Positions 1 to 34,445 of a DNA stretch of 34,445 bases are shown in pieces. Every line of letters starts with the position of its first letter. Position 1 is the first letter of the stretch. The stretch is from the IMG/VR virus record IMGVR_UViG_3300034685_000056, positions 1-34,445 of that record. One strand, written 5' to 3'. Origin of the DNA: a virus. The position numbers were made by a program, and so were the translations under genes. A model generated the notes under the pieces. The model made no database searches and was not told the origin of the DNA. It was given only the letters and a program-made list of their open reading frames with translations.

Positions 1-250
1 CCACCTCTGCCTTCCTTGCAATATCATCACTTGCACTAGGCGCTGCTACTTTTGCTCGTCCGCTTGCGTCACGCATGATGATGGTGTTGGCTGTGGCTGC
101 TGATGTAGCCCCGTGAGCAGATGTCAAGGCCGCATGTGTATCCACCTCTGCCTTTCTCGCAATATCATCACTTGCACTAGGCGCTGCTACTTTTGCTCGT
201 CCGTTTGCGTCACGTACTATCACAGTATTAGCTGTGGCAGCAGCATCAGC
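1..250. repeat. Two tandem copies of a 141-bp coding repeat
   Basis: The sequence starting at 1 recurs starting at 142, a period of 141 bp or 47 codons. The first roughly 70 bases of each copy are nearly identical, with a few synonymous-type changes; identity then drops. The repeat encodes the fiber module with the AKVAAPSASDD motif. More copies may lie beyond the window edge. Confidence 0.85.
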
Positions 251-331
251 ACGCTTGCCATCCACTGTATCAGCATTTTTAGCGTCTAACACTTCCCATG
301 TTGTGCCGTTCCAATATTTCATTTTAGCCAT
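1..331 (-). CDS. Tail fiber/tail protein, N-terminal part (runs off the window)
   Basis: The reading frame opens at ATG 331 and stays open to the window edge, giving 110 codons. A good ribosome site (AAAGGAGATG, about 340-350) precedes the ATG. The protein begins MAKMKYWNGTTWEVL and then has tandem 47-residue modules containing the motif RDANGRAKVAAPSASDD, each followed by a short Ala/His-rich spacer. Repeats of this sort are familiar in fiber or tail-tip proteins of Firmicutes phages; that is family knowledge recalled by eye. It lies just downstream of the giant fiber gene in the same direction, so a second fiber or a fiber-associated protein is likely. Its codons are visibly more G+C-rich than those of neighbouring genes, suggesting recent acquisition. 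The C-terminus is not in the window, so the final function is open. Confidence 0.7.
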   Translation of the reverse strand, partial: MAKMKYWNGTTWEVLDAKNADTVDGKRADAAATANTVIVRDANGRAKVAAPSASDDIARKAEVDTHAALTSAHGATSAATANTIIMRDASGRAKVAAPSASDDIARKAEV

Positions 332-376
332 AAAAAGCATCATCTCCTTTAGTTGTTTCTTTTTTTATTTCCAAAA

Positions 377-419
377 CAAAACATCTCCAGCACTATAAAA
401 ACAAACAGGAGATGTTTTG
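377..419 (-). terminator. Hairpin between the two fiber genes, possible weak terminator
   Basis: Arms CAAAACATCTCC (377-388) and GGAGATGTTTTG (408-419) form a perfect 12-bp stem with a 19-base loop. On the minus strand the stem is followed by a broken T-rich tract (TTTTGTTTTGG). It sits between the stop of the giant fiber and the ribosome site of the next gene. It may be an attenuator or terminator; the imperfect T tract keeps confidence moderate. Confidence 0.5.
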
Positions 420-454
420 ATAAAACTAAAATTTTATATTAATATTTTTTAAAG

Positions 455-3400
455 TTAACCATTTGTATCTATCCATAAAGAACCTACAGATGGGTTTGAA
501 GGTGGAGTAGTACCAACTGGCACTGTAATGTCAGTCACTTTAGCAATTTTTACCCATGAACTCCATGCGCTCCCATTCCAGTTTCTATACCATATATTCC
601 CATTATCTGTAAATCCTAATTGATGAGATTTTCCACCACTAATGTCAACCCATTGTGTTAAATGTAATACACCATGATATGTTCCTCCATCGTTTAAGCC
701 ATCTGTTGTATTATATTTTAAATGCATTGATATACCTTTGTAACCAAAACCATTATGATTTATACTGCGTGTATCTTTGTAATTAATTGAAGTGTGCTTA
801 TGACTATCATCAGCTACAGTGGCATTAATACTAATATTACTCGACCCATCAAAACTAGTTGAACCTGTAACATCTCCACTTAATGATATAGTTCTTGCTG
901 TTGTTAATTTATCTGCTGTTTCTGCTCTATCTACAATTCCATCACTATCAGTATCATACTGGCTACGTAGCATATCTCCGTAACCGCCAGCACTTAAAGC
1001 GTTTTGTACAAATGCAGTAGTAGCTATTTGGTTAGTATTTGTTCCGTTGGGAGCAGTAGGAGCAGTAGGTGTACCTGTGAAGGCAGGGGATACAAGTGGT
1101 GCTTTTGAATCTAATATTGTTTGAAGATTATCTATATTACTTATCACATGGTTATGACTATCATCAGCTACAGTAGCACTAATAGAAATATTAGCACTTC
1201 CATCAAATGAAGCACTACCAGTTACATCGCCTGTCAGAGTTATTGTTCTTGCTGTAGTTAATTTATCAGCAGATGCACTCTTGCCTGTAAAATTACCATT
1301 ATTATCTATTGAAGATTTTGTTGTATTGTTGACTTTAAAATCTACAATATTTCCTGTTCCAGTAGTGTTTATTGTGTTAGAACTTGAACTGGTAAGTGTA
1401 TTGTCGGTATTTTGAGCATGTTTTTTACTTACTGCATCTGCTAAATTTGCTTCGGTTTGAGTATAAGTATCCAATAATGCTTTATTACTATGAGTATGAC
1501 TATTAGTTACAGCATTATCTATACTAGAAACAGAAGAACTAGGTTTGTTTGTTAATTCACTCCAATCAACATTACCCCAAGATAAACTACCTGCTGTAGA
1601 ACCTGCCTTCAAAACTTTATTATTATTAGTTGTTCCAGTTGCAGGTACATGCAAATTTCCGTCACCTGTAGGATGTGTATAAGTATTTGTTATAGTCACA
1701 TCTACTGCATCATTAGTAGCATTATCAGCAACGCTTATACTTATATTTGTGCCATCTTTAAAATTTATCTGTTTTCTTGTTCCAGTTGGTGTTACACTAT
1801 TTTTAGATATTGCTACTTTTTGATTACTTGAATTTGGTTTTACATCTGCTTTTATTTGATTATTAGTATCATCATAAGTAAAATCTATAGTTGATGTATC
1901 TGTTAATGCAACACCTACAGCATCTTGAACTGCTTCTGTAAAGTCTAATATTTCAGTTGAAACATGATTATGACCAATGGCAGAAGCACCAATATCAGCA
2001 GGAGTTAATGGGTCACTACCACCAATTTTATGATTTTGTGCATGAATATAATCCATTACATTAGCAATCTGTATATACTCAATCAAAACCTTTGTACCTG
2101 CTTCAACTCCATTAGCTAAAGTTATATTTGTAGAAGAAGTTTCAGTATATGCACTAGGTGGTTGTTTATTACCCCAAATATATACATCAATTCTGCCAGT
2201 TCCTACTTCATATGAACCTTGAGTAAGATTAAATACTGTCTGACCTTCTGTTGCTGTAAATTCTTCTTTTTTTCTAATAAAAACAAATTGACTACTACTT
2301 AATAAACCTGCAAGTAAATTTTCTCTTGTAATTTTTTTATAACTACTATCAGAAACATCATAAATTACTAATTCATCATCATTTGCGGAGTCAAGCAATG
2401 CTGTAAGTGTATGAAAATCATCATCGGCTGGTCTACCAACCAATGACGAATAATTTTTTTCTGATAAACCTGCAAGAGTATGACTATGAGTACTAATAGT
2501 ACCAGTAAGTTTAGCTTCTATTTCGGCTTTTGTTATATCGCTATTTTTTTGAGCATCTACAGGAGCATGTAAACTTTGACTATGGTCATAAGCAACTTTA
2601 CCTCTATCTCCACGATAAGCAGTAGAAGATGTTTCTCCAAGTGCAAGTGAAGCACTTATTTCTACATACGCACCACCACTCCATCTATACGTTTTATTGG
2701 TATCTTGTGCTATATATATCTTCCCAGTTTCACCAGTAGTAGGGAAGGATGATAAATTTACATATTCAAGTACATCGTCAACATATGAAGGTAATTGACT
2801 TGAAGGTACTTTGCCACTAGCATCCAACTCTGCAACTCCATTAGCCACACCTTTTTGAGATAAAGGAATTTGAGTTTCATTAGTTACATTATTGAGTGCT
2901 AACATGGATTTTAAGTCTGAAATACTAATATCTTCAGGATCGCCAGTGCCACTAGACTTTCTACCTTTAACTGTATTACTTGCCATATCAGCCAATTTTG
3001 CATTAGTCACAACATTATTAGAAATAGTTGTTACACCATCACCTATAGAAGTTACATCTCCTGTATGATTTGGATGAGTATATTGATTTACACCGTTAAT
3101 AGTTATTTTATCATTTATTGTATCAGTAGTAATAGTAATACCTGTACCAGCCGCTATTTCAAGAGTATCAGTCTTAGAATCTGCTGATATTGTAGAACTT
3201 CCAACTTTAATATTAGAAAAGGCATTTTGATTTACTTCTGCGCCACTTGCAATGCCAGCTAATTTATTCTTTTCTTCAGTTGTGTAATCTTCTGTTGATA
3301 ATCCTTTGCCTTCAATTTTATCAACTTTATTTACAACTGTGTTCCAAAGATTTCTCTCGTCACTTGTGATATGCTTAATAGCATCTGATATATGAGCAAC

Positions 3401-5737
3401 TGCACTATTCCAAGCATCTATTAATGCTTGAGTAATAGTTTCCAATAATGCTTTATTACTATGAGTATGACTATTAGTTACAGCATTATCTATACTAGAA
3501 ACAGAAGAACTAGGTTTGTTTGTTAATTCACTCCAATCAACATTACCCCAAGATAAACTACCTGCTGTAGAACCTGCCTTCAAAACTTTATTATTATTAG
3601 TTGTTCCAGTTGCAGGTACATGCAAATTTCCGTCACCTGTAGGATGTGTATAAGTATTTGTTATAGTCACATCTACTGCATCATTAGTAGCATTATCAGC
3701 AACGCTTATACTTATATTTGTGCCATCTTTAAAATTTATCTGTTTTCTTGTTCCAGTTGGTGTTACACTATTTTTAGATATTGCTACTTTTTGATTACTT
3801 GAATTTGGTTTTACATCTGCTTTTATTTGATTATTAGTATCATCATAAGTAAAATCTATAGTTGATGTATCTGTTAATGCAACACCTACAGCATCTTGAA
3901 CTGCTTCTGTAAAGTCTAATATTTCAGTTGAAACATGATTATGACCAATGGCAGAAGCACCAATATCAGCAGGAGTTAATGGGTCACTACCACCAATTTT
4001 ATGATTTTGTGCATGAATATAATCCATTACATTAGCAATCTGTATATACTCAATCAAAACCTTTGTACCTGCTTCAACTCCATTAGCTAAAGTTATATTT
4101 GTAGAAGAAGTTTCAGTATATGCACTAGGTGGTTGTTTATTACCCCAAATATATACATCAATTCTGCCAGTTCCTACTTCATATGAACCTTGAGTAAGAT
4201 TAAATACTGTCTGACCTTCTGTTGCTGTAAATTCTTCTTTTTTTCTAATAAAAACAAATTGACTACTACTTAATAAACCTGCAAGTAAATTTTCTCTTGT
4301 AATTTTTTTATAACTACTATCAGAAACATCATAAATTACTAATTCATCATCATTTGCGGAGTCAAGCAATGCTGTAAGTGTATGAAAATCATCATCGGCT
4401 GGTCTACCAACCAATGACGAATAATTTTTTTCTGATAAACCTGCAAGAGTATGACTATGAGTACTAATAGTACCAGTAAGTTTAGCTTCTATTTCGGCTT
4501 TTGTTATATCGCTATTTTTTTGAGCATCTACAGGAGCATGTAAACTTTGACTATGGTCATAAGCAACTTTACCTCTATCTCCACGATAAGCAGTAGAAGA
4601 TGTTTCTCCAAGTGCAAGTGAAGCACTTATTTCTACATACGCACCACCACTCCATCTATACGTTTTATTGGTATCTTGTGCTATATATATCTTCCCAGTT
4701 TCACCAGTAGTAGGGAAGGATGATAAATTTACATATTCAAGTACATCGTCAACATATGAAGGTAATTGACTTGAAGGTACTTTGCCACTAGCATCCAACT
4801 CTGCAACTCCATTAGCCACACCTTTTTGAGATAAAGGAATTTGAGTTTCATTAGTTACATTATTGAGTGCTAACATGGATTTTAAGTCTGAAATACTAAT
4901 ATCTTCAGGATCGCCAGTGCCACTAGACTTTCTACCTTTAACTGTATTACTTGCCATATCAGCCAATTTTGCATTAGTCACAACATTATTAGAAATAGTT
5001 GTTACACCATCACCTATAGAAGTTACATCTCCTGTATGATTTGGATGAGTATATTGATTTACACCGTTAATAGTTATTTTATCATTTATTGTATCAGTAG
5101 TAATAGTAATACCTGTACCAGCCGCTATTTCAAGAGTATCAGTCTTAGAATCTGCTGATATTGTAGAACTTCCAACTTTAATATTAGAAAAGGCATTTTG
5201 ATTTACTTCTGCGCCACTTGCAATGCCAGCTAATTTATTCTTTTCTTCAGTTGTGTAATCTTCTGTTGATAATCCTTTGCCTTCAATTTTATCAACTTTA
5301 TTTACAACTGTGTTCCAAAGATTTCTCTCGTCACTTGTGATATGCTTAATAGCATCTGATATATGAGCAACTGCACTATTCCAAGCATCTATTAATGCTT
5401 GAGTAATAGTTTCCAATATTGATAAATTAGAATGTGTATGATTAGTTTCTCCACCAGAAGTTGATGTAGAAGAAGCTAAATCTATAAACATATCTTTAGT
5501 ATTGTTATTTGGTATAGAAACTAAAACAACCTCATTAATTTGAGGTTGTAATCCAGCACGAATTTTTACATTATTATAAACTTCACCATTTATAATTATG
5601 TTTGCAGTGCCATCTTCATTTAAAGATTGCACAATGGCTTTTTTACTTGTATCTGTTTTAGCATTATTAACTTTTTTTTCTACCAATTTCTTTACATTGT
5701 TAACGAATTTTTTCATTTCGTTTATATCATTAGGCAT
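455..5737 (-). CDS. Giant tail fiber / receptor-binding protein with internal duplication
   Basis: A 1760-residue protein with start ATG 5737 after GCAGGTGG. Residues 1 to about 100 form an N-terminal domain (charged helix, then a beta-rich stretch ending in Ser/Gly/His) that probably anchors it to the baseplate. Two identical 657-residue blocks follow, from about residue 108 to 764 and 765 to 1421. Each contains modules recognisable from phage fibers, such as TGDVTSIGDGVTTISN, AYRGDRGKVAYDHS and a YVDDVLEYVNLSSFP knob-like segment. The C-terminal part has two TGDVTGS..FDGS repeats with the ADKLTTARTI motif and a pyocin-knob-like end (LHLTQW, WYRNWNGSAWSSWVKIA). It follows the baseplate genes, fitting host recognition. 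The His/Asn-rich HTHSN turns recur at module joints. The fiber call is solid; the receptor is unknown. The exact duplication may be genuine or an assembly artefact. Confidence 0.88.
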   Translation of the reverse strand: MPNDINEMKKFVNNVKKLVEKKVNNAKTDTSKKAIVQSLNEDGTANIIINGEVYNNVKIRAGLQPQINEVVLVSIPNNNTKDMFIDLASSTSTSGGETNHTHSNLSILETITQALIDAWNSAVAHISDAIKHITSDERNLWNTVVNKVDKIEGKGLSTEDYTTEEKNKLAGIASGAEVNQNAFSNIKVGSSTISADSKTDTLEIAAGTGITITTDTINDKITINGVNQYTHPNHTGDVTSIGDGVTTISNNVVTNAKLADMASNTVKGRKSSGTGDPEDISISDLKSMLALNNVTNETQIPLSQKGVANGVAELDASGKVPSSQLPSYVDDVLEYVNLSSFPTTGETGKIYIAQDTNKTYRWSGGAYVEISASLALGETSSTAYRGDRGKVAYDHSQSLHAPVDAQKNSDITKAEIEAKLTGTISTHSHTLAGLSEKNYSSLVGRPADDDFHTLTALLDSANDDELVIYDVSDSSYKKITRENLLAGLLSSSQFVFIRKKEEFTATEGQTVFNLTQGSYEVGTGRIDVYIWGNKQPPSAYTETSSTNITLANGVEAGTKVLIEYIQIANVMDYIHAQNHKIGGSDPLTPADIGASAIGHNHVSTEILDFTEAVQDAVGVALTDTSTIDFTYDDTNNQIKADVKPNSSNQKVAISKNSVTPTGTRKQINFKDGTNISISVADNATNDAVDVTITNTYTHPTGDGNLHVPATGTTNNNKVLKAGSTAGSLSWGNVDWSELTNKPSSSVSSIDNAVTNSHTHSNKALLETITQALIDAWNSAVAHISDAIKHITSDERNLWNTVVNKVDKIEGKGLSTEDYTTEEKNKLAGIASGAEVNQNAFSNIKVGSSTISADSKTDTLEIAAGTGITITTDTINDKITINGVNQYTHPNHTGDVTSIGDGVTTISNNVVTNAKLADMASNTVKGRKSSGTGDPEDISISDLKSMLALNNVTNETQIPLSQKGVANGVAELDASGKVPSSQLPSYVDDVLEYVNLSSFPTTGETGKIYIAQDTNKTYRWSGGAYVEISASLALGETSSTAYRGDRGKVAYDHSQSLHAPVDAQKNSDITKAEIEAKLTGTISTHSHTLAGLSEKNYSSLVGRPADDDFHTLTALLDSANDDELVIYDVSDSSYKKITRENLLAGLLSSSQFVFIRKKEEFTATEGQTVFNLTQGSYEVGTGRIDVYIWGNKQPPSAYTETSSTNITLANGVEAGTKVLIEYIQIANVMDYIHAQNHKIGGSDPLTPADIGASAIGHNHVSTEILDFTEAVQDAVGVALTDTSTIDFTYDDTNNQIKADVKPNSSNQKVAISKNSVTPTGTRKQINFKDGTNISISVADNATNDAVDVTITNTYTHPTGDGNLHVPATGTTNNNKVLKAGSTAGSLSWGNVDWSELTNKPSSSVSSIDNAVTNSHTHSNKALLDTYTQTEANLADAVSKKHAQNTDNTLTSSSSNTINTTGTGNIVDFKVNNTTKSSIDNNGNFTGKSASADKLTTARTITLTGDVTGSASFDGSANISISATVADDSHNHVISNIDNLQTILDSKAPLVSPAFTGTPTAPTAPNGTNTNQIATTAFVQNALSAGGYGDMLRSQYDTDSDGIVDRAETADKLTTARTISLSGDVTGSTSFDGSSNISINATVADDSHKHTSINYKDTRSINHNGFGYKGISMHLKYNTTDGLNDGGTYHGVLHLTQWVDISGGKSHQLGFTDNGNIWYRNWNGSAWSSWVKIAKVTDITVPVGTTPPSNPSVGSLWIDTNG
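1470..5418. repeat. Perfect 1971-bp in-frame tandem duplication inside the fiber gene
   Basis: The sequence beginning at 1470 recurs beginning at 3441, and every row I compared is identical. The unit is 1971 bp, exactly 657 codons. The 7-base string TCCAATA stands at all three junctions (1470-1476, 3441-3447, 5412-5418). Beyond them the flanks diverge but still encode related HTHSN..LL(E/D)T..TQ motifs. This is what unequal crossing-over between diverged fiber modules would leave. A misassembly cannot be excluded from the sequence alone. Confidence 0.95.
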
Positions 5738-5750
5738 TTTACCACCTGCC

Positions 5751-6854
5751 TTATCCTATATTTCTAATTGCCCAAACACCTATATTCATAGTAGAACGAT
5801 AGCTTAAATCATAAGAAATATTACGAATTACATAATTTCCTGTAGTACCGTTATTTTCATCTTCAACATTAATTACATCATCTAACTTTAATTTAAAATT
5901 AGGAATACTTGTTATATTTACTGTTTCTTGTGCCATTATACTTTGCTGTAATTCATAATTTGCCCTTTGTTGACATAAATCATCGCTGTAAATATTATCA
6001 TCTTCAATTACTTTAACTCTTTCACCAATTTTATCTATAGATAATTCACTTCCAGTTAAATCTTTTGCTGTTGCTGTATATTGATAGCCATTTTCCGTCA
6101 TGCCGTATACCATTATAGAATTTTTAATATCATTCCAATTCAATTCTCTTGTACTTTGTAGATATAATCCAGATGTTGTATATTGCCAAACAGGTGGAGT
6201 AATTGCATAATCTTCAGGTTTAAGTGGATTTTTAAAACATAAATATCCTTCTTCATTATAATAAACCGAATAAGAAACCATATTTGCAAGTTCTAACAAC
6301 ATATCGGCTATTGTATCACCTGCTGGTTTTTCTATTGTATATGGAGTTAATACACTACATTCATCAATAATGTATTTTGTTTCACCAATTAAATCTGTAA
6401 TAATAGATTTAACCACTTCATCTATTCTTGTATCAACATTAATTATATATTTATTAGCCAACGTACCTGCAATAGTGCCATCTAATAATACCCACTTGTC
6501 CAATCCTTCAATAGTAACCTCTTTTTGTGTTGGAGTGGATAATAAAGAAGGATTACCTAATACATATATACCTTGATTATATAATATTTGTTCACCATTA
6601 TATTCGTATCCGCATAAAAGTCTGAATTTGTTGTTAATCCACATTTTAGAAGTAGGAGAAGGAATATATTGTTTGTCTAAATTTCTTAATGTCAAACTTA
6701 CACTTCTACGATTGTTATTTGTAGCATCAAAATTAGCAGAACCACTAATTATATCACCAATGACATCACCAATCACTTCTTCTTGTGGAGTTAACCATTC
6801 AATTTTATAAATATATTTTTTAAAATTAGCGTTTATAATATTATCTTCATTCAT
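5751..6854 (-). CDS. Baseplate / tail hub-like protein
   Basis: A 367-residue protein whose ATG overlaps the stop of the upstream gene (ATGA), so translation is probably coupled. It starts with a beta-rich segment (IEWLTPQEEVIGDV, RSVSLTLRNLDKQYIPSP) typical of phage proteins of the XkdQ/gp27-like hub group, often annotated DUF5048. The middle (VDTRIDEVVKSIITDLIG, AGDTIADMLLELANM) and the late segment LDDVINVEDE..GTTGNYVIRNISYDL also fit that group. It lies between the distal tail protein and the giant fiber, where hub proteins belong. No peptidase or glycosidase motif is seen. The family call is by eye. Confidence 0.6.
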   Translation of the reverse strand: MNEDNIINANFKKYIYKIEWLTPQEEVIGDVIGDIISGSANFDATNNNRRSVSLTLRNLDKQYIPSPTSKMWINNKFRLLCGYEYNGEQILYNQGIYVLGNPSLLSTPTQKEVTIEGLDKWVLLDGTIAGTLANKYIINVDTRIDEVVKSIITDLIGETKYIIDECSVLTPYTIEKPAGDTIADMLLELANMVSYSVYYNEEGYLCFKNPLKPEDYAITPPVWQYTTSGLYLQSTRELNWNDIKNSIMVYGMTENGYQYTATAKDLTGSELSIDKIGERVKVIEDDNIYSDDLCQQRANYELQQSIMAQETVNITSIPNFKLKLDDVINVEDENNGTTGNYVIRNISYDLSYRSTMNIGVWAIRNIG

Positions 6855-7630
6855 TCGGCTTCACCAACTTCCATGAAGGAAAACGTAATACTCGATAATG
6901 GTTCGATTAAATTTGTAAATGGTTTATAAGAACAAGTATGAGTATCAACTAACCAAATGTCACCTTCATTAGTTCTTAAATATTTTGGTTTACCGTTATT
7001 TATAAAATCAATTACCTTCTGTCTATAGTTAATGCTAACTTCCATAAAACTATCAATAAGTAAAGCAGTTATTATTCCACTTTTATATTTTTGATTTCCA
7101 TAAGACGCTATTGGATATTCATTAAATGTATCATCATAAACATGTCTTTGCTTATTTATTGTTATATCTGAAACTTCTATATTTGCAAAAAGAGGATATG
7201 ATTCATTAGTAGTATAAGTTGCATCAGAAATCCACCAGTAATCAAAATCTATGGCAATTTGAATTAAGAAAGGTTGTCTTTCAATATTGCCTGATACTGG
7301 GGATACTTGATATTCATAAGTTACACCAGATTTTACTCCAGTATCAATAAAATAAAATTTACCTTCTTGACTTAACGAAGTTACGCCTAAATCTTGCAGT
7401 TTTGTAGTGTCAATTCTACGTCTTCGTACTCTAAATCCATCTATAGGTAATCCACCTAACGAAATATTACCTGCTTCTAAACTATTTTGAAATTTCGCTA
7501 ATAAAAAAGTATCAAGTTGCCAATCTTCCTTAGTAGATGATAAATTTATATTATAAACATTTTCACGAAGATGTATCTCATCAACAATACAATTTTTTAA
7601 TTCTATATAATTAATATTACTGACGCCCAT
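6851..7630 (-). CDS. Distal tail / baseplate protein
   Basis: A 259-residue protein starting at ATG 7630 after AGAGGTGATAAA. It is beta-rich, with an arginine cluster FRVRRRRIDT near residue 67. A segment YFIDTGVKSGVTYEYQVSPVSG reads like the end of a fibronectin-III-type domain. The C-terminal half (YRQKVIDFINNGKPKYLRTNEGDIWLVDTH and then SSITFSFMEVGEA) resembles distal-tail proteins that join the tube to the baseplate. Position between the FN3-like tail protein and the hub-like protein supports this. The exact family is not certain. Confidence 0.5.
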   Translation of the reverse strand: MGVSNINYIELKNCIVDEIHLRENVYNINLSSTKEDWQLDTFLLAKFQNSLEAGNISLGGLPIDGFRVRRRRIDTTKLQDLGVTSLSQEGKFYFIDTGVKSGVTYEYQVSPVSGNIERQPFLIQIAIDFDYWWISDATYTTNESYPLFANIEVSDITINKQRHVYDDTFNEYPIASYGNQKYKSGIITALLIDSFMEVSINYRQKVIDFINNGKPKYLRTNEGDIWLVDTHTCSYKPFTNLIEPLSSITFSFMEVGEAE

Positions 7631-7641
7631 TTTATCACCTC

Positions 7642-8913
7642 TTATGCTATAGATTCTGCATGAAATGTTAAAGTATCGTTAATTTGCTGAATATATAAAT
7701 AATACTTACCACTACTAATTGAAAGACTTGTTACTAATTCATTATTTTTATACAAATAAAATTTATTATTAAAATATAGTAAAGATATAAATTCGCCATT
7801 ATTATTTTGCATTTTTAATATTTTTAAATTTTCTTCCATTCCACCAAGTAAATCAATCCATAAATTATTAGTATTAGCAGGAGCATAAATATCTGTTAAA
7901 ATACTTAAAGTTTTTGGTGTAGCAAAATTTATATCTTCTATCCATAAAAAATTACTTGTAGGCGGTGCTCCTCTACTAACTACAACTTGCATTGGTAATT
8001 GTGTAGATTGCGATGAATTCTCTAACCAAATAAGAGTAGTGTCTGATAATGGTACATTATAGCTTACAATTTGAGTAGAAGGTAATATATTAAAATTATA
8101 ATTAGTTACCGATTCAATCCACAATTTTAATGTAAAATTATTACTTATATTAAACCCTTTATCAAAATAAACCTTTTTATTGTTTCTTACATCTATTTTT
8201 TCATTACTTACAAACGTACTACTATCTGATTTACCTATAATTTGCACTACATTCCATTGAAGCCTTGTTGCAGCCAATTCTTCTATTTTTGTTGCCTGTA
8301 ATGCTAATGCTGTTTTAGGCACTTCATATCTTACATGAAAAGGGATTTTGCCTGTAGTTCCTAATAAATTATCTTGCGAATATGCTTGTAATTCAATTTT
8401 GTAACCTCTTTCATTGCTAAATCCTGCAAATTCATACTCAATAATACTTGAATAGGTTATTGGAGAAGTACCTATAATTTCATCATAAGAATTATATAAA
8501 ATCATTTGCCAAGATTTAATCGGTATATTTTCTACTTGAGTATAAGAACCCTGAAATACATAAGATGAATTTAATATAGTTGCTGAAAGATTAGTAAAAC
8601 TACAAACAGGTGTACTCGAACATTTAAAAAGTATCCAATCTGATGTTGCAGTTTCATTTATTTGATTCCATACTGTAATTTGATATTTATACTGTATACC
8701 ATTAGTCAATGTATTTGCATTTATTACATGAAAATTGTTAAATGATATTATTTTACCACTATCTAATATTAAAGAATTATCTATATTTTTATATATTTTT
8801 ACTTGATAAGCATATTGCCTGTCCCCATAATTTTTCCATGAAACTACAATTTCTTGTGTAGCATCCACAGAAATATTAGAAGGGGAGATATTGACAGGCT
8901 TTAAAATTGCCAT
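7642..8913 (-). CDS. Tail protein with fibronectin-III-like domains
   Basis: A 423-residue protein with start ATG 8913 after AAGGGAGG. The N-terminal 100 residues (IVVSWKNYGDRQYAYQVKIY, then GIQYKYQITVWNQINE, then TSDWILFK) look like a fibronectin type III fold. A second similar domain (WQMILYNSYDEIIGTSPI, RGYKIELQAYSQD) follows. The C-terminal 150 residues are beta-rich with LWIE/LWID motifs repeated three or four times. It directly follows the tape measure gene, the usual slot for distal tail or tail-tip proteins. A carbohydrate-binding or structural role is inference. Confidence 0.55.
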   Translation of the reverse strand: MAILKPVNISPSNISVDATQEIVVSWKNYGDRQYAYQVKIYKNIDNSLILDSGKIISFNNFHVINANTLTNGIQYKYQITVWNQINETATSDWILFKCSSTPVCSFTNLSATILNSSYVFQGSYTQVENIPIKSWQMILYNSYDEIIGTSPITYSSIIEYEFAGFSNERGYKIELQAYSQDNLLGTTGKIPFHVRYEVPKTALALQATKIEELAATRLQWNVVQIIGKSDSSTFVSNEKIDVRNNKKVYFDKGFNISNNFTLKLWIESVTNYNFNILPSTQIVSYNVPLSDTTLIWLENSSQSTQLPMQVVVSRGAPPTSNFLWIEDINFATPKTLSILTDIYAPANTNNLWIDLLGGMEENLKILKMQNNNGEFISLLYFNNKFYLYKNNELVTSLSISSGKYYLYIQQINDTLTFHAESIA

Positions 8914-8933
8914 TTTAATACCTCCCTTAAATT

Positions 8934-11900
8934 TTAAGTATATTGTTCTATAAGCATATTAAGTTTTCTAAACATTTCATTAGGATCATTTGCTTGAATA
9001 TTTAAGTTTTCAAAATGATAATGATTTTCAGTAGTTTGAGAAGTTGCATTGTTTTTAAACAAAGGTATATTTAATTGAGGTAGTCGTACATTTAAGAAAT
9101 TCATATTATTAGGTAAATTTTTAACAAAATCATAGAGTTTTTTGCCTTGCTCTGCGTTGAATACTGTTTCAACTGCATTGGGACTACCATGTACCATTGC
9201 TAATCCAGTATAATCAACAACACCACCAGTATCATACTTCAATACATCCCATTTACCAGTATCAGAATCATAAATAGGTTTTTCACCCGTAGATTCTGCG
9301 ATTTCTTCCGCAAGTTTTTTATTTTCTTCTTCAAGTTCTTTCTTTTCCTCATCGTTAGCAAAATGCCAATTTTGACTGTTTTCAACCATTTGTTCTAATT
9401 TACTATCAACACTTGCATTCCCCGTAGATGTATAACTAGTAGCACCTTTTGAACTACTACTACTGCTACCGCCACCACTACTACCACTAGACTTACTACT
9501 ATATACATTTCCAGTAGGTACTTCTGTTTTTATACTTGACATCAATTCATTATAATCTTTTACGAATTTATCTAATAAGTCTATCCTTTGTTTATATGAT
9601 TCTTCTTCAATTCCAGTGAGACTTTGTACTAATTCACTATAAGAAGTAACCTGAAATTTTTGTTTATCTATTTCTTCTTTGTGTTTTTTAGTAAAATTTT
9701 GTAATTTTTTAATCTTTTCATCATATCGTTTTTCTTCTTCTTTTAATTCGTCTTGAATAGATTTTATTTGGTCTTTTAATCTTTGGATTTCATTTTGTCG
9801 TCTATTTTCTGCTTCCCAACGTGAATAATCTTCTTCCATTTCTTTAAGTTTATCAGTTTCTTCTTTAAGTTTATTTGGGTCTGCAACCCATATCCATTCA
9901 CCATTTTGGAATATACGAACATTTTTCTCTTTTTGAATGTTTTCAACTAGTTCACGTTGTTTTGCTAATTCCGAAAGACGTTTTTCACGTTCCTCTTGTT
10001 CTTTTAGCTCATCATTTTCTTTTTCTAGTTTTTCTATTTCTTCATTAATATCATCTATTCTTTTTTGAGCCGATTCTTGAGCAGATTTTTTAAGTTCTTC
10101 ATATTTTTCAATTTGCTTATCAATAGTATAAAGAAGATACTCTTGATAAGACTCAATTAAATCCTCTGCATATTTTTTCTGTTCTTCTTTTATTTGTTTT
10201 ATCGAATCCGTTGTAGACAGAATATCTTTATTTAACCGTATATATTGAACTCCAGCTTGTCTATTAGCATCATTAAGAGAAAGTGTCTCTTTAATCAATT
10301 CTTCTGTTTCTTTTCTAAGTTTGTTAGTTGCTTCAGCATCTTTGCCTTTTAATTGTTTAAGACGTTCCATATTTCGTATGACTAATTCATTAGCGTTTCT
10401 GTCATAAGAAATATCAAAACCCAATCCTTGAAGTTTTCCAACATTTTGTTGAATAACATTACGCCTAGCTTCTGCAAGTTGATGCAATATCTTTTGTTCT
10501 TCTTTATATAAATCAATACGTTTAGATAAAAGATTAATTTTATCTTTATCTTCTGCAATATCAGTTAAAGCTTGATTACGTTCAATTTCATAATTAACTT
10601 TAGCAAGAGCATCTTCGAGTTGTTGAAATTGGTTAATTTCGGCTTCGTAAATTTCTGTAGGCTTAGATTCTGAAGAATTAGAACTTGAGTCACTACTCTT
10701 TGGAATGAAATTTGTACCTTTAGTTACAGAATTATTAATATTCTTTTCAATATTTCCATATTTTTTAGCATATTCTTCTGCCATTTTAAACGACTGTTCT
10801 ATTTCTTTATTTGCTTCATCTATAATCTTTTGATTTTGCCTTACTACTTCATTATAATTTTCATTAGCACTATAAAAAATAGGAGTACCATTTTTAGTAT
10901 ATGTGATTTTAGACGCTTTTTCTTTTTCTTTGTCAATATTAAGTTGTGCTTCGTATGCTCTTGCAGCAGCGGCTTTTGCTTTTTCTTCTGCAGCCCTAAC
11001 AAATAATAATTCTTTATAAGCACCTACGGCATTTCGAACTGCACTTGTTTCTTGATTTAACTTTCCTGTTGTTTCATCAATTATCAAATTAAGATTTGGA
11101 ATAGATTCGTTTAATTTATCTACAATTTGTTTCATTTGTTGTTTTTCAAATGTTGATTTATTTTCTTTGGTTGCTAGTTCTTCTAATCTATCAATTAATT
11201 TCTCAGCAACACCAACAGAACCCATCAAAGAAGCAGTATTTGCATCAATTTGTTTTCTACTTTGCACAGCCGACTCGTACAACTCATTATAACTTTTAGA
11301 AGTAACATTGAGCGTAGCATTATATTCTTCTTGAACTTTTTTAGAAATTTCAAGTTCTTCTCTTAATTTTTGTTGATGATTAGACCATAATGCAATACCG
11401 CCAACAATAACACCTACTGCTGCTATTGTCAGTGCAACAGGATTAGTTAACAATCCTAATAATGCAGTTTTTAATCCTACGGTAGAAGCTGATGCTACTT
11501 GCATTGCTGCACTAAAAACTCCAACGCTTTTTGTTGCTTCTAAAAATAAACTACCAAGCGATGTTATCCAATCAAAAATTGCCTTGCTTCTTAATATAGT
11601 TAATGTTGATATTACAATCAATAACGCTGTGTTTAAAAGACCAATCTGGCTAATAACATTATCTATAGTTTCTGTTCCTGCAATTAATAAATCTAAAGCA
11701 CCTTTTACCCAATCGGAATTTATAACAGTTTGTGATAACTGTTCCCAAACTGCAATTAACTGTTTCGATTTTGGCGTAATACTATCCATATACCTTTCAT
11801 TTTCTTTTATTGCCGAACCAGCCGAATTCATTGCTTCGCTTATTTGTTTATTTACCATATCAAAGTTTTGAAGTGTTGATTTAAGTATGTTAGCTCTATG

Positions 11901-13298
11901 TTTGCCAGCCAAAGCCTCTGTAACATAACTTAATTCAACAGTTCTGCCACTTGCTTCTAGTTCTTTATATTTAGTTGCAAATTCTTCCAAAACTTCCATA
12001 GCAGGACGGAATTCATTTGGAGATTTTCTAACAGCAATACCTATAGAATTTAAAGCTTGCTCTGCTTTTGAAACATCTTCTTCTAATGTATCAACACCAT
12101 CTGACACACCTTGTATTCTCATTAAAATAGTACGCCATGCATTACCAATTTCTGATCCAGACCGCTGCGTCACAGACTGAGCAGTACCAACTAATGCTGT
12201 ATATTCATCAATACTTAATCCTGCCTGTTTAGCTGTAGCAGCAGAAACTTTCCACGCTTCTGCCAGTTGCGAAACTTCAGTAGCATTTTGGTTTGCTATT
12301 TCATTGAATTTATCAATTATACTTAACAACGATTGATAACTATTGCCTAACTGATAACCAGCATTCGCAGCAATTAATGTTTCTTGCGCAGATTCAATTG
12401 TCATATCGCCTACATTAGAAAGTAACAAAGCAAGTTTAGCCATGTTTTGAGCAGTTTCTTTATCCAAACCAGTCTTAGCAAATGCAGCAGTAGCTTTTAA
12501 TACTTCAGTAGTCGTTTTACCATATTCTTTAGCTACACTAGAAGCATTGATAGCCAATTCTTTAAGTTGTTCATTGTTTAAATCCAATACTTTATTAATT
12601 TCTGTTAAAGACTTGTCTACTTCAGAAACTATGCGAACCATATCTTTAAACGAACGAATCGATCCAAATATAAGTGTACCTGCTCCTGCCCATATCATCA
12701 TCTTTCTCCAAGCCAACATAAATTGGTCGCCTAAACTTTGTACATCTCTGTTTGCAGCAGCAAAAGCACTTTTTGAAGCTTTTATATTTGCTTCAAGAGT
12801 TTTATAATCTGCATTTAATTGTTTAATATTAAAATTATCTGGAGTTATATTATTAATTTTAGATTGGTATTCAGATATTTGCGATTGAATACTGGGTTTT
12901 TCGGTTAGATTTCCATATCTCACTTTTAAATTTGATAATTTAGCTTCTGCTTCTTGTTTATATATTGCTATTCTCTCTTGAATCTTTTTGTTTAATTCTT
13001 CTTCTTTTCTTTTTTGTTCTTCAATCGCCATACGAACTTTTTGTTCATATTGCAATATCTTCTCTTTATCAGCCAAGGCTTTTTGAGATAGTTTTTCTTG
13101 ATATAATCTTTGTTTTTCTTCTTCTTTATAAATTTTTTGCAAAGATTTATATAATTTTACTTGTGCTTCAGCATTAGTATCAACATCAACTTTTAAAGGC
13201 TTTAAATTTTTTTCTATCTTTCTTAACTCATTTTCTAATTCTTGTTCTGTAGTTTTTTTTAATATAGCTTCTATAAGAATTTGTATTTTATCAGCCAT
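8934..13298 (-). CDS. Tail tape measure protein
   Basis: A 1454-residue protein, the longest unduplicated gene in the window. Start ATG 13298 lies behind GGGAGATG. An N-terminal coiled coil (about residues 20-125) leads into the conserved tape-measure core at about 210-480 (TTTEVLKATAAFAKTG, EVSQLAEAWKVSAATAKQAG, LVGTAQSVTQRSGSEIGNAW). Two hydrophobic stretches at about 550-568 and 615-638 can cross a membrane. A long Glu/Lys coiled coil occupies about 1040-1230, then a Ser/Gly linker. Near residue 1366 is the ending GGVVDYTGLAMVHGSPNAVE common in these proteins. The protein sets tail length and is thought to help DNA pass the cell membrane. It scales to a long siphovirus tail. Confidence 0.93.
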   Translation of the reverse strand: MADKIQILIEAILKKTTEQELENELRKIEKNLKPLKVDVDTNAEAQVKLYKSLQKIYKEEEKQRLYQEKLSQKALADKEKILQYEQKVRMAIEEQKRKEEELNKKIQERIAIYKQEAEAKLSNLKVRYGNLTEKPSIQSQISEYQSKINNITPDNFNIKQLNADYKTLEANIKASKSAFAAANRDVQSLGDQFMLAWRKMMIWAGAGTLIFGSIRSFKDMVRIVSEVDKSLTEINKVLDLNNEQLKELAINASSVAKEYGKTTTEVLKATAAFAKTGLDKETAQNMAKLALLLSNVGDMTIESAQETLIAANAGYQLGNSYQSLLSIIDKFNEIANQNATEVSQLAEAWKVSAATAKQAGLSIDEYTALVGTAQSVTQRSGSEIGNAWRTILMRIQGVSDGVDTLEEDVSKAEQALNSIGIAVRKSPNEFRPAMEVLEEFATKYKELEASGRTVELSYVTEALAGKHRANILKSTLQNFDMVNKQISEAMNSAGSAIKENERYMDSITPKSKQLIAVWEQLSQTVINSDWVKGALDLLIAGTETIDNVISQIGLLNTALLIVISTLTILRSKAIFDWITSLGSLFLEATKSVGVFSAAMQVASASTVGLKTALLGLLTNPVALTIAAVGVIVGGIALWSNHQQKLREELEISKKVQEEYNATLNVTSKSYNELYESAVQSRKQIDANTASLMGSVGVAEKLIDRLEELATKENKSTFEKQQMKQIVDKLNESIPNLNLIIDETTGKLNQETSAVRNAVGAYKELLFVRAAEEKAKAAAARAYEAQLNIDKEKEKASKITYTKNGTPIFYSANENYNEVVRQNQKIIDEANKEIEQSFKMAEEYAKKYGNIEKNINNSVTKGTNFIPKSSDSSSNSSESKPTEIYEAEINQFQQLEDALAKVNYEIERNQALTDIAEDKDKINLLSKRIDLYKEEQKILHQLAEARRNVIQQNVGKLQGLGFDISYDRNANELVIRNMERLKQLKGKDAEATNKLRKETEELIKETLSLNDANRQAGVQYIRLNKDILSTTDSIKQIKEEQKKYAEDLIESYQEYLLYTIDKQIEKYEELKKSAQESAQKRIDDINEEIEKLEKENDELKEQEEREKRLSELAKQRELVENIQKEKNVRIFQNGEWIWVADPNKLKEETDKLKEMEEDYSRWEAENRRQNEIQRLKDQIKSIQDELKEEEKRYDEKIKKLQNFTKKHKEEIDKQKFQVTSYSELVQSLTGIEEESYKQRIDLLDKFVKDYNELMSSIKTEVPTGNVYSSKSSGSSGGGSSSSSSKGATSYTSTGNASVDSKLEQMVENSQNWHFANDEEKKELEEENKKLAEEIAESTGEKPIYDSDTGKWDVLKYDTGGVVDYTGLAMVHGSPNAVETVFNAEQGKKLYDFVKNLPNNMNFLNVRLPQLNIPLFKNNATSQTTENHYHFENLNIQANDPNEMFRKLNMLIEQYT

Positions 13299-13332
13299 TC
13301 ATTTCATCTCCCTTCTTTTCGTTGCAGTAGGG

Positions 13333-13353
13333 GAGGGGAGATAATCTCCCCTC
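13333..13353 (-). repeat. GGGGAG-family hairpin upstream of the tape measure gene
   Basis: GAGGGGAG (13333-13340) and CTCCCCTC (13346-13353) pair with a 5-base loop. It lies 35 bases before the tape measure ATG and has no T run after it on the minus strand, so it is unlikely to be a strong terminator. It belongs with the other hairpins just upstream of ribosome sites (15973, 16526, 17973, 19184, 23573, 33067). Confidence 0.6.
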
Positions 13354-13394
13354 GTATAAACACAAAAAATAAGTTATTTTTATTATTTTAATAC

Positions 13395-13422
13395 TTGACT
13401 TTTACAACCAAAAATGTATAAT
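13395..13422 (+). promoter_or_regulatory. Sigma-A-like promoter P1 at the left end of the tnpB element
   Basis: TTGACT (13395-13400) and TATAAT (13417-13422) are separated by 16 bases. The -35 box overlaps the proposed TTGAC target, so the insertion site itself may supply half the promoter. Confidence 0.55.
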
Positions 13423-13440
13423 GATAGTATGAATTGGGGC

Positions 13441-13469
13441 TTGACAAAATATAAATATAATATTATAAT
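13441..13469 (+). promoter_or_regulatory. Consensus sigma-A promoter P2 for tnpB
   Basis: TTGACA (13441-13446) and TATAAT (13464-13469) with exactly 17 bases between them: a perfect consensus match. It lies directly upstream of the tnpB ribosome site (AGAAAGG near 13476) and points along the plus strand, against the phage late operon. Confidence 0.8.
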
Positions 13470-13485
13470 AAAATAAGAAAGGTAG

Positions 13486-14625
13486 GTGAAATACTTGAAA
13501 ACAATATTAAGAGCCTATAAATACAGAATATACCCTAATAAAGCACAAGCAGAACTAATCAATAAAACCATAGGTTGCTGTAGGTTTGTATATAATTACT
13601 ATTTAACAAAGAAAATAGAATTATATAAAAATGAGCAAAAATCAATAAATTATACTGCTTGTGCTAATGATTTAAAAAATCTTAAAAATCAATATGAATG
13701 GCTCAAAGAAGTTGATAGTATTTCCCTACAGCAAACATTGAAGGATTTAGATGCTGCTTATCAAAACTTTTTTAGACGTATAAAAAATGGTGAAAAAGAA
13801 GTAGGATTTCCGAAGTTTAAAACTAAAAAGAATCCTAAACAGTCATATAGAACACAAAATGTAAATAATAACATTGAAATCAAAGGTAATAAAATAAAGT
13901 TACCTAAACTTGGGTTAGTTAAATTTGCTAATAGTAGAAGTTTTGATGGTAAAATTACTTCTTGTACTATATCTAAAACTAATACAGATAAATATTTCCT
14001 ATCAGCATTAGTCGAAGAAGAAATACAAGAATTACCAAAGAAGAATAATGCTATAGGATTTGATTTGGGGGTTAAAGATTATTTAATTACATCAGATGGT
14101 GAAGTAGTTAATAATCCTAAAATACTAAAACAATATGAAAAGAAACTTATCAAACTTCAACGTCAATTATCAAGAAAAAAGATAGGCAGTAACAGATACA
14201 AGAAACATTCTAAGAAGATTGCTAAGTTACATGAAAAAATAAGAAATATAAGAACTGACTTTTTACAGAAATTATCTACACGTATAATTCAGGAAAACCA
14301 ACTGATTATTAGTGAAGATTTGAATGTAAAAGGTATGGTTCAGAATCATAGATTAGCAAAAGCAATAAATGATGTTTCTTGGTCTGAATTTTGTAGGATG
14401 ATTGAGTATAAAGCAAATTGGTATGGAAGGATATATTATAAGATAAATAGATTCTATGCTTCAAGTCAAACATGTAATGTTTGTGGGTATAAAAATGTAG
14501 ATATAAAAGACTTAAATGTAAGAAAATGGGTATGTCCTGAATGTGGTACTAAACATGATAGAGATAATAATGCTGCAATAAATATACTCAATCAAGGGTT
14601 AAAAGAATTAGGCTTAACAGCTTAA
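13486..14625 (+). CDS. tnpB: TnpB, RNA-guided endonuclease of IS200/IS605 family
   Basis: A 379-residue full-length TnpB. The RuvC nuclease residues are all present: D193 in GFDLGVKD, E277 in ISEDLNVKGM and D360 in HDRDNNAAINIL. They sit almost where the active-site residues of the characterised ISDra2 TnpB lie. The zinc finger between RuvC parts is intact (C330, C333, C350, C353). The N-terminus ILRAYKYRIYPNKAQ is typical. GTG 13486 is the longest start; TTG 13495 (giving MKTILRAYKYR) fits the AGGTG ribosome site equally well. Known members use an RNA from the transposon right end to cut the empty site, helping the element persist. It is driven by its own promoter(s). The encoded enzyme looks active; nothing is broken. 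Confidence 0.93.
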   Translation: MKYLKTILRAYKYRIYPNKAQAELINKTIGCCRFVYNYYLTKKIELYKNEQKSINYTACANDLKNLKNQYEWLKEVDSISLQQTLKDLDAAYQNFFRRIKNGEKEVGFPKFKTKKNPKQSYRTQNVNNNIEIKGNKIKLPKLGLVKFANSRSFDGKITSCTISKTNTDKYFLSALVEEEIQELPKKNNAIGFDLGVKDYLITSDGEVVNNPKILKQYEKKLIKLQRQLSRKKIGSNRYKKHSKKIAKLHEKIRNIRTDFLQKLSTRIIQENQLIISEDLNVKGMVQNHRLAKAINDVSWSEFCRMIEYKANWYGRIYYKINRFYASSQTCNVCGYKNVDIKDLNVRKWVCPECGTKHDRDNNAAINILNQGLKELGLTA

Positions 14626-14735
14626 TATAAACTAGGGTTGGAACGACCCGATGTGAGGCTCGTGGAGATAGTAGGGTACGAGGTTGATGAAGCGAGAATC
14701 TCCACCTTACGCTTCGCTTAGAAGGTGGAGAGGTT
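14560..14735 (+). ncRNA. Probable omega-RNA / right end of the tnpB element
   Basis: TnpB guide RNAs come from the 3' end of tnpB and the adjacent right end; this is established for the family. Here the 110 bases after the tnpB stop contain G-rich segments (GGTTGGAACGACCCG, GTGAGGCTCGTGGAG) and a 10-bp stem TCTCCACCTT (14699-14708) with AAGGTGGAGA (14722-14731). After about 14735 the sequence becomes ordinary minus-strand coding DNA (GTGGGTCAATAG), so the guide would be read from there. Boundaries are approximate. Confidence 0.5.
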
Positions 14736-14865
14736 CAAGTGGGTCAATAGTTATTGTTAGATTTATATTGTTAATGTTGCTTGATAAAATTTCTTCTCTA
14801 ACTATTTTTCTGATTACATTTTCCAGTTCATTTATTTGTTCATTGCTTAAAAAACATTCGTTCAT
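14707..14865 (-). pseudogene. Small phage gene with its 3' end replaced by the tnpB insertion
   Basis: ATG 14865 follows GAAAGGATGG and lies 25 bases after the stop of the tyrosine recombinase gene. The frame gives 52 residues beginning MNECFLSNEQINELENVIRK; about the first 42 look native (a helix, then NINLTITIDP). The last 10 (LEPLHLLSEA) are read from the transposon right end. If the TTGAC flank on the far side is rejoined, the original protein would have ended a few codons after ITIDP. The truncated product may still be functional, because little was lost. I do not recognise the family. Confidence 0.55.
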
Positions 14866-14889
14866 ATCTTACCATCCTTTCATAATTAA

Positions 14890-15909
14890 TTAATCTATAA
14901 ATGCTTCATCAGCATCATCAGTATCTTCTCGTATCACATATATTTTAGTAGTATCAGACGATTCATGCCCAAGCAAACGCCTTGCGACCTCTAAGTCTTT
15001 ACCTGAATGTACTACAAGATTAGTTGCACGAGATTCTCTGAATAAATGAGGATGGACTCTACGCCCAACAATTTCTGTAAATAATCCACTACACCATTGA
15101 TTGAATGTATTAGGGGAGACTTGATTAATCTTACCGCCATATTTTGCAACAAACATATAAGGACAATCATCTTCACCACGTACTTCTAGCCATTTCTTAA
15201 GTACTTCCATTGCTTCTTCATTAAATTCTAATTTTCTAACTTTACCTACTTTTCCTCTGCCTTTGCACCTTATATCATGAGTTTTATATTTTTTTACTTC
15301 TACTTCAACTTCATTCCCTTTGGAATCCTTCATTTTAACTTTTTTTATTATAGGTTCGTAATTTACAACTTCTTTAAGCAACAATCTTGCTTCTTCTCGT
15401 CTACAACCAGTAATATAAGAAAACTTGAGATAAGCTAGTTTTTGCCATTCCTCACGTTTCTCTAATTCATCGCACAAATATCTATATTCGTTAGGAGTAA
15501 GTGGTTCTTTTTTATGTACTGCACCTGTTACAGGTACTTTAATAGATTTATTTATATAATTTCTAAAAGTAGGATATTCATCTTCGTAATATATCATGAT
15601 ATAGTTATTTAAGTTACTCACCGCAGATCTTTTAAGTTTAATTGTGGATTCCGACACGCCATTATTAGCTAACCAATTTTGGTATCTTAAATAGTCTCTA
15701 CTTTTTATATCAGTTACCTTTTTATCATTACAATACTGTTTTATCCAATATGCAAATATTCTTAAAGCAGATTTATATTGGATATAACTTTTAGGACTAA
15801 GATGCACAGAACTATCTAAATATTCATTTATTATATTGCGATTAAATTCATTACATTGTAACCACATTTCTTCTGTTACTTCTATAGATTTATCAGCAAT
15901 TTTACCCAT
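14890..15909 (-). CDS. Tyrosine recombinase (integrase family)
   Basis: A 339-residue protein with a core-binding N-terminal domain (about residues 25-125) and a complete catalytic domain. Visible active-site residues are R170 in TGCRREEARLL, H288 and R291 in HPHLFRESRAT, H315 in LLGHES and the nucleophile Y324 in KIYVIRED. A basic beta-hairpin (CKGRGKVGKVRKLEF) offers the catalytic lysine. Start ATG 15909 lies about 8 bases after AAGGTGGTGAG. It sits in the tail operon, between a neck-like gene and the tape measure region, on the same strand and probably co-transcribed late. That is unusual for a lysogeny integrase, normally near immunity genes. It could be the phage integrase, a cassette acquired with the nearby endonuclease, or a recombinase acting on tail genes; the last is speculation. 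Confidence 0.88.
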   Translation of the reverse strand: MGKIADKSIEVTEEMWLQCNEFNRNIINEYLDSSVHLSPKSYIQYKSALRIFAYWIKQYCNDKKVTDIKSRDYLRYQNWLANNGVSESTIKLKRSAVSNLNNYIMIYYEDEYPTFRNYINKSIKVPVTGAVHKKEPLTPNEYRYLCDELEKREEWQKLAYLKFSYITGCRREEARLLLKEVVNYEPIIKKVKMKDSKGNEVEVEVKKYKTHDIRCKGRGKVGKVRKLEFNEEAMEVLKKWLEVRGEDDCPYMFVAKYGGKINQVSPNTFNQWCSGLFTEIVGRRVHPHLFRESRATNLVVHSGKDLEVARRLLGHESSDTTKIYVIREDTDDADEAFID

Positions 15910-15972
15910 TGTTTCTCACCACCTTTATAAGAAAATATCTATGTCAACAGAAGTTATTTTCAAAATCAAATA

Positions 15973-15996
15973 GGGTAGAGGATGTTAACTCTACCC
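15973..15996 (-). repeat. GGGTAG-family hairpin upstream of the recombinase gene
   Basis: GGGTAGAG (15973-15980) pairs with CTCTACCC (15989-15996), 8 bp, 8-base loop. On the minus strand it is followed by TATTTGATTTTG, a weakly T-rich tract. It lies between the stop at 16017 and the recombinase start at 15909. Confidence 0.65.
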
Positions 15997-16016
15997 ATTA
16001 CAATCAAATCACTATT

Positions 16017-16505
16017 TTATCGAACGTTGAACCCTTGTCTTTCTAACCCTTCTTTTAATGCTTCAACATGATATTTGTCTTGTCTTAAATTTTCTTTTGC
16101 TTTTTCAATAAAATCTCTTGGTTTATTATACCAATATGATTTATTTCCATATCCTTCTACAATATTTTCTGTTAAACTTTTATCAGTATCATATCCTATT
16201 CCTGCAAATTTGTAATTTTCATTTCTCTTTGCATCATCTGTAACTATTAATTGTCCATTGTTTACAATATGATTCATTTCATTAATATCAGACAAACTTC
16301 CAGTACCTATTGGATTTCCCATACCACCATAAATATTTCCGCCTCTACGTTCGTATTTTACTGGAGTTCCAGATTGATAAACAACTTCATCAACCGCAAT
16401 CTGTATTTGTTCTTTTACTGCTTTTGCTACTTCTTTGTCTAATGATTTGTTTATTGCATTTTGTAAATATTTTTCCAATTCTTTTACACTACTAAAATTT
16501 GGCAT
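16017..16505 (-). CDS. Putative neck / minor structural protein (HK97-gp10-like)
   Basis: I place the start at ATG 16505 (MPNFSSVKELEKYLQ) because TTTGGAGATG precedes it at the right distance; an upstream in-frame codon at 16523 has no such site. The 162-residue protein has a charged N-terminal helix and the motif SGTPVKYERRGGNIYG. A helix followed by (V/Y)Y..Y.P..YERRG recalls small neck or head-tail joining proteins in Firmicutes phages. The Asp/Asn-rich middle and the C-terminal KEGLERQGFNV are also compatible. Such genes normally sit before the tube gene; here it lies after it, possibly moved by the nearby insertions. The call is tentative. Confidence 0.4.
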   Translation of the reverse strand: MPNFSSVKELEKYLQNAINKSLDKEVAKAVKEQIQIAVDEVVYQSGTPVKYERRGGNIYGGMGNPIGTGSLSDINEMNHIVNNGQLIVTDDAKRNENYKFAGIGYDTDKSLTENIVEGYGNKSYWYNKPRDFIEKAKENLRQDKYHVEALKEGLERQGFNVR

Positions 16506-16525
16506 AAAATCATCTCCAAACAATA

Positions 16526-16549
16526 GGGTAGGTGAGAAGCCACCTACCC
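16526..16549 (-). repeat. GGGTAG-family hairpin upstream of the neck-like gene
   Basis: GGGTAGGTG (16526-16534) pairs with CACCTACCC (16541-16549), 9 bp, 6-base loop, lengthened by CAAT/ATTG across one bulged base. It is immediately upstream of the TTTGGAGATG ribosome site of the next gene. Confidence 0.7.
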
Positions 16550-16591
16550 ATTGACATTATTTTTACCTTCTAAAATACTCTATCATTCATA

Positions 16592-17143
16592 TTACTTCAC
16601 TACATTTCCATCCAATGTTTCAACCAACTGTTTAATCATTGGTAATTTATTTAAATCTAATTTCTGTGCTTCTTTAAGAATACTCTTAATTGCTTTTGGA
16701 CTCGTATTCTTTTCTATGATATTTATAAAATTAGTCAAATTTCTGTTGATTACACCAACCAAAGAATTATGAATTTCAAGTTCATTTCTTATCATATGAT
16801 ACGAATGTTCAGAAATAAAATCACGTTCATTCTGATTCATGTTTTCTTTTATAAAATCAATAATCTTATATTCACACGCTTCATCATAATGTTCATCAAT
16901 ATCTACATTGCTATAAAAAGACGTAATAATTAAATCGAAAGCAATCCCATATGCAATACTATCTTTTATTTTCATACCATTTTGTTCAACAATACTGTTT
17001 TTTGCAATTTCTTCACACATCAATCTTTTGGTTGAAATTGGTAAATAATCTTTTATTTGAATCCCATCAAAAGCATTGTCATTACCGTTTTTTATTTTTT
17101 CAATAATATCAATTACATTAATTCTATTTTCACTCATATTCAA
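16592..17143 (-). CDS. Possible tail assembly chaperone
   Basis: A 183-residue, mainly helical protein. The best start is TTG 17143, because AAAAGGAG lies 6 bases upstream; ATG 17137 is the alternative. The opening VIDIIEKIKNGND..DGIQIKDYLPISTKRLMCEEI reads like phage proteins with a K(D/E)YLP(I/V)..K motif that sit near the tape measure and act as tail assembly chaperones. The rest is helical with no cysteines or catalytic motif apparent. It is in the same frame as the 68-residue gene just upstream, separated only by a TGA stop, so a read-through fusion is conceivable. No slippery heptamer was found at the junction. Confidence 0.45.
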   Translation of the reverse strand: MNMSENRINVIDIIEKIKNGNDNAFDGIQIKDYLPISTKRLMCEEIAKNSIVEQNGMKIKDSIAYGIAFDLIITSFYSNVDIDEHYDEACEYKIIDFIKENMNQNERDFISEHSYHMIRNELEIHNSLVGVINRNLTNFINIIEKNTSPKAIKSILKEAQKLDLNKLPMIKQLVETLDGNVVK

Positions 17144-17350
17144 TCAAATCTCCTTTTTATCAAAATTTTTACACCCATAAATAGAATGAAACAACTTATG
17201 TAATTCTATATCCATCTCGCCAAGCAGCTTGCGAATCTCTGAAAATGAAAACTCCCCGACAAGTTCTTCTATCTTGTCCGGGGAGAAATATTTGTTCAGA
17301 TATTCTTTTAGCAGGAGGTTTTGGCGGTGATGGTCTTGTTGTATTGGCAT
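17144..17350 (-). CDS. Small protein of unknown function, 68 residues
   Basis: Start ATG 17350 (MPIQQDHHRQNLLLKEYL) is chosen because TAGAGGTG lies 4 to 6 bases upstream. A longer in-frame extension to 17425 would run through the hairpin at 17380-17404, so I reject it. The product is helical and acidic-basic: YFSPDKIEELVGEFSFSEIR and then LLGEMDIELHKLFHSIYGC. The helix pattern loosely recalls the N-terminus of some large terminases, but that is weak and it is far from the terminase genes. It ends in TGA directly before the TTG start of the next gene, in the same frame. Confidence 0.6.
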   Translation of the reverse strand: MPIQQDHHRQNLLLKEYLNKYFSPDKIEELVGEFSFSEIRKLLGEMDIELHKLFHSIYGCKNFDKKEI

Positions 17351-17379
17351 CGAATCACCTCTATTTTTATAAATTAAAA

Positions 17380-17404
17380 GAGCACCTCGTTTAATGAGAT
17401 GCTC
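17380..17404 (-). terminator. Hairpin with short T run, probable attenuator/terminator
   Basis: On the minus-strand RNA, GAGCAUCUC and GAGGUGCUC pair over 9 bp (one G-U), loop of 7, followed at once by UUUUAAUUUAUAAAAAUAG. It lies between the RusA-like gene and the 68-residue gene. Just upstream a 10-codon frame (17437-17469, ATG after TTTGGAGATATT) could act as a leader peptide. Confidence 0.6.
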
Positions 17405-17511
17405 CACTTTGCCCTTACGTCTCAATCATTATTAGCTTAAGACGCCTTACGCTCAATATTATTATACATAATATCTCCAAATTTATTCTATTGATAAAAT
17501 AACCAATTATC

Positions 17512-17943
17512 TTAGTATATAATTTCAATCACTGTTTTGGGGTCTCCCTTGCAATAATCTCCTTTTATAGTCAAAGATTGCACATGATTAAAATCATCAT
17601 CAACCAACAATCCAGAAGCAATAAACGCATCAAATAAATTTTTTGGGGTATAATTATCAGAATCGTGTCTACGATTAGAATCAAAATAATAAGTAATAAC
17701 TATATCGCACTTATTAATTTGCATGTTTTGATAGCCATAATACGAAACCAACCATTCTCCAAATTCTTTCCATTTTTGTTTTTCTGCGTTCATTTGATGC
17801 CTTGGCATTATCATCCATTGATTAAGAGAAGGAGGTATTGGTTTATTGATAGGTATTTTCTTTCTCTTGGGATATTTTTTGAAATAGTGAGAATTGTATT
17901 TTTGAAGTGTATCATTGTCTATTACTAATTTTATTATATTAAT
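17512..17943 (-). CDS. RusA-like Holliday junction resolvase
   Basis: A protein of about 143 residues with the RusA-family core: KPIPPSLNQWMIMPRHQMNAEK near the start, then RRHDSDNYTPKNLFDAFIAS and GLLVDDDFNHV, with the clustered acidic residues (D in DSDNY, and the DDD) that bind metal in RusA. It would cut four-way DNA junctions. The start is unusual: the frame is open up to 18099, but that part overlaps the endonuclease gene and a terminator hairpin. AGAAGGTG at about 17949-17956 stands 5 bases before an ATT (17941-17943), giving I/M-N-I-I-K-L-V-I-D. ATT initiation is rare but known. RusA genes normally belong to replication/recombination modules, so a copy within the tail cluster points to insertion together with the endonuclease. 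Confidence 0.75.
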   Translation of the reverse strand: MNIIKLVIDNDTLQKYNSHYFKKYPKRKKIPINKPIPPSLNQWMIMPRHQMNAEKQKWKEFGEWLVSYYGYQNMQINKCDIVITYYFDSNRRHDSDNYTPKNLFDAFIASGLLVDDDFNHVQSLTIKGDYCKGDPKTVIEIIY

Positions 17944-17972
17944 ACTAACACCTTCTTTAAAAAAAATAAGAT

Positions 17973-18000
17973 AGGGTAGAGAAGAGTATTCCACTACCCT
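17973..18000 (-). terminator. Intrinsic terminator upstream of the RusA-like gene
   Basis: AGGGTAG (17973-17979) and CTACCCT (17994-18000) form a 7-bp stem with a 14-base interior. On the minus strand it is followed by ATCTTATTTTTTTT, a convincing T run. It sits just after the homing endonuclease stop at 18026 and shares the GGGTAG stem of the other hairpins. Confidence 0.7.
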
Positions 18001-18025
18001 AAATTTTATATTAATAATTTTATAT

Positions 18026-19135
18026 TTAAATGCACATAACATTTTGTATATCATCTTTTTTAATTTTGCGAAGTTCACCAAAATCAAAATATTTTTCAAA
18101 TTGAGAAGTTATTATTTTAGAATTATCAATATCATACTTAATCCATGAATGACCAGTATTAAAATAACTTTTTGCTAATTCTACAAGATTAAATATTACA
18201 TTATCAGAAGGCAAGTAATCACAATCGGACTTAATAATAATTATTTCCCATCCTGACGATAGTAACAAATAATTTCTTTTCATCTCTTTTCTGTCAAATT
18301 CTTCTTGTGTGGTTTGCCCTAACACAACACTTAAATTATGACCTGAACCATGATATTCAATAGCCAATTTTTCTTCTGGTAAAGCTATATCTATCCAGCA
18401 TTTATTATTAAAAGGATAATTTAGCTCGCCATTAAGTATTATTTGTAAATATTTTTGCTGTCTACTATATGGAGCAGTTCCATTTTTATATTTTGAATTA
18501 ATTAACGCTTTTAAAGCCTTCTTTTTTATTATTTCATTTTGATTAGGAGTTTTAAATCCATATTTTTTAATATTAGTTTCAGCAATTCTTTTTCTTATTG
18601 CTTTAGATTGTAAGGTATATTTAACCCCATATTTTTTTAATGCTTTTTCCATTTTCTTCTTTTTTACAAACTCAATTTGGGAAACATTATCAACACCATA
18701 TTTTTTCTGCAATGTTTCTTTTTGTTTTAACCGAAACGACTGGCTTTGAAAGACATTTACACAACCATATTTTTCTAAATTTGTTTTTTGTGTTTTTATT
18801 TTTGTTTCTTCAAGTTCCTGTGCGTTTCTTACACCATATAAATTTATCATAGTTTCTTCTCGTTTTTTATTCTGACAAATTGGATTTCCACAACAATCCT
18901 TAAAAGTTACTTTATTTTCATTAATATATCTATAATAAGGTTTTTCTACAATTGTTTCTTTGCAATAATCACACAAAACTTTAACAACGTGTGTGCTTTG
19001 TGGTGGTAAATCCTCAACATTAACTTCAAATTCACTTAAACATTTTCCATTATATATATACCCTTTATCTATATACCATTGTCTATATTTTGGATTTTTA
19101 TTCCATTTAACTTTTACTGTTTTAGTTAGTAACAT
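18026..19135 (-). CDS. Free-standing homing endonuclease (Vsr/EDxHD-like) with YGV repeats
   Basis: A 369-residue protein with start ATG 19135 behind a perfect GGAGGT. An N-terminal Cys cluster (CDYC near residue 56, then CCGNPIC) could bind zinc. From about residue 98 there are five repeats of a K/LYG(V/C/F)..N..Q motif, spaced about 27 to 30 residues, as in DNA-binding repeats of phage homing enzymes. The C-terminal domain has WIDIALPEEKLAIEYHGSGH and then DRKEMKRNYLLLSSGWEIIII, the pattern of very-short-patch-repair-like (EDxHD) nucleases such as I-Bth0305I. The gene stands alone between the major tail protein and RusA-like genes with its own upstream structure and downstream terminator, as mobile endonucleases do. 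The presumed target is the equivalent unoccupied tail locus in related phages. Confidence 0.82.
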   Translation of the reverse strand: MLLTKTVKVKWNKNPKYRQWYIDKGYIYNGKCLSEFEVNVEDLPPQSTHVVKVLCDYCKETIVEKPYYRYINENKVTFKDCCGNPICQNKKREETMINLYGVRNAQELEETKIKTQKTNLEKYGCVNVFQSQSFRLKQKETLQKKYGVDNVSQIEFVKKKKMEKALKKYGVKYTLQSKAIRKRIAETNIKKYGFKTPNQNEIIKKKALKALINSKYKNGTAPYSRQQKYLQIILNGELNYPFNNKCWIDIALPEEKLAIEYHGSGHNLSVVLGQTTQEEFDRKEMKRNYLLLSSGWEIIIIKSDCDYLPSDNVIFNLVELAKSYFNTGHSWIKYDIDNSKIITSQFEKYFDFGELRKIKKDDIQNVMCI

Positions 19136-19176
19136 TTGAATTACCTCCGATAGTAATACACTCCGAAAAATTATAA

Positions 19177-19254
19177 ATTAGGGAAGTGGTATTCGGAAGT
19201 ACCACTTGTCATTAATAATCATGTGTCGACTCACAATTATTAACTATCCCTAAT
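19177..19254 (-). ncRNA. Three-way-junction RNA element before the homing endonuclease
   Basis: On the minus strand ATTAGGG (19248-19254) pairs with CCCTAAT (19177-19183), closing two hairpins. One is an 8-bp stem 19212-19219/19236-19243, continued by 4 bp past a 2-base bulge. The other is an 8-bp stem 19184-19191/19200-19207 with an 8-base loop. The closing stem abuts the second hairpin with no linker, so they could stack. TTATAATTTTTC follows, so it may be an elaborate terminator of the major tail gene transcript, or a leader controlling the endonuclease. Not recognised as a known riboswitch or ribozyme. Confidence 0.6.
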
Positions 19255-19289
19255 ATAATTATAATATTATTTTATTATTTTGTCAAATA

Positions 19290-20015
19290 CTAAACTGTTC
19301 TAGGCACAACTACATACTTACCGTAAGATTTTGAACCAATTGGAACTTCACAATTGAATGTAATTGTATCCTGTTGGTTCTCACCTGCTGTATATGCAGC
19401 ACTTAAATTACCATCTGGTCTTGCTTTATCAAATATCCAATACAAGTCAGCCACAATTTCTTCTGTATTAGGGTCATAACATATAGTATGTAATTGTACT
19501 TTATGGGGCTTTGGAAATTCTTCAGCGTTCAAATCAAGTACACTAGCAGTAGGTTGAGCTTCTTCGTATATTACCGTATAAAATTGCCCTGCCTGACCTT
19601 CTGTAATAGTAACTTTTCCAGTAGCAAAAATACCTGTTAATTCCTTACCATTTTTATCAAGAACTGTTACTTCACCAACAGGAGTACCATCAATAGTAAC
19701 TTCAATTGAACCTGCGTTATCTACAGCCTGTTTTGTTTCTGACCTCAAAACATTTATTGCTTCGTCACTAAACAATCCACCACTTTGAAGAGCATAAACA
19801 TCATCATTATGCAACGTGGTAGTAACTTCAAAATTTATATCTTTACTGTTATTTATAGTTGTTACACGTTTGTTTCCAATACCACCACGTATAGGAGTTG
19901 ACTCTACTGTTTGATTTACATTATTTGTTGAAGTCAATCCAATAAAATATGTTTTATCGTTTATTTCATCAATGGCAATTACTTCACAAACGTCATGTAC
20001 AACAACGTTATTCAT
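19290..20015 (-). CDS. Major tail (tube) protein
   Basis: A 241-residue protein with start ATG 20015 after AAGGAGGAATT. It begins MNNVVVHDVCEVIAIDEIND and contains TPIRGGIGNKRVTTINNSKDINFEVTTTLHNDDVYALQSGG, a tube-protein-like pattern of a strand, a loop and a long hairpin. Later come QFYTVIYEEAQ and the C-terminal KPHKVQLHTICYDPNTEEIVADLYWIFDKARPDG, again typical of tube proteins of Firmicutes siphoviruses. It is placed after the neck genes and ahead of tape measure and chaperones, interrupted only by inserted genes. It would polymerise into the tail tube. Confidence 0.8.
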   Translation of the reverse strand: MNNVVVHDVCEVIAIDEINDKTYFIGLTSTNNVNQTVESTPIRGGIGNKRVTTINNSKDINFEVTTTLHNDDVYALQSGGLFSDEAINVLRSETKQAVDNAGSIEVTIDGTPVGEVTVLDKNGKELTGIFATGKVTITEGQAGQFYTVIYEEAQPTASVLDLNAEEFPKPHKVQLHTICYDPNTEEIVADLYWIFDKARPDGNLSAAYTAGENQQDTITFNCEVPIGSKSYGKYVVVPRTV

Positions 20016-20032
20016 AAACTAATTCCTCCTTA

Positions 20033-20725
20033 TTAATTATTAAATAAAGATTTAGATTTTTTCTCAAAATCTTTTATATTTGTTTTCTTTTCTTTTAACT
20101 CTGTCAAATCTATTGCCTTACACCACGATTCAATCTTTATATCTTTTGAAACAGTAGCAAATAATGTAGTAGTATTATAATTTTTAAATTGCCCTGTTCT
20201 ATAAAAAAGAGCATACATTTCATATATATACAAGTCATTTGGCTTCGTACCAGAACTCAACCAAACACTTGTATATACAGCTTCAAAGTCAACATTATCG
20301 TTGTTTTTCTTTTGAAAAAACTTTTTGAAAGCATTAAATTTTTCAATTTCTGGATTAGAACTTGGTTTCTCATAGTTTAAACAATTCATTTTTTTTATTA
20401 AATCAAGATAATATTGCAACTCTTTATCGTCTTGCACTAAATCAAAAACATCTTCATCAAAACACAATTTAAATAAATCCTTAAAACTTTGATATAAATT
20501 ATAATCTTCATGATTAAAAAATTTAATTATCTCTAATAAAGATAATTTTTCAAAATATTCTTTGTATTCTGGTTTAATGAATTTCATTATATCTTTTTTT
20601 TGTAAATATATAAGTTGTATATATGGTAATAATGTAAGATATTCTTTAACTTTAAAAAACCTTATTTTACCTATTCTTGTTTCAATGGGTTCGCATAGTA
20701 TATAGAATTCTTTTATATCCTGCAT
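20033..20725 (-). CDS. Tail-region protein, possibly a chaperone of the Gp15 type
   Basis: A 230-residue, lysine- and phenylalanine-rich helical protein. Start ATG 20725 follows AAAGGGTTGAG. It opens with FYILCEPIETRIGKIRFFKVKEYL and later has VYTSVWLSSGTKPNDLYIYEMYALFYRTGQF, which loosely resembles the C-terminal half of small tail assembly proteins often named Gp15 in Firmicutes phages. It sits between the tail-terminator-like gene and the tube gene, tightly spaced on both sides. The function is not established; it may instead be a neck component. Confidence 0.4.
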   Translation of the reverse strand: MQDIKEFYILCEPIETRIGKIRFFKVKEYLTLLPYIQLIYLQKKDIMKFIKPEYKEYFEKLSLLEIIKFFNHEDYNLYQSFKDLFKLCFDEDVFDLVQDDKELQYYLDLIKKMNCLNYEKPSSNPEIEKFNAFKKFFQKKNNDNVDFEAVYTSVWLSSGTKPNDLYIYEMYALFYRTGQFKNYNTTTLFATVSKDIKIESWCKAIDLTELKEKKTNIKDFEKKSKSLFNN

Positions 20726-20726
20726 A

Positions 20727-21224
20727 CTATCTCAACCCTTTCAATGTAGAACTATTAACTTTTATCCATAAAGCCATGCCAGAATAATTATTATTAACCT
20801 TATAAGTTCTAAATCTTGTAATTTCACATTCTCCAATCCCCATGACATTTTTCTGGTCAATATCTTTAGCAATTTCATCTGCTATACGAAAAACACGAAT
20901 TTGCCCTAGTCCATTCAATAACCATTTAGAATATGGTACAACAATATCAATTGTGAACGTCAAATCACTAAGAGGTTGACTTCGTAAGTCACCTTCATAT
21001 GGATTTATAAATAAAGTTACCCGCTGTTCATCAAGTATACTATCGTCAAATAAATTCAAAATTATATTATTAGTTTCTAACAAATTTACATTAACAGTAG
21101 GTTGGCTTAATGGATCATCTGATAAATAATATACATATTTTTTAAAGTTTTCATTAGATAATAACACTTCTAATAATTTGATAAGATTATTTTCTATGTG
21201 CTTAAATTTACAACTCCGCTCCAT
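20727..21224 (-). CDS. Tail terminator / tail completion-like protein
   Basis: A 165-residue protein, start ATG 21224 after AAGGAGGTGG. An N-terminal helix (NNLIKLLEVLLSNENFKKYVYYLSDDP) precedes a strand-rich part (VTLFINPYEGDLRSQPLSDLTFTIDIVVPYSKWLLN) and a helix RVFRIADEIAKDID, then CEITRFRTYKVNNNYSGMALWIKV. The size, helix-then-sheet order and position directly before tube and chaperone-type genes match tail terminator proteins that cap the tube. Evidence is pattern-level only. Confidence 0.5.
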   Translation of the reverse strand: MERSCKFKHIENNLIKLLEVLLSNENFKKYVYYLSDDPLSQPTVNVNLLETNNIILNLFDDSILDEQRVTLFINPYEGDLRSQPLSDLTFTIDIVVPYSKWLLNGLGQIRVFRIADEIAKDIDQKNVMGIGECEITRFRTYKVNNNYSGMALWIKVNSSTLKGLR

Positions 21225-21236
21225 TAAACCACCTCC

Positions 21237-22436
21237 TTAAAACAAGTTCTTTATTTGTATCCTAAATGGTTCTGATACAATATTTCCTGCTGTATTCTTA
21301 CACCACAACTTTACATATCCCAATGTGTTTCCGGCAGTTACTACGCAGGTATTAGCAACTGGGTCTTGACTTGTTATAGTTGCTAATGTAGTTGTAGATA
21401 CTCCATCATCAGCAGTAAGCCAAAATTCGGATGTTTCAGTAATAACTTGTCCATTGTCTGTAAATGTTGCTGTATACGTTGCAGTTTTACCCTTGACTAT
21501 TGATGTGTTACCTGAAATAGTTACTACATAATTATGTTGTAGCACGTCAACAAATTCAACAGTTATATTATCTTTTATATTTATATCGCTTTTCAACGAT
21601 ACCGTAAATGTAACTATTCCCATACCCAATATACTAACTACACCATTATTATCAATAGTTGCAATAGTCTCATCACTGCTAGAAAATACAAGTGGTGGGG
21701 TAGGAGAGAGGACTGTATCTCCATCCAATACTTCACAAATTATTTGTAAACTATCACTTATATTAACTTGAACATTGTCGCCGTTTAATATATTAATACT
21801 ATAATTCGGCAAATGTTGATCTTCCGCTGACCATGTACATTTTAATATAAGAAGCCCAGGATTAATTATATCTGAAACATCTACGACTTTATAGTTGCTC
21901 AAACCAATTTTATAAACTTCATCTCGTTTAATTAATACAGTAACTTCATTATTAGGCACACGAATAATAATATCAGTACTAGGCTGAATAATATATTTAT
22001 TTTCATCTATACCCATACTATATAAACGTATTGCATCTTCTACAATACAAGGCACTTTGTATAAAATACTGTTTTTATATACCTTTATTTCGTTATTTGC
22101 CTTTGTTACAGTACACGACTTTGATACAACTGTTGATGAAATATCTGTACAAATCCATTTAGCATTATCAAATTCAAAAATATCGCCAACATGTACTACA
22201 TAATCTGGAGTTCTAAATATTATTTTTTGATAATTCCCATTTTGTCTTGATAAAGTTTCTGCATTAAATTTACCAACAACCCGTACAGTAATACTATTTC
22301 CATTGTGTAATACAGTTTTTAGAGTTGTTGTATTTTCATACTCTGCGTTTACTAATTCCTGAAACTCATCTTTATAAATATCTGAAGGAGTTGATTTTGT
22401 TACGGATAAATAAGCGTTATAAGCTTCATATGACAT
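21237..22436 (-). CDS. Head closure-type protein with Ig-like (BIG2) domains
   Basis: A 399-residue protein, start ATG 22436 after AGAAAGGAG. Residues 1 to about 105 (RVVGKFNAETLSRQNGNYQK, then VHVGDIFEFDNAKWICTDIS) read like a small head-closure protein, with the characteristic GD.FE.DN..W turn. A middle beta domain runs to about 205. The motif FSSSDETIATIDNNGVVSI near residue 260 is a bacterial Ig-like group 2 domain, and a further Ig-like domain follows (VVTISGNTSIVKGKTATYTA). Extra Ig domains on head or neck proteins are known in other phages and often give weak attachment to surfaces or mucus. Head-closure proteins are usually about 100 residues, so this looks like a fusion. Confidence 0.6.
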   Translation of the reverse strand: MSYEAYNAYLSVTKSTPSDIYKDEFQELVNAEYENTTTLKTVLHNGNSITVRVVGKFNAETLSRQNGNYQKIIFRTPDYVVHVGDIFEFDNAKWICTDISSTVVSKSCTVTKANNEIKVYKNSILYKVPCIVEDAIRLYSMGIDENKYIIQPSTDIIIRVPNNEVTVLIKRDEVYKIGLSNYKVVDVSDIINPGLLILKCTWSAEDQHLPNYSINILNGDNVQVNISDSLQIICEVLDGDTVLSPTPPLVFSSSDETIATIDNNGVVSILGMGIVTFTVSLKSDINIKDNITVEFVDVLQHNYVVTISGNTSIVKGKTATYTATFTDNGQVITETSEFWLTADDGVSTTTLATITSQDPVANTCVVTAGNTLGYVKLWCKNTAGNIVSEPFRIQIKNLF

Positions 22437-22451
22437 AAAACCAACTCCTTT

Positions 22452-22886
22452 CTAAAGTTTAGACCAGTCAAAATTATTATATGAATATTGTGTTATCTGT
22501 TTGTCAACCATATCTTTCATTGTGGTTAACAATTCTCTTTTCTCTTTTAAATTTTGAGACTGGGAATATGTCTTAAAGTCCGTATCCTGCAAAAATAATT
22601 TTAGACTTAATATATCATTCACTTCTTTTGTTAACCACTCAACTATCATAAGATTAGAAAGAATAACTTTTTCATCTGTTGATAATGTTTGGTTGAAAAC
22701 CTTATTTACATCATCTCTATCTTCCAAGTCCGTTTTACATTTTCTAAAATTTGTTATAGCTTTAATTAAAAATGGCATTAAATAATTTTCCATTTGTTCA
22801 ACAGATTGACTATATAATTTGTTTATCCTGTAATCTTGAATTGATGTAAGAAACAAATTGAATACGTCACTGTAGGGTGTAGACAT
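22452..22886 (-). CDS. Head-tail connector (adaptor) protein
   Basis: A 144-residue helical protein, start ATG 22886 after AAGGGGTGG. It opens MSTPYSDVFNLFLTSIQDYR and continues YLMPFLIKAITNFRKCKTDL, then TLSTDEKVILSNLMIVEWLT. This arrangement, with a conserved Tyr-Ser start and an F.KC..DL..RDD segment, is familiar from adaptor proteins bound to the portal in Firmicutes phages. Its place between the capsid block and the head-closure gene supports that. It should form a ring on the portal. Confidence 0.65.
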   Translation of the reverse strand: MSTPYSDVFNLFLTSIQDYRINKLYSQSVEQMENYLMPFLIKAITNFRKCKTDLEDRDDVNKVFNQTLSTDEKVILSNLMIVEWLTKEVNDILSLKLFLQDTDFKTYSQSQNLKEKRELLTTMKDMVDKQITQYSYNNFDWSKL

Positions 22887-22902
22887 AAATTACCACCCCT
22901 TC

Positions 22903-23535
22903 TTATTTCAAATGTTCTGCGATTTCATATAAATCTTTTCCGTACAATTCGCTTATTACTGCAACCTTATTTCTATCTACATATTCTTTTTTAACAATTT
23001 TATCTACTATTAAATCAACTATAGTCTGTTTTAATTGTTTTGTAGTGCCATTATATAAATCTTTGATTTTTTCATCGTCATACTCTAGCAATCTATCTAT
23101 AGTCTTTTTATCAAGTATTTTCTTCATAAACTTTTCAAGATAATGCACCTTAATTACATCTTTATCAAGAACTACACAATATCCTTCTTCAAAAAATTTT
23201 CTTTGATGAGAAATAATCTTTACTAAATCACCATACAAAATAGGTTGTGTCTCACCAAAGAAATTAAATCTAAATGGTGTTTTGTCGTCTTCATATTTTT
23301 TCAAATTTAATCCACCAGTATATAAAGACATTACCTTAATAGGCTTATGCATTGGTATTTCAGGGAAAACTTCTTCTTCTTTTATTTCAGAATTTTGCTT
23401 AGTATCTACTTTTTTTTCAGCCATTAGTTTTTGCAACATTTCTTTCATTTTTTCTAATTCTTTTTCAAGTTCTTCGTTTTTCTTTACCAATTCATTATCA
23501 TTAACATTTGTTTTTGTACTCGGTCTTCCAGCCAT
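22903..23535 (-). CDS. Conserved-looking phage structural-region protein, coiled coil
   Basis: A 210-residue protein, start ATG 23535 (MAGRPSTKTNVNDNE). The ribosome site AAAGG is about 15 bases off, and a three-codon frame ATGGATTTGTAG (23550 down to 23539) lies between, ending 3 bases before the ATG. That suggests reinitiation. Residues 15-45 form a Glu/Lys coiled coil. The rest has VMSLYTGGLNLKKYED, FRFNFFGETQPILYGDLV and helical repeats. It follows the major capsid gene and precedes the adaptor. I recall similar unnamed proteins near capsid genes but cannot give a function. Confidence 0.6.
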   Translation of the reverse strand: MAGRPSTKTNVNDNELVKKNEELEKELEKMKEMLQKLMAEKKVDTKQNSEIKEEEVFPEIPMHKPIKVMSLYTGGLNLKKYEDDKTPFRFNFFGETQPILYGDLVKIISHQRKFFEEGYCVVLDKDVIKVHYLEKFMKKILDKKTIDRLLEYDDEKIKDLYNGTTKQLKQTIVDLIVDKIVKKEYVDRNKVAVISELYGKDLYEIAEHLK

Positions 23536-23572
23536 CTTCTACAAATCCATCCTTTCTACAAATAATTAAATA

Positions 23573-23596
23573 GGGAAGTGGAATACACCACTTCCC
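23573..23596 (-). repeat. GGGAAG-family hairpin downstream of the capsid gene
   Basis: GGGAAGTGG (23573-23581) and CCACTTCCC (23588-23596) pair perfectly over 9 bp with a 6-base loop. On the minus strand TATTTAATTATTTG follows. It separates the capsid gene from the next gene and could stabilise capsid mRNA or partly terminate. Confidence 0.75.
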
Positions 23597-23607
23597 ATTA
23601 TCCAAAA

Positions 23608-24696
23608 TTAAGCTGTTACATCCATCATTCCGTACTTAGCATTGGTAGCAATACCAACAGCCCATCTCTTCTGAAGTGTAGTAGCCTGAGTAAGATTAGC
23701 ATTTGCATACTGACCATCAGTAATTGTAATAGTATCGCCTTCAAAGCCAATCTTTACAAGTTTCTGTACTCCAGTAGAAATGAAATACAACTTGTCATCT
23801 TCAAGAGCGAAAGAATAATCTCCTGCAGTGTCATCTATCTTCTGAGGAATTTCAAACAAGTCTACACCCATGAAAGTAGTTAAGTAACCCATGCGGTTAT
23901 AAATGTCGCCAAGCTGCATTTTGAGATAATCATTAGAAGGAAGTATCTTAGAAAGTCCAAGTTTAGTACCAAATACAACACATCTTGCACCACCATTAGC
24001 AGCCTGTACTCTCTGAGCAAGTTTTACAAATCCATCAGTAGTAAAAGATGCTTCCTTAAAGTTATTAGGAAGTTTAGCGTATGTATCGTTGATTGCCTTA
24101 TAAACATCAATAGACAATTCTTTTTCCATAGCCAAAGCACACTTCATAGCATACTCAGCAAGATTCCTCTTGCCACACAAAATCCTATATAAATCTTCTG
24201 CTACAGTTATAAAACGAGGCTCAGGAACAAGAGATACTTGACTATTGAACTGTCTCTGTTCAAAAGTATGTCTCTTCCCGTTTGCACCCGTTGTTACTAT
24301 AAACAAATCGCTTGAAGCAATATCAAATACAAAAGTATCACCAAATCCACCATTTCTAACTTCTGCAAACTGCATAAAATCATTTGCAACAACGTCAGGA
24401 ATAACCATATCTACCATCGAACCGATTACTGCAAAAGTAGCCCATCTATAATTAGGATTGGTTTTCCATACTGAATCAGAAAATCCTGTGTTATTAAGAC
24501 CAGCTATTTCACTAATTTTTTCTTCTATTGCAGTATGTAGCTTTTTAGTCTTTTCATCAAAAGATATTGTAGTATCATAATCAACATTCGTCTTAAAATT
24601 TACTGCTCTATAATGATTAAAATAATCTATCCATGCACCATAAAAATCTTCGGTTTTACTAGCAAATTTCAATACATTATCTGGAATTCTTATCAT
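23608..24696 (-). CDS. Major capsid protein (HK97-like)
   Basis: A 362-residue protein beginning MIRIPDNVLKFASKTEDF. I use ATG 24696 because AAAGGAG lies 8 bases before it; the in-frame ATG at 24714 overlaps that site. Visible features fit an HK97-type capsid: an N-terminal helical arm, an extended loop region (NGGFGDTFVFDIASSDLF), a spine-helix-like segment (EYAMKCALAMEKELSIDVYKAINDTY), and a P-domain/A-domain section (GGARCVVFGTKLGLSKIL, MGVDLFEIPQKID). It follows protease/scaffold and decoration genes. Codon use is clean and the gene is followed by a hairpin, in line with high expression. Confidence 0.88.
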   Translation of the reverse strand: MIRIPDNVLKFASKTEDFYGAWIDYFNHYRAVNFKTNVDYDTTISFDEKTKKLHTAIEEKISEIAGLNNTGFSDSVWKTNPNYRWATFAVIGSMVDMVIPDVVANDFMQFAEVRNGGFGDTFVFDIASSDLFIVTTGANGKRHTFEQRQFNSQVSLVPEPRFITVAEDLYRILCGKRNLAEYAMKCALAMEKELSIDVYKAINDTYAKLPNNFKEASFTTDGFVKLAQRVQAANGGARCVVFGTKLGLSKILPSNDYLKMQLGDIYNRMGYLTTFMGVDLFEIPQKIDDTAGDYSFALEDDKLYFISTGVQKLVKIGFEGDTITITDGQYANANLTQATTLQKRWAVGIATNAKYGMMDVTA

Positions 24697-24728
24697 ATTA
24701 TATACTCCTTTCATTTTATATTATTATT

Positions 24729-25253
24729 TTATGCCTTTACACAAATAAACCTATAAGCTGGTACTCTTTCATTGCCAATCGATACATAAGTGTCTCCAAC
24801 ATACTTATAAGCAAGAGAAACACCAGTACCATCAGCAGCCCAAGTAAGTTTCGTAGTACCATCTGCTGGAACTACATAAGTATTAGTACCTTTAGTACCT
24901 GCAAGACCATCAGCAGTAATTACTATTTCATCAACGCCAGCCATTGGTTTATACATTGTAAACTTCTTACCAGCAGGAATATTAAATTCTCTTGGATCAT
25001 CAGTAAGCCCAGAATATTTACCATTTACCAATACATTTACAGGTTCGTTTACCATGTAAAAAATATCAGTTGCTAAAGTAGCAGTAGCAGGAACATTAAC
25101 TTCATAGACATCATTTTCTCCTTTTACATTAGACTTATCACCTAATGCAACTACATGACCGTTTTCAACTGCAACAGTAGCTTTACCAAATTTATTCAAC
25201 GCATCAATATTTTTAGCAGCTATTTCACCAGCTATAAGAACTGAATATGCCAT
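24729..25253 (-). CDS. Head decoration-like protein
   Basis: A 174-residue protein, start ATG 25253 after AAAGGAGGAATTT. It is rich in Ala, Gly, Thr and Val with short strands (AVENGHVVALGD, EVNVPATATLATDIFYMV). The C-terminal part (NTYVVPADGTTKLTWAADG) resembles surface beta domains. A small beta protein between the scaffold/protease and the capsid gene is typically a decoration protein that stabilises the head. Family not named with certainty. Confidence 0.55.
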   Translation of the reverse strand: MAYSVLIAGEIAAKNIDALNKFGKATVAVENGHVVALGDKSNVKGENDVYEVNVPATATLATDIFYMVNEPVNVLVNGKYSGLTDDPREFNIPAGKKFTMYKPMAGVDEIVITADGLAGTKGTNTYVVPADGTTKLTWAADGTGVSLAYKYVGDTYVSIGNERVPAYRFICVKA

Positions 25254-25287
25254 AAATAAATTCCTCCTTTAAATTTTATATTAATAA

Positions 25288-26049
25288 TTAAAGCCTATCC
25301 CACAAACTCTTGTTTGTGTTGTTATCAACAATATCTATATTTATTGGAACTCTTATAGAGCCAGCATCACCCTTCTGCTTTGATTTTGCAACACTATAAG
25401 CAAATGCTTTAATAGCATTACTAAAATCATCAGGATTGCTAAATTCTTTAGCCTTTTCACGCCATTCATCAATCTGTTCTTGTGTTAAATCATCAGCGAC
25501 AGAATTGATTGCAAATTCAATTTTAGATTTTCTTTCTTGTTCTTCAACATTAGTCTTAAATTCAAGAAGTTTAGCTTTTTCTTCTTTCAATGTTTCAACT
25601 TCTTTTTCAAGAGCAGAAAACTTTTCTGATACTTTTTCCAATTCAGATACTTTCTCTTTATAAGAAACAATATCTTTATTAAGCTGTTCTTTCTCTGTTG
25701 CAAATGCCTTTTCTTTTTCTGCAACTAAATTATGTACAAATTCCATTAAATCGTCTTTTTCATCTTCATCATCATCTGTAATGACATAAGTCATTTTTGC
25801 ACGTTTTACACCTTCAAGATTAAGTTTAGCTACACCATCTTCAATAGAGTATGGAATAGCAACAGTTTTATTTGATTCTTCATCCATAGCATAAATATAA
25901 TCTTCATCGTAATCTCTCATCCAATATTTGCTACATTCCATATCTCCATTTTTGTATTTGACATCATTACAAGCAGATTGAAGAATGTTCCACATTTCAT
26001 TTGCAGTAATGCCAAAGGTTTGAGCAAATTCTTCTTTATTGAATTTCAT
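25288..26049 (-). CDS. Nested scaffold start inside the protease gene
   Basis: An in-frame ATG at 26049 begins MKFNKEEFAQTFGITANEM and is preceded by AAGGATGGTGAAGAT, which contains a usable ribosome site. Initiation here would make a 253-residue scaffold alone, with the acidic patch and coiled coil but no protease. Phage lambda makes its scaffold (Nu3) in just this way from within the protease gene C. This is inference from the internal site and the domain boundary. Confidence 0.45.
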   Translation of the reverse strand: MKFNKEEFAQTFGITANEMWNILQSACNDVKYKNGDMECSKYWMRDYDEDYIYAMDEESNKTVAIPYSIEDGVAKLNLEGVKRAKMTYVITDDDEDEKDDLMEFVHNLVAEKEKAFATEKEQLNKDIVSYKEKVSELEKVSEKFSALEKEVETLKEEKAKLLEFKTNVEEQERKSKIEFAINSVADDLTQEQIDEWREKAKEFSNPDDFSNAIKAFAYSVAKSKQKGDAGSIRVPINIDIVDNNTNKSLWDRL

Positions 26050-26997
26050 ATCTTCACCATCCTTACATGAAAAATTACTAGTGTCTAAACCAAGTATTTT
26101 ATAATATTTTTTTAATTTTGCTTTTGCAGATTTATAATAGTCTGCGTTTGTGTTTCTTTCTAAGAAAGAAAGAGCAGATTCACAACCAGACTTGCACAAT
26201 ACTAAAATATTATCTTTTATTCTGCATACAGGATATTTAAGTTTTAAACTAGGAGAATCTATCCATCCATCTTCAACAACCAAATAGCATTTGTTAACCA
26301 ATGTTTTATAGTTTTTAGCTTTTAAAATACTATCCCTCAATTTTATTTTATCAATGCTTCCCCAAGGTGTAGTCATATCTGCTGACTTTTTAGATAAGTC
26401 TATTTTAATAGGATCATTCTTTCCCATATCTTCTTTAGTCACAGCAAATAATATTTTCTTTACTTCTTCAACCATTTCAGAAAATTTTAATACAGTTGCT
26501 TTTGCGTTAGGAATAGCAGGAGAATCACCAATCAATGTTACACCTAAAAAAACAAACGATAAAATCTCTGTTTTATCATCTTTTTGTTGGCTTTCAACTA
26601 TCTGTATTTCCATTGATATAGGCTTTTCTCCATCGTGTTTCTTAAAAACTTCTAATACTTCTGGACAATAATATTTCCATATGTAAGCAGTACATACAAG
26701 CCATAATTCTTTATTTTCGTCATACTCAAACCTAATATCGTCTTTTGACAATACAACTCCACAAGGAATTTCATCTATTTCATGTCCCATGAAGTCTTTT
26801 GTATATTTATTATATTTATAAAGTATAGGCTTACCAACAAGTGTATTTGCTGCTTGCTTTATAGCATCTTCTGATATGGGTAAATTATGCTTGTTATCTC
26901 CACTCTTCGCCACCCACATCTCAATTTTTGATAGTTGGTTATCACTGATATCCTGTATATTATATTTATCTACCTTAAAACTTAAAACATTATCCAC
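25288..26997 (-). CDS. Prohead protease with C-terminal scaffold domain
   Basis: A 569-residue protein. I choose GTG 26997 because AAAGGGGTG lies 5 bases upstream; the longer TTG at 27015 has no ribosome site. Residues 1-190 resemble a prohead serine protease: H72 in MGHEIDEIPCGVV and S128 in KPISMEIQIV are candidate catalytic residues. A middle domain (LVNKCYLVVEDGWIDSPSL, CESALSFLERN, YYKILGL) follows. The last 250 residues hold MKFNKEEFAQTFGITANEM, an acidic patch (DDDEDEKDD) and a long coiled coil (about 420-490), the profile of a scaffolding protein. It lies between portal and capsid genes. It should guide capsid assembly and then degrade the scaffold. The catalytic assignment is inferred from motif order. 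Confidence 0.7.
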   Translation of the reverse strand: MDNVLSFKVDKYNIQDISDNQLSKIEMWVAKSGDNKHNLPISEDAIKQAANTLVGKPILYKYNKYTKDFMGHEIDEIPCGVVLSKDDIRFEYDENKELWLVCTAYIWKYYCPEVLEVFKKHDGEKPISMEIQIVESQQKDDKTEILSFVFLGVTLIGDSPAIPNAKATVLKFSEMVEEVKKILFAVTKEDMGKNDPIKIDLSKKSADMTTPWGSIDKIKLRDSILKAKNYKTLVNKCYLVVEDGWIDSPSLKLKYPVCRIKDNILVLCKSGCESALSFLERNTNADYYKSAKAKLKKYYKILGLDTSNFSCKDGEDMKFNKEEFAQTFGITANEMWNILQSACNDVKYKNGDMECSKYWMRDYDEDYIYAMDEESNKTVAIPYSIEDGVAKLNLEGVKRAKMTYVITDDDEDEKDDLMEFVHNLVAEKEKAFATEKEQLNKDIVSYKEKVSELEKVSEKFSALEKEVETLKEEKAKLLEFKTNVEEQERKSKIEFAINSVADDLTQEQIDEWREKAKEFSNPDDFSNAIKAFAYSVAKSKQKGDAGSIRVPINIDIVDNNTNKSLWDRL

Positions 26998-27035
26998 ATT
27001 TTCACCCCTTTCCAAATAAAATAGGGAAGAAGTAG

Positions 27036-27266
27036 TTATTCTTTAGGAAATGCTAAATTACCAGTTTCCTTGTTGTTCTTCCACTCTAACAGTGCTTCAC
27101 TTAATTCATCTGTTTTAAGAAAAATCCATACTATTTTCTTATCATTTTCATCTATTTGTCTTGATATATATTTTATATTCTTAATTTCACATAAAAACTT
27201 TTTTAAGTTTTTACTTTTACAATAAAACTTTTTTTCTTTAATTGTTTCTGGATTAACCACAAACAT
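27036..27266 (-). CDS. Small protein of unknown function, 76 residues
   Basis: Start ATG 27266 (MFVVNPETIKEKKFYC) is chosen because GAAAGGAAG precedes it by 6 bases; the frame extends to a TTG at 27287 but overlaps the portal stop. It is lysine-rich, with FYCKSKNLKKFLCEIKNIKY and IDENDKKIVWIFLKTDELSEALLEWKNN. It looks like a small alpha/beta protein between portal and protease genes, where accessory head genes occur. No family recognised. Confidence 0.6.
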   Translation of the reverse strand: MFVVNPETIKEKKFYCKSKNLKKFLCEIKNIKYISRQIDENDKKIVWIFLKTDELSEALLEWKNNKETGNLAFPKE

Positions 27267-27283
27267 CAAAAACTTCCTTTCTA

Positions 27284-28840
27284 TCAATCATATTCATCTA
27301 AATCCCTATCTATATTGCTTCCAGCCGTTTCCGTAATTTCACTAGCTTCAGTTTTAATGTCACCCTTTGGTCTACCACCTTTACTATCTTCTTTCGACAT
27401 GGTATATGCTGTTTTAATAGGTGTTAATTTATCAGGAAAACCAAGCCACTTCATAAGAAGCATACCCGAATCCAATTCTTTTATACTCATACCTTCAGCA
27501 GAAGCAATCTTAGGTGTTATAATACCATTTTGTGCTAATTCTAAAGCATGTTTTTGTCTATCTTCTCTGTCATGAATCGTGCCTTCAAATTTAATCTTAA
27601 ACTTATACCGTTTTGTTAATCTATTTACATGATAAGTACAAAAATCTTCAAATTGCTTATACAATCTTTCAATAAATACAGAATCTATAAGTTTAGATAT
27701 ATTCATAGATGCTACATTCGGTCTTTCTGTGCTAAAGGCATTTTTATCTATACCACTTTGAGCAAATATATTATTTAACGCTCTAAGCACTACGTCACTT
27801 TTTACTTCTGTTGCATTTTCAAAAGAAAATATTTCTGGATTTTCCAAAGGCAATGCTTTAATATCAACACTTGAAGGCAAGTTATTTTTAGCAATTTTTA
27901 TAAACTCAGCAAGTGTATTAGGGTCGACTGCAAAATCATCTGCTTTTGAACCTGTTTTATTTTCCTTATTCCTCGGTACTGCGCCTAATATTATTTTATA
28001 AACTTCTAAATCTGCTTTTATTTTTTGTAAATCTTTTAAATATGGAATATCTGCAAAATCAAGAAACACTCCCATCAAGGGAGGCACTAATCCAGCAAAA
28101 TGAGTATGAAACTTAAATACCCATCCGTTTTCAGGACTTATTTGTTGCCAGTACATCCATTGACCATTTCTCATTTCTGCACGTATATTAGGATAATATG
28201 TTTTGTTCTTCTGCATATCTAAAGCATTTTTATAATATTTTTTAAACTCTGGCGCAAATCCATTGATGTCAACGCCGATTTGCTGAAAATACATTAAATT
28301 AAATGAGTATAAATATCCATATTCCCAATAAGAATCTACTATACACCAATCAATAGGCATTTCTTGTAAAAACAAAGCATTGTCGCTTTCACGTAAATAT
28401 ACAAAATATCCGTCCTCTAAACACATTTTTAGTAATGCTTTTGTGAATTCTTTTTTTACATTAAACCTATCAAACCAACTACACATAATATCATAATCTT
28501 TTTTAAAAGTTGGCTTTTTAATATCTTCTTCAGAAATATTTATTGGAATAGGAAACCAGTCAAATGTAAGTATATCTGCTAAATAATGAACCATTCGCTT
28601 ATATGTAGTTTGTGTATTATATAAATATTGTGATAATCGTCTTAATACTTGCTCATTATCTCTTGGATTAGCAATAAGTTTTTTTATACGCTCTCTGTCT
28701 TGTTCAACAGGACGCATATTTATATCTTTAAGATAATTATTTGCAAGTAAAGGATTAAACAAATAAGCATTTAATTGCGTAAGATTCCTTGCAAATTCCA
28801 ATGCGAAATTAGAATCTTCTTGTATCTTTTGACGTGGCAC
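27284..28840 (-). CDS. Portal protein
   Basis: A 518-residue protein directly downstream of the large terminase. Start GTG 28840 stands 7 bases after AAAGGTGG; the ATG overlapping it by two bases is out of frame. The N-terminal part (LSQYLYNTQTTYKRMVHYLADILTFDWF) and the segment KMCLEDGYFVYLRESDNALFL match portal wing and stem openings. GVFLDFADIPYLKDLQKIKADLEVYKIILGAVP looks like the crown/stem helix region, and NIFAQSGIDKNAFS is a typical late motif. The tail end is disordered and basic (SKGGRPKGD). It forms the ring through which DNA enters the head. Confidence 0.85.
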   Translation of the reverse strand: MPRQKIQEDSNFALEFARNLTQLNAYLFNPLLANNYLKDINMRPVEQDRERIKKLIANPRDNEQVLRRLSQYLYNTQTTYKRMVHYLADILTFDWFPIPINISEEDIKKPTFKKDYDIMCSWFDRFNVKKEFTKALLKMCLEDGYFVYLRESDNALFLQEMPIDWCIVDSYWEYGYLYSFNLMYFQQIGVDINGFAPEFKKYYKNALDMQKNKTYYPNIRAEMRNGQWMYWQQISPENGWVFKFHTHFAGLVPPLMGVFLDFADIPYLKDLQKIKADLEVYKIILGAVPRNKENKTGSKADDFAVDPNTLAEFIKIAKNNLPSSVDIKALPLENPEIFSFENATEVKSDVVLRALNNIFAQSGIDKNAFSTERPNVASMNISKLIDSVFIERLYKQFEDFCTYHVNRLTKRYKFKIKFEGTIHDREDRQKHALELAQNGIITPKIASAEGMSIKELDSGMLLMKWLGFPDKLTPIKTAYTMSKEDSKGGRPKGDIKTEASEITETAGSNIDRDLDEYD

Positions 28841-28865
28841 ATCCTCACCACCTTTCTACCAAGAA

Positions 28866-30689
28866 TTAAATGTAACTATATTTTAGAAGCGTTTCAAGCA
28901 TGCTGCTTTTATCTTCTTTCACCCTTAATTCAATTTCTTTTTGTTTTATATAATATAAACCATAAGCCAAACTACTATATCTGTCTTTTCTATGTCCTGC
29001 TGGTTCTGTTAATTTAATAAAGCCACTACGCATTTCCATTTCAAGATTAATCATTTCTGTGATTAGTCTTGTTGTCTGAAAATAGCAAGCATTTAACCTT
29101 GCAATATCTTCATCAGTTAATTTTAATGATTGTTGATTATCAAGAATATATTCTCTACCTTCAATTTCATTCACTAACAATTTTATTTTACGTTTTTCAA
29201 ATTGAGTTTTTGTGTAAATTGCCATCTCGTGATTTGTTTGTGATGCATTAGCGCCAGTGACCTTTATAGAGTATATTACTGGCAAAGCATCTTTGGTATA
29301 AGCTCGCTCTTGCATTTTTTCGTCATTAAATGCCGTAAATGCAGGATATTCTACACCACGCGCATTGTCAAAAGTAACTTTGGTACATTCGTCATAAATA
29401 CCTATAGCATTACCATTTGTATCCATTGCAACAACATCACATTCTAAATCATAGAATAATTGTTTAAGTCTCAATGCTTGAACACTCGTATGTTGTCCTT
29501 CCATAGTTTCTATATATTCGACAGATTTTATATATTCATCATTGTTTGGAATACATCTAACAAACGTAAATACAGTTTGGTCATTTTCTCTACCGCTCAT
29601 TAAACCTATATCGACTGCTAATAATCTAAATTCATTTTTATGTTTAGCTTTGTAAAATTTATTTTTTTTTAAATCGCCTTTAAATTGCACATAATCAGAA
29701 TTAGATAATGGTATCAAAGGTTTAGTTATATTTCTGCATTTATTTAAATCATCAAATTTAAAATATGCTTTTTCGGACTCGCCAAACGGAATTGACTCCA
29801 TCTCAAGCTGAAAAGCAAGCGGATCAAAGTCGGATTCACTCATTTCATCTATTATTCTTTGTCTATCAATTATTCCATGTTTTACACCTAACTGATAAGG
29901 AAAACCGCAAGTAAAATATCTTCTACCTGCTAACATAGCATCTTTAAATGCTAAAAATCTATCCCAACTCCAATGTGACTTCAACCAGCTTGAAGATAAA
30001 TATATTTCTGTGTTTGGCTCTTGTAATCCCTCATATTCCTTATATTTTAAATATCCCGGTTGTCTGCGAGAAGTTAAAAACTTTCTCAAAACTTTTTTAA
30101 TTATTTCAAAATCAACCATTCTGAATTCATCTACAACTAACACGTTAGCTCTTGCACTACGCGCATTATCATTAGCAGCAACAACCTTTATCCAACTAGT
30201 ATTATGAAATCTAACAATAGGGTCATTAACTGATGTTTTTAATTCACAAATTTCTCTTTGTAAATTAGGACAGTTATCGTAAAATCCTTTTATTTTTTCA
30301 CTTATTACATTTAAACTTTGTGATTTTGTTCCTGCTGCTATACATATTTTAGTACCTGGATAAAGTATACATCGTACTATACAATAGAGGGCAACTAAAT
30401 GCGACTTTCCCAATCCACGACTTGCCCACCAAAGAAAATAATCGTTATGAAACATTAAATATATTAATATCTTTTGAAATAGCGAAAAAGGCGTAATTTG
30501 CAAATATTCAGAAATAAACCTATGAGGATTTTCTCTCCAATACCCAACCCATACAGCAAGACCATTCATAAACTTTTCTTGCTTCATCATAGCATCTGTT
30601 TGTTTATTAAAACTTCGTCTTTGCTCAAATACATTGTCTTTTATACTGTTCTTTTTATCTGGGTGTTCATAATTGCTATACCAAGCCAT
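28866..30689 (-). CDS. terL: Terminase large subunit
   Basis: A 607-residue protein. Start ATG 30689 (MAWYSNYEHPDKK) is preferred for the AGAAGGTG 6 bases upstream; the frame opens 9 bases earlier. The ATPase has Walker A at about residues 89-96 (ASRGLGKS) and Walker B at about 182-188 (VLVVDEF, E as catalytic carboxylate). The nuclease half begins with LLAVDIG near 358-363 and DVVAMDTNG near 418-427, acidic residues expected of the RNase-H-fold nuclease. The start overlaps the small-subunit gene. It packages and cuts phage DNA at the portal. Confidence 0.95.
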   Translation of the reverse strand: MAWYSNYEHPDKKNSIKDNVFEQRRSFNKQTDAMMKQEKFMNGLAVWVGYWRENPHRFISEYLQITPFSLFQKILIYLMFHNDYFLWWASRGLGKSHLVALYCIVRCILYPGTKICIAAGTKSQSLNVISEKIKGFYDNCPNLQREICELKTSVNDPIVRFHNTSWIKVVAANDNARSARANVLVVDEFRMVDFEIIKKVLRKFLTSRRQPGYLKYKEYEGLQEPNTEIYLSSSWLKSHWSWDRFLAFKDAMLAGRRYFTCGFPYQLGVKHGIIDRQRIIDEMSESDFDPLAFQLEMESIPFGESEKAYFKFDDLNKCRNITKPLIPLSNSDYVQFKGDLKKNKFYKAKHKNEFRLLAVDIGLMSGRENDQTVFTFVRCIPNNDEYIKSVEYIETMEGQHTSVQALRLKQLFYDLECDVVAMDTNGNAIGIYDECTKVTFDNARGVEYPAFTAFNDEKMQERAYTKDALPVIYSIKVTGANASQTNHEMAIYTKTQFEKRKIKLLVNEIEGREYILDNQQSLKLTDEDIARLNACYFQTTRLITEMINLEMEMRSGFIKLTEPAGHRKDRYSSLAYGLYYIKQKEIELRVKEDKSSMLETLLKYSYI

Positions 30690-31662
30690 TATCAACACCT
30701 TCTTCTACTAAATCATCTTTCGTGCCATCATCATTTATATTATCATTTTGTTTTAAATCTTCTTCTGTTATTTCAACAGAATATTTCATCATTTCTTCTT
30801 CATATTCTTTGGCATACGTATTATTAATTCCTAACATACGACAAAAATGACCCAAAAACCAAACTCTGATATATTTTTTAAATCCATCAACATCTTGAAG
30901 TTCTGGGTCTGGTTCTGGTATTGGCTTCTCGTTTTCAAATTTTTTAATCCATGTACCTAATGTGTTTACATCAGCAGCCATAGCAGCACTTTCTTGTATT
31001 GGTTTTAAAGCGGCAGAATTCATTAAATCTTGTAAATCCTTTAATTCTTTACTTACTCCATCTCCGCTTGCCCTTTTTTTCTTTATGTTTAGTTGCTGAT
31101 AGCATATTTCTTGTACCAATATTTCCATAGACTTTGTAGAAACATCATACCTTGTACACCACTCATTATATTGTTCTTCTAGATATTGTAAATCTTGTGG
31201 TGGTAAATTACCCCATTTGCGTATTAAATACGAATTAGATTCTTCATCAGAAACATTTATATTATTGTCTAATTTTATATTATCATCTAAAAAATCATCA
31301 CTTTGGTCAAAACAATTACCATAATTATTTGTATCGCCTAAAGAATTTATTTCTTTAAAATACGACTGCCATATTTTCCAACCTGTTTTTATAGAATGAT
31401 TAGTTGCACCATTAAAAGCAGCAATAGAAAATGGTATGTCTAATCTTCTACACAGATAATACATAGCCTTTTTGTTTTCGCCATATAATGCAAAATAATC
31501 ATTAAAAAAAACATCTATACATTGTTTGCATACCAACAATTTACCAGTAGCAGCAAACAATCTGCTTTTGCTCATATAGAAATCACTAATTTTTGTTGAT
31601 CCGCAGCAAACACAAAAAGGCTCTAATGTGTTTGCTTTCTTATTTTTTGTGTTTGCCACCAT
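30676..31662 (-). CDS. Terminase small subunit, zinc-finger type
   Basis: A 328-residue protein ending inside the start of terL. Start ATG 31662 (MVANTKNKKAN) follows AAGAAGGTG; GTG 31659 is also possible. An N-terminal Cys4 finger is visible (CVCCGSTKISDFYMS, then LLVCKQCIDVFF). The conserved middle is WGNLPPQDLQYLEEQYNEW and MEILVQEICYQQLNIKKKR. Then come ADVNTLGTWIKKFENEKPIP and WFLGHFCRMLGINN near the C-terminus, as seen in a family of long small-terminase proteins of Firmicutes phages. The acidic tail may contact TerL. It should recognise the packaging site. Confidence 0.72.
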   Translation of the reverse strand: MVANTKNKKANTLEPFCVCCGSTKISDFYMSKSRLFAATGKLLVCKQCIDVFFNDYFALYGENKKAMYYLCRRLDIPFSIAAFNGATNHSIKTGWKIWQSYFKEINSLGDTNNYGNCFDQSDDFLDDNIKLDNNINVSDEESNSYLIRKWGNLPPQDLQYLEEQYNEWCTRYDVSTKSMEILVQEICYQQLNIKKKRASGDGVSKELKDLQDLMNSAALKPIQESAAMAADVNTLGTWIKKFENEKPIPEPDPELQDVDGFKKYIRVWFLGHFCRMLGINNTYAKEYEEEMMKYSVEITEEDLKQNDNINDDGTKDDLVEEGVDNGLV

Positions 31663-31673
31663 CACACCTTCTT

Positions 31674-32078
31674 TCAACCATCTTCGTTATATTCGTCAAA
31701 ACTTCCATTTTCATACAAATTTTCTAATTCATCTTCTAATTTAACTGCATGTTTCAAAAGAGAATTACCTAATTCATTAGCCAACACGTGTTGTCCTTCC
31801 ATATATGCTTCTTGTACTCTGAACTCAATTTCCTGTCTTAATATTTCTAATGCTTCACTATAATCGCTTTCTTTAATTGCATGAATTAAATCAATATAAT
31901 ACTGACATTCTTCACAATCACATATTTCTTCAGTATGTTCTTCTTGTTTTAATTTTGTATTTTCGTATAGTTCATCAGTGAGGCTATAATATACATCCTG
32001 AGAAACTTCTTTATCATCTATGTAATATTTTTTAATTATTTGTCCATTTTCTTTAAAGGTTTCTTCTCTGAATCTCAT
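31674..32078 (-). CDS. Small acidic protein of unknown function
   Basis: The frame is open upstream to 32111, but I place the start at ATG 32078 (MRFREETFKENGQ). A ribosome site (AAAGG near 32100) serves a five-codon mini-frame ATG-GTA-CGA-GTA-TGA (32089-32075) whose TGA overlaps this ATG, so translational coupling is likely. The 134-residue product has a Cys pair (EICDCEECQYY), and acidic helices (SEALEILRQEIEFRVQEAYM, HAVKLEDELENLYENG). Its stop overlaps the upstream frame of the small-terminase gene. No family recognised. Confidence 0.6.
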   Translation of the reverse strand: MRFREETFKENGQIIKKYYIDDKEVSQDVYYSLTDELYENTKLKQEEHTEEICDCEECQYYIDLIHAIKESDYSEALEILRQEIEFRVQEAYMEGQHVLANELGNSLLKHAVKLEDELENLYENGSFDEYNEDG

Positions 32079-32101
32079 ACTCGTACCATATTTAACCTTT
32101 C

Positions 32102-33031
32102 TCAAATACAAATTAATTTTGATTCTTCGTAGATAAGATTACCTTGTTCATCCTGAACTAAAAAAACAAAACCTTTATCTTGTGGTCTTACCATACTACC
32201 ATCAGAAGCATAAGACTGTTCTTCGCATAAACAACCACTTTCGTACATATATACACCACCATATCTGCTAAAACCTTGATGATGTGTATGACTCAAACAA
32301 AGCGTATCAAATTTCTCTCCTAATTGAAGAAAATATAAATATGCCTTCTCTGTTGTTGCAAGTATACCATTCCTAAACGCCTTCGGATGGGCAAAAAGTG
32401 TATTTCCTATTTTACACCACCAATTTTTCATATATTCAATATCTACCTTATCATCAAACACTTTGGTTAACGGTTCATAAAATGTTTTACTTTTTGTTTG
32501 ATGGTCGTGTTTCCAAAAACCCAAATCTATAATAAAATCAAGATTAGTTTCTGGCATAAGAGTAAGCAAATCTTCATGTACTTTTTCACTAAAATAATTA
32601 ATTAGCCTATAATTATGATTTCCTGCTATCAATTTAACTTGCTTTGGTTTTATATACTCAATAATATCTATAATCATCTGCCTAGCACCTATCATTTCAT
32701 CCACAAAAGGCACTCTGTATTTTTTCTTAAATTTACTAACTGATTGACAATCTTGTTCATCTCCACCAAACACAAGTACATCAACCTTACCAACATAATC
32801 TTTAAAAACTTCTTTTGGTAAATTAAATGGGTAATGGTTGTCTGAAATATGTAATATTCTTGTTTTATTTTTATATCCTATTTCTCCATTTTCTCTACGT
32901 ATTCTTTTAAACCAACTGCGTAAACATTCGCCTGAAGAAAATCCATATTGTTTTGCAAGCTCTTCCCAAGATAAATCAATCTCTTTATTGTGCTTTTTAT
33001 AGCATATATTCAATAATTCCTTATTATTCAA
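32102..33031 (-). CDS. Calcineurin-like metallophosphoesterase with N-terminal HTH
   Basis: A 309-residue protein. Start TTG 33031 is 8 bases after a strong GGGGAGG; the nearby ATG 33035 opens only a four-codon frame. Residues 1-50 (ELAKQYGFSSGECLRSWFKRIRRE) look like a helix-turn-helix. The phosphoesterase motifs follow in order: D64/H66 in ISDNHYP, D91 in GGDEQD, GNHN at 137-140, H215 in FAHPKAF and SHTHH at 248-251. These bind two metals in the family. Such proteins, with an HTH, are found next to terminase genes in some phages; their substrate is not known. It is the first gene after the strong terminator, so it may head the late operon. Confidence 0.85.
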   Translation of the reverse strand: MNNKELLNICYKKHNKEIDLSWEELAKQYGFSSGECLRSWFKRIRRENGEIGYKNKTRILHISDNHYPFNLPKEVFKDYVGKVDVLVFGGDEQDCQSVSKFKKKYRVPFVDEMIGARQMIIDIIEYIKPKQVKLIAGNHNYRLINYFSEKVHEDLLTLMPETNLDFIIDLGFWKHDHQTKSKTFYEPLTKVFDDKVDIEYMKNWWCKIGNTLFAHPKAFRNGILATTEKAYLYFLQLGEKFDTLCLSHTHHQGFSRYGGVYMYESGCLCEEQSYASDGSMVRPQDKGFVFLVQDEQGNLIYEESKLICI

Positions 33032-33066
33032 ACATTCAACCTCCCCAAACTTTTTTAATAATAAAA

Positions 33067-33093
33067 AAGTAGGGGAGAGAAACGCCCCTACTT
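33067..33093 (-). terminator. Strong intrinsic terminator ending the ncRNA region
   Basis: AAGTAGGGG (33067-33075) pairs with CCCCTACTT (33085-33093), 9 bp, 9-base loop. On the minus strand the right arm runs into TTTTTTATTATT. A second, competing AT stem (33049-33057 with 33062-33070) overlaps its distal arm, so two states are possible. It lies about 20 bases before the ribosome site of the phosphoesterase gene. Confidence 0.8.
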
Positions 33094-33520
33094 ATAATAA
33101 ATATTATATTAATATTTTACAATCCGCAAACCTCATGCAGTTATTGGATTGATGAATAGGGAATCAATCCTAGACTCCCTGTTTTTTGAAAATCATATTA
33201 TTCGCTTACTCCAGAAGCGAACATTTTTACAACAAAAACCGATTCTCTAAATCATTGGTACATCCGCAAAAAACCAATGCAAACTTGAATCGGATTGAGC
33301 AGTATAGTTGCAGTTACTACACTACTAGTTTTACAATAGCTTCAGCTCTCTAATAATACCGAAGCACTAATTGCTTATGATAAAATAAAATATTGTATTA
33401 ATGATGCCTTAATGGCGGTTCTGATAAGAACATTGTTGTGACTTTGTGTTGTATAGCACACAACACGACATCAGTCGTATTCCTTTGTTATCATACCATA
33501 GACTTGTACCCCCATGAAGC

Positions 33521-33618
33521 AAGGAAGGAACACACACTTGTTATTGTTTTTGAAAATTGCCCATTTAAGGGTTCTTTGAAATCACAAGGGAAGGAATGCA
33601 CACTGATTATTGTTTTTG
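33521..33618 (-). repeat. Imperfect direct repeat of about 33 bases within the ncRNA region
   Basis: Copies lie at 33521-33552 and 33586-33618. Both share an AAGG(G)AAGGAA start, a CACAC core and a TTATTGTTTTTG end. The second copy's GGGAAGGA pairs with TCCTTCCC (33619-33626). The repeated motif may form two similar sub-structures in the RNA. Confidence 0.75.
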
Positions 33619-33928
33619 TCCTTCCCAAATTTGAATATTATTATTCATTAGGTAGGTTGACAATCCTACATCCCTTAAAGACCATTTCTGGTGTGACGGC
33701 TGCCTGTTCCGTCCTCAGAATGAATAATAATTAATATCGTGCTTATATTAAGCAATTGCTTTGTCGTTTCCATATTTGAAAATAATAATACAACAATATC
33801 TTTTGCCAGTTGCCCAACAAAAGTACATTCCATGTGAACAAAATGAAAATTTTATTCAAACTTTTCAGTTTGATTTGTAGTATCTGTACTTTAGTACGCT
33901 TAACTACAGGCATTAAATTAAAACCTTT

Positions 33929-33957
33929 TATATATTAATATTTATTTCTTCTCATAA
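33929..33957 (-). promoter_or_regulatory. Possible promoter for the ncRNA
   Basis: On the minus strand TTATGA (33957-33952) and TATATA (33934-33929) are separated by 17 bases, predicting a start near 33922. The -35 matches consensus in only half its positions, and the promoter lies inside the end of the small Cys-rich gene. Confidence 0.3.
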
Positions 33958-34088
33958 TCTTCACAAGAATCCATCGTTATATTAATACCAATGAATTTCT
34001 TATTTTCATCATCAAATTTCTGTATTACATCATACTTCTTGCAAACAGCAACATGTTTACAATTATCACACAAACAATTATTTACCAT
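33942..34088 (-). CDS. Small Cys-rich protein, 48 residues, probable zinc binder
   Basis: ATG 34088 follows GCGAGGT by 6 bases. The protein reads MVNNCLCDNCKHVAVCKKYD and ends MDSCEDYEKK, so it has C5, C7, C10, C16 and C42. The C..C.....C spacing with a late Cys-Glu resembles short zinc-binding proteins common in clostridial genomes and phages. It starts 5 bases after the stop of the fragment at 34093, so they form a mini operon. The specific role is unknown. Confidence 0.65.
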   Translation of the reverse strand: MVNNCLCDNCKHVAVCKKYDVIQKFDDENKKFIGINITMDSCEDYEKK

Positions 34089-34092
34089 ATTT

Positions 34093-34206
34093 TTACCTCG
34101 CTTTGCTTACAATTTTTACGCTTCCACCAAAATATTTATTACACAAATCTAAGTACTGCTCAGGATGCGTATTAAACAAATAATCCGCTATTGTTATAAT
34201 TCCTTA
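34093..34206 (-). pseudogene. Start-less 3' coding fragment, possible exon after an intron
   Basis: The frame ending in TAA at 34093-34095 reads ADYLFNTHPEQYLDL and then CNKYFGGSVKIVSKAR, which looks like real protein (balanced composition, amphipathic helix). Going upstream it reaches TAA at 34204-34206 with no ATG, GTG or usable TTG; only ATT and ATA codons lie behind AAGGA. An endonuclease-like frame ends 37 bases further upstream. A simple reading is that this is the 3' exon of a gene split by an intron coding for that endonuclease, with the splice point near 34192-34206. Alternatives are an ATA start (34191) giving a 32-residue protein, or a decayed gene. Confidence 0.45.
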
Positions 34207-34242
34207 GTATTTCCTATCTATTAACAAATCTGAATAAATAAA

Positions 34243-34445
34243 CTATATTTTATTTAATGATTTTAATGCTTCTTGAAATTTGTTAAATTTTCTTTCTAAA
34301 TAAACATTTGAATTACTGTAAAAATAATTAAATAATTTATGTAAATTATCAAAGCCAGATATTTTTAAATTATATATATTTGAACTATGTTTATTTATTT
34401 TTCTGCATTTTATTTCGTTTGACTCCAATATAGTTTTTAATTTAA
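34243..34445 (-). CDS. C-terminal part of a probable LAGLIDADG-type homing endonuclease
   Basis: The frame is open to the window edge and ends at TAA 34243. The final 60 residues contain YNLKISGFDNLHKLFNYFYS and NVYLERKFNKFQEALKS. An IxISG..NL.K...Y.Y ... (I/V)YL.RK..KF pattern is typical of the last part of LAGLIDADG endonucleases coded in phage and bacterial group I introns. The catalytic motifs would lie upstream, outside the window, so activity cannot be judged. Its position just before a start-less coding fragment supports an intron setting. Confidence 0.5.
   Translation of the reverse strand, partial: KLKTILESNEIKCRKINKHSSNIYNLKISGFDNLHKLFNYFYSNSNVYLERKFNKFQEALKSLNKI

What the first reader, a model, noticed from the sequence alone, without database searches (positions are those of the whole stretch)
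33061..33941. An ornate, roughly 860-nt structured RNA in the phage late region
A stretch of about 900 bases lacks genes yet holds at least a dozen stems, two GAAA tetraloops that exist only on the minus strand, a cloverleaf closed by a perfect 13-bp stem, a likely H-type pseudoknot, and a strong terminator at its 3' end. Large phage RNAs of this size and style (ROOL, GOLLD) are known in Firmicutes phages and assemble into multimers, but I cannot say this is one of them. It may be a divergent member or a new class.
Basis: partly seen in the sequence, partly recalled or inferred. Interest (0 to 1): 0.8.

Follow-up and report, generated by a model that had tools for sequence, protein, structure and literature searches.

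The report
Phage RNA array with toxin-linked RNA
The gene-free stretch is not one giant RNA but a row of swappable small structured RNAs, and the only one with a known family (skipping-rope) turns out to be the RNA encoded next to a predicted RNA-cutting toxin in prophages and plasmids, so the phage copy, which has no toxin beside it, may be an antidote that protects the phage.

Summary
Window 33061-33941 (minus strand) is gene-free and strongly folded, with a terminator. It is not one ~860-nt ROOL/GOLLD-like RNA. Relatives (flanking protein 90-99% identical) carry the same locus with whole hairpin modules missing or swapped; only the last ~60 nt are common to all. The perfect 13-bp-closed domain is a skipping-rope (SR) RNA, RF02924.

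Following SR outward gave the main result. SR is the regular neighbour of solo PBECR3 genes, predicted BECR-fold RNases. Searching by protein, 34 of 41 solo PBECR3 genes have SR alongside, against 0 of 7 PBECR3 domains in longer proteins. SR has its own sigma70 promoter, can be convergent to the nuclease gene, and co-varies with PBECR clade. The pair also occurs on plasmids, including B. subtilis pTA1060. This looks like a type III-like toxin/RNA-antitoxin module.

The window SR, like those in Lactococcus 949-type and Brevibacillus phages, is an orphan: no PBECR found, usually no promoter of its own, set in an RNA array or near tRNA genes. My best explanation is a phage-borne RNA antidote, by analogy with pseudo-ToxI. 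The SR-PBECR association is shown; the antitoxin and antidote roles are inferred; the other modules' function is unknown.

The parts
33925..33945 (-). AT-rich box (ATATTAATATATAAAA), possible phage promoter at the 5' end of the array
   Evidence: similar ATTAATATAAAA boxes precede other minus-strand genes (25286, 18016, 444) and the array in relatives; inference only, no transcript data
33856..33927 (-). module M1, three hairpins, 72 nt; absent from the near-identical phage L017/L082
   Evidence: present in L083 with 0 broken of 22 pairs
33778..33855 (-). module M2 with a long GCAA-capped hairpin (33829-33795)
   Evidence: nearly invariant in L083, L085-L087; interrupted by a different ~75-nt closed element in L092; absent from L090
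33637..33731 (-). skipping-rope RNA (Rfam match 33644-33724) with its perfect 13-bp closing stem; orphan, no PBECR nuclease gene found nearby
33448..33636 (-). module M3, hairpins with two related ~30-nt segments (AACAATAAnnAGTGTGnnTTCCTTCC); only in the window and L082
33399..33447 (-). module M5, two small hairpins; a relative has a 2-nt deletion in one loop
33329..33399 (-). module M6, long GUGCUUCGG hairpin
   Evidence: 4 one-sided changes
33235..33331 (-). modules M7 and M8, two long hairpins
   Evidence: no broken pairs in relatives
33149..33231 (-). modules M9 and M10, hairpins, each with 2 doubly changed pairs in relatives
33093..33153 (-). module ME, terminal hairpin; the only module present in every relative that has the array
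33063..33093 (-). intrinsic terminator hairpin with U-run
   Evidence: conserved in relatives, which carry an HSP20-like gene between ME and this terminator
32102..33031 (-). flanking metallophosphoesterase gene used to find relatives

Best explanation
The stretch is an array of about ten small, individually folding RNA modules, probably transcribed as one late phage RNA, whose modules are gained and lost by recombination between related phages. One module is a skipping-rope RNA. Elsewhere, skipping-rope RNA is a small RNA gene next to a solo PBECR3 nuclease in prophages and plasmids, and most likely is the RNA antitoxin that binds and blocks that RNase. Here the RNA stands without the nuclease and without its own promoter, under phage control. 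It most likely acts as an antidote or decoy, neutralising PBECR nucleases (the 'WKDR' clade, judging by its P2b subtype) of resident prophages or plasmids during infection. Shown: modularity, RNA structure, family membership, SR-PBECR pairing, own promoter of paired SR, subtype co-segregation, orphan status in phages. Inferred: that PBECR3 is toxic, that SR inhibits it, that the orphan protects the phage. Guess: that the other modules do the same against other defences.
For: Modularity. SR identity; 11 of 15 consensus pairs with double changes in 48 sequences. SR-first: 57 of 124 SR have a PBECR-like ORF upstream on the same strand and 8 more a convergent one (median distance 47 nt); 39 of 62 upstream proteins match PBECR3. 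Protein-first: 23 of 30 PBECR3 loci from 392 genomes have SR, while SR occurs in only 31 of those genomes; in a second class 11 of 11 strong solo genes have it; pooled solo 34/41 vs longer-protein 0/7, p=4.7e-5. Own promoter: at least 10/12 match to TTGACA/TATAAT in 61% of 127 SR vs 4.8% of shuffles; 83% of the non-orphan group vs 15% of viral orphans. Co-segregation: Mantel r=0.69, 0 of 2000 permutations; P2b SR with WKDR PBECR 13/14 vs 0/87. Plasmid pairs: pTA1060, Planococcus, Fusobacterium. Fold: confident model (pLDDT 92.4), best matches colicin D and other RNase toxins, Z up to 6.8. Orphans: Lactococcus 949-type and Brevibacillus phages; no PBECR3 in the Lactococcus records or the window lineage, and two PBECR queries find none in 50,697 phage records. 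Precedent: phage pseudo-ToxI RNA (PMC3475682).
Against: No experiment shows PBECR3 toxicity, SR binding or protection. The window is a 34-kb fragment with unknown host, so a PBECR gene elsewhere in the genome is not excluded. About half of SR sequences (59 of 124) have no PBECR-like neighbour, and not all of those lie in phage arrays. Co-segregation could reflect joint inheritance rather than contact. The other modules match no known RNA; the element shared by L090 and L092 had no hit in 392 genomes (a search without positive control).
Confidence: 0.55

Rival explanations
1. One large ornate RNA (ROOL/GOLLD style) with a conserved core and variable peripheral helices.
For: Strong overall folding; late phage region; GOLLD also has a conserved 3' and a variable 5' part (PMC12286853).
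Against: No Rfam large-RNA match at E<=10; only ~60 nt shared by all relatives and arrays as short as ~220 nt; one near-identical phage has the other 806 nt intact but lacks module M1.
Confidence: 0.06
2. A cis-acting leader: the modules regulate the downstream late genes (HSP20-like or metallophosphoesterase) by stability, termination or antitermination.
For: Position just upstream of these genes on the same strand; terminator between.
Against: The downstream gene differs (HSP20-like gene present or absent) and the modules vary freely; a second promoter-like box precedes HSP20; SR elsewhere has its own promoter and may be convergent to its neighbour, so it works as a separate RNA.
Confidence: 0.17
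3. SR is a helper or regulator of PBECR (for example controlling its mRNA) rather than an antitoxin, and orphan SR copies in phages do something else, for instance linked to tRNA.
For: Most paired SR lie just 3' of the nuclease ORF on the same strand; some orphans sit in or near tRNA genes.
Against: Convergent pairs and own promoters argue against a 3'-UTR role; invariant residues are kept in orphans.
Confidence: 0.15
4. The window SR and array are transient remnants without function.
For: High turnover between close relatives.
Against: The window SR keeps every invariant position of the family and a perfect closing stem; hairpins are preserved against substitution.
Confidence: 0.07

Closest known systems
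Skipping-rope RNA (Rfam RF02924)
   Same: Sequence and structure: 63.1 bits to the Rfam model, full length; all invariant positions kept.
   Different: Here it is one module of a phage RNA array without a PBECR gene and without its own sigma70 promoter; it belongs to the P2b subtype.
ToxIN type III toxin-antitoxin and the phage pseudo-ToxI mimic (PMC3475682)
   Same: What it works like: RNA paired with an RNase gene on mobile elements, and orphan copies of the RNA in phages.
   Different: The nuclease is PBECR3 (predicted BECR fold); the RNA gene lies downstream of, or convergent to, the nuclease with its own promoter, usually in one copy (two or three in L278 and L263), not as a repeat array upstream.
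AbiF with its RNA antitoxin RCd22 (RF03085; PMC12373285)
   Same: Phage-borne toxin neutralised by a structured RNA, in Firmicutes.
   Different: Different protein (Abi_2) and a different RNA located upstream of the toxin gene.
ROOL and GOLLD large phage RNAs (PMC12286853)
   Same: Large non-coding RNA regions of phages, often near tRNA genes.
   Different: No covariance-model match and no conserved large core; modules are exchangeable.
tRNA clusters of large phages (Lactococcus 949 type, Brevibacillus Jenst)
   Same: SR sits inside or near these stable-RNA clusters.
   Different: No tRNA gene was found in the window or its relatives.

Membership tests
Skipping-rope RNA RF02924 | Full-length match above the curated gathering score | tested here: met
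   63.1 bits against 36.7, model 1-80/80, E 4.6e-13
Skipping-rope RNA RF02924 | Closing stem, first hairpin GGNCGGAA..GGCAGCC and conserved GATG segment | tested here: met
   Alignment with 47 other SR; all invariant columns kept; 84.7 bits with a model built partly from this sequence
ROOL | Match to the Rfam ROOL covariance model | tested here: not met
   No hit at E<=10 with permissive filters
GOLLD | Match to the Rfam GOLLD covariance model | tested here: not met
   No hit at E<=10
GOLLD | Universally conserved 3' region (about 400 nt in the solved GOLLD, PMC12286853) | tested here: not met
   Only ~60 nt common to all relatives
Type III toxin-antitoxin (for PBECR3-SR loci, not the window) | Endoribonuclease toxin gene adjacent to a small structured RNA gene | tested here: inconclusive
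   Adjacency met in 34/41 solo genes; nuclease predicted from Pfam PBECR3 and a colicin D-like fold, Z 6.8, below the level regarded as clear; activity not shown
Type III toxin-antitoxin (for PBECR3-SR loci, not the window) | Antitoxin RNA as tandem repeats upstream of the toxin, sharing its promoter | tested here: not met
   RNA lies downstream or convergent with its own promoter, usually one copy
Type III toxin-antitoxin (for PBECR3-SR loci, not the window) | RNA directly binds and inhibits the toxin protein | not testable with these tools
   needs biochemistry
PBECR3 nuclease (Pfam PF18812), for the partner genes | Profile match above the curated cut-off | tested here: met
   pTA1060 protein 80 bits, L199 57.4, L149 75.3, cut-off 30

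The most novel reading that the evidence does not exclude
The array is an exchangeable store of RNA antidotes: each module is the RNA partner, or a mimic of the partner, of a different RNA-controlled toxin carried by competing prophages and plasmids, and phages swap modules as hosts change their toxins. Skipping-rope against PBECR3 would be the first decoded entry.
Probability: 0.27. Interest if true: 0.9.

Novelty: new variant of a known kind. Interest (0 to 1): 0.72.

Why it matters
In the papers held here, skipping-rope RNA is only listed as an sRNA family without a function. Tying it to solo PBECR3 nucleases gives it a partner and a testable role, and points to a widespread, apparently undescribed RNase/RNA toxin-antitoxin-like module on prophages and plasmids of Firmicutes, Fusobacteria and Synergistes, including the small B. 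subtilis plasmid pTA1060. It also offers a concrete reason why phages carry structured RNAs in tRNA-like islands: as RNA antidotes. That question is long open for phage non-coding RNAs.

Tried and rejected
ROOL, GOLLD, OLE and all other Rfam large RNAs: no hit even at E<=10. Degenerate tRNAs: ARAGORN finds none in the window or relatives. Protein coding: small ORFs only; module M2 carries a possible MECTFVGQLAKDI... frame but no ribosome site and a variable C-terminus. Widespread copies of the modules: pattern scans for M2 and ME found only the same phage lineage plus one unrelated coding match; the M5 pattern's extra hits all lie in one coding-gene family. Homologues of the flanking metallophosphoesterase in bacterial genomes: none. 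Second element (L090/L092): no viral homologue by pattern, none in 392 genomes by a two-sequence model, and it is not a divergent SR. SR as a marker of a particular downstream gene: downstream neighbours are mixed. Orphan SR beside another single toxin family: neighbours are mixed, with two Abi_2 and one YafQ among 77 proteins. Foldseek alone gave no significant PDB match for PBECR3; sequence search of PDB gave none. Literature: no held paper links skipping-rope to PBECR, but the 2017 paper that described skipping-rope is not held, so its own remarks on gene context could not be checked.

Full report
What is there. The minus strand of 33061-33941 lies between a small Cys-rich ORF and a metallophosphoesterase gene (32102-33031), upstream of the terminase and portal genes. 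It holds no ORF above 98 aa, no tRNA, and ends in a strong terminator. It folds better than all 20 dinucleotide shuffles (z -7.45), and somewhat better than its own complement in energy (-236 vs -205 kcal/mol).

One known RNA, no large-RNA family. Rfam gives one match in the whole window: skipping-rope RNA RF02924 at 33644-33724 minus, full length, 63.1 bits. With permissive filters and E<=10, ROOL, GOLLD and OLE do not appear.

Not one RNA but an array. Eleven IMG/VR loci encode the flanking metallophosphoesterase. Where it is 90-99% identical and enough sequence is held, the same position has the array, but with whole modules missing or replaced. The near-identical phage L082 lacks just the 72-nt module M1. 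L083 joins M2 directly to M5, so the skipping-rope and M3 are absent. L085 keeps only about 220 nt. L092 has a different ~75-nt closed element inside M2, and L090 has a related element plus a small ORF in place of M2. Only the last ~60 nt (ME) are in all. L091 (71% identity) lacks the array, and its intergenic stretch is not unusually folded (z -1.46). The hairpins themselves are maintained: modules M9 and M10 each have two doubly changed pairs, M5 has a 2-nt loop deletion in one relative, and pooled over the array 16 of 19 changed pair-states keep pairing, with 2.4-fold fewer substitutions in stems (the structure came from the window itself, which inflates this). A monolithic RNA with a conserved core does not fit; small independently folding modules do. 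Another phage, L016, has a 680-nt gene-free array that also begins with skipping-rope and folds with z -8.3.

Following the known module. I collected 128 distinct skipping-rope (SR) sequences by pattern from IMG/VR and from genomes of Firmicutes, Synergistes and others, and built a model; 11 of its 15 pairs show double changes. In most cases the ORF before SR is on the same strand, a median 54 nt away. Of 62 such proteins, 39 match Pfam PBECR3, predicted BECR-fold RNases described in phages (PMC5512222). With an iterated profile, 57 of 124 SR have a PBECR-like ORF upstream on the same strand and 8 have one converging on them.

Unbiased reverse test. PBECR3 genes were found by protein in 392 genomes of one order; of 30 loci, 23 carry SR just 3' of the nuclease, although only 31 of the 392 genomes have any SR. 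In a second class all 11 strong solo genes have SR, while PBECR3 domains in longer proteins (238 to 2725 aa) have none; L320/L340 give only a 13.8-bit, E 0.066 match. Pooled: solo 34/41, longer 0/7, p=4.7e-5. Some genomes are shared between the SR-first and protein-first sets, which does not affect the protein-first counts. The pair was found again on plasmids: B. subtilis pTA1060, where SR and the NCBI-annotated 'PBECR2 nuclease fold' gene are convergent, 26 nt apart, and, starting from that protein, Planococcus and Fusobacterium plasmids and a Streptococcus prophage 'spbA' gene.

SR is its own gene. Within 75 nt upstream of SR a TTGACA/TATAAT-like promoter (at least 10 of 12 matches) exists in 61% of cases against 4.8% of shuffles. 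In the examples read, a terminator-like hairpin follows SR. Tandem SR copies occur (L278, L263). SR and PBECR distances correlate (Mantel r 0.69, no permutation of 2000 reached it), and the SR subtype with the extra hairpin (P2b) goes with one PBECR clade, motif W-x-[DN]-R (WKDR for short): 13 of 14 against 0 of 87. Joint inheritance alone could cause the correlation. A confident AlphaFold model (pLDDT 92.4) is closest to colicin D tRNase and other RNase toxins, but with Z at most 6.8, which is suggestive only. Inference: a toxin/RNA-antitoxin module of type III-like logic, with a different nuclease family and different gene order.

Orphans in phages. SR without PBECR occurs in the window lineage, in L016, in 17 Lactococcus 949-type phage records, and in Brevibacillus phages Jenst and SecTim467. 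In the Lactococcus and Brevibacillus phages SR lies in or near tRNA clusters. PBECR3 was not found in the window, its relatives' records or the complete Lactococcus phages LW81 and 949 (the control genomes of those searches also lacked the family, but the same search rang in 44 genomes). Two PBECR proteins gave no hit in 50,697 phage records and a third only Streptococcus prophages. Of 20 viral orphans 15% have a strong promoter of their own, against 83% of the 70 non-orphan SR. The window SR scores 8 of 12, like shuffled sequence, keeps all invariant positions and is P2b type. The simplest reading is that virulent or competing phages carry the RNA partner alone, under their own transcription, to neutralise the nuclease of resident elements. 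That is what phage PhiTE does with pseudo-ToxI against ToxIN (PMC3475682). This step is inference.

What stays open. The function of the other modules is unknown; that they too are antidotes is a guess. Host, transcripts and completeness of the window's genome are unknown. Fifty-nine SR lack a PBECR-like neighbour, with mixed other neighbours.

Noticed in passing
L090:1092-1168 and L092:5179-5258: Two phages of the lineage carry, in different places of the array, related ~77-nt elements closed by an AAAACCA/UGGUUUU-type stem (GGAGU...GUCCUC..CAC..AAUA...GUUGG.AUAG); no Rfam match and no homologue found outside the lineage.
   Followed up: partly
L066:4738-5240: Skipping-rope followed 9 nt later by tRNA-Gln and then four repeated segments containing (C)UUCCUUCU in hairpins, in a 69-kb phage contig; another possible RNA array.
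   Followed up: no
L123 (Lactococcus phage 949 44900-45960): Around the skipping-rope lie several tRNA-like segments with GGTTCGATTCC arms that are not annotated as tRNAs in the record.
   Followed up: no
window 13486-14625 (+): TnpB-like IS605 OrfB gene on the opposite strand to most genes.
   Followed up: no
window 14890-15909 (-): Tyrosine integrase in a genome that also has late genes and the RNA array, suggesting a temperate phage or plasmid-phage.
   Followed up: no
L085:2395-2604: HEARO RNA (HNH endonuclease-associated RNA family) in a close relative of the window phage.
   Followed up: no
L088:2139-3170: An IS200/IS605-like element end abuts the HSP20-like gene in one relative, interrupting the array region.
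   Followed up: no
window 33939, 33114, 25286, 18016, 444 (-): Recurrent TATTAATATAAAATTT-like box upstream of minus-strand genes, possibly the late promoter of this phage lineage.
   Followed up: partly
L263:1891-1996 and 2703-2804: Two skipping-rope RNAs, and a third on the same contig, around one PBECR3 gene; L278 has two in tandem about 15 nt apart.
   Followed up: partly
L266, L270, L273, L274: A small clade of solo PBECR3 genes without skipping-rope; three of them lie upstream of the same kind of gene.
   Followed up: no
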